A stretch of 64,000 nt of DNA from assembly GCA_021819205.1 (NCBI GenBank), contig JAKARV010000001.1:1-64000 (forward strand), in the 5' to 3' direction. Source of the stretch: Actinomycetes bacterium (GTDB lineage Bacteria; Actinomycetota; Acidimicrobiia; Acidimicrobiales; Acidimicrobiaceae). Under the pieces are notes generated by a model, which was not told the origin of the DNA, did no database searches, and was given only the letters and a program-made list of their open reading frames with translations. Below are positions 1 through 64,000 of this stretch, in pieces. The translations under genes and the position numbers were made by a program. Position 1 is the first letter of the stretch, and each line of letters opens with the position of its first letter.

Positions 1-994
1 TCCGATCTAGTGGATCGTTGTAACGCTCGAAGTAATTCGCGCCGGGATCTTGATGGAACGTTTTGTTCGTCAAGAGGTGCCACGAGATCCCAAGGATGGA
101 GTGCGCTGTCGCAACGGTCGCGATGCTTGGCCCTCGGCTCCTCGAGATACGCCTGTAGTGCCCCCAAGGTAGGTACCCCTCGTTCTGGCGGCTGCCTCGG
201 AGCGAACCTCTTCAACCCGGGGGACGCGGCACACCTTTTCAAGACCGGTGTCAGCCATCCAAGCATCAATTCCGGCGTTGAGTTCAGCTATGGCGCGGTC
301 CAAGAAGTCGACGTGTGCAATGATGGCTCGACAGACGTTGCCGTGATGAGCATCGAAATGTCCATTCAACGCCTCTTCCAGCCCCCCGATCTTGGTCCGG
401 AGTCGTTGCCGGGCCATCCCGGCCAGTATGACGGGGTCGCGCTCGCCGCTGATCATGGCTTCGATCATGTCACGGGATGACTTGGACCAGACCGTCGAGG
501 CCACCGAGGTGAGTTTGATGCCGGCGTCTTGGAGTACCTTCTCCAATCGCTGCAGTGCCCGGGCCCGGGCGTCAATTTGAGTCTTTCGGTAGCGGGTGAG
601 TTCTCGCAGGGCCCGAATTGGCGGGGGTGGCACAAAGGAGGGGCGCACCATGCCGTGGGCGGCGACGTCGGCGAGCCACTGCGCCTCGGCGAGATCGGTC
701 TTTCGACCCGGAACGTTCTTCACATGGGCCGCGTTGCACAGCCACAGGTTGGTGAAGCGCCCCTCGAGGGCGTAGTAGACACTACTTCTAGTAGATGCCG
801 GTCGCCTCCATCACCACTGTCTGTACGTCGAAAGCCTCCGAGTACTGACGGAGTTCGTCCAATCCGCTCGTCGTTGTCGGAAGGATCCTCCTCTTCGTGT
901 CGTAAGAGCGGGAATCGGCACCAGGATCGATGCACGCAACGACCGTATCGCGATGCACATCGAGACCAGCAACTCCCACAAGTATTCGTTTCAC
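1..994 (-). pseudogene. Decayed IS110-family transposase (partial at left edge)
   Basis: On the minus strand a GTG at 994, preceded by AGGAGG, opens a protein beginning VKRILVGVAGLDVHRDTVVA, the RuvC-like N-terminus of IS110 (DEDD) transposases, and reaches MEATGIY near 790, where the frame closes. It resumes in another frame with VYYALEGRFTNLW, then NVPGRKTDLAEAQWLADVA, and continues to about 230. About 60 residues expected for the family (helix-hairpin-helix/catalytic Ser part) appear deleted. The tail continues in yet other frames: ARTRGTYLG, then ATAHSILGISWHLLT and GANYFERYNDP, which runs into the window edge. Several frameshifts plus a deletion mean the copy cannot make transposase. Family assignment is secure; the element's ends cannot be placed because the 3' side is outside the window. 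Confidence 0.85.
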
Positions 995-1224
995 CTCGCA
1001 CCTCCTCTGCCAAGGGGCCGCGATGTGGAACCAGAAATCAAGCGGAAGCTGGGATTCGTGCTCTGGGCGACAATAATCAGTTCCCAAGAATCCCGCACCA
1101 AACTTTTCACGTACTCATAGGTACAAGCGGGGTCGGTGACCGAGCATCGCGGCCAGCTCCAGCATTTCATTCATCGTGAGTGGCTGTCAGCAGCCACGGC
1201 AACTTTTCGCATGAAGGGTCTAGC

Positions 1225-2463
1225 TTAGGCGCAATGCACGCAACTGAGCTTGATCGACGAGTCCATGTTCCCGGCTAGATCGAGCAGCTTGGACGCGCTC
1301 TGGCTCCAAGTGAAGAGGTCGGCGGTCGCAGCCGCCTGCTGACCCATCCTCCTGAGAAGGACCGGGCTCCGAAGCAATTTTTCAATGGCTGCCGCAAAGC
1401 CGCCGGCAGTTCGCTCGCCAACCAGCAGGCCGGTGGTTCCGTCATGGACGACCGAGCGTAACCCGCCTACATCACTCGCAACGACCGGAGTGCCGCAGGC
1501 GCTTGCTTCCAGCGCTACCAGTCCGAAGGACTCGCTCTCGGAGGGGACTATCGCGATGTCTGCAGCCCGGTAGTAGGTGGAGAGCAACTCATGGGGTTGG
1601 GGTGGAACTAGGTGAACCTGATCCTCGATACCGTACCGGGATATGAGGTCGTTGATGCGTGACACTTCGGTCTGGCCATCTTCGCCCGATGGACCGCCAA
1701 CGATGACGATGTGCGCCTGGAGGCCGCGGTCTACTTTCGCGACTGCCTCAACGGCGAGAGATGTTCCCTTGAGGCTCTGGATTCTCCCGGCGTAGATGAT
1801 CAGCGGGAAAGCGCCCGGAAGTCCGATCGCCGCGCGAGCTATCTGCTTCTCGCCAGGTGCAAAAAAGGCCCGGTCAATGCCGGGAGGCACCTCGACGAGT
1901 TGGGCCGTGTCGGCTCCGTAATATTTGGTAAGCCAGCCAGCTTCATCGGGACCGGAGACCAGCACGGCATCGGAGCAGCCGAGGATTCGCTGCTCCTGGT
2001 GGATCCGGAGCGCCGAGAGGTCGCCGTGAGATCTTCCAAAGGCTTGCTTGGCACGCTCAAGCGTGTGAAACGTTGTCACCATCGGGATGCCAAAGTCGTG
2101 CTTCAAGGTGTGGGCGGCCATCCCGGAGAGCCAGTAGTTGGCGTGTACGGCGTCGTAGGCGTAGGAAGCGCCCGCTACCTTCTCAACGAGCTGGTCGGCG
2201 AAGTCCTTGATGCCGGCGTAGCTTTCAGCGGGGGAGATCCTTCCGTACCCCGCTGCCGGGATCGAGTGGACGCGGAGTCCCGGCTCTACCATCCTGATCT
2301 CCGGCTCATCCGGGTCGATGCGCCGGGTGAAGATGTCGCACTCGGCGCCCTGCCGCGCAGCATGCGAGGCCATACTGCGTACGTAGACGTTCATCCCACC
2401 GTCGGACCCGGATCCGGGGACAGAGAGGGGGGAGGCGTGGTACGAAATTATTGCCAACCTCAA
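1225..2463 (-). CDS. mshA: D-inositol-3-phosphate glycosyltransferase, MshA-like
   Basis: A 412-residue GT4 glycosyltransferase. MshA transfers N-acetylglucosamine from UDP-GlcNAc to 1L-myo-inositol-1-phosphate, the first committed step of mycothiol synthesis in the cytosol. The N-terminus MRLAIISYHASPL, followed by GSGSDGGMNVYVR and DIFTRR, matches the MshA nucleotide/acceptor region, and the C-terminal half has the GT-B donor motif ESESFGLVALEASACGTPVV (the E-x7-E type). The start is a TTG at 2463 with GGAGG upstream. It lies downstream of, and on the same strand as, the RsiG-like gene with about 90 bp between. Other GT4 enzymes such as sucrose-phosphate synthase relatives look similar, but the N-terminal signature favours MshA. 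No other mycothiol genes are in the window. Confidence 0.82.
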   Translation of the reverse strand: MRLAIISYHASPLSVPGSGSDGGMNVYVRSMASHAARQGAECDIFTRRIDPDEPEIRMVEPGLRVHSIPAAGYGRISPAESYAGIKDFADQLVEKVAGASYAYDAVHANYWLSGMAAHTLKHDFGIPMVTTFHTLERAKQAFGRSHGDLSALRIHQEQRILGCSDAVLVSGPDEAGWLTKYYGADTAQLVEVPPGIDRAFFAPGEKQIARAAIGLPGAFPLIIYAGRIQSLKGTSLAVEAVAKVDRGLQAHIVIVGGPSGEDGQTEVSRINDLISRYGIEDQVHLVPPQPHELLSTYYRAADIAIVPSESESFGLVALEASACGTPVVASDVGGLRSVVHDGTTGLLVGERTAGGFAAAIEKLLRSPVLLRRMGQQAAATADLFTWSQSASKLLDLAGNMDSSIKLSCVHCA

Positions 2464-2552
2464 CCTGCGGGGCCTCCAAAACGTTGTACTTGCAACAAGA
2501 CTAACGCGGGAATTCCGGAATTTCTTCCGTGGAAGAGGCGCCGGTTGCGCAC

Positions 2553-3047
2553 CTAGGCGCCGGCTGCGCCCTCCTTGTACCGGCGCACTAGCTCCGCTCC
2601 AAGTTTGTCCAGCCGTTCGTGGATCTGATGGCGGAGGCGGGAAATCCCGCGCTCCCCCTCCTCCAAGGACTGGCGGTAACTCGACAGTTGGGCGGTGTCG
2701 AGCAGGTCGAGGGAGTGGCTGCGATCCTGGCCGATTAGGTTGCGGAGGTACTCGTCGGCGACCTCCGCATCGTCATCGCTGAGATCTACGTCGACGAAGC
2801 GTGCCGCAATATCGGGGTGGTTTTGGTTCGGTGCCACGATCGCGGTAATGGCCTCCGGCGAAGCTGGTGTACGGTTGTCGACGATGTCGAGTCGCGTCTG
2901 CACCAGCCTGCGTGAGTAGGAGATCAGGTTTTCGAGCCGCCGACCCTGGTTCCGGTAATCGCGAAGATTGTCGACATCAAGCGCCGACATATCGGAGTCA
3001 TCAACTGCGTCGAGCCACTTACTGATCTCTATCTGCAGATCGCGCAT
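2553..3047 (-). CDS. RsiG-like anti-sigma protein with c-di-GMP-binding helices
   Basis: A 164-residue, highly charged, predicted helical protein. The RsiG anti-sigma factors of Streptomyces and relatives bind cyclic di-GMP through a helical motif E(X)3S(X)2R(X)3Q(X)3D, present in one or two copies. Here E39-S43-R46-Q50-D54 (within RRLENLISYSRRLVQTRLD) fits this spacing exactly. A second helix near the C-terminus has E132-S136-R139-H143-D147 (in ERGISRLRHQIHERLD), the same spacing with His for Gln. Between them is an acidic stretch VDVDLSDDDAEVADEYL. The ATG at 3047 overlaps the sodX stop (TGATG), so translation is probably coupled; a TTG at 3050 is an alternative. No WhiG-type sigma gene lies in the window, so the target is unknown. 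The motif is seen directly; anti-sigma function is inferred. Confidence 0.7.
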   Translation of the reverse strand: MRDLQIEISKWLDAVDDSDMSALDVDNLRDYRNQGRRLENLISYSRRLVQTRLDIVDNRTPASPEAITAIVAPNQNHPDIAARFVDVDLSDDDAEVADEYLRNLIGQDRSHSLDLLDTAQLSSYRQSLEEGERGISRLRHQIHERLDKLGAELVRRYKEGAAGA

Positions 3048-3463
3048 CAACCACCCCTAGGTTCCAGAACGCCACCTTTACTATATCGGTTCGAAATGCG
3101 GCCAGCGCGGGTGGGGGGAGAGTACCGGTAGCAGATCCGCCCAATAACGTGTCTGCGATCGACCCAGCCGAACACTCGGCTATCCGTCGATCTCCCGGTA
3201 TTGTCACCCAGAAGGTAGATGAGGTTTCCTTCTACGGCTGCTGCCCGCTTGACTAGCTTCCGCGTGGGATCTCTGGGATCGTAGGCCACTACGGCATCTC
3301 CCGGGCGGATTCGGGATGTAAGCAGGACGAGCAGCCGGTCTCCGGCGGAGATTGCCGGCTCCATCGAGGAGCCCTCGACCTTGATGCGGGAGAGTTTGCT
3401 CGCAGTTGCAAGCGTTGCCGAACTAATCGAGGCGATGAGCCAAATCTTCAAGCACCCTCGCAT
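3047..3463 (-). CDS. sodX: Nickel-type superoxide dismutase maturation protease (S26 family)
   Basis: A small signal-peptidase-like (S26) serine protease of 138 residues. An N-terminal hydrophobic segment (residues 5-21) is followed by the Ser box VEGSSMEP (catalytic Ser33), GDRLLV, and the Lys box KLVKRAAA (Lys72). The C-terminal LLGDN..STDSRVFGWV..HVIGRI is the S26 signature as it appears in SodX. SodX removes the short propeptide of NiSOD so that the His1 amine can bind nickel. The adjacent divergent sodN supports this strongly. The frame is open further upstream to 3613, into sodN; I prefer ATG 3463 because the open extension overlaps the sodN start and a TATAGT box sits about 10 nt before this ATG, suggesting an almost leaderless transcript. 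Confidence 0.8.
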   Translation of the reverse strand: MRGCLKIWLIASISSATLATASKLSRIKVEGSSMEPAISAGDRLLVLLTSRIRPGDAVVAYDPRDPTRKLVKRAAAVEGNLIYLLGDNTGRSTDSRVFGWVDRRHVIGRICYRYSPPTRAGRISNRYSKGGVLEPRGG

Positions 3464-3558
3464 AGACTCCAACACTATACGGATTAGGACCGGATACATC
3501 GCAAGCATCGTGGCTGCTACCAGGTGCTTCGGTGCCGAGAGGAAGGATAAAGAGGACA

Positions 3559-3969
3559 GTGATAGCACAGATAATTCGGTTAATTGATCGGGTAGCCAAG
3601 CCCGGGGTCGCATCGGCGCATTGCGATCTCCCGTGCGGCGTTTACGATCCGGCTCAGGCTCGGGTCGAGGCTGAGTCGGTGAAGGCGATCATGGAGAAGT
3701 ACAATGCTTCGGACGACCAGTATTTCCGGGACCGGGCGGTAATTATCAAAGAACAGCGGGCAGCTGAAGTAAACCATCATCTCGACATTCTCTGGTACCA
3801 GTACTTCCAGCCGGCTCACCTTGAGAAGTACCCGCAGCTGCACGAGCTGTTCTGGTCTTCGAAGAAGCTGACCTCCCAGGCTAAGCGGAGCAACGACGTC
3901 GCCATCGCGGATCAGCTGCTCTCCTCGATTAACCAGATTGCCGAGATCTTCTGGGAGACCAAGAAGTAG
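3559..3969 (+). CDS. sodN: Nickel superoxide dismutase (NiSOD) precursor
   Basis: The precursor carries the nickel hook HCDLPCGVYDP, in which the mature His1, Cys2 and Cys6 bind Ni. Starting at GTG 3559 (AGAGG just upstream) gives a 136-residue precursor: a 20-residue propeptide ending GVASA, then the hook at His21-Cys22-Cys26, and a mature chain of 116 residues, close to the Streptomyces enzyme. The rest (RVEAESVKAIMEKY, QYFRDRAVIIKEQRA, HHLDILWYQYF) is the four-helix bundle. An in-frame GTG at 3532 is possible but has a poorer ribosome site. The enzyme disproportionates superoxide in the cytosol and assembles as a hexamer. Divergent from sodX, with about 95 bp between chosen starts. NiSOD expression commonly responds to nickel through a Nur-type repressor; I see no clear Nur box. 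Confidence 0.93.
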   Translation: MIAQIIRLIDRVAKPGVASAHCDLPCGVYDPAQARVEAESVKAIMEKYNASDDQYFRDRAVIIKEQRAAEVNHHLDILWYQYFQPAHLEKYPQLHELFWSSKKLTSQAKRSNDVAIADQLLSSINQIAEIFWETKK

Positions 3970-4012
3970 CCGGGCAACGTTTCGGCGGGCATGTGACATC
4001 ATGCTTGCCGTC

Positions 4013-4088
4013 GGGCCGCTAGCTCATCCGGTAGAGCAGGGGACTTTTAATCCCAAGGTGCAGGGTTCGAGACCCTGGCGGCCCACCA
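4013..4088 (+). tRNA. tRNA-Lys (anticodon TTT), CCA encoded
   Basis: The acceptor arm GGGCCGC pairs with GCGGCCC, followed by discriminator A and an encoded CCA at 4086-4088. The D arm TAGCTCATCCGGTAGAGCA, an anticodon loop CTTTTAA reading TTT, and a T arm with GGGTTCGAGACCC complete a full cloverleaf. An accessory patch with toxin-antitoxin genes begins directly after it, which makes it a possible integration target, although I found no second copy of its 3' end within the next few kilobases. Confidence 0.96.
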
Positions 4089-4243
4089 GTTCCGAGGGTT
4101 GATTCTCTTGTGTTGCTTTCCATGTCGACATCGGTTCCTCCAGTGTTGCGGGCTTGCTCTTCGAGCGGTATCAGCAATCTGGGCGGGCGAGGCAGGAAGC
4201 TTCGTGGTACTGTTCTGCCCGACGGACTCGGTATCGTGGACGT

Positions 4244-4489
4244 ATGTTGCCTGGCAGGATTTTCGTGGAGATCGACGCAGAGTTGGTCGAGCGCGCTAGC
4301 AAGGCTGGAGCGCCTACCGGACGTGGCGCCGACGCTGTAGCGGAAGACGCCTTGCGGGCGTTTCTCGGAGCCGAGGTTGTCGACCTAGTGAGGGCCCGCA
4401 ACCAAGGCGTCGATCCGGAGGAGATCGCTGCGCTTGGTCTATCCGAGCTGAAGGCCTGGCGAGCTGAGCAGCAGCACACCGCACTGTAG
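4244..4489 (+). CDS. Putative antitoxin paired with PIN-domain toxin
   Basis: An 81-residue protein starting MLPGRIFVEIDAELVERAS. The N-terminus resembles a DNA-binding beta-strand/helix segment of small type II antitoxins and the C-terminal half is charged and helical (LVRARNQGVDPEEIAALGLSELKAWRAEQQ), as expected for the toxin-neutralising arm. The only strong argument for function is position: its stop at 4489 is 9 nt before a PIN-domain toxin frame (4498), the usual antitoxin-then-toxin order. The ATG at 4244 is chosen because the upstream extension of the frame reads into sequence with no protein character. No family name can be assigned with confidence. Confidence 0.55.
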   Translation: MLPGRIFVEIDAELVERASKAGAPTGRGADAVAEDALRAFLGAEVVDLVRARNQGVDPEEIAALGLSELKAWRAEQQHTAL

Positions 4490-4497
4490 CCCACTCG

Positions 4498-4929
4498 GTG
4501 GTCTTGCTTGTCATTGACCCTAACGTCTTTGTCGCAGGGTTAATCGCTCGGGGGGCTCCGGCCGAAGTTGTCGACCTGGTGCGCTACGGCTAAGTTCGAG
4601 CCGTCTCGTGTCCCCACCTGCTGGCGGAACTGGAGGGTGTGGTGCGCCGCCCCAGTTTTGGCCGCTATGTCGACACTGGCGAGGTCGGTTCCTACCTCGA
4701 ATTGCTTCGTAGTGTCACCTTCCATCAACCCGATCCGATGCGTATTGACGACATCGAGTGTCGTGATCCGGCTGATGCCTACCTGATTGCACTTGCTCGT
4801 CAAACAGGAGCAGACGCTGTGGTCTCAGGCGACCGCGATCTTACCGAGCTTGATGCACTCCAGCCACCCGTGCTGACTCCAGCTGGCGCACTCGACCGTT
4901 GGGATTCCGTGCCTCGACAACCCCTCTAG
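4498..4929 (+). pseudogene. PIN-domain toxin (VapC-like) interrupted by in-frame stop
   Basis: Read from GTG 4498, the frame gives VVLLVIDPNVFVAGLIARGA, the first PIN-domain strand with its acidic metal ligand. It then meets TAA at 4591-4593 in the same frame and continues without shift as VRAVSCPHLLAELEGVVRR, RDPADAYLIALARQTGADAV and VSGDRDL, the remaining acidic residues of the ribonuclease site. It ends at 4929. This is the COG1569-type putative PIN toxin family, about 143 residues. One premature stop at codon 32 is the only visible lesion, so this is either a recent pseudogene, a sequencing error, or read-through. PIN toxins cleave RNA; with the stop, the downstream fragment lacks the first catalytic Asp. 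Confidence 0.75.
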
Positions 4930-4950
4930 GCGGTAGGCGGCACCCTTACG

Positions 4951-5370
4951 ATGGTCTTTTCCGGACCGAAGAGCAGGGAACGTCAAGTACACCGAGCGCT
5001 CCAGGCAGCTGGCTTCGTCACTCAGCGAACCTTGGGCACGGAGGAGCACCCCAGCCTGGCATGGGTGCAGGCACTCTGCCACGGTGGCGACCACCCTGCA
5101 GACGGGTTCCAGCGTGACAGGCTGGATCGAGCGCAAGCGGTCGGAGCTGGAGAGGGATACCGACTCCGTCAGAACGGTGTAGTGATCGCTGGACCCTCCC
5201 AATTTCGGGTCGTACGCCACCGAGCCAACGGAAAGGAACTGTTCCGGCTGATTAGTGATGATTCGGATCAAGCAGTTGAGCAGCTTTCCCGCCAACTTGG
5301 GATCCCAAGCGAGGACTTGGCGCTCGAAGAGGTGCCTGGGTTATGGGATATTCCTGGAGGCACTCAGTAG
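4951..5370 (+). CDS. Hypothetical protein between two toxin-antitoxin modules
   Basis: A 139-residue open frame starting MVFSGPKSRERQVHRALQAA and ending with an acidic tail SEDLALEEVPGLWDIPGG. I do not recognise a family. The middle part is rich in Gly, His, Arg and Gln and looks less protein-like than the ends, so this could be a degraded gene. The last third (FRVVRHRANGKELFRLISDD) looks like a beta-strand pair followed by a helix. It sits 21 bp after the broken PIN toxin and 45 bp before the CcdA-like antitoxin, same strand. An open frame on the opposite strand (4825-5295) looks less convincing. Confidence 0.35.
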   Translation: MVFSGPKSRERQVHRALQAAGFVTQRTLGTEEHPSLAWVQALCHGGDHPADGFQRDRLDRAQAVGAGEGYRLRQNGVVIAGPSQFRVVRHRANGKELFRLISDDSDQAVEQLSRQLGIPSEDLALEEVPGLWDIPGGTQ

Positions 5371-5415
5371 TTCCAATTTTGAGGATTTCACGATGCTAGC
5401 AGAATTTGCATCGGA

Positions 5416-5643
5416 ATGCGCAAGCGTATTTGTATGGCATCCCTGAGGACAACCTTTACACTGGACGAGGATTTGGCCGAGCGGGCTCGGCAGCTAGGTG
5501 TCAACGTTTCGGCTGCTGCCCGTCAGGGTGTTGCCGATGCGGTACGCGCTTCGCTTGAAAAGGCTGATCGAGATGCGTACCTCAAAGATCCCGAGCGCAC
5601 GGACCCCGCTTGGTCCGACGCTGAAGCATGGGGTAAACCATGA
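5416..5643 (+). CDS. CcdA-like type II antitoxin
   Basis: A 75-residue protein whose core SLRTTFTLDEDLAERARQLG is a ribbon-helix-helix DNA-binding segment, followed by VNVSAAARQGVADAVRASLE and the acidic, aromatic tail DPERTDPAWSDAEAWGKP typical of CcdA/MazE-type antitoxins that wrap around their toxin. Its stop overlaps the start of the MazF-like gene (ATGA at 5640), which is the classic coupled arrangement. The start could be ATG 5416 or ATG 5434; neither has a strong ribosome site. The protein is expected to repress its own promoter together with the toxin. Confidence 0.8.
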   Translation: MRKRICMASLRTTFTLDEDLAERARQLGVNVSAAARQGVADAVRASLEKADRDAYLKDPERTDPAWSDAEAWGKP

Positions 5644-5948
5644 GACGTGGCGAACTGTGGTTGGCTGAAGTTGGCGGCAAGAAGCGGCCGGTGTTGGTGC
5701 TCACCCGGTCCGGAGTGTTGAGCGTTCGAAGTTTCGTCACGATTGCCGAGGTCACTACATCCATTCGTGGTCTTAGCGTTGAAGTCGAACTTGACCATCG
5801 TGCAATCGGGCTAGATCGTCCCTCGGCAATCAACTGCGACGGCTTGCACACCATCGATCGAGCTTTACTCGTGGGTCCAGTTGGCGAGGTCGGCAGCGAA
5901 GTCATGCGGAGAGTCTGCCTTGCTGTCAGCTATGCCCTAGGCTGCTGA
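5640..5948 (+). CDS. MazF/PemK-type mRNA interferase toxin
   Basis: A 102-residue PemK/MazF-fold toxin. The start MRRGELWLAEVGGKKRPVLV is the family signature (RGE..W.....G.KRPV), followed by VRSFVTIAEVTTSIRGL and CDGLHTIDRALL, which fit the second and third conserved blocks (T/S for substrate contact and the N/D-G-L strand). MazF toxins cleave single-stranded mRNA at short sequence motifs and are held inactive by their antitoxin. ATG 5640 overlaps the antitoxin stop. The toxin looks intact. It is the last gene of the accessory patch. Confidence 0.85.
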   Translation: MRRGELWLAEVGGKKRPVLVLTRSGVLSVRSFVTIAEVTTSIRGLSVEVELDHRAIGLDRPSAINCDGLHTIDRALLVGPVGEVGSEVMRRVCLAVSYALGC

Positions 5949-6319
5949 CAGGTTGAGATGGCCTCTGACAAGGGTCGCTGATGCACGGTTGCACGAAAAG
6001 GCGGTCCAGCGTTCCTCGTCCTGTCGTTTGGCCTAGTTGGGTTTGGCCCAATATTTCTGTATCCAAAGCGACTTCTCTGCTTCGAGTAGGTTGACTATTT
6101 CGAATCTTTGGACCGCTGAGGCGACAGTAAAGCGTCCACTTGGGCCGGAAGGGTGTTAGCTCAGGCGTGGCGCTCTCATCAGTCATTAACATGAGTAAAT
6201 ATGAGCTGCGAGTTGTTGCGCCATGCCGCCGGCTTGGTGGTGCGAGAATCAAAAGAATGGCAAGGCAGTCGGCGATTGTCCCGGAGGGAATTGAGTTGGC
6301 AGCTGGCGGATAGGGATTA
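5949..6319 (+). other. Intergenic stretch before cobA-hemD
   Basis: A 370-bp stretch without a convincing gene and visibly more AT-rich than its neighbours around 6020-6230. The only sense-strand open frame I noted is a 40-codon one (ATG 6191 to TAG 6311-6313) ending PEGIELAAGG, just 6 nt before the cobA-hemD start; it may be a leader, a remnant or chance. The usual upstream partners hemA and hemC are absent. Confidence 0.4.
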
Positions 6320-7774
6320 GTGGGCAAGGTTGCGCTGGTCGGCGCTGGGCCAGGGGATCCTGGACTGATCACCGCTAGAGGGCTTGAGCTGTTACGGCGA
6401 GCCTCGGTGGTGGTGTGCGATTACCTTGTGGAACCCGGCTTATTGGCGCGTGTCTCTGCTGACGCCAAGGTCATTGATGTCGGGAAGCGGCCGGGAAGGC
6501 CTTTTGACCAACGGACGATCAATCAACTTCTGGTCGACCTTTCTCATGAACACCCTCTGGTGGTTCGGCTGAAGGGAGGGGACCCCTTTGTCCTGGGCCG
6601 TGGAGGAGAGGAGGTGGAGGCTCTGCTGGCTGCGGGAGTACAGGTCGAGGTAGTTCCTGGAGTGTCCTCATCCCTTGCTGGCCCTTTGCTCGGAGGATTT
6701 GCAGTCACCCACAGAGGCATCTCCGATGGCTACTTGGTCATAACTGGCCATCGGCACACCGACGAGCCCCTACAGTACGACTGGCAGGCGCTGGCACAAT
6801 CACGGTTGACGCTGTTGGTCCTTATGGGAGTTGCCCACCGGTCCGAGATTGCCACCGGCTTAATCGAGGGAGGTATGAGTCCGGCAACTCCAGTAGCGGT
6901 CATTACTTCCGCCTCCTGGCCGGGAGAGAGGGTGGCTTTGACGAGGCTTGATCAACTTCCCTCAATGGAGTTTGAGTCGCCATCGGTGATCGTCATCGGG
7001 GATGTCGTCGACAATCGGCTCGACTGGAGGCGTTCAGCCCCCCTTGGGGGCCGAACTGTTGTGGTCACGAGGCCGCGCTTGGCCTTCGATCCGTTGGTCT
7101 CCGGCCTGGTCGACTTGGGTGCAACCGTAATCGAGAACCCCGCGGTCGCCATATCCGATCCGTCCGATGACGGAGCTGGCCTTTCCCGCGCGCTTGCCCA
7201 GCTTGACAAGTACGCCTGGATCGTCTTCACTTCGCGCAACTCGGTTCTGCGCGTCCTGCCCCAAATTGGAGATCTCCGCAGGCTGGCTTCGGTCAAGGTT
7301 GCGGCGATTGGCGTCGGTACCGCCGGGGAGCTGGAGCGGTTTCTGATCCGGGCTGATCTAGTTCCCTCCGAGTTCGTTGGCGAAGAGCTGGTGGCCGAGT
7401 TTCCAGCAGGATCGGGGAAAGTGCTTTTTCCTAGAGCTAGGATCGCTCGCGATGTGGTGGTTGGCGGCCTCCGGGCCAAGGGGTGGGAGGTCGACCTTGT
7501 TGAGGCGTACCAATCGGAGGTTCCGGCTCCGGTGGCCACACCGCAGCAGGTGGAGGCCGCCGACCTGGTGGTCTTTACGGCAAGCTCGACAGTGGACGGT
7601 TTCCTGCAGCAGTTCGGCGGGACGATGCCCAGGTTTAGGGCGGCGATCGGGCCGGTAACCGCGGCTCGCCTCGAGGCGGCCGGCTATCCGGCAGATGTGG
7701 TCGCCGAAGAGTACTCGACAACTGGGCTACTGGACGCGATTTGCACGTTATTCGCCAACCGAACTGACGTCTAG
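6320..7774 (+). CDS. Fused uroporphyrinogen-III C-methyltransferase / uroporphyrinogen-III synthase
   Basis: A 484-residue bifunctional protein. Residues 1-235 are the SUMT/CobA domain, which uses S-adenosylmethionine to methylate uroporphyrinogen III to precorrin-2: VALVGAGPGDPGLIT, VVRLKGGDPFVLGRGGEE, VVPGVSSSLAGP, VTHRGIS and the late TPVAVITSASWPGE are all present. Residues about 245-484 are HemD, which cyclises hydroxymethylbilane to uroporphyrinogen III (GRTVVVTRPR, WIVFTSRNSV, DLVVFTASSTV). The fusion puts one enzyme at the fork between heme and siroheme/B12. It starts at GTG 6320. hemB follows after 11 bp. Fused CobA-HemD is common in actinobacteria. Confidence 0.92.
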   Translation: MGKVALVGAGPGDPGLITARGLELLRRASVVVCDYLVEPGLLARVSADAKVIDVGKRPGRPFDQRTINQLLVDLSHEHPLVVRLKGGDPFVLGRGGEEVEALLAAGVQVEVVPGVSSSLAGPLLGGFAVTHRGISDGYLVITGHRHTDEPLQYDWQALAQSRLTLLVLMGVAHRSEIATGLIEGGMSPATPVAVITSASWPGERVALTRLDQLPSMEFESPSVIVIGDVVDNRLDWRRSAPLGGRTVVVTRPRLAFDPLVSGLVDLGATVIENPAVAISDPSDDGAGLSRALAQLDKYAWIVFTSRNSVLRVLPQIGDLRRLASVKVAAIGVGTAGELERFLIRADLVPSEFVGEELVAEFPAGSGKVLFPRARIARDVVVGGLRAKGWEVDLVEAYQSEVPAPVATPQQVEAADLVVFTASSTVDGFLQQFGGTMPRFRAAIGPVTAARLEAAGYPADVVAEEYSTTGLLDAICTLFANRTDV

Positions 7775-7785
7775 GCTCTTGCGCT

Positions 7786-8763
7786 ATGAGCTCTTTTCCG
7801 CGTCCGAGACGCCTTCGGGGTACAGGAGCAATTCGCAACCTGGTCGCTGAGACTGGCTTTTCTCCTGCGCAGCTGATCCTGCCCGCCTTCGTACGTGAGG
7901 GGATAACCGAGCCGGTGCCGATCAAGTCGATGCCGGGAGTGAGCCAACATACCCTCGAATCCCTACTTGAGGAGGCAGAGGGACTTCTTCGATCGGGTGT
8001 CAACACCATCTTGCTCTTTGGGGTGACCGACGAGAAGGACATTGACGGAAGCCTGGCTTGCAAGCAGGGGTTCATCCTTCAGCGGGCCATCACCGCCCTG
8101 AAGCGCAGTTTCGGAGACGAACTCACCATCATGTCCGATCTATGCCTTGATGAGTACACGACGCACGGTCACTGCGGCGTTCTGGACAACCTGGGAAGGG
8201 TTGATAACGACAAAACCCTCCTTCGCTACCAAAAGCTTGCTCTTTCATTGGCCGAAGCCAGCGTCGACTTTGTCGCCCCTTCAGGAATGATGGACCACCA
8301 GGTTGCCGCCATCAGGGAGGCGCTTGACGGCGAGGGGTGGGTGGATACCGGAATCCTGGCTTATTCGGCCAAGTACGCCTCTGCACTCTACGGCCCGTTC
8401 AGGGATGCGGTGGAAGTTGAGATAGCTGGGGGCGGCGATCGCAAGGCTTACCAGCAGGATTACAGGAATCGGAGAGAGGCTCTCCGCGAGATCGAACTCG
8501 ACCTTGCGGAGGGTGCCGACATGATCATGGTTAAGCCAGCATCCCTCTACCTCGATATCATTGCGGCCGCCAGCGAGATATCGGACCGTCCGGTCGCCGC
8601 CTACCAGGTATCCGGGGAGTACTCGATGATCGCCTGCGCTGCAGCAGCTGGATATCTCGATCGCAGCGCAGTGGCGCTGGAGTCGCTGACCGCGATCTTC
8701 CGAGCAGGCGCGGACCTCGTCCTTACCTATTTTGCCAAGGAGGTAAAGGGTTGGTTGGAGTAG
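7786..8763 (+). CDS. hemB: Delta-aminolevulinic acid dehydratase (porphobilinogen synthase)
   Basis: A 325-residue HemB that condenses two 5-aminolevulinates to porphobilinogen. Landmarks: RPRRLRGTGAIRNLVAET, FPVFV-type LILPAFVREG, the metal-site loop SDLCLDEYTTHGHCG (Cys-x-Asp...Cys, the variant seen in many actinobacteria rather than the full three-Cys zinc site), the Schiff-base lysines in AYSAKYAS and MIMVKPA, and AYQVSGEYSMI. Length is normal for the family. It sits 11 bp after cobA-hemD and its 3' end contains the ribosome site and TTG start of hemL, so the three genes form one unit. Confidence 0.96.
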   Translation: MSSFPRPRRLRGTGAIRNLVAETGFSPAQLILPAFVREGITEPVPIKSMPGVSQHTLESLLEEAEGLLRSGVNTILLFGVTDEKDIDGSLACKQGFILQRAITALKRSFGDELTIMSDLCLDEYTTHGHCGVLDNLGRVDNDKTLLRYQKLALSLAEASVDFVAPSGMMDHQVAAIREALDGEGWVDTGILAYSAKYASALYGPFRDAVEVEIAGGGDRKAYQQDYRNRREALREIELDLAEGADMIMVKPASLYLDIIAAASEISDRPVAAYQVSGEYSMIACAAAAGYLDRSAVALESLTAIFRAGADLVLTYFAKEVKGWLE

Positions 8764-10046
8764 AGAATGACGGGAATGCCGCTGCCTTCGATCGGGCACA
8801 AAAGGTTCTGGTCGGCGGGGTCAACTCTCCTGTTCGTTCGTTCAACTCGGTCGGGGGCGTGCCCTACTTCGTCAGGGAGGCCCACGGGGCTTACGTGACC
8901 GACGTGGAGGGGAGGGCATATCTCGACTACGTCCAGTCGTACGGCGCGGTAATCCTCGGACACGCCGATCCTCGAGTCACCAAGGCGGTCTCTGATGCCG
9001 CGTCTCTCGGCACCACCTACGGAGCGCCAACGTTGGGAGAGGTGCGGCTCGCCGAGGAGATCGCCTCTCGGGTAGCCGGGGTAGAGATGGTCCGGCTTAC
9101 CAGCTCTGGGACCGAGGCGACCATGACTGCCGTCAGGCTTGCTCGTGGCCATACCGGCAGGCACAAGATCGTGAAGTTCGAGGGGTGCTACCACGGCCAC
9201 GTGGACGCCTTGCTGACATCGGCGGGATCCGGGGCAGCCTCGCTTGGGATCCCGGCGACTGCAGGCGTAGAGCCATCGGTGGTGGCGGACACTCGGGTGT
9301 TGCCGTACAACGAGCCGCCAGAACTCGATGAGTCGATCGCGGCGGTCATTGTTGAGCCGGTTGCAGCAAACATGGGACTCGTTCCTCCTGATCCCGGATT
9401 TCTGGAGGAGCTGCGCCGCAGGACATCCGAGGTCGGAGCGCTGCTGATTTTTGACGAGGTGATTACCGGTTTTCGCCTTGCCCGCGGCGGCGCTTCGACT
9501 TTCTTTGGGATCACCCCAGATCTCTGGACTTTCGGCAAGGTGATCGGAGGTGGGCTACCTATCGGTGCTGTCGCCGGCCCCGAAACCATCATGAGCACGC
9601 TGGCTCCGATCGGACCTGTCTACCAAGCTGGAACCCTTTCAGGGAACCCGGTCGCGACTGCGGCAGGCATTGCCGTCCTCGACGCGCTTGCGGAGCCGAG
9701 CTATGCGATGCTCTCCGGACGGGCACAGCAGCTTGCAGAAGGGTTACAGAAGGTCATTTCCGAATCGGGCCTCCCGGTCCAGATTCCCCGGGTCGGCCCA
9801 CTGCTGGGAATTTTCTTTACCGATACTCCGGTGAGAGGTTATCGGGAGGCGGTAGCCTCCGTATCGCGGGGGGTGTATCCAAAGTTTTTCCACGCGATGC
9901 TTCGGAGGGGGATCGCATTAGCCCCCGGACCTTACGAGATCATGTTCCCCGGCCTCGGTCATAGCATTGATGACATAGAGAGGACCATCGATATCGCATC
10001 TGCTGCTGCCAACGAGGCGCGCGAGGCGATGCTCAGCCGAGGCTGA
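8751..10046 (+). CDS. hemL: Glutamate-1-semialdehyde 2,1-aminomutase
   Basis: A 431-residue PLP enzyme that moves the amino group of glutamate-1-semialdehyde to give 5-aminolevulinate (C5 pathway). Typical segments: KVLVGGVNSPVRSF, LTSSGTEATMTAVRLARG, GCYHGHVDALL, LLIFDEVITGFR, and the PLP-lysine motif TFGKVIGGGLPIGA, then YQAGTLSGNPVA. The TTG at 8751 is chosen because AAGGAGGT ends 5 nt before it inside hemB; this overlaps hemB by 13 nt. The partner glutamyl-tRNA reductase (hemA) is not in the window. Convergent with the next gene; the two overlap by 14 bp. Confidence 0.95.
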   Translation: MVGVENDGNAAAFDRAQKVLVGGVNSPVRSFNSVGGVPYFVREAHGAYVTDVEGRAYLDYVQSYGAVILGHADPRVTKAVSDAASLGTTYGAPTLGEVRLAEEIASRVAGVEMVRLTSSGTEATMTAVRLARGHTGRHKIVKFEGCYHGHVDALLTSAGSGAASLGIPATAGVEPSVVADTRVLPYNEPPELDESIAAVIVEPVAANMGLVPPDPGFLEELRRRTSEVGALLIFDEVITGFRLARGGASTFFGITPDLWTFGKVIGGGLPIGAVAGPETIMSTLAPIGPVYQAGTLSGNPVATAAGIAVLDALAEPSYAMLSGRAQQLAEGLQKVISESGLPVQIPRVGPLLGIFFTDTPVRGYREAVASVSRGVYPKFFHAMLRRGIALAPGPYEIMFPGLGHSIDDIERTIDIASAAANEAREAMLSRG

Positions 10047-11049
10047 GTGTTGTGCCAACCGCGCTGGGAACTACCCGGTTGCCAAAGCGCTTCATCATCG
10101 CGAAGGTGGCGTTTAAGCCGGTACAGTGGCCGGGCATCAGGTATTTTGGGTCAAGATCTTCGAAGGCGTCCATCACTTCGGTTAGCGCGACGGGGTCCTT
10201 AACGCTGGACAGGTGAAAGCCCCCCGCGGCTACTGCGATTTCGCGTTCTCCGGTGAGGTAGCGAGCGTACTGGCAGGTGTTGATGATGCCGGCGTGGCCG
10301 CAACCGGTTACCACGGCAAGCCCTACGTTTTTGACCGCTATGACCAGGGCTTGGTCGTCGAGGACCAGTGGGTCGGGCAGCCAGCTGCCCCCAATCTCTG
10401 CCTCCTGGCCGGCAAAGCCGGTTTCGAAGTTGGTGGTGCGCTCTATCTCGCCAGTAACGAGCACCGAACTATCGAGGATGAAGCTGGGGCTGGAGTTCTC
10501 GGAGACTTCGAATCCCGACTGTTCAAAGTAGCGGCGGGATGGGGTGGGCAGGTCGATCACGCCGTGGCCAGTTTGCAGGCGCCGATTTCGAAAGGCGTGC
10601 GGGTGCACCAGGAGGGGAAGGTTGCAGCTTCCGTAACGCTCGACAAGTCCAACAATGCCGCCGGTGTGGTCGAAATGGCCGTGGCTTAGGACGATGGCGT
10701 CAATTTCCCGTGGGTCGATGTCGAGCAGGTTCAGGTTGTGCACCAATCCTCTAGGCGAGACTCCAGTATCAAAGAGCAGTCGCCGGCGTTTCTTGCCGCT
10801 CTCCACCTCTATGAGGGCGGAAAAGCCGTGCTCGGCCACGAGTGGCACCAGCGTCGTGCCGCCAACCATGACTGGGTCTGGGGCCGGGGAGAGGAGGTGG
10901 CTGCGCACTGCCGGCTTTTGGGAGGGCATGAATACGTCTCCGTAGTTGTCTACAAGGACGGTTAGGCGCAGCCGGTCAACCGGTTCTAGCTTGAGCGGTT
11001 TAAGCGCAGTTCCTGAAACCCGTTCTGAACCGTTGCTGGCAGTACACAC
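10033..11049 (-). CDS. MBL-fold metallohydrolase
   Basis: A metallo-beta-lactamase-fold protein of about 338 residues, of the group annotated as 7,8-dihydropterin-6-yl-methyl-aminobenzene phosphate synthase-like. The zinc motif is VLSHGHFDHTGG; later ligands are in VVTGCGHAGI and in LMPGHCTG near the end, and the N-terminus has the group's LTVLVDNYGD. The start GTG 11049 is chosen because GGAGG lies 6 nt upstream; the frame stays open to 11163 but that extension looks non-coding. Substrate is unknown. It is monocistronic as far as can be seen, and converges on hemL with overlapping 3' ends. Confidence 0.75.
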   Translation of the reverse strand: MCTASNGSERVSGTALKPLKLEPVDRLRLTVLVDNYGDVFMPSQKPAVRSHLLSPAPDPVMVGGTTLVPLVAEHGFSALIEVESGKKRRRLLFDTGVSPRGLVHNLNLLDIDPREIDAIVLSHGHFDHTGGIVGLVERYGSCNLPLLVHPHAFRNRRLQTGHGVIDLPTPSRRYFEQSGFEVSENSSPSFILDSSVLVTGEIERTTNFETGFAGQEAEIGGSWLPDPLVLDDQALVIAVKNVGLAVVTGCGHAGIINTCQYARYLTGEREIAVAAGGFHLSSVKDPVALTEVMDAFEDLDPKYLMPGHCTGLNATFAMMKRFGNRVVPSAVGTTLSLG

Positions 11050-11262
11050 ATGCGGCCTCCCGTCTCGTCCCGCTGGACGGGGTTGTCGCAGTGGGCTTTC
11101 GCTGGTATCCGATCGTACATACGGCTTTTGTGGGAGAGCAAGCCATGGATGCCGTTTATCCACGCTTAACCGCGGCTCTCGGTTGTTTTAGAAAACCGAT
11201 ATTGCCTTGTGTGCTGGCGTTAACGTTGGGGTGTCAAGGTTAGAGACGGCTACAAGCTGAAA

Positions 11263-12156
11263 GTGAATAAAATGCGCCTTTTACACCTGTCGGATCTGCA
11301 TTTCGAGACTCTTCCTGAGCGGCTCTACGTTGGGGTGTCTTCGACCTTGAACAGGTCGTGGCGGGAACTTCGCGTGCTCGACCCGGACCTGGTGCTGGTT
11401 TCGGGTGATCTTACCAGCTATGGCGCCTGGGATCAAGGGCAGCTCCGCGGAGTGAAGCGGTGGCTTGATTCTATGGACGCTAGCTACGTGGCTCTTCCAG
11501 GCAACCACGACCTTGGCGCCAGCGTCGATCGCGGCTTCAAATTTCCCGTAATCGAGTATTACGAGAGCGTCGAATGGAGCCGGACCAATTTTGCACGGGT
11601 TTTCGAGCAGCAGCCGGTGGTATCCAAGCTTGTTGGCGGTGTCGAAGTGATTGCGGTAGCGCTACGGGATAGGGATCCAGATGGTGCTCTGGACCAGCTG
11701 GAGGCGGTTCTCTCCGGCTCTGAGGGACCGGCTCTTGTAGCCGGGCATTACCCGATCTCCCCGGTGCGGGAGTGCGGGGTCCTTGCAAACTTCGGCTCTG
11801 AGGGATTCATCGGGTCTGCTCTCGAACGGCTACGGTCGCTGGTCCTTGGGAGCGAGCGAGTTGCTGCCTACCTCTGTGGACACGTGCATGCCGCCAGCGT
11901 CTTGCCGTTATCAGACCGCGTACTCCAGTTCTCCGCCGGTGCTCTTGGACCGGGTCCGAGTTGCGGATGGCTTATCGACTTTTCTGATGATCGGCTCTCC
12001 TGGGATCTAGTTGCTGGCAGTGGGCCACAGACCTTCTGGAGTGGCGAGCAGCTGGACGGGGCGGATCCGGCGGACTACCACCTCGGTCCCAGCTCCACTT
12101 GGCGGGGGAGCATCAGCTTTGTTCGCCGACCTCGGAGGTCACGGTTGGGTACCTAA
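11263..12156 (+). CDS. Calcineurin-like metallophosphoesterase
   Basis: A 297-residue protein with the complete dimetal phosphoesterase signature: LHLSDLHFE (Asp-x-His), LVSGDLTS, LPGNHDLG, GHYPIS and the final CGHVHAAS. This is the CpdA-like branch (cyclic nucleotide or other phosphodiester hydrolysis), but the true substrate cannot be read from sequence. The start is GTG 11263 or ATG 11272. Its stop overlaps by 4 bp the stop of the convergent reductase gene. No signal peptide, so probably cytosolic. Confidence 0.8.
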   Translation: MNKMRLLHLSDLHFETLPERLYVGVSSTLNRSWRELRVLDPDLVLVSGDLTSYGAWDQGQLRGVKRWLDSMDASYVALPGNHDLGASVDRGFKFPVIEYYESVEWSRTNFARVFEQQPVVSKLVGGVEVIAVALRDRDPDGALDQLEAVLSGSEGPALVAGHYPISPVRECGVLANFGSEGFIGSALERLRSLVLGSERVAAYLCGHVHAASVLPLSDRVLQFSAGALGPGPSCGWLIDFSDDRLSWDLVAGSGPQTFWSGEQLDGADPADYHLGPSSTWRGSISFVRRPRRSRLGT

Positions 12157-13460
12157 CCCCAGCGAGATTGGGAGAGCTTCTCTCTGGCGGTGTTGGCGAA
12201 GCGGTAGATCCGCTCCACTTGGGCCGCGGAAGAGCCGGGCAGCAGGTTGGCCATAACCGAGACCACTGGAGCCATCAGCGCCGGTGAGCGCATTGCAGAC
12301 CACACTCCTGCCGACATCAGCTTCGGTTCGGAGATGAACCGGACGAAGGCGTTCGCGACCGCATAATAGAGGGCTAAACGCGCCCGGAGCTGCTCAGGGT
12401 AGGCGCCAAGCATCGAAGCGTCCCCAGTCGCGAGCGCTTGGGTCAAAATTCCGGCCGCGAGCCGTCCGGTTTCGTAGGCGTAAGATATCCCCTCCCCGTT
12501 GAAGGGATTGATGCTCGCGGCGGCGTCCCCAACCATCATGTAATTTCGGCCCGCGATGGGAGAGATGGCCAAGCCCATAGGAAGCTTTCCGCCGGTAGCC
12601 GGGAACTCCGGCTCCCCAAAGGTCCAAGTTCGATCGGCGAGCTCGACGAACCGCTGGAGTTCTCGGGTTGTGTTTAGCTTCCGCCACCGCGAGCGGTTCG
12701 AGAGCAGTCCGAAGCCGACGTTGGCACTACCGTCTCCTGCCGGAAAAATCCAGCCATAGCCGGGAATTACCGCACCGGAGCTGTCGCGTAGGTCTAGGTG
12801 AGACTCGACCCACTCTTCGTCGGCCCTTGCTGTGGGGTGGTACGTCCGGATGGCGAGTCCGAGCGGCTTTGCCTGGTCTCTGGTTGCGCCCAAACTTCTC
12901 GAGACGCGGGCGTTGGAACCCTCAGCCAGCACGTAGAACTTGGACACCAAGTTGACCGACTCTCCAGAGTCCAGGTTTCTTGTCGCTACTGCGGTTATGC
13001 CGCCGGTGCCGGTCTCCGCGGAAAGCGCTTCGTGGTGCATAAAAACCCGAGCTCCTGCCTCTTGCGCCCGGCTCAACACGGCCTGGTCGAGGATGCTCCG
13101 CCGCGAAATGTAGCCGTACTCAGGAAACTCTGGGTGCCTGGGCCAGGGAATCTCGTAGCTGCGGTTGAAAGCGATGGTTCGGAGTCCGAGGTAGCGATGC
13201 TGGGTTTTGAGGAAATCCGCCAAACCCATGGCCTCCAATTGCACCACCGCACGTGGAGTCAAGCCGTCGCCACAAGTCTTGTCGCGTGGAAAAACCTTTT
13301 TCTCCACCACGGTTACGTCAAAGCCCCGCATTGCCAGCCAGTAGGCGGCTGCGGCACCTGATGGACCACCACCGATTACGGTTACGTCAGATTTGATCTC
13401 GGTTTCGGGATCTCCGTTCACGCTGATTAGCGTACCCAGGAGAGTTAAAGTGGCGACCAA
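12153..13460 (-). CDS. Geranylgeranyl reductase family FAD-dependent oxidoreductase
   Basis: A 435-residue flavoprotein with an N-terminal Rossmann motif VTVIGGGPSGAAAAYWLA, the family pattern FPRDKTCGDGLTPRAV, and the second FAD block MMVGDAAASINPFNGEGI. This family saturates isoprenoid chains; in mycobacteria MenJ reduces the menaquinone side chain, and genes like this are often found divergent from nuoA in actinobacteria, as here. A role in menaquinone tail reduction is therefore a reasonable inference. The first 15 or so residues (to VNGDPETE) may not be translated; a GTG there is an alternative start. The 13461-13670 gap carries the promoters of this gene and of nuoA. Confidence 0.82.
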   Translation of the reverse strand: MVATLTLLGTLISVNGDPETEIKSDVTVIGGGPSGAAAAYWLAMRGFDVTVVEKKVFPRDKTCGDGLTPRAVVQLEAMGLADFLKTQHRYLGLRTIAFNRSYEIPWPRHPEFPEYGYISRRSILDQAVLSRAQEAGARVFMHHEALSAETGTGGITAVATRNLDSGESVNLVSKFYVLAEGSNARVSRSLGATRDQAKPLGLAIRTYHPTARADEEWVESHLDLRDSSGAVIPGYGWIFPAGDGSANVGFGLLSNRSRWRKLNTTRELQRFVELADRTWTFGEPEFPATGGKLPMGLAISPIAGRNYMMVGDAAASINPFNGEGISYAYETGRLAAGILTQALATGDASMLGAYPEQLRARLALYYAVANAFVRFISEPKLMSAGVWSAMRSPALMAPVVSVMANLLPGSSAAQVERIYRFANTAREKLSQSRWG

Positions 13461-13670
13461 TCACCAAGTAATCCCCCATTCGGGTAGGCTGGCCTCGACC
13501 GGCTCTAATTAGGTTGGAACATGGTCAACGTGCAGGGGGGGAGCTCTTAGTTGGATTTGCACCAACGCAGATAACGTATAAAGATTAGGTAAAGGTTTTG
13601 CCAAGGCGCGGCTTGCGCAACGGTAACCGGTTTGCCCTAGTTAGGGTTAGGCGTTGAATTGAGAGGTGGA

Positions 13671-14099
13671 ATGGCCCAGTATCTGCCAATTGTGATCATG
13701 CTGGTCCTTGGGGGAGTGTTCGCAGCCGGCTCCTTTATCGGATCTGGGTTGCTTGCCCCTAAGCGGCCGCACCGGGCGAAGCTTGCGCCTTACGAATGCG
13801 GGATTGTCCCCCGCTCGGAGCCGCCGGAGCGCTTTCCGGTCCGTTTTTTTCTGGTCGCGATGATCTTCATCATCTTCGATATCGAGATTATTTTTCTCTA
13901 CCCCTTTGCGGCTGCCGCTGGAGAGTTGGGAACCTTCGGCGTGATTGAGGTTGCCGGCTTCGCTCTCGTTGTCTTCATCGCCTTCGCCTACCTGGTTGCC
14001 AACGGTGCGCTGAGCTGGGGACCTTCGCGGAAGCAGTCGTACCGTGTCGTAGAGGAGAGACTGGCTTCCAAGGTTCCAACCGGCGTGAGGGGGGAATAG
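13671..14099 (+). CDS. nuoA: NADH-quinone oxidoreductase subunit A
   Basis: A 142-residue membrane subunit with three hydrophobic segments (residues about 3-25, 62-85, 90-112). [11 protein letters not shown] and the family block [20 protein letters not shown] identify NuoA, part of the loop near the quinone site of complex I. ATG 13671 is used because AGAGGTGG lies immediately upstream; a TTG at 13659 is in frame. First gene of the nuo operon; upstream there is a short perfect inverted repeat (CCCTA-GT-TAGGG at 13635-13646) of unknown meaning. Confidence 0.95.
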
Positions 14100-14644
14100 T
14101 GCCGCTAGAGGACTTGAGCTACAACTTCCTTACCGGCAACATCGAAAAATTGGTGCAATGGGCTCGGCAGGCAAGCCTCTGGCCGGCGACATTTGGCCTG
14201 GCGTGCTGCGCTATCGAGATGATGTCGAGCGGTGCTGCCGACTTCGACCTTGCGCGTTTCGGCATGGAGGTCTTCCGGGCTTCCCCGCGCCAAGCGGACC
14301 TGATGATCGTGGCCGGCAGGGTATCGCAGAAGATGGCGCCGGTTCTCCGGCAGGTATATGACCAGATGATGGAGCCCAAGTGGGTGATCGCCATGGGAGT
14401 ATGCGCCTCAACCGGCGGAATGTTCAACAACTACGCGGTCGTTCAGGGTGTCGACCAGATCGTCCCGGTCGACATCTACGCGCCTGGCTGCCCTCCCGGT
14501 CCGGAGACACTCATGCACGCGATTCTCACATTGCACGAGCAGATCCGTACTGGCGAGATCCTCCGCCGCCGCAGGGAGGTCGAGAAGAGCTATCACCAGA
14601 TAGGTCAGTCTGCCGCCTCGCGGATAGTCGGCGGTGCGGAGTGA
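14099..14644 (+). CDS. nuoB: NADH-quinone oxidoreductase subunit B
   Basis: A 181-residue peripheral-arm subunit that carries the terminal [4Fe-4S] cluster N2, which hands electrons to quinone. Ligands are visible: the tandem cysteines in [20 protein letters not shown], and the Cys-Pro-Pro motif [12 protein letters not shown]. The GTG start at 14099 overlaps the last base of the nuoA stop (TAGTG). The C-terminus overlaps nuoC by 4 bp. Confidence 0.96.
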
Positions 14645-15078
14645 GCGGGGTCGCCTTCGTCCCATTGGGGGAGTACGTCAGCTACTTCACGGAGCGCAGG
14701 GCGGAGGGGTACTCATTCCTCGCCGATTTGACGGCCGTTGATTATTTGGAGGCAGCGCATCCTGGCCTTCCTCCCGAGGTGCAGCCGGAGCGGTTCGAGG
14801 TAGTGGCGAACATCCGCCGCTTTGATCCACCTGCGATCTTGCGGGTGCGCACGCAGGTTCCGGAGGGTTCGCCGTGGGTGCCGAGCTTGTTCGGTCTTTA
14901 CCCGGGAGTCGAGGCGATGGAGCGCGAGATCTACGATCTGCTTGGGGTGGGCTTCTCTGGCCACCCGGATCTTACCCGAATCCTCCTTCCCGAAGATTGG
15001 GAGGGACACCCGCTCCGGAAGGACTATGGTCTCGGCCGCGTGCCGGTGCAGTTTAAGGAGGTGAGGCGGCACCGATGA
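14641..15078 (+). CDS. nuoC: NADH-quinone oxidoreductase subunit C
   Basis: A 145-residue soluble subunit of the complex I connecting module (30 kDa homologue). The signature [20 protein letters not shown] followed by [15 protein letters not shown] is present. The frame is open far upstream inside nuoB, but the GTG at 14641, overlapping the nuoB stop as GTGA, is the sensible start. On the short side because, as in most bacteria outside the enterics, it is not fused to NuoD. Confidence 0.94.
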
Positions 15079-16430
15079 CTGCATCAGTCTTTACAGTTGC
15101 CCGGCCGGAAAATCGAGAACTTGGCGCGACGCTCTCAGAAGAGACTTCGGAGGGGCTTCAGGAGCTGGTGGCGAGGTCGGCGACCCCAGCGGGCGAGCTT
15201 GACCTCGAGACTGGCGCCACCCTGAGGATACCGGAGGCAGCAGCGGAGGTAGAGACCTTCAGCGATGACGGCCGGATGATTATCAACATGGGACCGCAAC
15301 ACCCCTCCACCCATGGGGTTCTCCGGATCATGCTGGAGATCGAAGGGGAGACTGTCCTGCGGTCGAAGCCGGTGATCGGCTACCTCCACACCGGAATGGA
15401 GAAGACCGCGGAGAACCTGACCTACCTGCAGGGGGCTACCAACGTAACCCGAATGGACTACCTGTCTCCGCTCAATAATGAGTTGGTTTTTGCGCTGGCG
15501 GTCGAGGACTTGTTGGCTCTTGAAATTCCGGAGAGGGCTACCTGGATCCGGATGTTGCTTTCGGAACTCAACCGGATCTCGTCGCACGTGATGTGGCTCG
15601 CCACCAACGGGATGGACCTCGGCTCCAGCTCGATGATGATCTTCGGCTTTCGCGAGCGCGAGATGGTGCTCTCCTTCTTCGAGAAGGCGTCCGGCTTGCG
15701 GATGAACCACAACTATGTCCGCCCCGGAGGTGTGGCAGCAGATCTGCCGGACGGTTGGGAGGACGATGTAACCGCGATCGTCGATACTATCGAAGCGCGG
15801 ATCAACGACTACAACGAGCTCCTTACCGGCCAGCCGATCTTCCACGAACGGGTCTTCGGGGTCGGGATTCTCCGGCCCGAAGAGGCGATAGCGCTGTCGG
15901 CGACCGGGCCGATATTGCGCTCCACCGGAGTTGCTTGGGATCTCCGGCGGGAGATGCCCTACCTTTTCTACGACAAGGTGGATTTCGACGTCGTCGTCGG
16001 CACTGTCGGCGACACCTACGACCGATACTCGGTCCGGATCCACGAGATTCTTCAGTCGATCCGGATCGTCCGACAGGTGCTGGAACAGATGCCCTCCGGT
16101 CCATACCGGGCTCTTGACCCAAAGGTCACGCCACCGCCGCGGGCGCGGGTGGATGAGTCGATGGAGGCGCTGATTCATCACTTCAAGCTGTTCACCGAGG
16201 GAATCCGGGTCCCTCCGGGCGAGACCTATCAGGCCATCGAGTCACCTCGGGGCGAACTTGGTTGCTACATGGTCTCAGATGGCGGTGCAAAGCCGTATCG
16301 GATGCATATCAGGGGACCATCGTTCGTGAACCTCCAGTCGCTGCCGGTCATGCTCCGCGGCGGCCTGCTCGCGGATGGGGTAGCGATTATCTCGTCGGTT
16401 GATCCGGTTATGGGAGAGGTGGATCGGTAG
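15075..16430 (+). CDS. nuoD: NADH-quinone oxidoreductase subunit D
   Basis: A 451-residue homologue of the 49 kDa subunit, which with NuoB forms the quinone-binding pocket. Motifs: MGPQHPSTHGVLR, GYLHTGMEK, LNRISSHVMWL, MNHNYVRPGGVA and, at the end, MRGGLLADGVAIISSVDPVMGEVDR. The first 70 or so residues, before the conserved part, are an extension; no better internal start has a ribosome site and the ATG overlaps the nuoC stop (ATGA), so the long form is kept. Confidence 0.96.
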   Translation: MTASVFTVARPENRELGATLSEETSEGLQELVARSATPAGELDLETGATLRIPEAAAEVETFSDDGRMIINMGPQHPSTHGVLRIMLEIEGETVLRSKPVIGYLHTGMEKTAENLTYLQGATNVTRMDYLSPLNNELVFALAVEDLLALEIPERATWIRMLLSELNRISSHVMWLATNGMDLGSSSMMIFGFREREMVLSFFEKASGLRMNHNYVRPGGVAADLPDGWEDDVTAIVDTIEARINDYNELLTGQPIFHERVFGVGILRPEEAIALSATGPILRSTGVAWDLRREMPYLFYDKVDFDVVVGTVGDTYDRYSVRIHEILQSIRIVRQVLEQMPSGPYRALDPKVTPPPRARVDESMEALIHHFKLFTEGIRVPPGETYQAIESPRGELGCYMVSDGGAKPYRMHIRGPSFVNLQSLPVMLRGGLLADGVAIISSVDPVMGEVDR

Positions 16431-17051
16431 ATGGCACGGTTTGAAGGTGAAATGCTGGGTCGGGCTGAACGGCTTGCCAGCCTCTATCCAGATCCGCGGT
16501 CGGCGATTATTCCTCTGTGCCATCTCGCCCAGGAGCAGGATGGGTACGTGACCGAGGAGGCGATAGCCCACATTGGAGAGTTGGTAGGGGCGACAGGCGC
16601 TGAGGTCCAGGGCACCGCTTCCTTCTACGACATGCTCAAGTTCGAGCCGGTAGGGAAGTATGTAATCGGCGTCTGCACCAACATCTCCTGCATGCTCCGC
16701 GGCGGTTACGAGCTTCTCGATGCCGCGTCGAACACGCTTGGCGTCCCGCCGGGGGAGACGACCGCTGACGGCATCTTCACCCTGGAAGAGGTGGAGTGCG
16801 TAGCCCACTGCGATAAAGCACCCGCTGTCCAGATCAACTACCGCTACTTCGGGCCGGTCGACAGTGATGCCTTCGCCGAGCTGGTAGGCCAGCTCAAATC
16901 GGGAGAACTTGACGAACAGGTGCCCGAGCACGGAACCCTCATCAGGGTGCTTCGCGACGCTCCACCCCCAATACCGCTGGAGGAGATCGATGCCGAGCGG
17001 GCTCGGCAGGACGCGGAGCGGGAGGCGCGAGCCGCCTCCCGGGAGGTGTAG
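16431..17051 (+). CDS. nuoE: NADH-quinone oxidoreductase subunit E
   Basis: A 206-residue thioredoxin-like [2Fe-2S] subunit (24 kDa homologue, cluster N1a) of the NADH-oxidising module. The ligands are in CTNISCMLRGG and EVECVAHCDKAP. Compared with the usual 160-180 residues, there is a C-terminal extension rich in Glu, Arg and Ala (ARQDAEREARAASREV), probably helical. It starts directly after the nuoD stop. Confidence 0.94.
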   Translation: MARFEGEMLGRAERLASLYPDPRSAIIPLCHLAQEQDGYVTEEAIAHIGELVGATGAEVQGTASFYDMLKFEPVGKYVIGVCTNISCMLRGGYELLDAASNTLGVPPGETTADGIFTLEEVECVAHCDKAPAVQINYRYFGPVDSDAFAELVGQLKSGELDEQVPEHGTLIRVLRDAPPPIPLEEIDAERARQDAEREARAASREV

Positions 17052-17052
17052 C

Positions 17053-18342
17053 GTGAGGATCGTAGGCGGAAGACTTGAGCACCCTGATTCGCATACGCTG
17101 GAGCGATTTCTCGCAACCGGCGGCAACAACTCCTTCAGAAAGGCGCTGTTGGAGATGACGCCGGAGGCGGTGGCGGCGGAGGTGCTCACCGCAAACCTGC
17201 TAGGCCGCGGCGGCGCCGGATTCGAGGCCGGACGCAAGTGGGGGATGCTTCGGAAGGCAAAGCGGCGATATCTGGTTGTGAACGGCGACGAGAGCGAGCC
17301 GGCGACCTTCAAGGATCACCTCCTAGTTGAGCGGGACCCCCATCAGCTGGTGGAAGGGGCGAGCATCGCGGCATACGCCATCGGGGCATCGTTGGCGGTG
17401 ATCTACCTCCGAGGCGAGTTTGCGCTCGGCCTTGAGCGGGTCCAGGAGGCGATCAACGACGCATACCGGATAGGAGCGTTGGGGCGTGACATCTTCGGCT
17501 CTGGATTCTCGCTCGATATTCTTCTTCAGCCCGGCGCAGGAGCCTACATCTGCGGCGAAGAGACCGCTCTACTCGAGTCTCTGGAGGGAAAGCGCGGCTT
17601 CCCTCGGATCAAGCCACCATATTTTCCTGCGGTCATCGGTCTCTATGGCGCTCCGACCATCGTCAACAATGTGGAGACGGTTTCGAACCTTCCTTGGATA
17701 GTCGAGCACGGTGGCGAGGCCTTTAAGAGCCTCGGTTCTGGCCGGTCTACCGGCACCCGGCTCTTTGCCCTCTCCGGCCAGGTGAACCGGCCCGGCGTCT
17801 ACGAGGTCGAGATGACCAAGATCACTTTTCGGGACCTGATTTTCGGCGAGGAGTACGGCCAGGGCCTTGCCCCTTCCCGCAATCTCACTGCCTTCATCCC
17901 GGGCGGGGCCTCGTCACCGTGGTTTTTCCCGGAGCACCTTGACCTGCCGTTGGGGCAGGATGAGGTGGCGAAGGCCGGTTCTATGCTTGGCTCGGGTTCG
18001 GTTATCGTCATGGACGACTCATCCTGCCCGGTGAGGTCGGCTTGGAGGATTGCCCGCTTTTTCGCGCGCGAGTCTTGTGGCCAGTGCACCCCCTGTCGGG
18101 AAGGGGGGACTTGGATCGATCGGATCATGGAGCGGATTGAGATTGGAAACGGCCGGGAGGAGGATCTCGACTTGCTCCTCGACCTCTGCGACAACATCTC
18201 TCCCGGAGTGGTTTGGCCTCCGGCCCAGACCACGATCTGCGTTCTCGGGCCTTCTATACCTCCGGCAATAAGCGCGGCCATATCCCGGTTCCGCGACGAT
18301 TTCTTGCTCCATATCAAGGAAGGGCGGTGCCCGCATGCCTGA
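17053..18342 (+). CDS. nuoF: NADH-quinone oxidoreductase subunit F
   Basis: A 429-residue NADH- and FMN-binding subunit (51 kDa homologue), the entry point of electrons. GRGGAGFEAGRKW is the NADH site, VVNGDESEPATFKD the FMN site, and ESCGQCTPCREGG with a later Cys the N3 [4Fe-4S] cluster. The frame is open upstream inside nuoE, but GTG 17053 preceded by GGGAGGTG gives the normal N-terminus VRIVGGRLEHPDS. The stop overlaps the nuoG start by 8 bp. Confidence 0.95.
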   Translation: MRIVGGRLEHPDSHTLERFLATGGNNSFRKALLEMTPEAVAAEVLTANLLGRGGAGFEAGRKWGMLRKAKRRYLVVNGDESEPATFKDHLLVERDPHQLVEGASIAAYAIGASLAVIYLRGEFALGLERVQEAINDAYRIGALGRDIFGSGFSLDILLQPGAGAYICGEETALLESLEGKRGFPRIKPPYFPAVIGLYGAPTIVNNVETVSNLPWIVEHGGEAFKSLGSGRSTGTRLFALSGQVNRPGVYEVEMTKITFRDLIFGEEYGQGLAPSRNLTAFIPGGASSPWFFPEHLDLPLGQDEVAKAGSMLGSGSVIVMDDSSCPVRSAWRIARFFARESCGQCTPCREGGTWIDRIMERIEIGNGREEDLDLLLDLCDNISPGVVWPPAQTTICVLGPSIPPAISAAISRFRDDFLLHIKEGRCPHA

Positions 18343-20887
18343 CGAGCTGGTGTCAGTCACCCTCGACGGCCAGGTAGTACAAGTAGCCAAGGGAACACCG
18401 ATCATCGAGGCCCTTGACCAGATCGGCGTCCATGTCCCGCGCTTCTGCTATCACCCGCGGATGAGCGCGGTAGGCGTGTGCCGGATGTGCCTGGTCGAGG
18501 TGTCCGGACCGCGTGGCTTTTCGCTCCAGCCCTCCTGCTACCTATCGGTGGCGGAAGGGATGGAGGTGGTTACGACATCCGAGGCGGTGAGGAAGGCCCA
18601 GGGTGGTGTGATCGAGTTTCTGCTGGCTAACCATCCCCTTGACTGCCCGGTCTGCGACAAAGGGGGCGAGTGTCCGCTCCAGGATCAGGCGTTCGCGCAC
18701 GGGGCGGGGGAGACGCGCTATGTGGAGGAGAAGCGGCATTACGCCAAGCCGATCCCGATCTCGCGCCTCATCAAGCTCGACCGCGAGCGCTGCATCCAGT
18801 GCGACCGGTGCACCCGGTTTGCCGATGAGGTGGCCGGTGAGGCGCTTCTAGACTTTCGCGGTCGGGGAAACGCGATCCGGATATCCACCTTCTCCAGCGT
18901 AGAGTTCGACTCCTACTTCTCGGGGAACGTCACCCAGATCTGCCCGGTGGGAGCGCTTACCGCAACTCCCTACCGCTTCAAGGCGAGACCGTGGGATTTG
19001 ACGCAGTCCGCCTCCACCTGTGGCTGGTGCTCCTTCGGATGCCAGGTTTCAGTTCAAGCGAGCCAGAACGAGCTCACCCGAGTACTGGGAATCGACTCCG
19101 ACGCGATCAACCACAGCTGGCTTTGCGATCGCGGCCGCTTTGGTATTAGCGAGGTCAATAACCGGGATTCCCGAGTCCTCTCTCCCTGGCTAAGGGAGGG
19201 GGGCGCGCGGCGCGAGGTCTCCTGGACCCGCGCAGTTGGGGCGATTGCCGAAGTTGTCAAGCAAGCCAAGGCGCGCAACGGGAACGCTTCGGTCGCCGTG
19301 ATTGGTTCTGGACGGCTGAACCTGGAGGACAGCTATGCCTGGGCCAAACTTGCGCTCGACGTGATCGGGACGCCGCTAGTCGACGGGCTTCTCGGGCAGG
19401 GAGGCATCGCCGCTACATGGTTCGAGCGGGCTGCCTCGATCGAGCAGGCACTCTCTTCGCGTGCTCTGATCGCCCTCAACGTTGATCCGAAAGAGGAGGT
19501 TCCGGTCCTTCACCTCCGCCTCCGCGAAGCCGTTCGCAAGGGGCTTCACCTGATTGAAGTGAACTCGACTGCCACCTCGCTATCTGCGATGGCAGCCACC
19601 TCCATTCAACTCTCGCCGGATAAAGTCGGTGAACTTGCGGAGGTGGTCATGCGCAGCGTCCCCGGTGGCGAGGGGGACGTTGTGATTTTGGTGGGTGGCT
19701 TGAACCGGGCTATGGATCCGGCGGTCACGAGTGGGATCCTCCAGAGTCTTGTGGCGGCGATGCCTGAGGCGAAGATCTTGAGTGCTCTCGGTGCGGCCAA
19801 CGTTCACGGCGCCTTTTTGGCCGGTCTCTCACCCGGCGTTCTGCCGGGTGCTGGCGAGGGGGCTCTGCCAAGTTCGTGGAGAGCGCCAGCGGACTCGAGC
19901 CGGGCCAACTACGCGAACATCCTTCGCGCCGCTTCGGCGGGCGAGGTTGGCGTGCTTATATTACTCGACTGCGACCTTGAAGAGGCCGGTGTCGCGCCGG
20001 CGGCAATCGAGGCTCTTGGGGAACGATGCGCCCTAATCAGCTTGGCCTCCTACGAGTCGGCTACCTCGAGGGCGTCCGCTGTGACTCTTCCCCTGGCCAC
20101 CTGGTCCGAGGCTAGGGGGTCTATGGTCAATGGAGAGGGGCGGATGCTGCGGCTCGGGGAGCAGCTCGAGCCAGCCGGGCTCTCCAAGCCGGGCTGGGTG
20201 GCGGCGTCGCTGGTCGCCAGCGACCTTGGCAACGACATGTCGATCTTTACTGCCGGTGATATCTGGGCCGAACTTAAGACTTGGGGAGGGGCTTTTGCCG
20301 GTGTTGAACCAGAGATCTTCAACTCCACGCTCGACGGTCCACTCCTCCCGGTAGCGAGGTGGAATGCTGGAGGACCTCCGCGCGCACTGGATCCGGTCGC
20401 CACTCCCGGTATAGCCTCGGTGCGCAGGCAGGGGCCGGACTTCAGAGCAGGCGCGGTTCTCGACCCACACGCTACCGGCACTGGTTCCGCTCCGACTGCC
20501 AAAGTCCTCACGGCTGGGCGGTTGGCAGCAGCTGATGCTAGAGCAGGCGTTTCGGTTGAGATAGGCGTGGCTGGAGAGGACGAAGCCTGGTTGGTGCTGG
20601 CGCGCAGGGTGTACGAAGCCGATGCCCGCCTTGCCGCCAACCCCGCGCTGGCAAGCTTTGTTCGCGACGACCGGGTCATGGTCTCCCCTGCCCGGCTCGC
20701 TCGGCTCGGCGCGGATGACGGGGACCGGGTGCGGGTTATCGGCTCGGTGGAGATCGAGGCGGTGGTCCACTCCGACGCATCTATCCCCGATTGGGCAATA
20801 GCGGTTGAGGGCCGGACGATCGCGGTAATGCATTTGGTGGATGGTGCGGGATGGTCACGAGTACGATTGGAGAGGCTTAATGGGTAG
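18335..20887 (+). CDS. nuoG: NADH-quinone oxidoreductase subunit G
   Basis: An 850-residue (75 kDa-type) subunit carrying several iron-sulfur clusters. The N-terminal [2Fe-2S] ferredoxin domain shows FCYHPRMSAVGVCRMC; then HPLDCPVCDKGGECPLQD and RCIQCDRCTRF...QICPVGAL bind [4Fe-4S] clusters, and STCGWCSFGCQVSV is the start of the molybdopterin-oxidoreductase-like domain (N7-type cysteines). The C-terminal third is a poorly conserved, Ala-rich remnant of that domain. It overlaps nuoH by 8 bp. Confidence 0.94.
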   Translation: MPDELVSVTLDGQVVQVAKGTPIIEALDQIGVHVPRFCYHPRMSAVGVCRMCLVEVSGPRGFSLQPSCYLSVAEGMEVVTTSEAVRKAQGGVIEFLLANHPLDCPVCDKGGECPLQDQAFAHGAGETRYVEEKRHYAKPIPISRLIKLDRERCIQCDRCTRFADEVAGEALLDFRGRGNAIRISTFSSVEFDSYFSGNVTQICPVGALTATPYRFKARPWDLTQSASTCGWCSFGCQVSVQASQNELTRVLGIDSDAINHSWLCDRGRFGISEVNNRDSRVLSPWLREGGARREVSWTRAVGAIAEVVKQAKARNGNASVAVIGSGRLNLEDSYAWAKLALDVIGTPLVDGLLGQGGIAATWFERAASIEQALSSRALIALNVDPKEEVPVLHLRLREAVRKGLHLIEVNSTATSLSAMAATSIQLSPDKVGELAEVVMRSVPGGEGDVVILVGGLNRAMDPAVTSGILQSLVAAMPEAKILSALGAANVHGAFLAGLSPGVLPGAGEGALPSSWRAPADSSRANYANILRAASAGEVGVLILLDCDLEEAGVAPAAIEALGERCALISLASYESATSRASAVTLPLATWSEARGSMVNGEGRMLRLGEQLEPAGLSKPGWVAASLVASDLGNDMSIFTAGDIWAELKTWGGAFAGVEPEIFNSTLDGPLLPVARWNAGGPPRALDPVATPGIASVRRQGPDFRAGAVLDPHATGTGSAPTAKVLTAGRLAAADARAGVSVEIGVAGEDEAWLVLARRVYEADARLAANPALASFVRDDRVMVSPARLARLGADDGDRVRVIGSVEIEAVVHSDASIPDWAIAVEGRTIAVMHLVDGAGWSRVRLERLNG

Positions 20888-22070
20888 CGATCTCTTGCTA
20901 GCGGGGCATCTTTCGCTGGCGGTGGTCCTTATCGTCGTGGTCAAGGTGCTGGTGGCCTTCGTCGCGCTTCTGGTTTCGGTGCTGCTGGCGATCTGGATCG
21001 AGCGCAAGGTCATCTCCGACATGCAAAATCGTATCGGCCCGAACCGTGCGGGCCCCTGGGGTTTGTTGCAGAGTCTTGCCGATGGCATGAAGCTCTTCTT
21101 CAAAGAGGACCTAGTCCCGGAGCGGTCGGATCGGTTCGTGTTCAAGCTCGCACCATACCTTTCGGTCATTCCCGCCTTCATCACCTTTACGCTGGTCCCG
21201 ATCGGGGGCTCGGTGGACATCTTTGGGCACCATACCGAGCTCCAAGTGGCAGATCCCCCGATCGGAATTTTGCTTCTGATCGCAATGTCGTCGATCTCGG
21301 TCTACGGCGTCATGCTCGCTGGCTGGTCATCGGGGTCAAAGTACCCGTTGCTCGGATCGGTGCGAGCGTCCGCCCAGATGATTTCGTACGAAGCCGCAAT
21401 GGGCCTTTCGATAGCCTCGGTGGTGCTGATTACCGGGTCGCTCTCCACGCGAGACATGGTTACGCAGCAGCTGGGTACGTTTTTCGGTTTCATCCCGCAC
21501 TGGAACCTGATCCGGCTCGGGATCATCCCGTTCGTGGTCTTCATCATTGCGATAACGGCAGAGGTGAACCGGCCCCCGTTTGACCTGGTCGAGGCGGAGC
21601 AGGAGTTGGTGGGCGGTTTCCACACCGAGTACTCCTCGATCAGGTTTGCCCTTTTCTACTTGGCCGAGTACATGAACACCATCACAATGAGCGCGATTAT
21701 GGTCACGATGTTTTTTGGTGGCCCGGACGGTCCCGACCCGACCTTTCTGCACTGGCTCTGGCCAATCCTGTGGTTCCTGGTGAAGACCGCTATCTTTTTC
21801 GTGATCTACGTATGGTTCAGGGCCGCCCTTCCTCGCCTCCGCTACGACCAGTTGATGGACCTCGGTTGGAAGGTACTGATTCCGGTCTCGCTGGCTTGGA
21901 TTTTGGTCATAGCTGCGATGAGGGTGTCGCGTCCGCTCGGGTTCGCACTGGTCCTCTTGGGATTCTTGGCAGCTTTGGTGTTGACGAGAGCGATTTCGAT
22001 TGGGCACGAGCGTGCCGGGCAGGCGAGGATCCAGGCGCTGCCGGGAGAGGAGATCAATGGGGATTCTTAG
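20880..22070 (+). CDS. nuoH: NADH-quinone oxidoreductase subunit H
   Basis: A 396-residue membrane subunit (ND1 homologue) with about eight hydrophobic helices, joining the peripheral and membrane arms and forming part of the quinone tunnel. Signature segments: WIERKVISDMQNRIGPNRAG, KEDLVPERSD, and AEVNRPPFDLVEAEQELVGG followed by FHTEYSSIRFALFYLAEY. ATG 20880 is chosen (GGAGAGG five bases before it); an in-frame start at 20841 would extend into nuoG. It overlaps nuoI by 14 bp. Confidence 0.95.
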   Translation: MGSDLLLAGHLSLAVVLIVVVKVLVAFVALLVSVLLAIWIERKVISDMQNRIGPNRAGPWGLLQSLADGMKLFFKEDLVPERSDRFVFKLAPYLSVIPAFITFTLVPIGGSVDIFGHHTELQVADPPIGILLLIAMSSISVYGVMLAGWSSGSKYPLLGSVRASAQMISYEAAMGLSIASVVLITGSLSTRDMVTQQLGTFFGFIPHWNLIRLGIIPFVVFIIAITAEVNRPPFDLVEAEQELVGGFHTEYSSIRFALFYLAEYMNTITMSAIMVTMFFGGPDGPDPTFLHWLWPILWFLVKTAIFFVIYVWFRAALPRLRYDQLMDLGWKVLIPVSLAWILVIAAMRVSRPLGFALVLLGFLAALVLTRAISIGHERAGQARIQALPGEEINGDS

Positions 22071-22740
22071 CGGCCTGGGTGGGTTCAAAGTAACCTTCAA
22101 GCAGATTTTCGAGCCCAGGGTTACCAAGCAATACCCAGAGGAGAAGCGGCCGAAGCCGCCACGGTTTCATGGGCGCCACGTCCTCAACCGGTACCCGGAT
22201 GGCATGGAGAAGTGCATCGGGTGCGAGCTCTGCGCTGGGGTGTGCCCTGCCAAATGCATCTATGTGCGGGGTGCCGATAACGATCCGGCGAATCCGACCT
22301 CTCCCGGAGAGCGCTTTGGCTTCGTTTACGAGATCAACTTCCTCCGGTGCATCCATTGCGACATGTGCGTTGAGGCTTGCCCGACTGAGGCGATCACCGA
22401 GTCGAAAATGTTCGAGTTCTCCTTCACCAACAGGGAGGATGCCATCTACACCAAAGCTGAGCTTCTGGTAGATCAGGAGGGATCGGCTCGCCGGCTCCAC
22501 TGGGAGGACTGGCGCGACGAGGACGAAGAGTACACGTCGGGATGGGTGCGCGCGACCGCTCCATCGGGTGACCCGGCTTTCCAGGGCGTTCCGGGCTGGT
22601 CCGGCGAGCTTGGATTCGGGGTGCGCGAGCCGGAGCGGGGCCAGTCTGATTTGGCTCTCGAAGAGGCTACCGAGCAGTTCCCGCTGCGGAAAATTCTTGC
22701 CGATCGGATTTCGCGAAAGCTTGGAGGGAAGGTCAGATGA
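22057..22740 (+). CDS. nuoI: NADH-quinone oxidoreductase subunit I
   Basis: A 227-residue ferredoxin-type subunit with two [4Fe-4S] motifs, CIGCELCAGVCP and CIHCDMCVEACP (clusters N6a/N6b). The start ATG 22057 follows GGGAGAGGAG and lies within the nuoH 3' end. The C-terminal 70 residues after the second cluster (a Trp/Asp/Glu-rich stretch DWRDEDEEYTSGW) are longer than in proteobacterial NuoI, as is common in actinobacteria. Confidence 0.94.
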   Translation: MGILSGLGGFKVTFKQIFEPRVTKQYPEEKRPKPPRFHGRHVLNRYPDGMEKCIGCELCAGVCPAKCIYVRGADNDPANPTSPGERFGFVYEINFLRCIHCDMCVEACPTEAITESKMFEFSFTNREDAIYTKAELLVDQEGSARRLHWEDWRDEDEEYTSGWVRATAPSGDPAFQGVPGWSGELGFGVREPERGQSDLALEEATEQFPLRKILADRISRKLGGKVR

Positions 22741-23288
22741 TGTTGGCCGCGATTTCGATTCCGCAGCTTATCGTTTTTGTGGTTGCGGTTGCCATCGTGG
22801 GCGTAGGCGGCGTGGGGCTGCTCGCCGCCAAGCACACGGTGCACTCGGCGCTCTTCTTGGTTATGACGCTTTTCGGAGTGGCGGTGCTCTTCATCGAGGA
22901 GGGCGCGGAGTTCTTGGCCGCCGTGCAGGTAATCGTCTACGCCGGTGCCATAGTTGTACTCTTCCTCTTCGTGATCATGCTGCTCGGGGTGGATCGGGTG
23001 GAGGTTCCGGCGTTTGTGGCGGATCGAAATCGGATCGTTCTTGCCGGCGTTGGCGTGCTCGCGGTCCTGGTTGAGCTTTTCTACGTGGCGAGCGGAGCCT
23101 GGAGCAGCGGTGCTGTTTCTCAGTCTGGCAGCTTGAGCGCAGGCCAGAACGTCGGCGTTCTGGCGAGGTCGGTATTTACTACCTATGTCTATCCCTTCGA
23201 ACTCACCGGCGCGTTGTTGGTGATCGCGGTGGTGGGCGCGGTCGTGCTCTCCAAGCGGCTGATCGGAAGGCGGGAGGTGGATCGTTGA
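22737..23288 (+). CDS. nuoJ: NADH-quinone oxidoreductase subunit J
   Basis: A 183-residue membrane subunit (ND6 homologue) with about five hydrophobic helices. The conserved part is [18 protein letters not shown] and [20 protein letters not shown], which contains the pi-bulge helix of the proton path. Its ATG overlaps the nuoI stop and its own stop overlaps nuoK. Confidence 0.93.
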
Positions 23289-23590
23289 CGATTCCCGGCA
23301 GTTGGTACCTGGTGGTGGCGGCCTTGCTCTTTGGGCTGGGCGCGTTCGGAGTGCTGACCAGGCGAAACGTGATCGTCATGTTCATGTCCCTCGAGCTGAT
23401 GCTGAACGCGGTCAACTTGACGTTCGTGTCGTACGCGCGAATGCTCAACGACGTGGGAGGCCAGGTTGACGTCTTCTTCGTGCTGGTGGTGGCGGCAGCT
23501 GAGGTGGTGGTCGGTCTCGGAATCATTGTGGCTATCTTCCGGCAACGGGCGACGGTGACCGCCGACGACATTTCGAGTTTGAAGGGCTAA
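23285..23590 (+). CDS. nuoK: NADH-quinone oxidoreductase subunit K
   Basis: A 101-residue subunit (ND4L homologue) with three transmembrane helices; [28 protein letters not shown]-type sequence (read in two halves) carries the membrane glutamates of the proton path, and [18 protein letters not shown] the third helix. Starts with TTG 23285, overlapping the nuoJ stop (TTGA). Normal family length. Confidence 0.93.
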
Positions 23591-23592
23591 CT

Positions 23593-25464
23593 ATGGGTGC
23601 AGTCGGTTTTGTCGTTCTCTTCCCACTTTTGGGCTTCTTGGTCCTGCTCACTTTTGGCAGGCGACTTGGCGATCCGGTTGCCGGATGGCTTGGCACCCTG
23701 GCGGTGTTCGGCAGCTTCGTCTCGGCGATAGTGGTCTGGCTCGCCAGGCTGGGGAATGAGGGTCACCCCTACGTTCTCCGGCTGTTCGATTGGTTCTCCG
23801 CCGGAGGGCTGCACGTCAACGTTAGTTTCCGGGTCGACGGACTTTCGGTGGCTATGATTCTCTTCGTCACCGGGGTGGCTACGCTGATTCACCTCTACTC
23901 CATCGGCTATATGAAGGGTGATCCCCTCTATCATCAGTTCTTCGTCTACCTGAACCTCTTCGTCTTCTCGATGGTGGTTTTGGTGACCGCGAACACCTTG
24001 CCGCTGGCCTTTCTGGGATGGGAGGGTGTCGGTGCCTGCTCGTACTGGCTGATCTCCTTCTGGTTCGAGCGGCCGACGGCGGCTAGCGCCGGGAAAAAAG
24101 CCTTCATCGTCAACCGGATCGGAGATACCGGCTTCCTGCTCGGGACGTTCCTGGTCTTCGAACACCTTGGATCGGTCTCATTCAGCCGCTTGACCGCCGG
24201 ATCGCTCAACCTCTCTCCCGATACCGCCACGGCAATCGTGCTTCTTTTTTTTCTGGCTGCAGCGGGCAAGTCGGCTCAGCTTCCGCTTTTTACCTGGCTT
24301 CTCGACGCGATGGAGGGTCCAACTCCGGTCTCGGCCCTCATCCACGCTGCAACCATGGTTACCGCCGGTGTGTACCTGATGGCTCGGCTGTCGCCAATAC
24401 TTGCTCTTGCCCACACCGCGGATCTGGTCATCGCCATCGTCGGAGTAGCCACCGCCTTCGTGGCTGCGATGGCCGCAACCGCCCAGACCGACATCAAGAA
24501 GATCGTCGCTTACTCCACGGTAAGCCAGCTCGGGTACATGATGCTTGGCATCGGAACCGGTGCCTACACGGCGGCGATCTTTTTGATGATCACTCACGCC
24601 TTCTACAAGGCGCTTATCTTTCTTGGCTCCGGGTCGGTGATCCACTCGCTCAATGGAGAGCAGAACATCAGGAGGATGGGTGCGCTGAAGAAGTACATGC
24701 CGATAACCACGGTGACGATGATTCTCGCCTGGCTCTCAATCGCCGGAGTCCCTCCCTTCTCCGGGTTTTTCTCGAAGGGGGCGGTGCTCGAGAACGCCTT
24801 CGGCGATAGCCCGCTTCTTTGGGCGGCTGGAGTCATCACCGCCTTGCTTACCGCGTACTACATGGGAAGGCTGGTGTACGTGGTCTTCTATGGGACGCCG
24901 CGTTTCGAGGAGGTTACCCACGGGCACGATCCTCACGAGTCGCCCTCGGTGATGACCATTCCTTTGATAGTGCTGGCGGCAGCCGCGGTCATCGGCGGGC
25001 TGCTCAACCTTCCGGTGAGTGGCTTCGGCTTTCTCGGTAGCTGGCTTGCGCCGGTCTTCGGAACCGCACAGGCGGCCTATCCGATGTCCGCCGGTCTGAA
25101 GGACGGTTTGATGGCGACAGATGCGGTTGTCGCTCTGCTCGGAGTTTTCCTCTCCTGGCGTGCCTGGGGGGGCGTTTCGGAGAATCCAGCCCTGGAGCGC
25201 AAGATATTCTTCAACGGCTGGTATATAGATGCCTTTTACGACCGGGCCTTTGCGCGGACTGGAACCGCCGTGGCCGAGGTAGCCGACACGGTGGTCGATA
25301 GGCAGATCGTCGACGGTGCGGTTACTGGAGTGGCAGGAGTCGCCCGGCTGGTGGGCGGGGCTGGGCGCAAGGTCCAATCCGGCCTGGTCCGAAGCTATCT
25401 GCTGATCATGGTTGGCGGGTTGATCGTAATGCTTGGTTACGTACTCACCGTGGCCGCACGATAG
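23593..25464 (+). CDS. nuoL: NADH-quinone oxidoreductase subunit L
   Basis: A 623-residue antiporter-like proton-pumping subunit (ND5 homologue) with about 15 hydrophobic helices plus the C-terminal lateral helix region. Motifs: GWEGVGACSYWLISFWF, LPLFTWLLDAMEGPTPVSAL, HAATMVTAGVYL, and KKIVAYSTVSQLGYM. Starts 2 bp after nuoK with ATG 23593. First of the three homologous pump genes L, M, N. Confidence 0.96.
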   Translation: MGAVGFVVLFPLLGFLVLLTFGRRLGDPVAGWLGTLAVFGSFVSAIVVWLARLGNEGHPYVLRLFDWFSAGGLHVNVSFRVDGLSVAMILFVTGVATLIHLYSIGYMKGDPLYHQFFVYLNLFVFSMVVLVTANTLPLAFLGWEGVGACSYWLISFWFERPTAASAGKKAFIVNRIGDTGFLLGTFLVFEHLGSVSFSRLTAGSLNLSPDTATAIVLLFFLAAAGKSAQLPLFTWLLDAMEGPTPVSALIHAATMVTAGVYLMARLSPILALAHTADLVIAIVGVATAFVAAMAATAQTDIKKIVAYSTVSQLGYMMLGIGTGAYTAAIFLMITHAFYKALIFLGSGSVIHSLNGEQNIRRMGALKKYMPITTVTMILAWLSIAGVPPFSGFFSKGAVLENAFGDSPLLWAAGVITALLTAYYMGRLVYVVFYGTPRFEEVTHGHDPHESPSVMTIPLIVLAAAAVIGGLLNLPVSGFGFLGSWLAPVFGTAQAAYPMSAGLKDGLMATDAVVALLGVFLSWRAWGGVSENPALERKIFFNGWYIDAFYDRAFARTGTAVAEVADTVVDRQIVDGAVTGVAGVARLVGGAGRKVQSGLVRSYLLIMVGGLIVMLGYVLTVAAR

Positions 25465-25475
25465 AGGGGTAGTTT

Positions 25476-27002
25476 ATGGGTTATCTCGATTGGTTGATAG
25501 CTGTACCGGCGGTGGGGGCGCTGGTGGTTCCGTTTATTCCGGTCTCCGAAGAGCGGCGAAGCCTGATTCGCGGTTTTGGGCTGGCGATCTCTCTTGTGGA
25601 GCTGGTGCTGGCGGCGGTGGTGGGGGTTCAGTTCAACTCGCACGCGTCCGGGTATCAGTTCGTCACCGACGTTCACTGGATTCAGAGCTTCGGGGTCAGC
25701 TGGTTCTTGGGGGCTGACGGGATTACCCTGGTGTTGATCCTGCTTACCGCGCTGCTTTTTGTTATTGCGATGTTCGCAATGAAGGGGGTCAAAGACTTCC
25801 GCGCATACGTGGGGTGGATGCTTCTGCTTGAAGCGGCGTGCATGGGCAGCTTTACCTCGCTCGACCTGTTTGCCTTCTTTGTCTTCTTCGAACTCACCCT
25901 GATACCGAGCTACTTCCTCATTGCCGACTTTGGAATGGGGGCGTCGGGAAAAGCGGCGGTAAAGTTTTTCGTCTACACCTTTGCGGGGTCTGCCCTCCTG
26001 CTGGTGGGCATCGTGTCACTGGTCTTCATCCATGACTCAGAGACCCACAGGCTTACATTTTCGCTTCCGGCGCTGATGGATACCCACCTATCCGGAACAA
26101 CCCAGCTCTTGCTCTTCTTGGCCTTTACTGCCGCCTTTGCGGTCAAAACTCCAATCTTTCCATTTCATACCTGGTCTCCAGATGCTTATCGGGCGGCTCC
26201 GATACCAGCTGTGGTAATGCTCGCTGGGGTCATGGCCAAGCTGGGAAGCTACGGTATCATCCGCTTTGACCTCGAACTCTTTCCTTCAACCGCCCGCTCG
26301 CTCGCCTGGCTTATGCTTACCCTTGCCGTGATCGGGATCCTGTACGGGGCGGTTGTGGCGGCTGGGGAGCGCGATTTGGGGCGGTTGGTAGCCTACTCTT
26401 CGCTCTCGCACATGGGTTTTATCGTTCTTGGAATCTTTGCCTTCTCGACCGAGGGGATGTCCGGGTCGATCCTGCAGATGGTGAACCACGGAATCTACAC
26501 CGCCGCTCTCTTCCTGCTTCTGGGAATGATCTACGAGCGGCGCGGAACCCTCGACATGGCCAAGCTGGGAGGGTTGCAGAAACGTGCCCCTATCTTTGCG
26601 GCGGTATTCATGCTGGTGGTCATGGCTTCGGTCGGACTTCCAGGGCTAAACGGCTTTATCGGGGAATTTCTGATCCTTGTGGGTACCTTCATCACCCACA
26701 GGTGGTGGGCGGTTGTGGCGGTCGCTGGTGTAGTAGCATCGGCGGTATACATGCTCTGGGCCTACCAGCGGGTGTTCCATCGCAGTCAAGCCGATGCTTC
26801 TCCATTTGGCGAGATCAAGCTCAAGGAGGCGCTGCTGGTGGCGCCGCTACTTGCGCTTATCGTGCTGCTGGGGCTGTACCCTGCCCCGCTGCTCGCCAGG
26901 ATCGACCCAACGGCGTCCGCGGTGGTGCAGCACGTCCTTGCGGCCAAGGGGCCGGTTTCGGATGGAGCGTCCCTTCCAGCGGTAGTTAAAGGAGTGAAGT
27001 GA
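25476..27002 (+). CDS. nuoM: NADH-quinone oxidoreductase subunit M
   Basis: A 508-residue antiporter-like subunit (ND4 homologue) with about 14 hydrophobic helices. Motifs: FFVFFELTLIPSYFLI (with the key membrane Glu), KTPIFPFHTWSPDAYRAAP, and LVAYSSLSHMGFIVLGI. ATG 25476 lies 11 bp after nuoL; its stop overlaps the nuoN start as GTGA. Confidence 0.96.
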   Translation: MGYLDWLIAVPAVGALVVPFIPVSEERRSLIRGFGLAISLVELVLAAVVGVQFNSHASGYQFVTDVHWIQSFGVSWFLGADGITLVLILLTALLFVIAMFAMKGVKDFRAYVGWMLLLEAACMGSFTSLDLFAFFVFFELTLIPSYFLIADFGMGASGKAAVKFFVYTFAGSALLLVGIVSLVFIHDSETHRLTFSLPALMDTHLSGTTQLLLFLAFTAAFAVKTPIFPFHTWSPDAYRAAPIPAVVMLAGVMAKLGSYGIIRFDLELFPSTARSLAWLMLTLAVIGILYGAVVAAGERDLGRLVAYSSLSHMGFIVLGIFAFSTEGMSGSILQMVNHGIYTAALFLLLGMIYERRGTLDMAKLGGLQKRAPIFAAVFMLVVMASVGLPGLNGFIGEFLILVGTFITHRWWAVVAVAGVVASAVYMLWAYQRVFHRSQADASPFGEIKLKEALLVAPLLALIVLLGLYPAPLLARIDPTASAVVQHVLAAKGPVSDGASLPAVVKGVK

Positions 27003-28543
27003 TCTTCGCAAACGTTCTTTCGCAGCTGCCCATCGCGTTGCCCGCAATCTCTTACAAGGCTGTCGCGCCGGAGCTGGTCCTCTTTGGTGGTGCGCTGCTG
27101 ATCCTGCTGGTTTCAGCCACGGTTGGCAAGAGGGAACTGCCCGGGCTCTATCGGGCAATTGCGCTGGTCGCCGCTTTGGCTGAGGGCGGATTCTCTGGAT
27201 ACCAGCTCTATCTTGCTCAAGGCGCAAAGGCCTCGCTCGCCGTTGCCGGTGCCATTGCTTACGATGGGTTCTCGGCGTTTGCAGGCATCGTCGTTGCCGC
27301 GATTCTGCTTCTAGCGATTCTTATCGGCCCGGGCTTTATAAAACGGATCGCCGGAGATGGACCCGAGTTCTTGGTGTTGATGCTGATCTCGGCGATGGGT
27401 GCCACGGTGATGGCGCAAGGCGAGGATCTTATCGTGATTTTTATCGGCTTGGAGATCCTATCGATCGCTCTCTACGTTATGGTCGGATACCGCATCGGCG
27501 ACGGCTTGGCGCGCGAGGCGGCTTTCAAGTACTTTATTCTCGGGGGGTTCTCTTCGGCCATCTTCCTCTACGGCATTGCGCTCGTCTATGGGGCGACCGG
27601 GACCACCAACCTTGCAAAAATTGGGGCCTTCTTGGCCTTGAACGTGCTAACCCACGATGGCGTCCTGCTCTTTGGGCTTGCGCTTCTTCTCCTTGGTTTT
27701 GGTTTCAAGGTATCAGCGGTTCCGTTTCATTTGTGGTCGCCAGACGTCTACCAGGGGGCTCCGACTTCGGTTACCGGATATATGGCCGCGATGGCCAAGG
27801 TTGGGGCATTTGCCGCCTTGATCAGGGTATTTGATATAGCTTTTGCCGGGCAGATCGTGCAGTGGCGCCCGATAGTCGTAGGTCTTGCGATTCTTTCCAT
27901 GGTCTTTGGCGCGCTCTTTGCGCTTCGGCAACGGGAGTTGAAGAAGATCCTCGCCTACTCCTCGATCAACCACGCCGGCTTCATCCTGCTCGGAGTTTAC
28001 GCCGGTACCGCAGCGGCAATCTCAAATACGCTGTTTTACCTGATTGCATACGCCGTTATCGTGGTGGGGACGTTCGGACTGGTTTCGATCGTTCAGGATT
28101 CGATCGGCGTTTCCGAGGGATCGTGCTCGCTTGACCAGCTTCGGGGGCTCGCGCGGTCGCGCCCCGCTTTGGCGACTGTGACGGCGATCATGGTGCTGGC
28201 ACAGGCGGGCGCCCCGTTTACTACCGGCTTTCTCGCCAAGTTCTCGATCATCGTCTCAGTGGTGGAGATTCGCGAGTATTGGGTAGCCGTGGTGGCGATG
28301 CTGTCGGCCGCGATCGCGGTCGCCTTCTACTTGCGGATCGTGCTCGCGATGTTCCGTGGCGAGCCGGAGGAGGTGGAGGGGGAGCGGGTACTCGCCATCC
28401 AAGGGGCGGCGACCGAGGCACCGGCCAGGCGGCAGGCCCTGGCTTGGATCGGGGTGTCGCTTTCGCTGGTCTTCACCGTGGGCTTTGGCATCTTCCCACA
28501 GCCTCTGCTCGACTTGGCCGCCCGCGCGCATATCGTTGGCTAG
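26999..28543 (+). CDS. nuoN: NADH-quinone oxidoreductase subunit N
   Basis: A 514-residue antiporter-like subunit (ND2 homologue), about 14 hydrophobic helices. Motifs: IFIGLEILSIALYVMVGY, AVPFHLWSPDVYQGAPT and KKILAYSSINHAGFILLG. GTG 26999 overlaps the nuoM stop. It ends the operon: the next gene is convergent and their stops overlap by 4 bp, leaving no room for a free-standing terminator. Confidence 0.95.
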   Translation: MIFANVLSQLPIALPAISYKAVAPELVLFGGALLILLVSATVGKRELPGLYRAIALVAALAEGGFSGYQLYLAQGAKASLAVAGAIAYDGFSAFAGIVVAAILLLAILIGPGFIKRIAGDGPEFLVLMLISAMGATVMAQGEDLIVIFIGLEILSIALYVMVGYRIGDGLAREAAFKYFILGGFSSAIFLYGIALVYGATGTTNLAKIGAFLALNVLTHDGVLLFGLALLLLGFGFKVSAVPFHLWSPDVYQGAPTSVTGYMAAMAKVGAFAALIRVFDIAFAGQIVQWRPIVVGLAILSMVFGALFALRQRELKKILAYSSINHAGFILLGVYAGTAAAISNTLFYLIAYAVIVVGTFGLVSIVQDSIGVSEGSCSLDQLRGLARSRPALATVTAIMVLAQAGAPFTTGFLAKFSIIVSVVEIREYWVAVVAMLSAAIAVAFYLRIVLAMFRGEPEEVEGERVLAIQGAATEAPARRQALAWIGVSLSLVFTVGFGIFPQPLLDLAARAHIVG

Positions 28544-31413
28544 CCGAGCCGGGGTTGTTCTCCGTCGGAGATCAGGCGCCCGATAATCGGAAGATCCCAG
28601 AGCGACTCGGCTCGCGCCACCGCGATGGCGATCTGGGGAAGATGCTCGATGGCATCTATCGCCAAAAACCGGGGCTCCCACTCCGGATCAAACTTTGAGT
28701 TGAATCGGAAGAGCGATTCAATCTGCATCGAATCCGAGAGCCGCCCGAGCATCCAACGCTCCATCCGCACCCCGAGCGAGGCCTCCTCTGTGCTTGCCAG
28801 CACCGCCCGCATGGCGGCGAAGTTGAGGCTTAGGTGTTTGAAGCCGCGCAAGTGGAGTTCGCGAATGGTCTCGACGATGAGAAGGTCAAACATGCCATTG
28901 GGGTGGTTCTGGAGGTTTCTTCGCATCAGGTCGAGAGAGTATCCTTCGACCGCCGGCGCCGGCACCCACTGGCAGAAACCGGAGATCCGGCCGTCCGGCC
29001 CGGTGCAGACGCTCATGAGGAGTTCGTTGTCGCGGGGATCAAAAATCCTTCCCAACGTCATCGAGAAGCCCCGTTCCCGGTCTCCTCTCCGGGACTCTCG
29101 CATGACCGCCAGTACCTCTCTCCTTTGCGACTCGTCGAGATCAAGCGGATTGAGGATTTTGACCGTATAACCGTATTTGGTCATCCGGCTGACAGCTTGG
29201 CGAAGGCTTTTGTGGGCTTTGCCGGAGAGGTTCAACGGCGATAAGGTTACGAGCGCTTCGTCGCCGATGTAAAAGGTGCGCATCTTCAATTCGCGGTAAG
29301 CCTGCTCCCACTCGCGGCTAGCGCCGAGAATTGCCACCGCCCTTCCGGATCGAACCGTCTCGTGGTAGAACTCGGCAAACTCATGGCGCGCCCGCGCAGA
29401 AGGGCCGATCGGGTCGGGGGAGACGATGACCGTCGAGCCGAAGTCTCCGTATGCGATCAAGGTTGAGTGGCGGATGCGGTGAACCTTGTCCTCCCGTATC
29501 GCGAAGTAGTCGAGGGTTCCTTGCGCATACCGCTGCAAAATGCGCTTGGCCTCGGACTCCCGCGGAAGCTCGAGAAGATCGGCAGGGATGCGTTTGCGGT
29601 ACGGAGCGAGAACGGACCAGACCAGCGCGAAGAGGAGCACGACGCCGGAGAGCGTAAGGGCATCCTGGAACTTTCCCCGATTGAAGGGAGGTGGTACGCC
29701 CGATGCCAATCCAGCGGCTGAGCTGGCGATCGCAACTATTGCGTGGGTGAGCGAGTACGGGGCTCCGCGGTGAAGGGCAACGTGGTCGATCAGCGATGCC
29801 AAGGTAGCGACTGCTAGAAGGATGGCGGCCGTAACGGCGACTCGGATGACGGAGGCGATTCGGCGCCGCTCGCTTCCGGGCTGATCGAATGCACCGCGGC
29901 GCATATAAAGGGCTAGCGCGGCCGACAGGAGCAGGACGGTGGCGACCAGGTTCAAGCCCCTGGCCACGTTGGAAAAGATGGCGATGGCGAGCAGCGCCAG
30001 CGAGATCTGGAAAGAACGGCGCTGCCCCTGCCGCAGCCCGTCGGCCAGCGCGATCAGGGCGACCCCGGCGGCGGCGGAGATGGCATCGGCGTAGCGAGGG
30101 AAAGCCGGAAGCTCCGGGATCACGGTATGGATGAGATGGAGATGGCGAGAGAGCGGGGGGAGCAGCGCCGAGACCAGCTCGGCAAGGCCGGCGATAGCAA
30201 GTATCGCGGCGACCAAGCGCCTTGAAGATGCGCTTTTCCCGAGGGCGTCCTGAAGCCTCGGCCATCTGGGCCCCTCGGGTACGGATGCGAGGGTCCGGCT
30301 TGCGGTCGTCGGCCTGAAGGCGAGGCGGCCAAGGAGCCGGGGAAAGGGTTCGGAACCGCTCTCCTGCAGGCGCATGCGCAACTCGGCTCCGCCCTCGATC
30401 TCCAGCCAGGTGACCGAGTGAACGCGGCGGTAGATTGGCATGAACGGTACCCGCAGTTGGACTGGCTTGACCGTCTCGCGGAAGATGCCTGGGCAGGCGT
30501 ATACTCCGGCTCCGACTTGAGCAAGTTCGGCGCTCATTCCAGCGCCGCTGATCAAGCCCGAGTAGCCTTGACTCAGGTAGTCGTCGAGCCGGAGCCGGTC
30601 GGCGGCGTTGGCATCGGCGGCCCCAAAGGCCGAGGCGAGCGGCTGGTCGAGGATGCCGAGCAACGCTCTGCTGGTGGCGATCGATACCGCAATGACCAAG
30701 AGCAAATCGAGGATGAAGGTTACCGCGATCAGGCTTCCCCGTCCCAGCACCGGGGAGTTGCGGAGGTGTGAGAGCACCGGAAGGTTGAGCAGAATTGGAA
30801 TTCTGATAGCGGTGACAGCGGCTAGCGGAAGCAGGATCCAGGGCGCGAGCGCACGCATCCTATGGTAAAGGGTCCTCGAAACCAGGTAGCGGGAGATCGG
30901 CTCGCCCGGATCAAGATCCAGCGCGTCCTCCAGATACCGGGTCTGCGCGGCAAGCCGTCCCAGCACACTGCGGCGGACGATCGCGTCGGGAAGGTTCTCT
31001 CGCGGCGTGCCCGCCTCAAGCCTCAGGCTGGCTGGCCGGCCCCCGGCGTGGTAGCGAAGGTTCACGCCGTCGGCCACCGTCAATGGGATAGCGAAACTGG
31101 TGGAGAGATCGTTATTGGCGAACAACTCCCGTTCGGAGTCCCCCGGTACGATCACCGCGCTCGCCGGTACGGCTGCCAACTGGGCCATTACCGGAGAGGA
31201 GGTTGCCAGCTCCCGAGCCTCGACAACACCCTGATCTGGATCGAAAAGGTTTCCCAGCACGATCACAAAATCCTCGGAAGTCAAATCTGAAGTGGCGCTT
31301 TTCAGGAAGGATGCCGCGTCTTCTGATGGCCGGTCCTTTCTGAGCAGGAGGTTTCCCAGCACGACCGCTCGAGATCCTGGCGCGATGTCAAGGTCGATCC
31401 CGAGCAGCGACAT
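28540..31413 (-). CDS. MprF-like DUF2156 membrane protein with degenerate phosphoesterase N-terminus
   Basis: A 957-residue protein in three parts. Residues 1-150 look like a calcineurin phosphoesterase fold with its motifs altered: VVLGNLLLRKD, VLGNLFDPDQ in place of GD, and VIVPGDSERELF in place of GNHD, so metal binding is doubtful. Residues about 190-650 hold several hydrophobic helices. Residues 650-957 are the DUF2156 / lysylphosphatidylglycerol synthetase C-terminal domain (paired GNAT folds): YGDFGSTVIVSPDPIGP, RTFYIGDEALVTL, SGFCQWVPAP, GMFDLLIVETI. MprF enzymes transfer amino acids from tRNA to phosphatidylglycerol and flip the product. Here the activity is inferred from the C-terminal domain alone. 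It is followed, on its upstream side, by yajQ. Confidence 0.72.
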   Translation of the reverse strand: MSLLGIDLDIAPGSRAVVLGNLLLRKDRPSEDAASFLKSATSDLTSEDFVIVLGNLFDPDQGVVEARELATSSPVMAQLAAVPASAVIVPGDSERELFANNDLSTSFAIPLTVADGVNLRYHAGGRPASLRLEAGTPRENLPDAIVRRSVLGRLAAQTRYLEDALDLDPGEPISRYLVSRTLYHRMRALAPWILLPLAAVTAIRIPILLNLPVLSHLRNSPVLGRGSLIAVTFILDLLLVIAVSIATSRALLGILDQPLASAFGAADANAADRLRLDDYLSQGYSGLISGAGMSAELAQVGAGVYACPGIFRETVKPVQLRVPFMPIYRRVHSVTWLEIEGGAELRMRLQESGSEPFPRLLGRLAFRPTTASRTLASVPEGPRWPRLQDALGKSASSRRLVAAILAIAGLAELVSALLPPLSRHLHLIHTVIPELPAFPRYADAISAAAGVALIALADGLRQGQRRSFQISLALLAIAIFSNVARGLNLVATVLLLSAALALYMRRGAFDQPGSERRRIASVIRVAVTAAILLAVATLASLIDHVALHRGAPYSLTHAIVAIASSAAGLASGVPPPFNRGKFQDALTLSGVVLLFALVWSVLAPYRKRIPADLLELPRESEAKRILQRYAQGTLDYFAIREDKVHRIRHSTLIAYGDFGSTVIVSPDPIGPSARARHEFAEFYHETVRSGRAVAILGASREWEQAYRELKMRTFYIGDEALVTLSPLNLSGKAHKSLRQAVSRMTKYGYTVKILNPLDLDESQRREVLAVMRESRRGDRERGFSMTLGRIFDPRDNELLMSVCTGPDGRISGFCQWVPAPAVEGYSLDLMRRNLQNHPNGMFDLLIVETIRELHLRGFKHLSLNFAAMRAVLASTEEASLGVRMERWMLGRLSDSMQIESLFRFNSKFDPEWEPRFLAIDAIEHLPQIAIAVARAESLWDLPIIGRLISDGEQPRLG

Positions 31414-31425
31414 AGGTCAGATCGG

Positions 31426-31920
31426 TCAGTCCCGGAAGTTCACGTACTGGAGCGGGATGTCGGTAACGCTCTCTTTTAGATAGGCGATCGCGCTCTGGAG
31501 TTCGTCGCGCTTTTTGGAAGTCAGCCGGACCCGGTCCCCCTGGATCTGCGCCTGCACTCCCTTGAGGGTCGACCCCTTGATCGCCGCGGTAACCTGCTTC
31601 GCCCGGTCTCCCTCGAGGCCCGAGATCAGCTTCACCACCTGCCGGACCGTGCCTTTTGCCGCCTCCTCGACTTTGCCACGGTCGAGGACCTTGAGCGAGA
31701 TCGATCTTTTGACCAGCCTCTCCTCGAGGACGGTCATTGTCGCCCGGAGCCGGTCTTCGGTCGAGGATGTCAGGGTCAGCAAGCTCTCCTTTTCGGAGAA
31801 ATGGATCGCCGACCCGGTTCCCTTGAAGTCGAAACGCGTGGTCAGCTCCCGCGAGGCTTGGTCTACCGCATTTTTCACTTCTTGCATGTCAATTTCGGAG
31901 ACTACGTCGAAGGATGGCAT
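31426..31920 (-). CDS. YajQ-family nucleotide-binding protein
   Basis: A 164-residue YajQ/DUF520 protein of normal length. It starts MPSFDVVSEIDMQEVKNAVDQ and keeps the family blocks RFDFKGTGS, GSTLKGVQAQIQGDRVRLT and KKRDELQ. YajQ proteins have two RNA-binding-like folds; in Xanthomonas a homologue binds cyclic di-GMP and acts on transcription, but many homologues have no proven ligand. Same strand as the DUF2156 gene, 12 bp upstream of it, so the two are probably co-transcribed. Confidence 0.93.
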   Translation of the reverse strand: MPSFDVVSEIDMQEVKNAVDQASRELTTRFDFKGTGSAIHFSEKESLLTLTSSTEDRLRATMTVLEERLVKRSISLKVLDRGKVEEAAKGTVRQVVKLISGLEGDRAKQVTAAIKGSTLKGVQAQIQGDRVRLTSKKRDELQSAIAYLKESVTDIPLQYVNFRD

Positions 31921-31946
31921 GACTCCAGACTATTATCTCTAGGGCT

Positions 31947-32032
31947 GGGTCGGTGCCCGAGTGGCCAATGGGAGCAGACTGTAAATCTGCCGGCGTACGC
32001 CTACGGGGGTTCGAATCCCTCCCGGCCCACCA
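31947..32032 (+). tRNA. tRNA-Tyr (anticodon GTA), CCA encoded
   Basis: A class II tRNA: acceptor GGGTCGG pairs with CCGGCCC (one U-G pair), discriminator A and encoded CCA. The anticodon stem GCAGA/TCTGC encloses CTGTAAA (GTA). A long variable arm follows (CGGCGTACGCCTAC), then the T arm with GGTTCGAATCC. Long variable arm plus GTA anticodon identify tyrosine. Confidence 0.96.
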
Positions 32033-32151
32033 GCGCCGTTTCGACATGGCGATCATCGCAAGTCGTGGGGTTGGAAGTTTAAACTTCGCTTACTGGCACC
32101 GGGGAACCGTTGCAGTAGTTTCTGCTAGAGTATTTCGGATGGTGGTGGTCT

Positions 32152-33735
32152 TTGGCTGCTAGGCTGACCTGGAGTTCTGCGGTTGATGTCTTGGAGAGGC
32201 TCGATCGCGTGGTGGTCAGGGTCTCGTCTTGGGTGCCTCACGATGCCTTCATGGAGCTGAATCCGCTGCCGGTGGGGTTCTTGGGATCGTTGCTGGTGAT
32301 GCTGGGGTCGTTCCAGGCCAACTCGCCGTTCACGTCGAAGATTCCGGGCTCTTGGTACATAGGGGTACCTACCTCCCCACACCCTGGGAACCTTTTTATC
32401 GAGCTTGGCGCAAATGCGCTGGTTTACTTGGGTCTCTTCCTCACCGGCTTGGCGTGGGTCAGGCTCGTTTCCGGCGTGCGCCGTGGCGAGGCGATCGAGC
32501 GGCCGTGGCTGCTCTTCTGGCTGTGGGTCCTCCCGCTGATGGTGGCGGGGCCACTTTTTTCGCGGGACGTCTACTCCTATGCCGCCCAGGGCCAGATGGT
32601 AAGCCAGGGGATATCTCCCTACAAGGGAGGTCCGTCACTCCTTGGCACCTCTTCCTTCTTGCCGACAGTGGATCCGCTCTGGGGTAGCGCGAAGGCACCC
32701 TACGGACCACTCTTCCTGATCCTGGATGGAGCCTTGGTAACCCTTTCCGGGCACTCTCCGCTCCTATCGGTTCTTTTTTTGCGGTTGGTGGCGCTCGGTT
32801 CGGTGGTGGCCATCGGGTTTTTCATTCGCCGAATCGCGACCATTATGGGCGTGGATCGAGATCTGGCCTTCGTTCTTTCCGCCGCCAACCCGGTACTTCT
32901 CTACACCTTCGCCTCTGCTGGGCATAACGATGCCCTAATGACCGCGTTGATGGTGGCGGGTATATACCTGTTCCTGAAGGACCGCAGATTCTTCGGAATC
33001 GTTGTTGTTGCCCTCGCCGCCTCGGTGAAGGTTCCCGCCATTATTGCTATCGGATTCATGGGCTACAACTGGACCCGCTCCTCCGCTGCCATAGACAAGA
33101 TGCGTGGGCTGCTAATCGCCATGATGATCACCGCGGCCACCTTCGTCCTGCTCGGTTACGCCAGCCACTTCGGCCTCGGCTGGATCCCGGCGCTGTCGAC
33201 CCCGGGTTCGGTGCTCTCGTTCGAGGATCCGATCGACGCCATTGGCTTTTCTCTGGGATCGCTGGTCAAGTTGGTCGGCCTTGGGGCCGGGCCAAGCCTG
33301 GTGGTGGGCGGTCTGCGGATAATCGGGGATTTGGCGGTCCTCGTGGTCGGTGCATTTGCCATCCTGGGCAGCAACGCGAAGACGATGCTCCGGCTTGCCG
33401 GCGTGATGCTCATTGTGACCGTAGTACTCGGTCCGGTCATCTGGCCCTGGTACTTGGGGTGGGGAATCGTGCTTTTATCGCTTGGCGCAGGCGAACTGGT
33501 CTCTGACTTCTTGATTGCGCTCACCCTATCTGCACTTCCAATCGATCTGCTGGGATTGCCCACCGTGCTCGCCTGGTTCGGCTATCTGGTCTTGCTGGTT
33601 ATTGTTTGGCGCTTCCGCGACCACCTGGCAAGGGAGTTCAAAGAGGCGTGGTTGCGGGTGCGTTTGGCGCTTGACGAACTCCTCCCTAGCCGCGTAGCGG
33701 GCCGGTTGCCGGCTGCTTTTCGGATTGAGCGTTAA
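32152..33735 (+). CDS. Polyprenol-phosphomannose-dependent alpha-1,6-mannosyltransferase, MptB-like
   Basis: A 527-residue polytopic membrane protein with 12 or so hydrophobic helices. The GT-C loop GPLFSRDVYSYAAQGQMVSQ and GISPYKGGP is the hallmark of actinobacterial MptA/MptB transferases, which add alpha-1,6-mannose from polyprenyl-phosphomannose to lipoglycans outside the membrane. Further segments APYGPLFLILDGA and FASAGHNDALMTALMVAG also fit. In this organism the product may be another membrane mannan. The start is a TTG at 32152 with a weak ribosome site, so the first residues are uncertain. It overlaps the glycosylase gene by 11 bp. Confidence 0.78.
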   Translation: MAARLTWSSAVDVLERLDRVVVRVSSWVPHDAFMELNPLPVGFLGSLLVMLGSFQANSPFTSKIPGSWYIGVPTSPHPGNLFIELGANALVYLGLFLTGLAWVRLVSGVRRGEAIERPWLLFWLWVLPLMVAGPLFSRDVYSYAAQGQMVSQGISPYKGGPSLLGTSSFLPTVDPLWGSAKAPYGPLFLILDGALVTLSGHSPLLSVLFLRLVALGSVVAIGFFIRRIATIMGVDRDLAFVLSAANPVLLYTFASAGHNDALMTALMVAGIYLFLKDRRFFGIVVVALAASVKVPAIIAIGFMGYNWTRSSAAIDKMRGLLIAMMITAATFVLLGYASHFGLGWIPALSTPGSVLSFEDPIDAIGFSLGSLVKLVGLGAGPSLVVGGLRIIGDLAVLVVGAFAILGSNAKTMLRLAGVMLIVTVVLGPVIWPWYLGWGIVLLSLGAGELVSDFLIALTLSALPIDLLGLPTVLAWFGYLVLLVIVWRFRDHLAREFKEAWLRVRLALDELLPSRVAGRLPAAFRIER

Positions 33736-34375
33736 CGCAGCGGCCGACTGGCTGGCCGAGAGGGACCCCCTTATTGCCGCGCTTCTCGCACGCCACGGAT
33801 ACCCGAGGCTCAGCAGGGAGTCTTTTGATCCGGGGCGCTCGGGCGCTGCGCCCGAAGCCGGCGCCCCGGATGCCGATACATTTGCCTTCCTGGTGGAGAC
33901 GGTTGTCTACCAGCAACTTTCCGGGAACTCGGCGAGAGCGATATTCTCCAGGTTGAGCACGGCGTTCGAGCTGATTCCCAAGGTATTCGATGCGGCGGAT
34001 TCAGCGGATCTTCTGGCGGCTGGGCTATCGCGGTCAAAGGCCACAACGTTGAAGCGCCTGGCCCGCGCGGTGATGGAAGGCAGCATTGATCTTTCGGCTC
34101 TCAACTCCATGCCTGACGCCGAGGTTCGGTCTGTGGTCTCGGCCTTGCCCGGTTTCGGGCCCTGGAGCGCGAGTATGGTGCTCATCTTTCATCTTCACCG
34201 GCTCGACATCTGGCCGGTAGAGGACTTGGCTTTCAAACGCAGTGCCTGCCGCCTGTTGAATCTGGGGACTGGGGCCGAAAGAGATGAGGTTGAGGCGTCC
34301 GGTTCGCGCTTTGAACCCTACCGGACCGTCGCCGCCTGGCTCTTCTGGGCCGACGACGCGTTCACCTCTGGCTAG
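33725..34375 (+). CDS. DNA-3-methyladenine glycosylase II (AlkA/HhH-GPD type)
   Basis: A 216-residue helix-hairpin-helix DNA glycosylase that removes alkylated purines in base-excision repair. VYQQLSGNSARAIFSRL is the family's start of the HhH-GPD domain, LPGFGPWSASMVLIF the hairpin-GPD motif, and the catalytic aspartate is in DIWPVEDLAFKRSA. Smaller than E. coli AlkA because the N-terminal beta domain is missing. Starts with TTG 33725 inside the 3' end of the mptB-like gene, so coupled translation is likely. Confidence 0.86.
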   Translation: MSVNAAADWLAERDPLIAALLARHGYPRLSRESFDPGRSGAAPEAGAPDADTFAFLVETVVYQQLSGNSARAIFSRLSTAFELIPKVFDAADSADLLAAGLSRSKATTLKRLARAVMEGSIDLSALNSMPDAEVRSVVSALPGFGPWSASMVLIFHLHRLDIWPVEDLAFKRSACRLLNLGTGAERDEVEASGSRFEPYRTVAAWLFWADDAFTSG

Positions 34376-34887
34376 AGCATCTTCTGGAGAATTGCAAGGT
34401 CGACCCAGCGGCCAAACTTTCTGCCGATCTCCTCCTGGATCCCTACGAGCCGAAAGCCAAGCCTCTGGTGGAGGGCTATCGAAGCGTGGTGGTCGGCAAC
34501 GATGTTGGCGATGCAGCTGTGGAAGCCCAGGTCCTTGGCGATCGCGAGCAACTCGGCCAGAAGTGCCTTGCCAATACCCATCCCCCAGTAGTGGTGGTCC
34601 AAGTAAATCGAGTCCTCCACCGTGGAGGAGTAGCCTGGCCTGGGCCGGTACGGGGATATGGAGGCGAAGCCGGCAAAGGCTCCATCAGCTAGAGCGGCGA
34701 TCGCCGTGTAGATGCCTTGATGTTCATTGATCCATCGCTCTTGCTGGCCGACGGTTCGCGGCTCGAGATCGAGTGTGGCGAGTGTCGAAGTTACAGCGTA
34801 GTTGTAGATCTTGCGGGTCATTTCGAGGTCATCGAGCACAAGTGGCCTAAATGCGATCGTGATCTTGGGTTTCTCTTTCTCCACCAC
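34372..34887 (-). CDS. GNAT N-acetyltransferase (phosphinothricin-type)
   Basis: A 171-residue acetyltransferase of the Pat/YncA group. It has IAFRPLVLDDLEMTRKIYN, the acceptor-side SISPYRPRPGYSSTVEDSIY, and the acetyl-CoA motif A, YWGMGIGKALLAELLAIAK, then IVADHHASIALHQRLGFR. These enzymes acetylate small amines such as phosphinothricin, methionine sulfoximine or other amino acids. The frame is open upstream through the tRNA genes; GTG 34887 (or 34884) is the plausible start. Its stop overlaps the glycosylase stop by 4 bp, so it converges on that gene. Confidence 0.85.
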   Translation of the reverse strand: MVEKEKPKITIAFRPLVLDDLEMTRKIYNYAVTSTLATLDLEPRTVGQQERWINEHQGIYTAIAALADGAFAGFASISPYRPRPGYSSTVEDSIYLDHHYWGMGIGKALLAELLAIAKDLGFHSCIANIVADHHASIALHQRLGFRLVGIQEEIGRKFGRWVDLAILQKML

Positions 34888-35012
34888 TTTCCACGCTAGA
34901 GGCCGGTTTGAGTAGCCGCTACCGCGGACGGGTTCATCCCGCGTGGAGAGTTTCACAAAGCGGCGGCAGTAGCAAACCGGCTGCGTCCGGTTAGTATAGG
35001 TGGTTGCAAGGC

Positions 35013-35085
35013 GCCCCCTTAGCTCAGTAGGTAGAGCACAGCCATGGTAAGGCTGGTGTCGTCGGTTCGATTCCGACAGGGGGCT
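35013..35085 (+). tRNA. tRNA-Thr (anticodon GGT)
   Basis: Acceptor GCCCCCT pairs with AGGGGGC, discriminator T. D arm TAGCTCAGTAGGTAGAGCA, anticodon stem CAGCC/GGCTG around ATGGTAA (GGT), T arm TCGGTTCGATTCCGA. CCA is not encoded (CCG follows). Six bases separate it from tRNA-Met. Confidence 0.96.
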
Positions 35086-35091
35086 CCGCGT

Positions 35092-35165
35092 GGCGGCGTA
35101 GCTCAGCTGGTTAGAGCACACGGCTCATAATCGTGGGGTCGTCGGTTCGAGTCCGACCGCCGCTA
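35092..35165 (+). tRNA. tRNA-Met (anticodon CAT)
   Basis: Acceptor GGCGGCG pairs with CGCCGCT (first pair G-U, usual for actinobacterial elongator Met tRNAs), discriminator A. Anticodon loop CTCATAA reads CAT. D arm TAGCTCAGCTGGTTAGAGCA and T arm TCGGTTCGAGTCCGA. The sequence resembles elongator tRNA-Met rather than fMet (the first pair is not the C-A mismatch of initiators); a lysidine-modified Ile tRNA is less likely but not excluded. Confidence 0.94.
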
Positions 35166-35315
35166 CCGGCCAAGCCCCTCCCGGGGCACGAGTGTTGAAG
35201 AGACCCGAGCATCTTGGGAAAGGGTTGGCGCAAGAGCATGCGAACCGCCCTAAACTGGTTTGGTTGGCTGCAGTTCCGAAGGTTGCTGACCGAAGTTTCA
35301 GGAGGGCGTGACGAG

Positions 35316-35480
35316 ATGGCTAAGAACGAGAAGCGAGTCAAGGTCACGCTAGCTTGCGAGGACTGCAAGCGGCGTAACTATATCACCACCAAGAACAAGC
35401 AGAACGACCGTGAGCGGATCGAGATGCGCAAGTATTGCCAGTGGGATCGAAAGCACACCGTCCACAAGGAGACCCGGTAG
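35316..35480 (+). CDS. rpmG: 50S ribosomal protein L33
   Basis: A 54-residue L33. The sequence [20 protein letters not shown] followed by [20 protein letters not shown] is typical, but of the four zinc-ribbon cysteines only three are present: Cys14, Cys17, Cys41, with Asp44 where the fourth Cys is usual. ATG 35316 is used with AGGAGG about 10 bases upstream; the frame is open earlier but reads through the sequence after tRNA-Met. The order tRNA-Thr, tRNA-Met, rpmG is widely conserved in actinobacteria. Confidence 0.93.
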
Positions 35481-35481
35481 C

Positions 35482-36039
35482 TTGACCTCTTCGAAGGCTC
35501 GCGCAATTGCCGAAGAGTTGAAGCCGAGTTTCGACGAGATCCTTCGGCGTACCTACGCCGCGAGCACGCGGCTCGCGACGCGCATAGTCGGGGACGCCGA
35601 AGGGGTCGCCGACGTGCTTCAGGACGCCTATTTGAACGTGTTTCGTTCGTTTGAGCGGTTTCGGGGAGAGTCGAAGTACGAGACGTGGGTCTACCGCATC
35701 GTCGTCAACGCCGCAATGGGTCACCTAAAGCGGTTGAACCGGCAGCGCAGCCGTGAGGTGCACGTGGATATCATGAAGCAAGAGCCAGAGGATATCGCCG
35801 CTTCTGCAGCTGTTGAGGATCTTGCCATCGCCGTGGACCTGGTCAAGCTGCTTGGCTTGCTCAGCGAAGGCGACCGGGCGTTGCTGGTGATGAGGTATGC
35901 CCTGGGTTACAGCGTGCGGCAGATCTCCGAGGAGTGCGGGACGAGCGAGGCGAACATCAAGGTGCGGCTGCACCGCGCACGCAGGCGGCTAGCCGATCTC
36001 GCCGGACTGGAGCTGGCGACCAGCTCCTTTCCCCATTAG
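35482..36039 (+). CDS. ECF-type RNA polymerase sigma factor
   Basis: A 185-residue sigma-70 family protein with only regions 2 and 4. Region 2 shows DVLQDAYLNVFRSFERFRG and the promoter-melting part YETWVYRIVVNAAMGHLKR; region 4 is GDRALLVMRYALGYSVRQIS followed by the helix-turn-helix EECGTSEANIKVRLHRARR. ECF sigmas direct polymerase to small stress or envelope regulons. The TTG at 35482 begins 1 base after the rpmG stop, so it is probably translated from the rpmG transcript. No anti-sigma gene is beside it; the next items are tRNA-Trp and sdhA. Confidence 0.86.
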   Translation: MTSSKARAIAEELKPSFDEILRRTYAASTRLATRIVGDAEGVADVLQDAYLNVFRSFERFRGESKYETWVYRIVVNAAMGHLKRLNRQRSREVHVDIMKQEPEDIAASAAVEDLAIAVDLVKLLGLLSEGDRALLVMRYALGYSVRQISEECGTSEANIKVRLHRARRRLADLAGLELATSSFPH

Positions 36040-36100
36040 GGCGTCGTCGAATTGGGGTTGAAACAAATCGGCAGCCCCGGTATAGGCTGTAACCAGTCAT

Positions 36101-36173
36101 AGGGCAGTAGCTCAATTGGTAGAGCACCGGTCTCCAAAACCGGTGGTTGGGGGTTCGAGTCCCTCCTGCCCTG
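36101..36173 (+). tRNA. tRNA-Trp (anticodon CCA)
   Basis: Acceptor AGGGCAG pairs with CTGCCCT, discriminator G. D arm TAGCTCAATTGGTAGAGCA, anticodon stem CCGGT/ACCGG around CTCCAAA (CCA), T arm GGGGGTTCGAGTCCCTC. In most bacteria of this kind tRNA-Trp precedes secE-nusG; here it precedes sdhA. Confidence 0.96.
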
Positions 36174-36336
36174 CTCTTTTCGGGCGTGGTGATCCTCTCA
36201 TCCACGGTTCTTGGTGGTTGGCAGGTTGGTTACCGCCACCCCGGATACGCGGTGGCTAGATGCCGAATTTGGCAAAACCTTCCGTCAATTTCGAAGAAAT
36301 TTCATGGTCCGGGAAAATCCATGCAAAACTGGAGCA

Positions 36337-38088
36337 GTGAATATTCATTACCACAGCTATGACGCGGTTATTGTCGGGGCGGGCGGAGCTGGCATGCGGG
36401 CGGCGATAGAGACCGCTGGCAAGATGCGGACGGCAGTCATCACCAAGCTCTACCCGACCAGATCGCACACCGGTGCAGCCCAAGGAGGGATGTGCGCGGC
36501 CCTGTCAAACGTCGAGGAGGACTATTGGGAGTGGCACGCCTTTGACACGGTAAAGGGCTCCGACTACCTTGGCGATCAGGATGCCATCGACGTGATGTGC
36601 CGGGAGGCCATCGACGCGGTTGTCGACTTGGAGCACTTCGGCCTACCGTTCTCGCGCACCCCGGATGGCAAGATCGACCAGCGTCGTTTTGGCGGGCACA
36701 CGCGCAACCACGGGGAGGCACCGGTTAGGAGGGCCTGCTACGCCGCCGACCGCACGGGACACATGATTCTCCAGACGCTTTACCAGCGCTGCGTGGCCAG
36801 CGGGGTCAACTTCTTCAACGAGTTTCAAGTTTTCGACGTGCTTTTCGAAGGCGAGGGGGAGGATCGGCGTGCGGCCGGGGTGGTTGCCTACGAGATGGCA
36901 ACGGGCGATCTTCACGTCTTCGCCTCCAAGGGTGTTCTCTTCGCAACCGGGGGATTCGGGCGAATCTTCCAGATCTCTTCGAACGCCCATACGCTGACTG
37001 GCGACGGGCCGGCGCTGCTTTTTGCACGGGGTATTCCACTGGAGGACATGGAGTTCTATCAGTTTCATCCGACGGGGATCTACGGTATCGGTATTCTGCT
37101 TACCGAGGGGGCCCGGGGAGAGGGTGGAATCCTGCGAAACGGACTTGGCGAGCGATTTATGGAGCGCGTCGCACCGACGGTCAAGGATCTTGCCCCACGC
37201 GATATGGTGTCGCGGGCGATTCATGCCGAGATTCGCGAAGGCCGGGGTGCCGGCCCGAACAAAGACTACGTCTATCTCGATCTGACCCACCTTCCACCGG
37301 AGCAGATCGACGCTAAGCTCCCGGACATCTCCGGCTTTGTCCGGACCTACCTGGGCCTTGAACCGAAGACCGACCCGATTCCGATACAACCAACCGCCCA
37401 CTACGCCATGGGTGGGATTCCAACCAATGTCAATGGCGAAGTGGTGATCGACTCCGCTGGAACGGTGCTGCCGGGGTTGTACGCCGCCGGAGAGTGTGCC
37501 TGCGTGTCGGTGCACGGGGCCAACCGGCTCGGCACCAACTCGCTCCTCGACATAAACGTCTTCGGGCGCCGAGGCGGCCGGAGGATGGCGGAGTACGTCG
37601 CCGGTGTCGACCACCCATCGGTGGGCAAGGAGGCGGCGGGCGACGTCAGGGACCGGATCGAGCAGATCAAGGCCTCTAACGGCAAAGAGAAGGTGGCAGC
37701 GCTTAGAGCTGAGCTTCAGCAGGCGATGATGCGGGATGCTTCGGTGGTCCGAACCGCGGAGTCGCTCGAGAACGCCTCCCGGGTTCTGGCCGAGTTGAGA
37801 GAGCGATACCGCGACATCTCGATCGACGACAAGGGATCGGTGTTCAACTTCGATCTCACCGAAGCGATCGAGTTGGGAAGCCTCCTTGACCTTGCGGGGA
37901 CGTTGCTTGCAGGGGCTATGGCCCGTAACGAGAGCCGGGGCGCTCACTGGCGCGATGACTATCCGGTTCGAGACGATGCCAACTGGATGAAGCACACCCT
38001 TGCCTACCGCGAGCCGGACGGGACGGTACGCTTGGAGTACAAGCCGGTAGTGGGCGGGAGATACCAACCTATGGAGAGAAAGTACTGA
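36337..38088 (+). CDS. sdhA: Succinate dehydrogenase flavoprotein subunit
   Basis: A 583-residue SdhA. It has AVIVGAGGAGMRAAIE (FAD Rossmann), the covalent-FAD histidine in SHTGAAQGGMCAAL, RRFGGHTRNHGEAPVRRACY, FYQFHPTGIY, GPNKDYVYLDLTH, and the active-site HGANRLGTNSLLD. The GTG 36337 start gives VNIHYHSYDAVIVG, which lines up with actinobacterial SdhA; ATG 36304 in frame would add 11 residues. Oxidises succinate to fumarate in the TCA cycle. sdhB overlaps directly (TGATG). No sdhC/sdhD anchor genes are found on either side. Confidence 0.95.
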   Translation: MNIHYHSYDAVIVGAGGAGMRAAIETAGKMRTAVITKLYPTRSHTGAAQGGMCAALSNVEEDYWEWHAFDTVKGSDYLGDQDAIDVMCREAIDAVVDLEHFGLPFSRTPDGKIDQRRFGGHTRNHGEAPVRRACYAADRTGHMILQTLYQRCVASGVNFFNEFQVFDVLFEGEGEDRRAAGVVAYEMATGDLHVFASKGVLFATGGFGRIFQISSNAHTLTGDGPALLFARGIPLEDMEFYQFHPTGIYGIGILLTEGARGEGGILRNGLGERFMERVAPTVKDLAPRDMVSRAIHAEIREGRGAGPNKDYVYLDLTHLPPEQIDAKLPDISGFVRTYLGLEPKTDPIPIQPTAHYAMGGIPTNVNGEVVIDSAGTVLPGLYAAGECACVSVHGANRLGTNSLLDINVFGRRGGRRMAEYVAGVDHPSVGKEAAGDVRDRIEQIKASNGKEKVAALRAELQQAMMRDASVVRTAESLENASRVLAELRERYRDISIDDKGSVFNFDLTEAIELGSLLDLAGTLLAGAMARNESRGAHWRDDYPVRDDANWMKHTLAYREPDGTVRLEYKPVVGGRYQPMERKY

Positions 38089-38837
38089 TGGAGACGGCAG
38101 AGGCCGGCGCTCAGGCGCAAGATGCAATGATGCAGGAGGTGGAGGTCCACCTCAGGATCAAGCGATTCGACCCTGATGTGGATAAGCGGCCGCACTGGGA
38201 GGAGTACTTCGTCAAGCTCAAGCCGAGCGATACGGTTCTTACCGCGTTGCACACGGTGAAGTGGACGATCGACGGGACCCTTAGCTTCAGAAGGAGTTGC
38301 GCGCATGGTGTCTGCGGCTCGGATGCCATGATGATCAACGGCGTGAACCGGTTGGGGTGTGTTAACTTGATCTCCGATGTGGGAACGAGCCTCGTAATCG
38401 AGCCGGTGCGCGGCCTGCCGGTGATCAAGGACCTGGTAGTCGATATGGAGCCGTTCTTTGCCCAGTATCGGAGCGTGATGCCCTACCTGATCAACGCCGA
38501 CGACCCCGGATATACCGAACGTCGGCAGTCACCGGAGGACCGGGCACGCTTTGACGACACTACCAAGTGCATTCTCTGTGGAGCCTGTTCCACGTCATGC
38601 CCGGTTTACTGGGCCAACGATCAGTACGTTGGGCCGGCGGCGATCGTCAATGCCCACCGGTTCATCTTTGACTCGCGCGACCAAGCCCGTGCTGAGCGCC
38701 TGGAAATCATGAATCAGAAGTCAGGGGTGTGGAGGTGCAGGACCGCGTTCAACTGCACGGATGCGTGCCCCCGGGGAATCAAGGTAACGGAGGCCATCGA
38801 GGAAGTCAAGAGGGCGATCCTCTATGACCGATCCTGA
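38088..38837 (+). CDS. sdhB: Succinate dehydrogenase iron-sulfur subunit
   Basis: A 249-residue subunit with all three clusters: [2Fe-2S] ligands in RRSCAHGVCGSDAM and a preceding region, [4Fe-4S] CILCGACSTSCPVYW, and [3Fe-4S]/C-terminal CRTAFNCTDACPRGI. It passes electrons from SdhA to the membrane anchor and quinone. About 15 residues at the N-terminus precede the conserved LRIKRFDPD. The gene overlaps sdhA by 1 base and the following small gene by 14. Confidence 0.95.
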   Translation: METAEAGAQAQDAMMQEVEVHLRIKRFDPDVDKRPHWEEYFVKLKPSDTVLTALHTVKWTIDGTLSFRRSCAHGVCGSDAMMINGVNRLGCVNLISDVGTSLVIEPVRGLPVIKDLVVDMEPFFAQYRSVMPYLINADDPGYTERRQSPEDRARFDDTTKCILCGACSTSCPVYWANDQYVGPAAIVNAHRFIFDSRDQARAERLEIMNQKSGVWRCRTAFNCTDACPRGIKVTEAIEEVKRAILYDRS

Positions 38838-39090
38838 GCACGCTCCCTTCAATCTTGTCCTTGTCGACGGCGAGCGGCGGGTCGTTTTGGCACTCCTGGT
38901 TAACGAGGACGGAGCTGATCCGGTGGCCGAGGCGACTGAGGAGCGGCAGGTGGAGTTGCAACTCCTCGGAGACAACGATGCTCCCTTGGACGAGCTGATC
39001 AGGGATGGGAGGGTGAAGGTGCTTAACGGGGCGGATCTGCTTATTTCTAGAGCCAAGCTGCTCCGCAGGCTCGCGGAGGATGAAGGATGA
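38824..39090 (+). CDS. Hypothetical protein downstream of sdhB
   Basis: An 88-residue acidic protein (MTDPEHAPFNLVLVDGERR...LLRRLAEDEG) with no family I recognise. Two hydrophobic beta-strand-like segments (FNLVLVDG, VVLALLVN) are followed by a region rich in Glu and Asp; no membrane helix. ATG 38824 lies within the sdhB end and its stop overlaps the next gene by 4 bp (ATGA), so it is likely translated with the sdh operon. Not a SdhE (flavinylation factor) by sequence. Confidence 0.6.
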   Translation: MTDPEHAPFNLVLVDGERRVVLALLVNEDGADPVAEATEERQVELQLLGDNDAPLDELIRDGRVKVLNGADLLISRAKLLRRLAEDEG

Positions 39091-39722
39091 TCCGGGCGCG
39101 CCGGGCCGAGCGGCAGCCGAGCTCTCCAGGTTGGTATCCGGAGAGTTCGGGACGGTTCCGCTACTTTGACGGGCGGAGCTGGACCGAGCAGGTACGTCCA
39201 AGGCTGTCGCTGATGCCCTTCACCGCCGAGCTGCCCCAGCCCGACCGTTCGACCCCCGAGGAGGGACGACGCGAGCGGCGTTTCCGGGTTGCAAAGGTAC
39301 TGCTGACACTGGTCCTGCTCTCGGGAATCCTCCTTCAGTTGGTGGTTATGAGCATCTCGGCCTCGCTGGTGCCAACTCCGGTCTCGCGTTCAAGGCTGGT
39401 AGCAGAGTTCAACGGTGCCTGCCGCACCGAACTCTCCGGCTTCACGGTAGCTGGCTTGCGCGGCAGCGCCACGACTCGGCGTAGTGGCGGAGACCGGCTG
39501 AACCGGCTTTCAAGCGACCTTGGCAACGTTGCCTCCCACTCCAATGGGTCGCGTTTCGCCTACCAGATCGCTGTCGCCTGGTCTGACGCCGCAACCGCTT
39601 GGGGGGCCTATGCCGACCACCCCAACGCATCCAAGCTTGGTTCCGCGGAGCGCTCGCTTGCAGCTGCAAACATAGCGTCGCGGGCAGCGGGCGTGAAGGA
39701 ATGCACGGTTTTGCTCAAGTAG
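39087..39722 (+). CDS. DUF2510-domain membrane protein
   Basis: A 211-residue protein with a cytoplasmic N-terminal DUF2510 motif PGWYPESSGRFRYFDGRSWT, then one membrane helix (about residues 69-93, VLLTLVLLSGILLQLVVMSI), and an extracytoplasmic domain of about 115 residues with two cysteines (in NGACRTEL and KECTVLLK) that may form a disulfide. DUF2510 is a small aromatic module frequent in actinobacterial membrane proteins; its function is not known. Overlaps the previous small gene as ATGA. Confidence 0.72.
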   Translation: MIRARRAERQPSSPGWYPESSGRFRYFDGRSWTEQVRPRLSLMPFTAELPQPDRSTPEEGRRERRFRVAKVLLTLVLLSGILLQLVVMSISASLVPTPVSRSRLVAEFNGACRTELSGFTVAGLRGSATTRRSGGDRLNRLSSDLGNVASHSNGSRFAYQIAVAWSDAATAWGAYADHPNASKLGSAERSLAAANIASRAAGVKECTVLLK

Positions 39723-39771
39723 CCGAGGTCTTTGTGGTAATTTTGTAGCTGCAGCTTCGAAGGAGGGTGCC

Positions 39772-39984
39772 GTGAAGGAGAACTGCATCGACGACCATCT
39801 GTTCATTCGCTATCGTCAGCTTCTCGACGAAGAGGATCTGGCTTTTAGCGAGATGGAGCACGACTTCGAAGAGGGCAACGGCCAGAAGTTCAAACACCAC
39901 CATGAGGCCTGGATCAAGGCTGTAGAGGCGCGACTGGCTTACCTAGGGGAGTGTGGAGTACTGGCCACGGTAGCTGGCGCGTAG
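39772..39984 (+). CDS. Small hypothetical protein
   Basis: A 70-residue acidic protein with GTG start 39772 preceded by GAAGGAGGG, a strong ribosome site. Sequence MKENCIDDHLFIRYRQLLDEEDL then EMEHDFEEGNGQKFKHHHEA suggests two amphipathic helices. No known family. It lies between the DUF2510 gene and the first whiB, both on the same strand. Confidence 0.6.
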   Translation: MKENCIDDHLFIRYRQLLDEEDLAFSEMEHDFEEGNGQKFKHHHEAWIKAVEARLAYLGECGVLATVAGA

Positions 39985-40106
39985 GTTCGTATCCGCCTTT
40001 CTGCTTTAGGTTGCGTTAACGGTGTCCATCCGTGGCCGGTAATGCCGGGTCGAAGCGGATAGAATTTACTGCACTGCTCTCGTTGGGGGACGAGTAAGGA
40101 GGGGGA

Positions 40107-40352
40107 ATGTCGCAGGAAGCGAAGTGGCAGGGGCTTGCAAACTGCAAGGGCCGAGATCCGCGAGTCTTCTTTCCTGAAAGAGGTACTACTGGACATTCAG
40201 CTCGGCTGATTTGCATCGAGTGTTCGGTGCGAGTCGAGTGCCTTGAGTACGCGCTCGTCCACGACGAGCGGTTCGGCATCTGGGGCGGCCTGAGCGAGCG
40301 TGAACGCCGACGCCTTCGGAGGCGCGGCTTGGCGGTTGACGTCACCGACTAA
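40107..40352 (+). CDS. WhiB-family transcriptional regulator (first copy)
   Basis: An 81-residue WhiB-like protein. Cluster ligands are Cys13, Cys36, Cys39 and Cys45 (C-x22-C-x2-C-x5-C), followed by the turn GIWGGLSERERR and a basic tail RRRLRRRGLA for DNA contact. WhiB proteins hold a [4Fe-4S] cluster, bind region 4 of the primary sigma factor and respond to O2 or NO. ATG 40107 follows AAGGAGGGGG. Which WhiB subclass it is cannot be said from this alone. Confidence 0.93.
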   Translation: MSQEAKWQGLANCKGRDPRVFFPERGTTGHSARLICIECSVRVECLEYALVHDERFGIWGGLSERERRRLRRRGLAVDVTD

Positions 40353-40420
40353 GGGCTTCCGGGAGCTTTGCGGTGGTCTGCGGTTAGCATGTCGGTGCGG
40401 ATTGGGCTAAGCTTCGCCGG

Positions 40421-40840
40421 GTGGATAGACCTTACCGCATAGTTGTAGCGAAGCCAGGGTTGGACGGGCACGATCGTGGAGCCAAGGTGGTTGCGCGCGC
40501 GCTGCGCGATGCCGGATTTGAGGTGATCTACACCGGCCTTCACCAGACTGTGGAGCAGATCGTCGAGACGGTCGTTCAGGAAGATGCCGACGCTGTAGGA
40601 GTATCGCTGCTCTCGGGGGCTCACCTTACGCTGGTTCCCAAACTGATCGAAGAGTTGAAGCGCCGGGGTTGCGGGGATGCGTTGCTGGTAGTTGGCGGAA
40701 TCATTCCCGATGGCGACCTCGCGCCGCTCGCCGAGATGGGAGTGGCGAAGGTTTTTACGCCCGGATCGTCGTTGCCGGAGATCTGCGCTTGGCTCGAGAA
40801 CGAACTCGATACCAAAGAGCGTTCGGGGAGCAGAGCCTGA
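40421..40840 (+). CDS. Standalone cobalamin-binding domain of methylmalonyl-CoA mutase type
   Basis: A 139-residue B12-binding domain: IVVAKPGLDGHDRGAKVVA contains DxHxxG, the histidine that coordinates cobalt, and later VGVSLLSGAHLTL and VVGGIIPDGD, as in the C-terminal domain of methylmalonyl-CoA mutase. No catalytic mutase domain is adjacent, so this is the small subunit of a split mutase. The large subunit must be elsewhere. It lies 23 bp upstream of sucC, fitting a route from propionyl-/methylmalonyl-CoA to succinyl-CoA, the substrate of SucCD. GTG start at 40421. Confidence 0.85.
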   Translation: MDRPYRIVVAKPGLDGHDRGAKVVARALRDAGFEVIYTGLHQTVEQIVETVVQEDADAVGVSLLSGAHLTLVPKLIEELKRRGCGDALLVVGGIIPDGDLAPLAEMGVAKVFTPGSSLPEICAWLENELDTKERSGSRA

Positions 40841-40863
40841 GCTTTGAAGTAGTGGGAGAGTAA

Positions 40864-42015
40864 ATGGATCTGTTCGAGTATCAGGGCAAGGATTTTTTTG
40901 CGCGTTACGGCGTTCCGACTTCGAGCGGCAGCATCGTGCGTAACGCCGCTGATGCCGGAGATGTGGCTGACAGCACGGGCTATCCGGCCGTGGTGAAGGC
41001 TCAAGTCCAGGTTGGCGGCCGTGGCAAGGCTGGCGGCATCAAGCTGGTGGGGAGCCGGGAGGAGGCCGTGCGTGCCGCGGGCGAGATTCTGGGGATGAAC
41101 ATCAAGGGGCACGTGGTTCGGAAGATCTGGATCGAAAGGGCTTCGGATATCGAGCGCGAGTACTACGCGAGCTTCACGCTCGATCGCGGGGAGAAGAAGT
41201 ACCTTCTGATGGTGTCTGCCAAAGGTGGGATGGAGATCGAGGAGGTGGCCGCCAGCGACCCCGGCGCCATCGTCCGCCGGCATCTCGACCCCATCGATGG
41301 GCTGAGCGTGGAAGTGGCTCGCCAGGTTGTCGAGGAGGCGCAACTCGACGAGGTTGCAAGGGAGCCGGCCGCACAGGTCTTAGTAAAGCTGTTTGATGCC
41401 TTCATCCAAGGGGATGCCGATCTGGTAGAGGTAAATCCGCTAATCTTGAGGCCCGATGGATCGATTCACGCCCTTGATGCCAAGGTAACGCTGGACGACA
41501 ACGCCGGTTACCGGCATCCAGAGTGGGAGGCGTACCGTGCCGATATGGAGCTTGACGGCCGAGAGGCGCTCGCTCGGGAGCGCGGGCTCAACTATATCGG
41601 TCTCGACGGTACCGTCGGCATAATCGCCAACGGGGCCGGCCTGGCGATGGCTACCCTCGACGTCGTGAGCCAGGTTGGGGGTTCCGCAGCTAACTTTCTC
41701 GACCTTGGCGGCGGCGCCGGCGCCAGCACGATGGCAAACGCGCTCGAGGTGATCAATACCGACGAGAAGGTCCGGTCGGTACTGGTAAACGTTTTTGGCG
41801 GCATCACCCGCTGTGATGAGGTCGCCAAGGGGATGGTGGAAGCGCTGGGGAAGGTCGAGTTGAAGTTCCCGATGGTGGTGAGGCTTGACGGAACCAACGC
41901 GGCGGAGGGCCGCGCGATTCTGCGAGAGCATGAATCGGAACGGCTTGTCGTCGAAGGGACGATGGTCGGCGCGGCGAAGGTGGCGGTGGAGATGGCCGGA
42001 AAGGAAGCCAAGTGA
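40864..42015 (+). CDS. sucC: Succinyl-CoA ligase (ADP-forming) beta subunit
   Basis: A 383-residue ATP-grasp subunit. MDLFEYQGKDFFARYGVP, VVKAQVQVGGRGKAGGI, the metal/nucleotide site EVNPLIL and GIIANGAGLAMATLD, and LVNVFGGITRCDEVAKG. With SucD it interconverts succinyl-CoA and succinate while phosphorylating ADP or GDP in the TCA cycle. Length is normal. Its stop overlaps sucD by 4 bp (GTGA). Confidence 0.96.
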   Translation: MDLFEYQGKDFFARYGVPTSSGSIVRNAADAGDVADSTGYPAVVKAQVQVGGRGKAGGIKLVGSREEAVRAAGEILGMNIKGHVVRKIWIERASDIEREYYASFTLDRGEKKYLLMVSAKGGMEIEEVAASDPGAIVRRHLDPIDGLSVEVARQVVEEAQLDEVAREPAAQVLVKLFDAFIQGDADLVEVNPLILRPDGSIHALDAKVTLDDNAGYRHPEWEAYRADMELDGREALARERGLNYIGLDGTVGIIANGAGLAMATLDVVSQVGGSAANFLDLGGGAGASTMANALEVINTDEKVRSVLVNVFGGITRCDEVAKGMVEALGKVELKFPMVVRLDGTNAAEGRAILREHESERLVVEGTMVGAAKVAVEMAGKEAK

Positions 42016-42896
42016 GTATATTCGTGGACGAGAACACCAAGGTCATCGTCCAGGGGTTGACCGGACGCCAGGGGCGCTTTCATGGCCTCCGCAACCGCGA
42101 CTACGGCACCCAAGTTGTAGCCGGCGTTACGCCTGGAAAGGGTGGCACCGACATAGAGGGGATTCCGATCTTCGATACGGTCAAGGAGGCGGCGGCGGCA
42201 ACCGGCGCGAACGCCAGTTTCATCTCGGTACCTCCGAAGGCGGCATCGGCTGCGGTCCTCGAGGCGGCGGCGGCGCAGGTTCCCTTCGTCGTCTGCATCA
42301 CCGAGTTCATTCCGGCAAAGGACGAGGCGATGGTTTCGGCGCTGCTGCGGCGGGACTTTCCGGGGACCAGGCTGGTGGGGCCCAACTGTCCGGGAATCAT
42401 TTCACCAGGGAGATGCAACATCGGCATCACCTCCGGGGATATTGCCCTTGCGGGCGGCCCCGTAGGTATCGTCTCGCGGTCGGGGACGCTGACCTACCAG
42501 GCGCTCTACGAACTCTCCCAGCAAGGCGTGGGCCAGACCACCTGCGTGGGGATCGGTGGGGATCCAGTCCCGGGAACCAATTTCATCGACTGCCTTGCAG
42601 CCTTCGAGGCGGATCCGGAGACCAAGGCAGTTTTGATGATCGGCGAGATCGGCGGGGAGGAGGAGGAGAAGGCGGCGGATTTTATCCGCAGCTACGTCTC
42701 CAAGCCGGTGGTGGCGTACGTCGCCGGGGTCACCGCTCCTCCGGGCAGAAAGATGGGGCACGCCGGGGCGATCGTATCCGGGTCTCATGGAACCGCCAAG
42801 GGGAAGATGGATGCCCTCCGGGCCGCCGGTGCCGTAGTGGCAAAGAATCCCACTGAGGCTGGGGAGTTGATGGTCGACCTTGTGGCCCATCTATAA
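42012..42896 (+). CDS. sucD: Succinyl-CoA ligase alpha subunit
   Basis: A 294-residue subunit that binds CoA and carries the phosphohistidine. [20 protein letters not shown] is the N-terminal CoA domain, [12 protein letters not shown] the central block, [10 protein letters not shown], and [13 protein letters not shown] contains the active-site histidine (GHAGA). GTG 42012 overlaps the sucC stop. Forms a heterodimer or heterotetramer with SucC. Confidence 0.96.
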
Positions 42897-42920
42897 CCGT
42901 CGGCAAAGTATCCTGTTTGG

Positions 42921-43550
42921 GTGAGAGTTGCAGTACTTGTCTCCGGCGTCGGGTCGATCCTCGAGGCGATTTGGGGAAGCGGCCTACAGGTTGGATTGGT
43001 TTTGGCCGATCGCCCCTGCCGCGGGTTGGAGATCGCAAAGGCCCGGGGGGTTCAAGTCGCACTCGTGGATCGCCGGGAGTTTGCTGGTGAGGATGGCGAA
43101 AAGTTCGACCGGGATGCGTTCAGCGACGCGGTCTCGGACCGCCTCCTTGAGTCCGGCGTCGGGGTAGTCGCCCTCGCCGGTTTCGGCACCGTTCTTGTTG
43201 GCCGCATCCATGGAGAGTTCGGCGGCAGGATGGTGAATACGCACCCTTCGCTTCTCCCGAGCTTTCCGGGATGGCACTCAGTTTCACAGGCGCTGGAGGC
43301 GGGCGTCCACGTCACCGGCACCACCGCGCACGTGGTGGTGCCCGAGGTGGATGCCGGGCCGATCCTCGCCCAGGTGCCGGTAAGGGTCCGTTTCGGGGAC
43401 ACTGTGGAGAGTTTGCATGAGCGGATCAAGATCGCGGAGCGCCAACTTTTCCCGCAGGTGCTTGCCTCGGCCATCGCTTGCGTCGGCTTGGGCGGAGAGT
43501 GGTGGCGAAGCGAGAAGTTTTGGAGTTTGATGCAGGAGGTGCAGGGTTGA
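42921..43550 (+). CDS. purN: Phosphoribosylglycinamide formyltransferase
   Basis: A 209-residue folate-dependent GAR transformylase of purine synthesis. RVAVLVSGVGSILEAI is the phosphate-binding start, MVNTHPSLLPSFPG has the catalytic Asn and His, and HVTGTTAHVVVPEVDAGPIL holds the catalytic Asp. It uses 10-formyltetrahydrofolate, which FolD further down can supply. GTG 42921; it overlaps purH by 4 bases (TTGA). Confidence 0.93.
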   Translation: MRVAVLVSGVGSILEAIWGSGLQVGLVLADRPCRGLEIAKARGVQVALVDRREFAGEDGEKFDRDAFSDAVSDRLLESGVGVVALAGFGTVLVGRIHGEFGGRMVNTHPSLLPSFPGWHSVSQALEAGVHVTGTTAHVVVPEVDAGPILAQVPVRVRFGDTVESLHERIKIAERQLFPQVLASAIACVGLGGEWWRSEKFWSLMQEVQG

Positions 43551-45022
43551 GGGCGCTGATCTCGCTCTATGACAAGACGGGGCTTCGGGAGCTGGCAGAC
43601 GGGTTGCGCGCCGGCGGGTACGAACTGGTGGCCAGTGGTGGAACTTCCAGGGAGCTGACGGCATTCGGTATACCGCACTTGGCGGTTGAGGATCTGACCG
43701 GGTATCCGCAGCTCTTCGGAGGCAGGGTCAAGACCCTCCATCCGGCGGTTCACGGCCCAATCCTCGCGAGGCGCAATGTTGCGGAGGATATGGAGCAGCT
43801 CTCCGAGAGGGGCTGGGAGCCGATCGACGTCGTGGTAGTGAACCTCTACCCGTTCTCGAGCGACCCGGGCGTCGAGCTGATCGACATTGGGGGACCGGCC
43901 ATGGTCCGAGCGGCGGCCAAAAACTTCCAGTCGGTGGCGGTGGTCGTGGATCCGGCTGACTATCCAGCGCTGCTGGAGCGGATACCAGCTGGAATCGACG
44001 TTGACTTCCGCCGGTACCTGGCCGCCCGGGCTTTTGCCTACGTCAGCGCTTACGACCGAGAGGTCGCGGGTTTTCTTAATGGTGGCGGCAACCCCATTCC
44101 GCCCCAGGAACTGGTGGCGCAGCTTCGCTACGGCGAGAATCCACACCAGGAGGGGTACCTTTACCGGCCAGCTGGTGAGCCGCCTTCCGGGTGGGCCGCG
44201 GCCTCGTGGCAGGGCGCGGAGCCGCCGTCGTATCTGAACATCTTTGACGCCGATGGAGCAATGTCCCTGCTGGAGACGGTGGGCTCCGAGCCGGCAGCGG
44301 TGATCGTCAAGCACGGTGGCCCCTGTGGGGTTGCCGTTGCCGACGATATCGTTACCGCCTACGAGCGCGCTTTCGATGGCGACCCGCTCTCCGCTTTTGG
44401 CGGCGTGGTGGCGCTGAATCGGCCGCTCGATACCGAGCTGGCCGAGGCGATTCTTGCGCGCCCCAAGGCGGATGTCATCGTGGTACCCGGTTTTTCCGAA
44501 GAGGCGTTGCAGCGAGTCTTGGCGAAGCGGAAGCGTTCCCGGATTGCAGTCTTTACTCCGGTTCAGCGGAAGCTTTCGGTACGGTCGGTGGCCGGTGGCC
44601 TGCTAATACAGGGTCCCGACCAGATCGAGGACGCCGCAACCTTCCAACTGATGACGTCGCGGCGGCCAACGGAGGCGGAGCTTCAGGACGCCTGGCTAGC
44701 GGTCGCGGTCGTAAGGGCGAGTGCGTCGAACGCGGTGGTAATCGTGAAAGGCCGAGAGGCGGTAGGAGTTGGGCAGGGACAACCTTCGCGGGTCGACGCT
44801 GCCCGGATCGCGGTGGAGAAGGGTGGCCCGAGGGTGGTTGGCGCAGCCGCAGCGTCCGATGCCTTTTTCCCCTTCCCGGACGGTCTGCTCGCGCTGGCGG
44901 ACGCGGGCGTAACCACGGTGGTTGCGCCATCCGGTTCCATCCGCGACGCAGAGATCGTAAAGGTTGCGGAGGAGGCGGGGATCAGTCTTCTTTTCTCGCC
45001 GCGGCGCCACTTCAGGCATTGA
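43547..45022 (+). CDS. purH: Bifunctional AICAR formyltransferase / IMP cyclohydrolase
   Basis: A 491-residue enzyme for the last two steps of IMP synthesis. The N-terminal methylglyoxal-synthase-like cyclohydrolase domain has LISLYDKTGLRELADGL and GGRVKTLHPAVHGPIL; the C-terminal transformylase has LRYGENPHQEG, IVKHGGPCGVAV and LSAFGGVVALNRP. It starts at TTG 43547, where AGGAGGT sits 6 bases upstream inside purN; the ATG-type frame start upstream overlaps purN and is rejected. It is on the short side of the usual 510-530. Confidence 0.95.
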   Translation: MRALISLYDKTGLRELADGLRAGGYELVASGGTSRELTAFGIPHLAVEDLTGYPQLFGGRVKTLHPAVHGPILARRNVAEDMEQLSERGWEPIDVVVVNLYPFSSDPGVELIDIGGPAMVRAAAKNFQSVAVVVDPADYPALLERIPAGIDVDFRRYLAARAFAYVSAYDREVAGFLNGGGNPIPPQELVAQLRYGENPHQEGYLYRPAGEPPSGWAAASWQGAEPPSYLNIFDADGAMSLLETVGSEPAAVIVKHGGPCGVAVADDIVTAYERAFDGDPLSAFGGVVALNRPLDTELAEAILARPKADVIVVPGFSEEALQRVLAKRKRSRIAVFTPVQRKLSVRSVAGGLLIQGPDQIEDAATFQLMTSRRPTEAELQDAWLAVAVVRASASNAVVIVKGREAVGVGQGQPSRVDAARIAVEKGGPRVVGAAAASDAFFPFPDGLLALADAGVTTVVAPSGSIRDAEIVKVAEEAGISLLFSPRRHFRH

Positions 45023-45029
45023 GGGTCCG

Positions 45030-45893
45030 ATGGAAGCCGAACTTCTTGACGGAAATTTGATCGCTTCGCGAATCAAGGAACAGGTCCGGGAACGCGCCTT
45101 GCACTTGCGGAGCCGCGGCGCCACTGTAGGGCTGGGGACCATTTTGGTCGGCGACGATGGGCCCAGCGCGCGCTACGTGGAGATGAAGCGGGCGGACTGT
45201 GCAGAGGTGGGAATCGAGTCCTTCCATACCCATCTTCCCGCCTCTGCAAGCGAGCAGGAGCTTGCGGATCTGGTCCAGTCTTATAACGCTGACTCGCGGA
45301 TCCACTCCTATCTGGTGCAGTTGCCACTTCCGCCTGGCCACGATGAGGATGGCATACTTACCCTGGTAAAGCCCGAGAAGGACGTCGATGGACTCCACCC
45401 GATGAACCTTGGGTACCTCGCCATGTCCCGTCCGCGAGTGCTGCCGTGCACTCCGGCGGGGATCGTCGAACTGCTCAGGGCCTACGGCATCGGCTTTGAT
45501 GGGAAGCACGTCGTGATCCTGGGGCGCGGACTAACCATTGGGAGGCCGCTCGCGCTTCTTCTCGCCCTGAATCGGCCGGGGTTGAACGCCGCCGTTACCG
45601 TAGTTCACTCGCGTACTCGCGACTTGGCTGCGATAGTAAAGTCCGCCGATATCGTGATCTCGGCTACCGGGGCGCCGGGGATCGTAACCGCCTCGATGGT
45701 CAAGCGGGGAGCGGTGGTGGTCGGTGCCGGAACTTCCTTTGCTGGCCGCAAACTCCTCTCCGACCTAGCCGACGACGTGGCCGAGGTCGCGAGCTGGGTG
45801 ACGCCTCGCATCGGTGGCGTGGGCCCGATGACCAGGGCGATGTTGTTGTTGAACGCGGTCATGGCCGCCGAGGCGGTGGCCGGTGCCGGGTGA
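45030..45893 (+). CDS. folD: Methylenetetrahydrofolate dehydrogenase / methenyltetrahydrofolate cyclohydrolase
   Basis: A 287-residue FolD that oxidises 5,10-methylene-THF with NADP and hydrolyses the methenyl form to 10-formyl-THF. Lysine of the active site in ARYVEMKRADCAEVGI, the block YLVQLPLPPGHDEDGIL, PEKDVDGLHPMNLGYL, LPCTPAGIVELL, GRGLTIGRPLALLL, and GGVGPMTRAMLL are all present. Starts 7 bases after purH with a GAGG ribosome site; it overlaps the next gene by 11 bp. Confidence 0.95.
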   Translation: MEAELLDGNLIASRIKEQVRERALHLRSRGATVGLGTILVGDDGPSARYVEMKRADCAEVGIESFHTHLPASASEQELADLVQSYNADSRIHSYLVQLPLPPGHDEDGILTLVKPEKDVDGLHPMNLGYLAMSRPRVLPCTPAGIVELLRAYGIGFDGKHVVILGRGLTIGRPLALLLALNRPGLNAAVTVVHSRTRDLAAIVKSADIVISATGAPGIVTASMVKRGAVVVGAGTSFAGRKLLSDLADDVAEVASWVTPRIGGVGPMTRAMLLLNAVMAAEAVAGAG

Positions 45894-46722
45894 GAATGCA
45901 CCGGTGCTTTCGGTGGAGATCTGGCCATCCCGCACCAACGAGCAGTCGGAGCGGTTGGAGCTGCTGCTAAAGGTGCTCAAGGACGCGCCGATTGACTTCG
46001 TTTCGGTCACCTACGGAGCCTTGGGCTCCGACCGTCCCCGTACGTTGGCGCTAGCTGAGAGGTTGGCGAGCGAGGGCTTCCGAGTGGTCGCGCATCTGGC
46101 ATGCCTTGCACACACCGTGGCGGAACTCCGTAGCTTGATCCAGAGGTACATCGACTTGGGAGTGGCCGGGATCCTTGCGCTTCGCGGCGATACCCCGCTA
46201 GAGGGATCCGAGATCTCCGCCGGAGATCTTCCCCACGCCGTAGACCTGGTGCGCCTCGTCAAGGAGGTCGAGCCGGAGATGCCGGTGGCGGTCGCTCTCC
46301 ACCCGGCGGGCCATCCGGACGCACCCAGCAGGGAGCTGGACCTTTCCTATAGCGCCAAGAAGCTTGCCCTCGCCGACTTTGGCATCACCCAGTTCTTTGT
46401 TGAGGGGGAAGAGTACCGTTCGATGATTGCCGGTCTCGCCGGATTGGGCGTGGTGAAGCCGGTGTCCGCCGGGATCATCGTGCCCGCGTCGGGACGGCAG
46501 CTGGCCAGGATGAGCGAGATGGCGGGGGTCACCCTTCCCAAAAAGCTTTTTGCCGAGTACGTCGCCGCCGGCTCCGATCGAGCGAGTCTCCGGGTCGTGG
46601 GGGAGCGCTTTGCCTTCTCGCTCGCCGAGGAGTCGCTTGCCGCCGGTGCCAGTGGCGTCCACCTCTTCTCCATGAACTCGCCGGATGCCGCGCGAGCCTT
46701 CATCGCCCGCTTTGCCGGGTAG
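45883..46722 (+). CDS. Methylenetetrahydrofolate reductase (MetF-like)
   Basis: A 279-residue FAD-dependent TIM-barrel enzyme reducing 5,10-methylene-THF to 5-methyl-THF. VLSVEIWPSRTNEQ holds the catalytic glutamate, then DFVSVTYGALGSDR, VVAHLACLAHT, GILALRGDTP, KLALADFGITQFF and the C-terminal GVHLFSMNS. GTG 45883 starts inside folD. The N-terminus has VEIWPS where E. coli MetF has VSFEFFP. Last gene of the purN-purH-folD-metF unit. Confidence 0.88.
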   Translation: MPGENAPVLSVEIWPSRTNEQSERLELLLKVLKDAPIDFVSVTYGALGSDRPRTLALAERLASEGFRVVAHLACLAHTVAELRSLIQRYIDLGVAGILALRGDTPLEGSEISAGDLPHAVDLVRLVKEVEPEMPVAVALHPAGHPDAPSRELDLSYSAKKLALADFGITQFFVEGEEYRSMIAGLAGLGVVKPVSAGIIVPASGRQLARMSEMAGVTLPKKLFAEYVAAGSDRASLRVVGERFAFSLAEESLAAGASGVHLFSMNSPDAARAFIARFAG

Positions 46723-46840
46723 GTCGTACACCTATTGTTAACCGAGTGGCTACCGGAATGTTGGCCGCGTTTCACTGCCCCGCCAGTGTCTCCGTCAAGG
46801 ATATTGGTGTTGCATAAAGCGACTCAACGAAAGGAAACTG

Positions 46841-48274
46841 GTGGGCGACAATCGCGATTCGGTTACGGAGGCGTTGGACAACGCGCCGTTAAGCCGGTTC
46901 CACACCCGTTCTATCTTCACTGCGGGAATGGGATTTTTTACTGATGCTTACGACCTTTTCATAATCGGTACAGCCACCGTGCTGATCGCTAAGCAGTGGG
47001 GTCTTACCAGCGCTGAGACTGGGCTTGTAAACTCCATCACCCTGCTCTCGGCCTTTTTGGGTGCGATCGTCTTTGGCAGGTTGGCTGACCGCATCGGCCG
47101 GAAGAAGACATACGGCCTCGAAGCCGCGCTGATGGTCGTTGGTGCCGTGCTTTCGGCTTTTGCCCCCTCGCTGATCTGGCTTCTCGTCTTCCGCTTCATC
47201 CTTGGAATCGGGGTTGGCGGAGACTACCCGATGTCGGCGGTACTGATGGGCGAGTACTCCAACATCAAGTCGCGGGGAAAGCTCGTCGGGCTCGTCTTTG
47301 CGATGCAAGCCCTCGGGACGGTGGCCGGATACGTGGTGGCGCTTGCTTTGCTTTCGGCCAACGTCAACCCGGATATAGCATGGCGGCTGATGCTCGGCCT
47401 GGGGGCAGTTCCGGCTGGCGCAGTCATCTACCTTCGGCGCAAGATGCCCGAGTCCCCGCGCTATCGGGCACAGGTTGAAGGGAACGCCGACCTGGCAGCG
47501 AAGGAGCTTGCCGTCTACTCCGGTGGCGTGATCAAGGTTCAGCAGCCGGCGGGATCAAAGATAAGGCTTTCCTTGGGCCAGTTCCTGTCGAACCCCAAGT
47601 ACCTGCTCTACCTGCTTGGTACCGCTGGTTCGTGGTTCGTCTTCGACTACGCCTACTACGGCAACTCGGTGTCGGCGCCGTTGATTGTGAAGAGCGTCCT
47701 CGGTTCATCCGGTGCGCACGTTCTCACTGAGGCGATCGCGCTCCAGCTGATCGTGTTCACGGTTGCCGCGGTTCCTGGGTACTACCTCGCCGCCAACTTC
47801 ATGGACCGGATCGGGCACAAGCGGCTCCAGCTCATCGGCTTCTTCTTCATGGGCTTGGCGTTCCTGCTCATCGGGGTGATTCCAAACGTAACCACCGAGG
47901 TGCTTCCGTTCCTGATGCTCTTTGGAGTCAGCTACTTCTTTGCCGAGTTCGGGCCGAATGAGACCACCTTTGTCCTCTCTGGTGAGGTATACCCGACCAG
48001 CGCGCGAAGCACCGGCCATGGCCTCTCGGCGGGCATCGCCAAGTTCGGCGCCTTCCTTGGGGTGTTTCTCTTCCCAGTAATCAAGAAGGACTTCGGAGTG
48101 GCGGGAGCGCTGGAGTTCTCCTTCTTCATGGCGGTGATCGGCATCCTGTTGACGTTGGTTCTTCCGGAGCCGGCGGGCAAGTCTCTTGACGAGGTTTCGG
48201 GGGAGCGCGACATCGCTTCGCACGCCGAAGACATCGTTCGCAAGGCGGCCGAGAAGCTTACGCCGCAGGACTAG
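46841..48274 (+). CDS. MFS transporter, phosphate:H+ symporter (PHS) type
   Basis: A 477-residue major facilitator with 12 hydrophobic helices. AGMGFFTDAYDLFIIG near residue 26 is the first-helix signature of the PHS family (Pho84-like), FGRLADRIGRKKTYGLE the loop 2-3 motif, and GIGVGGDYPMSAVLMGEY the fourth-helix motif; LSGEVYPTSARSTGHGLSAG is late. Inorganic phosphate is the substrate by family; other organic anions are not excluded. GTG 46841 has AAAGGA upstream. A clear terminator follows. Confidence 0.85.
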   Translation: MGDNRDSVTEALDNAPLSRFHTRSIFTAGMGFFTDAYDLFIIGTATVLIAKQWGLTSAETGLVNSITLLSAFLGAIVFGRLADRIGRKKTYGLEAALMVVGAVLSAFAPSLIWLLVFRFILGIGVGGDYPMSAVLMGEYSNIKSRGKLVGLVFAMQALGTVAGYVVALALLSANVNPDIAWRLMLGLGAVPAGAVIYLRRKMPESPRYRAQVEGNADLAAKELAVYSGGVIKVQQPAGSKIRLSLGQFLSNPKYLLYLLGTAGSWFVFDYAYYGNSVSAPLIVKSVLGSSGAHVLTEAIALQLIVFTVAAVPGYYLAANFMDRIGHKRLQLIGFFFMGLAFLLIGVIPNVTTEVLPFLMLFGVSYFFAEFGPNETTFVLSGEVYPTSARSTGHGLSAGIAKFGAFLGVFLFPVIKKDFGVAGALEFSFFMAVIGILLTLVLPEPAGKSLDEVSGERDIASHAEDIVRKAAEKLTPQD

Positions 48275-48292
48275 CGGCGATCTAGTGGGGAA

Positions 48293-48324
48293 GGGGACGC
48301 CTCGGCGTCCCCTTCTTGCTTTTT
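48293..48324 (+). terminator. Rho-independent terminator after the MFS gene
   Basis: A perfect 8-bp stem GGGGACGC / GCGTCCCC around a CTCG loop, followed by the T-rich run TTCTTGCTTTTT. It begins 19 bases after the MFS stop codon, so it most likely ends that transcript. Confidence 0.85.
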
Positions 48325-48388
48325 CGGGCCTGGAGTCTGACGGCAGCCAGCGAGTGCGGCGCGCAAGCACATCGAAAAATCCCCCGCC

Positions 48389-49024
48389 GTGAATTCCTGG
48401 TGGTTTAAGGTTATATATGTGGCAGATGATGCCGATACGGTGAGCATGCACCACGACCAGGCGGCAACCACCGATTTTGTTGACAGCCAGCGCTACTCGT
48501 TTTGGGATACCCTGGAGCGTGTCGCTTCGCTCGTTGCCGACAACTCGGTGGCCTCCCGACCGAAGTTGGTTGAGTTCTCCGGGCAGGCAGATCCTGGCGA
48601 CCGGTTCAGGGTCGACAGGTCGGTTGAGAGTTCGAAAGATCTTGCGCCTGGCGAGGATCCTGCCGCAGCACCCCCGGAAGAGGCGCATCCCGAGCCCGTG
48701 CCCGAGGCACGGGTGGAGTTGCCGATGAGGGTGTATGGCCAGATTCGCACCTTGCTTGCCGATGTTGATGAGCTGGGGAACGCGACAGCTCCGGCTGAAG
48801 TCCCCACTTCCGCCGAGGCTCGTTCTCCTGATAATCCTGCGGAGACGGAGTTCGACCCGGAGGCTGGGTCGGAGTTCTTGGCCTCCTTGGAGCGAAAGAA
48901 CCGCACCTTCGACAAGACCGGGGAGATCGACGTCGATCTGGACCGGGTTGCGTCCAAGCTCGACTGGAGCCGCGGAGACGATGATGTGGTGGTGAAACGG
49001 CGGAGGGGGAGGAAGCGCAAGTAG
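48389..49024 (+). CDS. Hypothetical acidic protein with basic C-terminal tail
   Basis: A 211-residue protein that I cannot assign to a family. The middle is low-complexity, rich in Pro, Ala, Glu and Asp (GEDPAAAPPEEAHPEPVPEA), and the last residues are strongly basic (VVVKRRRGRKRK), so it may be a disordered protein that binds nucleic acid or a charged partner. No membrane segment. The start is uncertain: GTG 48389 is the longest form, while GTG 48440 or ATG 48446 would skip a TATATAT stretch at about 48411-48417 that could itself be a promoter -10. Confidence 0.5.
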   Translation: MNSWWFKVIYVADDADTVSMHHDQAATTDFVDSQRYSFWDTLERVASLVADNSVASRPKLVEFSGQADPGDRFRVDRSVESSKDLAPGEDPAAAPPEEAHPEPVPEARVELPMRVYGQIRTLLADVDELGNATAPAEVPTSAEARSPDNPAETEFDPEAGSEFLASLERKNRTFDKTGEIDVDLDRVASKLDWSRGDDDVVVKRRRGRKRK

Positions 49025-49158
49025 CGCAGGCGCGTTGCGTCTCCGATGTTTTGGATACTTCAGCGGGGTTCACTGGCGTTGCTTTGCCGACGCCGTCGCG
49101 TGCATAGAGGAGACGCACCGGCCGGACCTAAATGCCGCTGTGCGAATTCGACCGTTGG

Positions 49159-49716
49159 TCAGACGGTGTTCATGAAAGCCAGTATCCGCTTGGCGATCTC
49201 CTCGGGAGGCAGGTCGTCGGCGTCGACGGTTTTCCAGGCGATCTCCTGGTAAAGTTTTGCCCTGCGCGCTTGCAGCTTGGAGATGGTTGAAGGCAAATCG
49301 GCGGAGAACAGCGGGCGGTACCCAACGTTTTGGGCGCGATCGTCCTCCATCCGTTTCAACAGCGTCGAAAGCCGGCAACGGAGATAGACGACGCTGGTCG
49401 TCGCGGCGAGCAGCGTCCGCTCCGGCTCGCGGTCGACGGCGCTTGCGGCGATGCTCGCGACTAGCGGGCACGGGTGTTTGAGGGTCTGGAACAGTACGCA
49501 CCGCTCCTCTCGGTGAAGGCGCGCTATGCCACTTTCGGCGGCTAGTTGCCGGGCGGTTTGTCCCGTGCTGGCTAGCAGCATCTCGTCGTTGTCCAGATAT
49601 GGCCATCCGGTGATCTCCGCCAGTCTCTTGCCGACCGTCGATTTTCCCGCGCCCATGGGACCAGCGAGCAGGATCCTCGAGGGACTTCCGAACCGTGAGT
49701 CGCGGAACCGGTTCAC
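49159..49716 (-). CDS. Shikimate kinase-like P-loop kinase
   Basis: A 185-residue P-loop kinase. The Walker A is ILLAGPMGAGKSTVGKRLA, followed by YLDNDEML (the DxD metal/substrate pair of shikimate kinases), a substrate-type arginine region GIARLHREE, and NVGYRPLF matching the RPLL lid motif. Shikimate kinase phosphorylates shikimate for aromatic synthesis, but here the gene is the last of an ABC uptake operon, and its GTG start at 49716 overlaps the cyclase gene stop. It could act on an imported compound; gluconate-type kinases share the fold. Family fairly sure, substrate unknown. Confidence 0.7.
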   Translation of the reverse strand: MNRFRDSRFGSPSRILLAGPMGAGKSTVGKRLAEITGWPYLDNDEMLLASTGQTARQLAAESGIARLHREERCVLFQTLKHPCPLVASIAASAVDREPERTLLAATTSVVYLRCRLSTLLKRMEDDRAQNVGYRPLFSADLPSTISKLQARRAKLYQEIAWKTVDADDLPPEEIAKRILAFMNTV

Positions 49717-50585
49717 ACCAGCGCAAGTGGGCGGACCAGTGATCCGGTCGCCCCCTTGATGTTGAGGGGTATGGCTAAGAAGAGGAAGTCGCGCACGCCA
49801 TCGGCGGCTAGGTCTTCCAAGTACACCCACTCAAGAATAGGCAGACCCTGGCTGCGGACCAGGTAACGGTGGACCGGCTGGGGTTCGCCTTCAACCCCCG
49901 AAGGAGCAACTTCCAGCGAAGTGTTGTCCGCCCCAACGAGGGCCGGGCCGTGCTCACGCAGCCAGATTGCGCCTTCGAGGCTAAGGCCGGGTTGGGAATC
50001 CTGAAGCATCTCTTTTTGATCTGGCCAACTAGCCATGAAGCCGGTTCGGAGGAGGATGACATCTCCCGGGTTTAGGTTGACCCGGTACGCCTTGACCGCC
50101 ATCTCCAGTTCGGTTGGCCCGATTGGTTGGCCGGGCGCCATCTTCTCCACACCGATCGCGCCTGCGATGTCGAGCAAAACGCCTCTTGCGATGAATGGCT
50201 GGATGTCTCGAGCGTCGTCGCGCAGCGGGCCGAAGTCACCCAGGTACTCGTTCGCGCTATAACCGCCGAACCACGAGTCGTCTTCACCGGCGGTCACGTG
50301 GCAGATGGCGTCAATGTGGGTTCCTGCATGCGTGGTTGTCGAGATGACCTCGGAGATGAAGGCGTAGTTCTGCTTGTTCATCCCGTCAGAGAAGGGGAAT
50401 AGCTCCTCGTTGCGCATTCCCCGAGGCGTCCGGAAGCTCTGGAGCTGGAAGGGCGGATGAGCGGAAGCGACCGGCATCCCCGGCCACCATCCTGAGGCTA
50501 GGTCGTACGCCAACCCCTGCTTCAGGTGTTTGAGGAGGTCCACTTGGAACCGGAACTTACGCTGGACCATCGGTCTCCAATCCAC
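49713..50585 (-). CDS. Cyclase-family metal-dependent hydrolase
   Basis: A 290-residue protein of the cyclase family (Pfam PF04199; kynurenine formamidase-like). The metal motif HAGTHIDAICHV is clear (about residue 86), with LLDIAGAIG, LNPGDVILLRTGF and LVGADNTSLEVAP as later family segments. Members hydrolyse N-formylkynurenine, lactones or related ring compounds. It lies between the ABC permease and the shikimate-kinase-like gene on the same strand. The start could be residue 6 (ATG) instead of the first; the 5' end overlaps the permease 3' end by 29 bp. Confidence 0.83.
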   Translation of the reverse strand: MDWRPMVQRKFRFQVDLLKHLKQGLAYDLASGWWPGMPVASAHPPFQLQSFRTPRGMRNEELFPFSDGMNKQNYAFISEVISTTTHAGTHIDAICHVTAGEDDSWFGGYSANEYLGDFGPLRDDARDIQPFIARGVLLDIAGAIGVEKMAPGQPIGPTELEMAVKAYRVNLNPGDVILLRTGFMASWPDQKEMLQDSQPGLSLEGAIWLREHGPALVGADNTSLEVAPSGVEGEPQPVHRYLVRSQGLPILEWVYLEDLAADGVRDFLFLAIPLNIKGATGSLVRPLALV

Positions 50586-51780
50586 TGGGATTGCGAGGCC
50601 GCGGGGATGATGCCCGCTCTTCTCGCATTGTCGATTCCGGAAAACTCAACGCACTCTCGGCATCTTTCGCTTTTGGGGGTTGCCGCGGGTTGGTTGTTGT
50701 GGGGGCTGGAGGCTTGCCAACGTCGCTGCCAAGAGTGACGCGGGTACGCCGTCGCGCTGCGTAGCCAGCGAGTCCAACCGCGAGAACCAGCATGGTGCCG
50801 TCGAAGAGGGACGAGACGTAGAATTGGGCTCCCATCTGCTCAAGGCCGGCAACCGCCACCCCGAGGAAGAGGACTGCGAGAACCGTTCCCCACACGTTGG
50901 CCCTTCCCGGCTTGACCGTGGTTGCACCCAGCAGCGCGCCCACGAAAGCTGGCAGCAGGTACTCCGGGCCGACGGAGCTTTGTCCGACGGTCAACCGGCT
51001 TTGCAGTATGACTCCGGCAAAGGCGGTGAGGGTGCCGCCGGCCATGAACGCGATGAGGATGTACTTTCGGGAGGAGATGCCGTTGAGTTCCGCGGCCTTC
51101 GGGTTGGATCCGAGTACGTAGAGGTAGCGGCCGATGGGTAAATATTCGAAGGCGATCCACAGCCCGGCGCCGATCACGATGACGTAGATCGTGGCCAGTG
51201 GGATGCCGAGAACATTGCCGGAAAGCGCCTGAAAGGCGCTCGAAACGTTCCCTACCACCTGGGCCCCTTTGGTATACCACTCCGATACTCCATACAGGAA
51301 GGTCCCGACGCCTAGGGTGGCGATGAAGGAGTCGATGTGCGCTCTAGTGACCAGCAGGCCGTTCACCAAGCCGATCCCCATTCCGATCGCCAGGACCAGG
51401 AGTGACGCTACCGGCCATGGAAGGTGTTCCCGGGTTTGGAAGCCGATAGCGAGAATCTGGGCGAGGCCAATCCCGTAACCTACCGACAGGTCGAACTGAT
51501 TGGCGGAGACTACGATCATCTCCGCCAGTGCCACCAGGACGGTGATTGATTTGTCGGAAAGAATCGATTGGGCATTGAACGCAGTTGGGAAGGTATTGGG
51601 CATCATCAGCGAGAAGACCACGCAGAGAACGATCGTGAGGATCAGGATTCCGTACACCGACATTGCCCGGGCAGATGCGCGTCCGAGCGAGAAGCGCGCG
51701 GACTGCCGGCTACTCGGGTTGTTCTCTGGGCCGCCCTGCGTAGCGCGGTCAAGTTTGCCGTTGGCGTATTGTTTGGTCAC
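50557..51780 (-). CDS. ABC transporter permease (sugar, BPD_transp_2 type)
   Basis: A 407-residue membrane protein with about nine to ten hydrophobic helices, of the ribose/xylose/autoinducer-2 permease family. Segments: EMIVVSANQFDLSVGYGIGLA, VTRAHIDSFIATLGVGTFLYGV, the cytoplasmic coupling loop LGSNPKAAELNGISSRKYIL, and LLPAFVGALLGATTVKPGRAN. The C-terminal 70 residues (Pro/Arg-rich) are unusually long and probably unstructured. It overlaps the ATP-binding gene by 4 bp at its start. Confidence 0.9.
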   Translation of the reverse strand: MTKQYANGKLDRATQGGPENNPSSRQSARFSLGRASARAMSVYGILILTIVLCVVFSLMMPNTFPTAFNAQSILSDKSITVLVALAEMIVVSANQFDLSVGYGIGLAQILAIGFQTREHLPWPVASLLVLAIGMGIGLVNGLLVTRAHIDSFIATLGVGTFLYGVSEWYTKGAQVVGNVSSAFQALSGNVLGIPLATIYVIVIGAGLWIAFEYLPIGRYLYVLGSNPKAAELNGISSRKYILIAFMAGGTLTAFAGVILQSRLTVGQSSVGPEYLLPAFVGALLGATTVKPGRANVWGTVLAVLFLGVAVAGLEQMGAQFYVSSLFDGTMLVLAVGLAGYAARRRTRVTLGSDVGKPPAPTTTNPRQPPKAKDAESALSFPESTMREERASSPRPRNPSGLETDGPA

Positions 51781-53336
51781 CGTGCCCCCGTCGAGGATGT
51801 GAGGTTGGCGCCGGAGGCCAGCAAGGTCAGGCGCGTGGTATCGATCTCTGGGCGCTCCAGGGTCGCGGCAATGCGCCCCGCCCGGAAGACGATAGCCCGG
51901 TCACAGATGTCGGCCAGCTCGTCGAAGTCGGATGAGACGACGATCACGGCGGCACCACGCGCTTGCATATCGCGCAGTATCTTATGGATCTCTGGCTTGG
52001 TCCCGACGTCCACCCCCGCGGTGGGATCCTCGAGCACCATGACTTTCGGATCTGCCTCCACCCACCTGGCAACCACCACTTTTTGCTGGTTGCCTCCGGA
52101 GAGCAGGCCCATGGAGATGGTCGGATCGGCTGGCCTTATGTCGAATTGCGCGAGCACTGCCGCGGTGCGCCGACGTTCGTCGCGGCGCGAGATCGGCCGG
52201 AGTAAGGGGCGTTTTTGAACGGCAGGGTTCAGGTACACGTTCTCCTGCACGCTGAGACTGGCCGCGATGCTCTCCTGGAGCCGGTCGCCAGCAACGAACC
52301 CCATAGTACCGCGGCCTAGTGCCTCCGCGGGACTTCGCGGCTTATAACGGTGGTTTTTGAACTCCATCTCGCCATGGTCGGGATGGAGGGCGCCGACTAG
52401 CGCCCGCCCGATCTCGACTTGTCCAGCCCCTGCCAGTCCAACCAAACCAAGTACTTCGCCGGCACGCACCTCTATGTCCACCGGGCCGGCAGCCCCTACA
52501 ACGAGGCGTTTTACCGAGAGGACCGTGCGCGTGGAGAAGACTTCTTGGCGGGGCTGCCTAGAAGTGCCATCCTCGCGTTCCGGCGGTGTTCGGATTGCTT
52601 TCCCGACGATGCTTGCGACAAGGCCGTCGTGGCTCGCTTCTCTGGCGGGGCCTTCGGCGACCACTCGCCCATTACGGAGGACGGTAAGCCGGTCTGCGAT
52701 GGTGAATACCTCGTCGATTCGGTGGGTGACATAGAGAAAACCTGCTCCCTGAGCACGGAGTTTGCGGATCGCGCCGAAGAGGATGTCAACGTCTGCCGCA
52801 GGAAGGGCTGCGGTCGGTTCGTCGAGAACTACAAACCGCTTTCGCATCGACAACGCCCGGGCGATAGCCACCATGGCTCGCTCCGCCGAGGAAAGTTTTT
52901 CTACCAATAGGTCGGGATCTATCTCCAATCCGAGCGCGCCAAGCGACTCGATGGCGCTGCGGCGAACATCTTCCCAGGAGATCACGCGGTGCCGGCGTCG
53001 GTATCCGGCCACGAGCGCCATATTCTCGGCAACGGTCATATTGGCTACCAACCCGAGGTCTTGGTGGATCAACGCCACCGGCAGATCATGGTGTCCCGGC
53101 ATTGCCGACCGTCCGTCGACTGTGATCGTTCCGGCATCGGCACGGTATACGCCGCCGAGAATCTTGATCAACGTTGACTTTCCGGCTCCGTTCTGGCCCA
53201 GCAGGGCGTGAACCTCTCCGGATCGGAGCACCATGCTGACATTGTCGAGCACGCGATTCCCGAAGAAGGTCTTCGTCAACCCGTCGATGGCCAGGGTGCC
53301 GGTCGTTGCGCCGCTTTCCTTCTCTGCCTCCGTCAC
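51777..53336 (-). CDS. Sugar ABC transporter ATP-binding protein (two ABC domains)
   Basis: A 519-residue RbsA/XylG-type protein with two nucleotide-binding domains. First domain: Walker A LLGQNGAGKSTLI, a degenerate signature KLSSAERAMVAIARALS, Walker B RFVVLDEPTAAL. Second: Walker A is altered (GLAGAGQVEIGRALV), which is common in this family, with signature LLSGGNQQKVVVARW and KVMVLEDPTAGVDVG. The start GTG 53336 overlaps the substrate-binding gene stop (GTGA); the frame is open upstream to 54173 but that part is antisense-like sequence inside the binding-protein gene. Confidence 0.92.
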   Translation of the reverse strand: MTEAEKESGATTGTLAIDGLTKTFFGNRVLDNVSMVLRSGEVHALLGQNGAGKSTLIKILGGVYRADAGTITVDGRSAMPGHHDLPVALIHQDLGLVANMTVAENMALVAGYRRRHRVISWEDVRRSAIESLGALGLEIDPDLLVEKLSSAERAMVAIARALSMRKRFVVLDEPTAALPAADVDILFGAIRKLRAQGAGFLYVTHRIDEVFTIADRLTVLRNGRVVAEGPAREASHDGLVASIVGKAIRTPPEREDGTSRQPRQEVFSTRTVLSVKRLVVGAAGPVDIEVRAGEVLGLVGLAGAGQVEIGRALVGALHPDHGEMEFKNHRYKPRSPAEALGRGTMGFVAGDRLQESIAASLSVQENVYLNPAVQKRPLLRPISRRDERRRTAAVLAQFDIRPADPTISMGLLSGGNQQKVVVARWVEADPKVMVLEDPTAGVDVGTKPEIHKILRDMQARGAAVIVVSSDFDELADICDRAIVFRAGRIAATLERPEIDTTRLTLLASGANLTSSTGAR

Positions 53337-54493
53337 GAGGTCCTGCCGGTGGTGAGCAGCGAGACGAAGTGCTGCTGGTAGTTGTTTGACGGATCGAATG
53401 CGTCGTTGGCGCCCCCCTGCGCGTTTACGTTGGAGTGGGTGACCAGATAGATCGGTGGGTACCACGTGGACGGTGTCATGCCGTGGAAGGCGCGGTTCAT
53501 CTGGTACAGGGCGTAGTACGCCTCTTCTTGGGCGGGTTCGGGAACCGTAGCTACCTGGTACTGGTTGCCGGCACGAATCCGCTGGTAGGCCGAGGCGATT
53601 CCATCCGAACCGATGAGCACGGCCTTGGATGGCGGAACGCCATCGGCCCGCAGGGCGGGTACCGCGAAGTCCCAGTCGTTGTCGCCAACGGTAAGCGCGT
53701 AGAAGGGAAGTCCGTACTGGGATACCCAGGAGGTGGCGAGCTGCGGTGTCCTGGTGGACGACTCCGCGGCCGGGTAGTTCACATAAGCCAGCAGCTTGCA
53801 AGTGCTGCACTTCGCCAGCTCGGATTTCATCGCGTCCGACTTGATCCGGGCGATCCCGTACTCGTTGTGGGTAACGATGATGACGCGGGCGGTACCGTGA
53901 GAAGCGGCTATGGCGTAGTCGGCCTCCGCCTTTCCGATCGCGGTAGCGTCCTCTTGGATGTTGGTGAAGAGGCCATGACAAGGCCCGGTTACCGAGCATG
54001 CATGCAGGCCGACCACCGGAATGTGGGCTGCTGTCGCGGCGGCTATTGGCGCTTTGAGGCTTGAAGCGTTGGCGAAGATCACGATCCCGGAAGGATGGAG
54101 CGCCACCGCCTGGTCCATTCCGGCGAGCCATCCGGTCGGGGTTCCCTTGCCGTCGATGATGGTGACCGACCAACCGATTTTCTTAGCGGCTGCTTGCAAG
54201 TAATTACCGTACGCCGCGTCGAGAGAGTTCGACTCCTGTCCGGACAGGTAGACGATGGATTTGCCGGCGCGTGCGATCGGACCGCTTGTCGGACCGGTCC
54301 AGGTTGTCTGCGGCGCCTCCATCTTGGCAACCTCTTGCTCGATAGCAGCAACTTGACTGGTCGTCTTGGTGCTTGTCGTAGACGAGCTGCTCGAACTTTG
54401 GGTGCTCGAGCACCCGGCGAGCACCATCGTTCCGGCAATCCCGAGAACCAAGCTCGACGTGATCGAGCGGTGCTTGCTCCTTGGCCTGATCAT
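53333..54493 (-). CDS. Sugar-type ABC transporter substrate-binding lipoprotein
   Basis: A 386-residue lipoprotein precursor. Its signal peptide ends in the lipobox VLAGC (Cys28), followed by a Ser/Thr-rich linker. The mature part is a type I periplasmic binding protein: KSIVYLSGQESNSLDAAYGN, LHPSGIVIFANASSLKAPI, PVVGLHACSVTGPCHGLFT, and AVLIGSDGIASAYQRIRAGN. First gene of the operon binding protein - ATPase - permease - cyclase - kinase. ATG 54493 has GGGGGAGA upstream. The ligand is unknown; family members bind pentoses, hexoses or related polyols. Confidence 0.88.
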   Translation of the reverse strand: MIRPRSKHRSITSSLVLGIAGTMVLAGCSSTQSSSSSSTTSTKTTSQVAAIEQEVAKMEAPQTTWTGPTSGPIARAGKSIVYLSGQESNSLDAAYGNYLQAAAKKIGWSVTIIDGKGTPTGWLAGMDQAVALHPSGIVIFANASSLKAPIAAATAAHIPVVGLHACSVTGPCHGLFTNIQEDATAIGKAEADYAIAASHGTARVIIVTHNEYGIARIKSDAMKSELAKCSTCKLLAYVNYPAAESSTRTPQLATSWVSQYGLPFYALTVGDNDWDFAVPALRADGVPPSKAVLIGSDGIASAYQRIRAGNQYQVATVPEPAQEEAYYALYQMNRAFHGMTPSTWYPPIYLVTHSNVNAQGGANDAFDPSNNYQQHFVSLLTTGRTS

Positions 54494-54529
54494 TGATTTC
54501 TCCCCCTTTATCGGATTCATGCCAACCGG

Positions 54530-54570
54530 AGTTTCAGTAGATGGAACTACAGTTGTGCTGATTGGAACTA
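54530..54570. promoter_or_regulatory. Candidate operator upstream of the ABC operon
   Basis: AGTTTC at 54530-54535 and GGAACT at 54543-54548 form an imperfect inverted repeat with a 7-bp spacer, and GGAACTA occurs twice as a direct repeat (54543-54549 and 54564-54570) with starts 21 bp apart, two helical turns. Lying just before the binding-protein gene in the gap to the divergent IclR gene, this is a plausible regulator-binding site. No binding data; inference from position and symmetry. Confidence 0.4.
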
Positions 54571-54748
54571 GGTTACGGCTTAGAGTTGGAAAAGTCAAGG
54601 AGTTGCGGCAATGAGGCGCGCCCGGGTTGGTCGCGGTGCGGAGAGCATCGTTGGTTGGACATGGGGAGGGAGTCGTAATGCGCGATCACCAGCGCGGGGA
54701 TGGTCGGTCACCTTTTGCCTGCGGGACCGCGGCGCTGATGTGAGGGGG

Positions 54749-54779
54749 TTGAAAACGGGATTCTTTCGACATCTACACT
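54749..54779 (+). promoter_or_regulatory. Candidate promoter of the IclR gene
   Basis: TTGAAA at 54749-54754 and TACACT at 54774-54779, separated by 19 bp (18 if TGAAAA is taken as -35). It would place the transcript start near 54786, which argues for the downstream GTG 54832 rather than the in-frame GTG at 54781. The rest of 54494-54831 (about 340 bp) holds no gene I can support. Confidence 0.35.
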
Positions 54780-54831
54780 TGTGGTATGGCAGCCATGGTC
54801 AACAGGGACGTTGGCACGGTCGAAGGGAGCA

Positions 54832-55665
54832 GTGACGTCAGAAACCCGCTACGGCATTGATTCGATACGGCGCGCGGTCGAGTTGCTCCGGGAGCTCGTA
54901 GAGCGAGGGCACTTGAGCCTGGACGAGGCTGCGGGGCTGACCGGAGTCTCGAAGAGTACCGCCTTCAGAATGCTCTCGACCCTCCAAGATCTGGAGCTTG
55001 CCGAGAAAGCTCCAGCTGGCGGTTACCAACCCGGATCGGAAGCACTCCGGTGGGGACTCCTCCTCCTCGGGCGCCTTGACGTGCCGGAGGTTGCAGTGGG
55101 GGAGTTGCGATCGGTTTGGCTCGAAGTGAAGGAGACGGTCGGCTTGGCGATGTTTAGTGGCAGCCGCATCGTCTTGGCGGAGATTCTCGAGAGCCCCTAT
55201 CCGTTCCGCATGGCCGAGGTTCCTGGCGGAATTGTACCAGCCCACTCATCGGCGCTGGGCCGCGCGGTCGCCGCTTACCTCGACCGGGATGCGCTGCTTT
55301 CGGCTCTCGGGCCGGAGCCGTTCCCAACCGACTCTCCAGACTCTCCTACCCTGATCGCGGACCTGTTGCCGTTGCTCGCTTCGGTTCGCGAGGTTGGTTA
55401 CTCCGTCGAGATCGGAGAGAGTGCGCTCGGCGTCGCTTGCGTAGCCGCACCGGTGTTCAAACGTGGCAAGGTCGTCGGCGCAATTAGCATCGCCGGCCCC
55501 TGCGTCCGCATGGGCGATGACCGGGTCAAGCAGCTTGGCCGGTCGATTTCCGCGGCAGCTAGGCGCATCTCCGAAAAGCTTTCGCCGGGTTTCCAGGTGC
55601 CAACGGACGGCGGCGTGAACCATGCGGACTTTGCCGCCGAAGGTGATTGGGTGCGAAAGTCTTAG
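54832..55665 (+). CDS. IclR-family transcriptional regulator
   Basis: A 277-residue regulator. Residues 1-70 are a winged helix-turn-helix: YGIDSIRRAVELLRELVERG, LSLDEAAGLTGVSKSTAFRM and LSTLQDLELAEK. The rest is the IclR effector-binding domain (GSRIVLAEILES, PAHSSALGRAVAAYL, VREVGYSVEIGE, GVACVAAPVFKR, GAISIAGP). It is divergent from the ABC/cyclase/kinase operon, so it most likely represses or activates that operon in response to its substrate. The frame is open from 54781; GTG 54832 fits the typical N-terminus. Confidence 0.88.
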   Translation: MTSETRYGIDSIRRAVELLRELVERGHLSLDEAAGLTGVSKSTAFRMLSTLQDLELAEKAPAGGYQPGSEALRWGLLLLGRLDVPEVAVGELRSVWLEVKETVGLAMFSGSRIVLAEILESPYPFRMAEVPGGIVPAHSSALGRAVAAYLDRDALLSALGPEPFPTDSPDSPTLIADLLPLLASVREVGYSVEIGESALGVACVAAPVFKRGKVVGAISIAGPCVRMGDDRVKQLGRSISAAARRISEKLSPGFQVPTDGGVNHADFAAEGDWVRKS

Positions 55666-55791
55666 ATGGCGCAGACGCTTCTTGGCGCCGCCCCCACGGG
55701 ATCTCGGGTTGGCGCAACCGGCGGCTTTGCAGATCCGGGCTGATGCGCCATTGGCGGTTGCGACACCGTTTAGGGAAAAACGCCGTGTCGA

Positions 55792-56040
55792 CTACTGATC
55801 GACATCCCAGGTGATCGCCACGCCCTCGCGCTCGGCATCGCGCATGATCCGCTCGCGGTTCCGCCGGTATTGGGGATCGTGTGGCGGCAACATGAGCATT
55901 CTTGCGTAGACGCGCTGGGAAAAATCGTCGACGAGAGCTTTGTCACCAGCTATCCAGCGGACTTCCCAGTGGGGAGCCACCGGTCCCATATAGTGAATCT
56001 GGATCCGTGCCCGGATCTCAGCCGGTGAACTTTCCTCCAT
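55792..56040 (-). CDS. Small hypothetical protein
   Basis: An 82-residue protein with no family I know. ATG 56040 has AGGAGG 4 bases upstream, a strong ribosome site, so it is probably real. Sequence: MEESSPAEIRARIQIHYMG, then WEVRWIAGDKALVDDFSQRV, MLPPHDPQYRRNRERIMRDA; basic and acidic residues mix and no membrane helix is seen. It is divergent from the second whiB, with about 200 bp of shared upstream DNA. Confidence 0.6.
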   Translation of the reverse strand: MEESSPAEIRARIQIHYMGPVAPHWEVRWIAGDKALVDDFSQRVYARMLMLPPHDPQYRRNRERIMRDAEREGVAITWDVDQ

Positions 56041-56156
56041 AAAACCTCCTCGCAACGCGAGTTTACCCGGCATCGCCAGGGCTGCCACCAAGGGTTGGTG
56101 GGAGCGGGGCTTCGCGTGCCCTTCGGCCGTCAGCGAACAGCCAACCGGACCGTTGC

Positions 56157-56204
56157 ACAAGGTACGGTCCAAAACTTGTCGCACAAGTTACCTTGTGGTA
56201 ACTT
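56157..56204. promoter_or_regulatory. Cluster of overlapping inverted repeats before whiB
   Basis: Three perfect inverted repeats share 48 bp: ACAAGGTA (56157-56164) with TACCTTGT (56189-56196); ACTTGT (56174-56179) with ACAAGT (56183-56188) around CGC; and AAGTTACC (56185-56192) with GGTAACTT (56197-56204) around TTGT. The last ends 34 bases before the whiB ATG. They could be operator sites for a dimeric repressor, or alternative RNA hairpins in the leader. No terminator-like T run follows. Confidence 0.5.
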
Positions 56205-56238
56205 TAACCTCGTGCAAAGCGAGAGAGGCAAGCGTCGT

Positions 56239-56490
56239 ATGCATACCTGGAAGGAAGACGCGACCGGCTGGGTTTCGGAGGCGTGGATGGCGAGCGGATC
56301 CTGTCGAGGGCTTGACCCGTCGATTTTTTTCCCTACCGATGGATCTGGGGTAGTTGTAGCCAGGCGTATCTGCCTGGAGTGCGGAGTAAAGGACGAGTGC
56401 TTGGGCTACGCGCTCAAGCACCGGATCGATCACGGCGTCTGGGGCGGTGCGTCCGAGAGGGAGCGCAAGCGTCTTCAGCGCGTTCGCTAG
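56239..56490 (+). CDS. WhiB-family transcriptional regulator (second copy)
   Basis: An 83-residue WhiB-like protein with Cys22, Cys45, Cys48 and Cys54 as cluster ligands (C-x22-C-x2-C-x5-C), then GVWGGASERERKRLQ and a short basic end. Compared with the copy at 40.1 kb the N-terminus is longer (HTWKEDATGWVSEAW) and the tail is shorter. ATG 56239 has GAGAGAGG upstream; GTG 56212 in frame would add nine residues. Behind an unusual inverted-repeat cluster, which suggests tight regulation. Confidence 0.92.
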   Translation: MHTWKEDATGWVSEAWMASGSCRGLDPSIFFPTDGSGVVVARRICLECGVKDECLGYALKHRIDHGVWGGASERERKRLQRVR

Positions 56491-56500
56491 CATCAGCTGC

Positions 56501-57295
56501 ATGCTCGAATGTGTCGTGAACGTCTCCGAGGGAAGGGACGAGGTCGTGCTCGGGCACCTTTCCGAAGCATGTTCCGGATCCCTGCTCGATGTACACTTTG
56601 ACGGCTTCCATAACCGCTCTGTCTTCACTCTGTGTGGCGTTGGTGTCGAGGAGGATGCGCGGCGGCTATCGCTGGCGGCGGCGCAACTGCTCGATATACG
56701 GTTCCACCATGGGTTGCATCCGCGTTTGGGCGTAGTGGACGTGGTCCCCTTCGTGCCGTTGTTCGGAGCAGCGATGGAGGAGGCGGTTGCGGCCCGGGAC
56801 CGGTACGCTGCCTGGTTTGGGCGTGAACTCAATGCTCCCGCCTTTCTCTACGGGCCGGAGATAAGCTTGCCGGAGGTTCGGCGCACCGCCTTTGCCGGAC
56901 TTTCGCCAACCTTCGGACCGGAACGTCCCCATCCACGTCTAGGGGCGGTCTGCGTGGGAGCACGACCGCTCATGGTCGCACTGAACTTCATAGTGGCCGG
57001 GGATCTGGAGACGGCGAAAAGTGTCTCCCGGCGCCTCCGTTCCAGTGCCGTACGCACCCTGACATTCGATCTGGGTGGCCGGTATCAGGTCTCGATGAAC
57101 TTGATCGAGCCGGTGACCGTCGGTCCGGTGGAGATCTACGAGGCGGCTTCGGTGCTGGTCGAGATTGAGGAGGTCGAGCTTGTCGGCTTGGTCCCGGCGG
57201 CGGCGCTTGCCGACAGGAGTGCGCTAATTTTGGCGCGGATGGGCATAGACCAGACCCGGACTATCGAGTACCGCGTGGATGCCGCAAAGGACTAG
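56501..57295 (+). CDS. Glutamate formimidoyltransferase-like protein
   Basis: A 264-residue formiminotransferase-domain protein (N- and C-subdomains of FTCD). MLECVVNVSEGRDEVVL, HNRSVFTLCGV, HGLHPRLGVVDVVPFVPL and MVALNFIVAGDLETAK, ending VGPVEIYEAASVLV, follow the family. These enzymes transfer a formimino or formyl group from N-formimino-glutamate to tetrahydrofolate. No histidine-degradation gene is nearby. ATG 56501 gives the usual N-terminus; it begins 10 bases after whiB and may share its transcript. Overlaps the tetR stop by 4 bp. Confidence 0.85.
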   Translation: MLECVVNVSEGRDEVVLGHLSEACSGSLLDVHFDGFHNRSVFTLCGVGVEEDARRLSLAAAQLLDIRFHHGLHPRLGVVDVVPFVPLFGAAMEEAVAARDRYAAWFGRELNAPAFLYGPEISLPEVRRTAFAGLSPTFGPERPHPRLGAVCVGARPLMVALNFIVAGDLETAKSVSRRLRSSAVRTLTFDLGGRYQVSMNLIEPVTVGPVEIYEAASVLVEIEEVELVGLVPAAALADRSALILARMGIDQTRTIEYRVDAAKD

Positions 57296-57918
57296 GTCTC
57301 GATCGAATGTTTAAGCCCAAACCAGAGAATCTCCGCGGCTTGCCGGGCGCGCACTCGGGCTACCGAGTTCTCGAACCCGGTATTACCCTCTTCGGGTATT
57401 CCTGCTATGTAAGACCGCGCCGCTCCTTGCGCCATTCCGATGAGACTAAAGGCGATGAAGCGCCGGTACTGGTCCTCGTGGACGCCGGTGACCCGCTCTG
57501 ATACAAGTTCGGCAATGGACAGTTCCAAGCGGGTGATCACCTCGGCGAACTCGGGATCCCGCCTCGAGCCCGAACCAAAGAGGAGCAGGTAGCCATGACG
57601 GTTGTCAAAGATGAACTTGAAGTAGGCGGTCATCCCGGCTGCCAGCCGCTCCCGTGGCAGGTCGTGTTCGGCGGTTGCCAACCTGATCGCATCTGTGAGA
57701 TCGGAGCCGACCTTTTCCAGTAGCCGGCGGTAGAGCTCGCGCTTGGAGGTGAAGTGCTGGTAGATTACCGGTTTGGTGACGTTCGCTTTCTCGGCGATCT
57801 CCGCCATCGAAGTGGCCTGGAAACCCTGCGCCGAGAAGCGTTCGAGGGCTGCGGCAAGGATCAGGGCTTTCCGGTGCGAACCGGGAACCCTGTTGCGGAG
57901 CGAACCTCCTGTACCCAA
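57292..57918 (-). CDS. TetR/AcrR-family transcriptional regulator
   Basis: A 208-residue TetR-type repressor. The N-terminal helix-turn-helix is ERFSAQGFQATSMAEIAEKA with NVTKPVIYQHFTSKRELY; the C-terminal ligand domain is helical (FIFDNRHGYLLLFGSGSRRD, FSLIGMAQGAARSYIAG). TTG 57918 is the likely start. It converges on the formiminotransferase gene (4-bp overlap). Targets are unknown; a 39-bp direct repeat in its upstream region could include its own operator. Confidence 0.88.
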   Translation of the reverse strand: MGTGGSLRNRVPGSHRKALILAAALERFSAQGFQATSMAEIAEKANVTKPVIYQHFTSKRELYRRLLEKVGSDLTDAIRLATAEHDLPRERLAAGMTAYFKFIFDNRHGYLLLFGSGSRRDPEFAEVITRLELSIAELVSERVTGVHEDQYRRFIAFSLIGMAQGAARSYIAGIPEEGNTGFENSVARVRARQAAEILWFGLKHSIET

Positions 57919-57937
57919 GTTCCGACAACTCCCTCCG

Positions 57938-57976
57938 GCCAGTGCAATGCCTGCTCTCCTTCAAAGCTACACCAAC
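57938..57976. repeat. 39-bp direct repeat, copy 1
   Basis: Begins with GCCAGTGCAATGCC and ends AAGCTACACCAAC, identical over 39 bp to 58009-58047; the bases next to each copy differ. Period 71 bp, spacer 32 bp. Lies in the gap between tetR (minus) and the epimerase-like gene (plus). Confidence 0.9.
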
Positions 57977-58008
57977 GCCGCGCCGCCTCCCCCGATAGCT
58001 CCGGTTGC

Positions 58009-58047
58009 GCCAGTGCAATGCCTGCTCTCCTTCAAAGCTACACCAAC
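58009..58047. repeat. 39-bp direct repeat, copy 2
   Basis: Exact second copy of 57938-57976. No third copy is seen 71 bp up- or downstream, so it is not an array. The copies may bind a regulator twice or be a relic of a local duplication. Confidence 0.9.
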
Positions 58048-58081
58048 CTGGCTGGGCTTCCTGGTCAGCTTGGGGTGCTAA

Positions 58082-59110
<1,029 letters not shown>

Positions 59111-59457
59111 CTACGTTGCCGGTTGCCACCCTCTCGATCTTCCAAGCAAAGCCGCTGGTGCCACCCCTAATTTAGCCGCCAGGCACGGCCAGCTTCCCGA
59201 GGACGCGTTGGCCCGGGCGCAGAAGCTGAAGCTCGCCGGCTAAAAGCAGGCGCGGCTATCAATACGACAGCTCTGGAATCGCTTTGGAGTTTTTGCTTTA
59301 AGGACAGATGCGCTGCAGCTGTCGTGAAAAGAAGCCTTGACAACGGCGCGATTCCGGGAATTGGTACCCAGTTCCCGCGATGGAATGGTTGGGCTGGTTT
59401 CACTTAGCTCCTCGATTGCTGGCATCCTATTTAATGGTGTCGTAATGGAGGGTTGAG
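59111..59457 (+). other. Intergenic stretch between the GMD gene and ccmC
   Basis: About 350 bp without a recognisable gene. It contains TTGACA at 59337-59342 but no good -10 at the usual distance, and TATTTA at about 59429 shortly before the ccmC ribosome site; either could be part of the ccm promoter. No RNA structure stood out to me. Confidence 0.35.
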
Positions 59458-60198
59458 ATGAGTGTGCCTAGGTTGTCCAGCCGCCGCCTGCGCTCAGCGC
59501 TGGGGGTGTCTGCTCTGCTGTTAGTCGGCCTGACCTTTTGGCTGGGCCTTTTTGTGACCCCGCCCGCCGAGGTTATGGGCAACCTGGTCAGGTTGCTTTA
59601 CGTGCATCCGCCGGTGGCGTGGGTCGCCTACCTGGCTTACGGCGTCACCACCGCCGCCAGCCTCCTCTATCTCTGGAAGCGGACGCGCCGGAGGGCGTTC
59701 GATCTGATCGCCGCCGCCTCGGCAGAGGTAGGGGTAATTTTTACCGGCCTGACCCTGGCGACCGGGTCGATCTGGGGGAGGCCGACTTGGGGGGTCTGGT
59801 GGACTTGGGATGCCTTGCTCACTGCTACTGCGGTCCTATTCCTGCTCTACCTCGGCTATCTGGCGCTTCGGATGGTGCCAATGCCAGAGGAGCGCCGCGG
59901 GGTAAGGTCGGCGGTGGCCGCCTTGATAGCCTTTGTTGACGTTCCCATCGTCCACGAGTCGGTCTACTGGTGGAACACTCTCCACCAGAAGCCATCGGTT
60001 CTGAACCCGTCCTTGAATGTCGAAGTTCACGGGATCATGGCATGGACTCTGCTCCTCGGTTTTGTGGCTTTCACGCTGGGTTACGCCTGGATGACGTGGA
60101 CTCGCTACGAGATATCCAAGCGGCGGCTCCTGCTCGAGGAGGCGGGGCTTGCCGCGTCCATTGACGATCGCATGCCAGCTGCGGAGGTGGTCAGGTGA
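59458..60198 (+). CDS. ccmC: Cytochrome c maturation protein CcmC
   Basis: A 246-residue membrane protein with six hydrophobic helices. The heme-binding tryptophan motif is GVWWTWDALLTATAVLFLLY, with helix-flanking histidines in LLYVHPPVAWVAY and IVHESVYWWNTLHQKP. CcmC binds heme at the outer face and loads it on CcmE in System I maturation. Start ATG 59458 with GGAGGG upstream. It is the first ccm gene here: no ccmA/ccmB lies before it. Confidence 0.92.
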   Translation: MSVPRLSSRRLRSALGVSALLLVGLTFWLGLFVTPPAEVMGNLVRLLYVHPPVAWVAYLAYGVTTAASLLYLWKRTRRRAFDLIAAASAEVGVIFTGLTLATGSIWGRPTWGVWWTWDALLTATAVLFLLYLGYLALRMVPMPEERRGVRSAVAALIAFVDVPIVHESVYWWNTLHQKPSVLNPSLNVEVHGIMAWTLLLGFVAFTLGYAWMTWTRYEISKRRLLLEEAGLAASIDDRMPAAEVVR

Positions 60199-60329
60199 GT
60201 GGCTACGTGGAGGCAGGGTACGCAGTAGTTACTGCAACGCTTTCTATCTATGCCGTGGGCTTGCTGAGGCGCCAGCGCTCTGTGGAGGCTCGCCTTCGGG
60301 ATCTTGGAGCTGCACGGGAGCACCGGTGA
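60195..60329 (+). CDS. ccmD: CcmD-like small heme-exporter subunit
   Basis: A 44-residue protein from GTG 60195 (overlapping the ccmC stop as GTGA) to TGA 60327-60329. One membrane helix (GYAVVTATLSIYAVGLLR) is followed by a basic amphipathic stretch RRQRSVEARLRDL, the plan of CcmD, which helps release holo-CcmE from CcmC. Its stop overlaps the ccmE start. CcmD is too short and variable for sequence alone; position between ccmC and ccmE decides it. Confidence 0.75.
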   Translation: MSGYVEAGYAVVTATLSIYAVGLLRRQRSVEARLRDLGAAREHR

Positions 60330-60793
60330 ACTTTCGCGAGGGGGAGCGGAAGGCGGCTGCGCCAGCCTTAAATAGCCGGTCAAAGATGACTCGTTCGCTT
60401 CTTGTGCTCGGCCTTATTCTGCTTGCGCTTGCCTACGTGCTCTTCAAAGGGGCGACCAATTCGCTGCAGTACTTTCTCACCGTGCAGCAAGCAAACGCCA
60501 GCCGGGCCAAGTTGGGAGACACCACTTTCCGCATGGAGGGGGTCGTGGTTCCAGGATCGATCGTTGCCACCCCCGTCGGTGTGGACTTTACCATCAGGTA
60601 CTCGAGTTCGCTCGACCGGGTGATCGACTACGGGACGCCTCCCCAGCTCTTCCAGCCCAGCATTCCCGTAGTCATCCAGGGCCATTTCCAAGGCAACGCC
60701 TTCCTTTCCGACCTTATCATGGTGAAGCACAGCTCCAACTACGTTGCCGAGCATCCCAACCGGATAAAGGACGCGGGCGGAACCGCCTCCTGA
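60326..60793 (+). CDS. ccmE: Cytochrome c maturation protein CcmE (heme chaperone)
   Basis: A 155-residue protein with one N-terminal membrane helix (LLVLGLILLALAYVLFKG) and an outside beta-barrel domain. The heme-binding motif is VKHSSNYVAEHP, with His in the place of E. coli H130 and Tyr four residues on (HxxxY). It ferries heme from CcmC to CcmF. GTG 60326 overlaps the ccmD stop. The family's usual blocks FRMEGVVVPGSI and IPVVIQGHF are present. Confidence 0.92.
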   Translation: MNFREGERKAAAPALNSRSKMTRSLLVLGLILLALAYVLFKGATNSLQYFLTVQQANASRAKLGDTTFRMEGVVVPGSIVATPVGVDFTIRYSSSLDRVIDYGTPPQLFQPSIPVVIQGHFQGNAFLSDLIMVKHSSNYVAEHPNRIKDAGGTAS

Positions 60794-62766
60794 TGCTTTA
60801 CTCGGCTGCAGGAACCGCGGGGCTCGTAGTCGCTCTCGCCTTCGGGGGAGCCGGCACGCTTGCGAGCTTGATCTTTGCATTCTGGGGTTCCGCGAAGCTC
60901 TTCCGGCTCTCTCGCACCTTTCTCATCGCGGGGGTCGCGGCGACGGTGGTATCGGTGGCCGCGCTGGAGGTCGCGCTGGTTACCCACGACTTTTCGATAG
61001 CTTATGTGGTGGCGAACAACTCCAGAGAGACGCCACTTCTTTACGACATCACCGGCATGTGGTCGGCGCTCCAGGGGTCGCTCCTCCTGTGGGCGGCGCT
61101 CCAGGGCGCATTCATCGCGTTGGTAATCGTGGCGACACGACGCGAGGAGGACCGGAGGACGGCCGCACTCTCCACGGGGATCCTTGGAGTGGTCTTCACC
61201 TACTTCATCGCCATGATGGTGCTTGCGGCCAATCCGTTTATGGCGACGCGCGGCCCGATTCCTGCCGACGGGCTTGGTCCCAATCCGCTCCTCCAGGAGT
61301 ATCCGCTGGTGGCAGTGCATCCGCCGCTGCTTTACGCCGGCTTTGTCGGTATGAGCGTTCCGTTTGCGCTGATGGTAGCGGCGTTGGCGCGCAAAAACTT
61401 GACTCCAGGTTGGATTGGCCGAGTTCAGCGCTGGGCCCTTTTTTCCTGGGTGGCCCTCACGGCCGGTATTGTCCTGGGGGCATGGTGGTCCTATCAGGTG
61501 CTCGGTTGGGGAGGGTACTGGGCTTGGGATCCCGTGGAGAACGCGGCGCTGCTCCCCTGGCTTACCACCACCGCCTTCCTTCACTCGGTGCTCATAGATC
61601 GACACCGGCGGCGCATGGGCCCGGCGAGCTTTGCCCTCGTCGCTGCTTCCTTCTCCCTTACCATCCTCGGAACCTACTTCACCAGGTCCGGCGTGCTCCA
61701 ATCGGTTCACGCATTCTCGGACTCGAGTTTGGGCACGGCTTTGATTGTCCTCTTTGCGTTGACGGTCACCGCCTCGGTTGCGGTAGCACTCTTCCGGGCA
61801 GACCTTCTGCTGTCGGGGCGCCGAGTGGCGGTCTCGTCGCGGCCTGCGGGGTTGCTGCTTAACAATGGCCTCATCGTCCTCATGGCGGCGGTGATCTTGG
61901 CAGGGACGGTCTTTCCGTTGTTCATCCAGTATTTGGAGCACCAGTCGGTCACTGTGGGCGCACCATTCTTTAACCGGTTCGTGATCCCGATCGGGCTTGC
62001 GATCCTGGCGTTAATGGCGATCGGCCCATGGCTCCGATGGAGAGAAACCCCGCTCGCGCTGTTGGCGGAGCGGCTGCTGCTCCCGGCGATTGCGGCGGCG
62101 GTGGTGCTGGCGGTTGCCGTACTCGCGGGAGTGCGCTCTCTCGCTACGATTGGCGCCTACGCCCTCGCCACGTTCGTGATCGTCTCGAGCACCATGGCGC
62201 TTGCCCGCCTCGTTCTCGCTAGCTCCCGCACAAGGAGGGTGGCCGCGCTGCTCTCCCGCTCCAGCGCGGGGCTGGTCGTCCATATCGGTGTGGCCATTGT
62301 CGCGGTAGGAATGGCTTCAGCTACTACCTTTGGGCACCAGGGGTCGGTGAAGCTAAGGCCGCTGGGAACCATCTCCGTCTACGGCCAGCGCCTTACCTAC
62401 CTCGGCGTAAGAACGGTGGTCACGCCGGCCCGGACCTCCTTCGAGGCTGCTGTCGTAGTCAACGGGGGCGGCACCTTCTACCCCGCGATTAGCCAGTTTG
62501 GCCAGTACGCCACCCCCGTCGGCACGCCGGCGGTAGACGTTAACCCGCTCCGGGATGTCTACTTGACCATCGACAACCCCCCGAGCACCGCCACCGGGGC
62601 GATAACTTTGGGCATCGTGGTCCAGCCGCTCATAGTCTGGCTGTGGGTCGGAGCGGCGGTCATGGCCGGTGGCGGTTTGCTGGCTTTACCTGGTACCGGC
62701 GTTCGGCGGCGACCGGCGGCAAGGACGGCGAGGACCCCGGAGATGGCGGCGGGGGGCGGGCGATGA
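60793..62766 (+). CDS. ccmF: Cytochrome c heme lyase subunit CcmF
   Basis: A 657-residue membrane protein with 13 or so hydrophobic helices. The WWD domain is WGGYWAWDPVENAALLPWL, preceded by LQEYPLVAVHPPLLYAGFVG and followed by LGTYFTRSGVLQSVHAF. CcmF, with CcmH, ligates heme to the CxxCH motif of apocytochrome c. ATG 60793 overlaps the ccmE stop. Total length matches the family. Confidence 0.95.
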   Translation: MLYSAAGTAGLVVALAFGGAGTLASLIFAFWGSAKLFRLSRTFLIAGVAATVVSVAALEVALVTHDFSIAYVVANNSRETPLLYDITGMWSALQGSLLLWAALQGAFIALVIVATRREEDRRTAALSTGILGVVFTYFIAMMVLAANPFMATRGPIPADGLGPNPLLQEYPLVAVHPPLLYAGFVGMSVPFALMVAALARKNLTPGWIGRVQRWALFSWVALTAGIVLGAWWSYQVLGWGGYWAWDPVENAALLPWLTTTAFLHSVLIDRHRRRMGPASFALVAASFSLTILGTYFTRSGVLQSVHAFSDSSLGTALIVLFALTVTASVAVALFRADLLLSGRRVAVSSRPAGLLLNNGLIVLMAAVILAGTVFPLFIQYLEHQSVTVGAPFFNRFVIPIGLAILALMAIGPWLRWRETPLALLAERLLLPAIAAAVVLAVAVLAGVRSLATIGAYALATFVIVSSTMALARLVLASSRTRRVAALLSRSSAGLVVHIGVAIVAVGMASATTFGHQGSVKLRPLGTISVYGQRLTYLGVRTVVTPARTSFEAAVVVNGGGTFYPAISQFGQYATPVGTPAVDVNPLRDVYLTIDNPPSTATGAITLGIVVQPLIVWLWVGAAVMAGGGLLALPGTGVRRRPAARTARTPEMAAGGGR

Positions 62767-63293
62767 TCAGGCGGTGGTGGATAGCCGGAGTGCTGTTGAT
62801 TGCGGGAGTCGCCGCATTCTCGGCCATCGGGGCGAACAGCCGGCCGGCATCCGAACAGATCCTGCCGTCACCGCTGCTCTACCGCCAAGCCCCCGCCCTC
62901 CAAGGGCAAAGCTTGGCCGGCTCGGGACAAATATCGCTTGCGTCGTTCCGGGGCCGGTTCGTGCTGGTGAACTACTTTGCCTCTTGGTGCACCAGCTGCG
63001 CTGCGGAGATGCCACAGCTGGCCAAGCTTGCCCGCTCGGGGACGGTAGCGGTTCTTGGGGTCGACTATGACGACCAGGCCTCGTCGGCTCGTTCCTTCCT
63101 GGCCCGCTACGGTGCCGCCTACCCGGTTATCGAGGACCCAACCGGGCAGAACTCGGTCCGGTGGGGGGTTTCGGCGCCGCCGGAAAGTTTCCTGGTCGCA
63201 CCCGATGGGGTGGTGATCGCAAAGATCGTGGGCGCTACCTCGCTCTCCGTCGTGAGCGATCTAGTCCAACTGGCAAAGAGCAAGGGATACTGA
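62763..63293 (+). CDS. ccmG: Thiol:disulfide protein, CcmG/DsbE-type
   Basis: A 176-residue membrane-anchored thioredoxin-fold protein: N-terminal anchor WWIAGVLLIAGVAAFSAIG, active site YFASWCTSCAAEMPQL (CxxC, with Thr-Ser between), cis-Pro region VSAPPESFLVAPDG. It reduces the cysteines of apocytochrome c, or of CcmH. ATG 62763 overlaps the ccmF stop; its stop overlaps ccmH. Confidence 0.9.
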   Translation: MIRRWWIAGVLLIAGVAAFSAIGANSRPASEQILPSPLLYRQAPALQGQSLAGSGQISLASFRGRFVLVNYFASWCTSCAAEMPQLAKLARSGTVAVLGVDYDDQASSARSFLARYGAAYPVIEDPTGQNSVRWGVSAPPESFLVAPDGVVIAKIVGATSLSVVSDLVQLAKSKGY

Positions 63294-64000
63294 TGACCCG
63301 GACGAAGCGAAGGAGGCTGGCGGCGGCCTGGGCGGCGCTTTTCGTGGTGGTCATAACTGCCGTTGCGGTCGCAGTTTTCGGCGGTGAGACATCCTCCGGA
63401 GTTCAGGCAAGAGTGGCCGGACTGGAACAGGAGGTGAGATGTCCGTCCTGCGGCAACCTTTCGGTTTACAACGCAAAGACCGCCTCTGCCTACTCTATAG
63501 CGGGGTTCATCCGGCGCGAGGTTGCCGCCGGGCAGTCGGATCAGGAGATTATTGACTCGCTGGTAGCCAGCTACGGAGACACCATCCTCATGTCCCCGCC
63601 GGCAAGCGGTGTCGGCCTTTACCTGTGGGTTCTGCCTGCGGTGGTGGCGATGGGCATCGGATACGAGGTGTACCGTAGTCTCGGGCAAAACCGGGTTATG
63701 GAGAAGCCTTCCAGGGACGAGGCGCGCGACGGTTCTCTCGCGAGGCGGCGCCGGCTACCGAAAATCTCGAAGACCTTTGCGCTATGGGGCGGGGTAGTGG
63801 CGCTGGCGGGTTTGGGAGGATTGGCGGCGCTGGCGTTTTTGCCCGGAGGCGGCCCGGCGGTGGGCAGCGAGCTTTCGGCTGCGGAGACGCTAGCAAGCTT
63901 GGGCGCTGTAAAGCCGGCGCTCCAGGGGTTCAACCAGGTGCTGGCGAAGCAGCCGCAGAACCCCTCCGCACTTGCCTACAAGGGGTGGCTGCAGTTCAAC
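63293..64000 (+). CDS. ccmH: Cytochrome c maturation protein CcmH, fused to CcmI-like part (partial, right edge)
   Basis: From ATG 63293 the frame stays open for 236 codons to the window end. After a signal/anchor helix comes the CcmH domain with its redox motif EVRCPSCGNLSVYNAKTASA and the second helix LYLWVLPAVVAMGIGYEVY. A further membrane helix (TFALWGGVVALAGLGGLAAL) and a repeat-like segment (LGAVKPALQGFNQVLAKQ, NPSALAYKGWLQ) look like the TPR part of CcmI, so the two proteins appear fused, as in E. coli CcmH. The end lies beyond the window. Confidence 0.85.
   Translation, partial: MTRTKRRRLAAAWAALFVVVITAVAVAVFGGETSSGVQARVAGLEQEVRCPSCGNLSVYNAKTASAYSIAGFIRREVAAGQSDQEIIDSLVASYGDTILMSPPASGVGLYLWVLPAVVAMGIGYEVYRSLGQNRVMEKPSRDEARDGSLARRRRLPKISKTFALWGGVVALAGLGGLAALAFLPGGGPAVGSELSAAETLASLGAVKPALQGFNQVLAKQPQNPSALAYKGWLQFN

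Follow-up and report, generated by a model that had tools for sequence, protein, structure and literature searches.

A twin-motif RsiG from a flagellated actinobacterium, its likely partner WhiG, and a predicted output in motility, chemotaxis and c-di-GMP turnover

We found that the gene at positions 2553..3047 (-) of the analysed window (the whole stretch of 64,000 nucleotides) encodes a 164-aa protein, starting with ATG, which by its sequence and predicted fold is an ordinary twin-motif RsiG, a newly found member of an already known family of c-di-GMP anti-sigma factors. Together with WhiG, it probably forms the known RsiG-WhiG switch, with a predicted output in flagellar motility, chemotaxis and c-di-GMP turnover, and not in spores or stress. 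Less firmly, though on balance in its favor, we propose that RsiG replaced FlgM in this flagellated family, so that WhiG would serve as the flagellar sigma factor and the flagellin, chemotaxis and c-di-GMP-turnover genes would be switched directly by c-di-GMP. In Streptomyces, RsiG-WhiG controls sporulation, and in Rubrobacter, type IV pili (by prediction and start-site mapping); WhiG itself descended from flagellar sigma factors.

The RsiG-type assignment, put forward in an earlier note based on the sequence of the window, is borne out by a Pfam match with PF22802 (RsiG-like) over two stretches of the protein (E = 9.2e-17, 60.9 bits vs a cut-off of 27) and by a phmmer search against PDB, where the top match was Streptomyces venezuelae RsiG (6pfj chain T, E = 6.8e-5). 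The genome encodes one RsiG. Both motif copies read by the earlier note are in place: c-di-GMP motif 1, ENLISYSRRLVQTRLD (2886..2933 (-), residues 39-54), is an exact E-X3-S-X2-R-X3-Q-X3-D, and motif 2, ERGISRLRHQIHERLD (2607..2654 (-), residues 132-147), has His143 at the Gln position. Alignment with RsiG proteins, a check proposed in that note, showed that the E, S and R residues of both motifs (E39, S43, R46, E132, S136, R139) are invariant among 49 relatives, while Q50, D54 and D147 are conserved in at least 90% of them. An AlphaFold2 model built with 49 sequences reached a mean pLDDT of 85.9, with two long helices (25-57 and 118-158) mostly at pLDDT > 90 and a poorly predicted linker; the antiparallel helix pair, whose absence had been named as the refuting outcome, is thus predicted. 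In a Foldseek search against PDB, the best three matches were all 6pfv RsiG (probability 1.00, TM 0.61-0.65, with modest E values of 0.005-0.011), and S. venezuelae RsiG is the sole convincing structural match of the predicted fold.

The strict motif is broken by His143, which raises the question of a degenerate RsiG that has lost c-di-GMP binding through this residue. On the side of WhiG, too, the c-di-GMP contacts described for S. venezuelae (K57, G61, R62) are only partly retained, as R62 is kept, while K57 is replaced by R and G61 by S. Yet, His is common at that position in the clade: among the RsiG proteins encoded at 71 loci of relatives, most have His, and those of some genera Phe, where motif 2 calls for Gln. 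Moreover, known RsiGs often show a Gln-to-His exchange at this place in the motif, albeit in the first helix, and the exchange was judged compatible with guanine stacking (PMC8325347, 2021), and the remaining motif residues are all kept and strongly conserved. Since relatives usually have His there, we rejected His143 as a defect and regard a degenerate protein as very improbable. Twin-motif RsiG was also listed in 3/4 Acidimicrobiales (PMC8325347).

Some variation of motif 2 was observed elsewhere among the relatives. In four loci of genus g4 (L054, L060, L061 and L064), Phe replaces Gln/His, e.g., EAEISRWRKELFVAID, and the sequences suggest that its ring may stand in for Gln in guanine stacking. 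Two order-level relatives, L146 (G048) and L152 (G055), encode WhiG, and in their RsiG proteins neither motif copy fits the pattern; sodX is located 1.2-1.8 kb off, rather than adjacent. These two proteins are possible candidates for c-di-GMP-independent RsiGs.

As for the partner, the source genome (2.13 Mb in 64 contigs, 92.6% complete) encodes three sigma-70 factors with region 3, one of which is WhiG (G000:C4:7467-8246), scoring 357.5 bits with the NCBIfam WhiG equivalog NF004935 (cut-off 343); in PDB, it matches WhiG 6pfj_A at 1.8e-92. The gene lies between xerC and rpsB, on another contig than rsiG, and the xerC-whiG-rpsB arrangement was found in most family members examined. When WhiG was counted as present only if its match exceeded those of the FliA-like group by a wide margin, 63 of 98 relatives possessed both RsiG and WhiG, 25 neither, nine RsiG only and one WhiG only (Fisher P 8.8e-15, a value without correction for relatedness). 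In the single WhiG-only genome, a contig ends within mshA, just where rsiG would sit and be missed, and six of the nine RsiG-only genomes are < 90% complete. The presence of WhiG in the genome and its co-occurrence with RsiG point to WhiG as the likely partner and remove the need to invoke another sigma factor. This contradicts the earlier suggestion, made with no WhiG in view, of a link to a different sigma factor. The nine relatives with RsiG but without detected WhiG could still be cited for inhibition of a sigma factor other than WhiG; with WhiG encoded in the same genome and the two proteins lost jointly, we rejected that idea and give it hardly any probability.

In the window, rsiG is located downstream of sodX, which encodes the Ni-SOD maturation protease (3047..3613 (-); TIGR02754, 66.2 bits, cut-off 63.25; the true start possibly inside the ORF), and upstream of a gene for an mshA-like GT4 glycosyltransferase (1225..2463 (-)). 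Divergent to sodX is sodN, the Ni superoxide dismutase gene (3532..3969 (+); TIGR02753, 154.5 bits, and PF09055, 2.2e-44), whose start is uncertain and given here as in the ORF listed. The overlap of rsiG with sodX reported earlier is real: in TGATG (3045-3049), the stop codon of sodX (TGA) and the ATG of rsiG have one base in common. SodX and SodN score above their curated cut-offs. The downstream gene had been called mshA, a name that holds in part, as the TIGR03449 MshA model is its best match but the score of 358.6 bits stays under the cut-off of 462.5.

The order sodN (divergent)-sodX-rsiG-mshA recurs among relatives. An MshA-like gene is positioned within 1.5 kb downstream of rsiG in 58/67 loci, SodX within 1 kb upstream in 34/63 and SodN divergently in 31/63; we found no report of the sodX-rsiG-mshA block in the open-access literature. 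Such conservation, together with the TGATG overlap found in both the window and the sister genome, is what would be expected of a redox operon in which RsiG ties c-di-GMP to oxidative-stress defence. The tight coupling is not general, however, as a start codon is found no more than 15 bases from the end of sodX in only 17/42 loci, and the sodN/sodX region contains no WhiG-type box for sodX or rsiG. In five genomes without RsiG and also without WhiG, sodX still adjoins mshA, with rsiG cleanly absent between them and sodN divergent in four of the five. Judging by gene content, rsiG therefore goes with WhiG and not with the redox genes. Of the oxidative-stress context stressed in the earlier note, the coupling to sodX and the conserved block stand, but the redox genes remain neighbours in genomes that lack rsiG, which weakens a redox operon as the function and makes it, in our opinion, improbable. 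The redox link is mostly positional, a matter of conserved gene order, and a shared transcript of rsiG with the redox genes is conceivable.

Several other features were noted in and around such blocks. Genome G014 carries two sodX-rsiG-mshA copies (L055 and L056) on different contigs of one bin, reflecting either duplication or mixed strains. A broken IS110-type transposase (70-723 (-) and 788-1087 (-); PF01548 partial, 1.5e-10) occupies the left end of the window and adjoins the mshA-like gene. Positions 4244-4929 (+) hold an apparently degenerate toxin-antitoxin pair, composed of a short antitoxin-like ORF and a PIN-domain remnant, the upstream part of which is ended by an in-frame TAA and the PIN match of which is slightly under the cut-off. 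A PemK/MazF-like toxin gene follows at 5640-5948 (+) (PF02452, 1.3e-12).

The predicted output was approached through the flagellar and c-di-GMP gene inventory. Contig C37 contains a flagellar cluster with genes for flagellin, FliD, FliS, FlgB, FlgC, FliF to FliI, FlgD and FlgE (flagellin and FliD were checked by Pfam, the other names come from reading the sequences), in which a gene encoding a GAF-EAL protein separates the flagellin-FliD-FliS genes from the flgB genes. The genome also encodes 14 GGDEF domains. No sigma-28-type factor other than WhiG was found, and a search for FlgM (PF04316) gave no match, while the same search found FlgM in 3/14 control genomes; at 92.6% completeness, the assembly may have missed a FliA or FlgM gene. 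In genus g6 of the same family, flagellin is encoded in several genomes, and RsiG and WhiG are absent in nearly all; among the flagellin genomes of this genus without RsiG/WhiG, G012 and G027 possess a different FliA-like sigma factor near the flagellin genes.

A WhiG-type promoter site, TCAAGCTTTCATTGATCGTTGCCGATAA, is located 83 bases before the start of the GAF-EAL gene in the flagellar cluster, and it is the only site that the strict flagellar consensus yielded in the C37 stretches. Such sites also precede genes encoding a GGDEF protein, a CheY-like protein, an MCP and a SpoIID-like protein; the GGDEF, CheY-like and SpoIID-like sites are also present upstream of the orthologous genes of the sister genome G001, and G007 shares the CheY-like one. 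With one mismatch allowed, the promoter pattern occurs 17 times in the source genome vs six for the reversed pattern, and 16 times vs one in G001, while the excess in genus g5 is small. Two exact matches were discarded, C1:15473, situated within an open frame and pointing towards no clear gene, and C15:3470, which lies inside an ORF. In turn, a box of the form TMAAG-N17-CGA was found upstream of flagellin in 17/30 genomes vs 0.23 expected from dinucleotide shuffles, a ratio that overstates independence, since the box was relaxed and refined by comparing relatives after inspection of the same sequences and the genomes are related. These boxes are mostly positioned 88-126 bases before the start; one of the 17 belongs to a genome without WhiG (G037, at -206). 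The flagellin box of the source genome itself deviates in its -10 element, with CCCGATGC for GCCGATAA.

The same data leave some room for a usual RsiG-WhiG pair with an output without flagella, restricted to c-di-GMP enzymes, type IV pili or envelope genes, in which case the flagellin box would serve another sigma factor or be unused. It is indeed the GGDEF, EAL, SpoIID-like and epimerase genes, and not flagellin, that have the strongest consensus sites, and many relatives with RsiG and WhiG lack flagellin, so flagella cannot be the output everywhere. There is also a precedent in Rubrobacter, where the RsiG-WhiG switch was placed over DGC/PDE genes and pili (PMC8325347). What speaks against this explanation is the recurrence of the flagellin boxes well above expectation, the lack of any other FliA-type sigma factor among those found in the genome and the sites at the CheY-like and MCP genes. 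We consider the non-flagellar output possible but rather unlikely, and retain flagellar motility, chemotaxis and c-di-GMP turnover as the predicted output of the switch.

Based on the fold and the motifs, the two antiparallel RsiG helices, with one c-di-GMP motif each, would hold a c-di-GMP dimer, and RsiG armed in this way would bind and silence WhiG, if the WhiG binding and the direction of control are as in the known switch. At high c-di-GMP, the flagellin, chemotaxis and c-di-GMP-turnover genes would consequently be off; once c-di-GMP falls, WhiG would be freed and these genes, the regulon proposed from promoter comparison, would be transcribed. A WhiG-driven EAL phosphodiesterase might lower c-di-GMP further, a possible positive feedback. 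Since no sigma-28-type factor besides WhiG was found in this flagellated host, the RsiG-WhiG switch probably does here what FliA and FlgM do elsewhere.

Compared with known systems, the protein most resembles S. venezuelae RsiG (6pfj, 6pfv), its best match in both sequence and structure, with which it shares the length, the two motifs, the predicted antiparallel helix pair and a WhiG encoded in the genome. It differs from it by His in place of Gln in motif 2, by the sodX/mshA linkage and by the flagellated host, with motility rather than sporulation as the predicted output. Rubrobacter radiotolerans RsiG (PDB 7lq2 to 7lq4), a single-motif homodimer set over type IV pili and DGC/PDE genes, has in common with it the c-di-GMP motif and the c-di-GMP enzymes among the predicted WhiG targets; here, in contrast, the two motifs reside in one chain and the predicted targets are flagellar and chemotaxis genes. 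The FlgM-FliA pair is alike in the proposed role, i.e., restraining the sigma factor for late flagellar genes, but RsiG is unrelated to FlgM, for which no match was found here, and would respond to c-di-GMP. In the open-access literature, we found no paper on a flagellar output of RsiG. If true, such an output would connect c-di-GMP directly, at the level of transcription, with swimming in actinobacteria, and it would fit the descent of WhiG from flagellar sigma factors.
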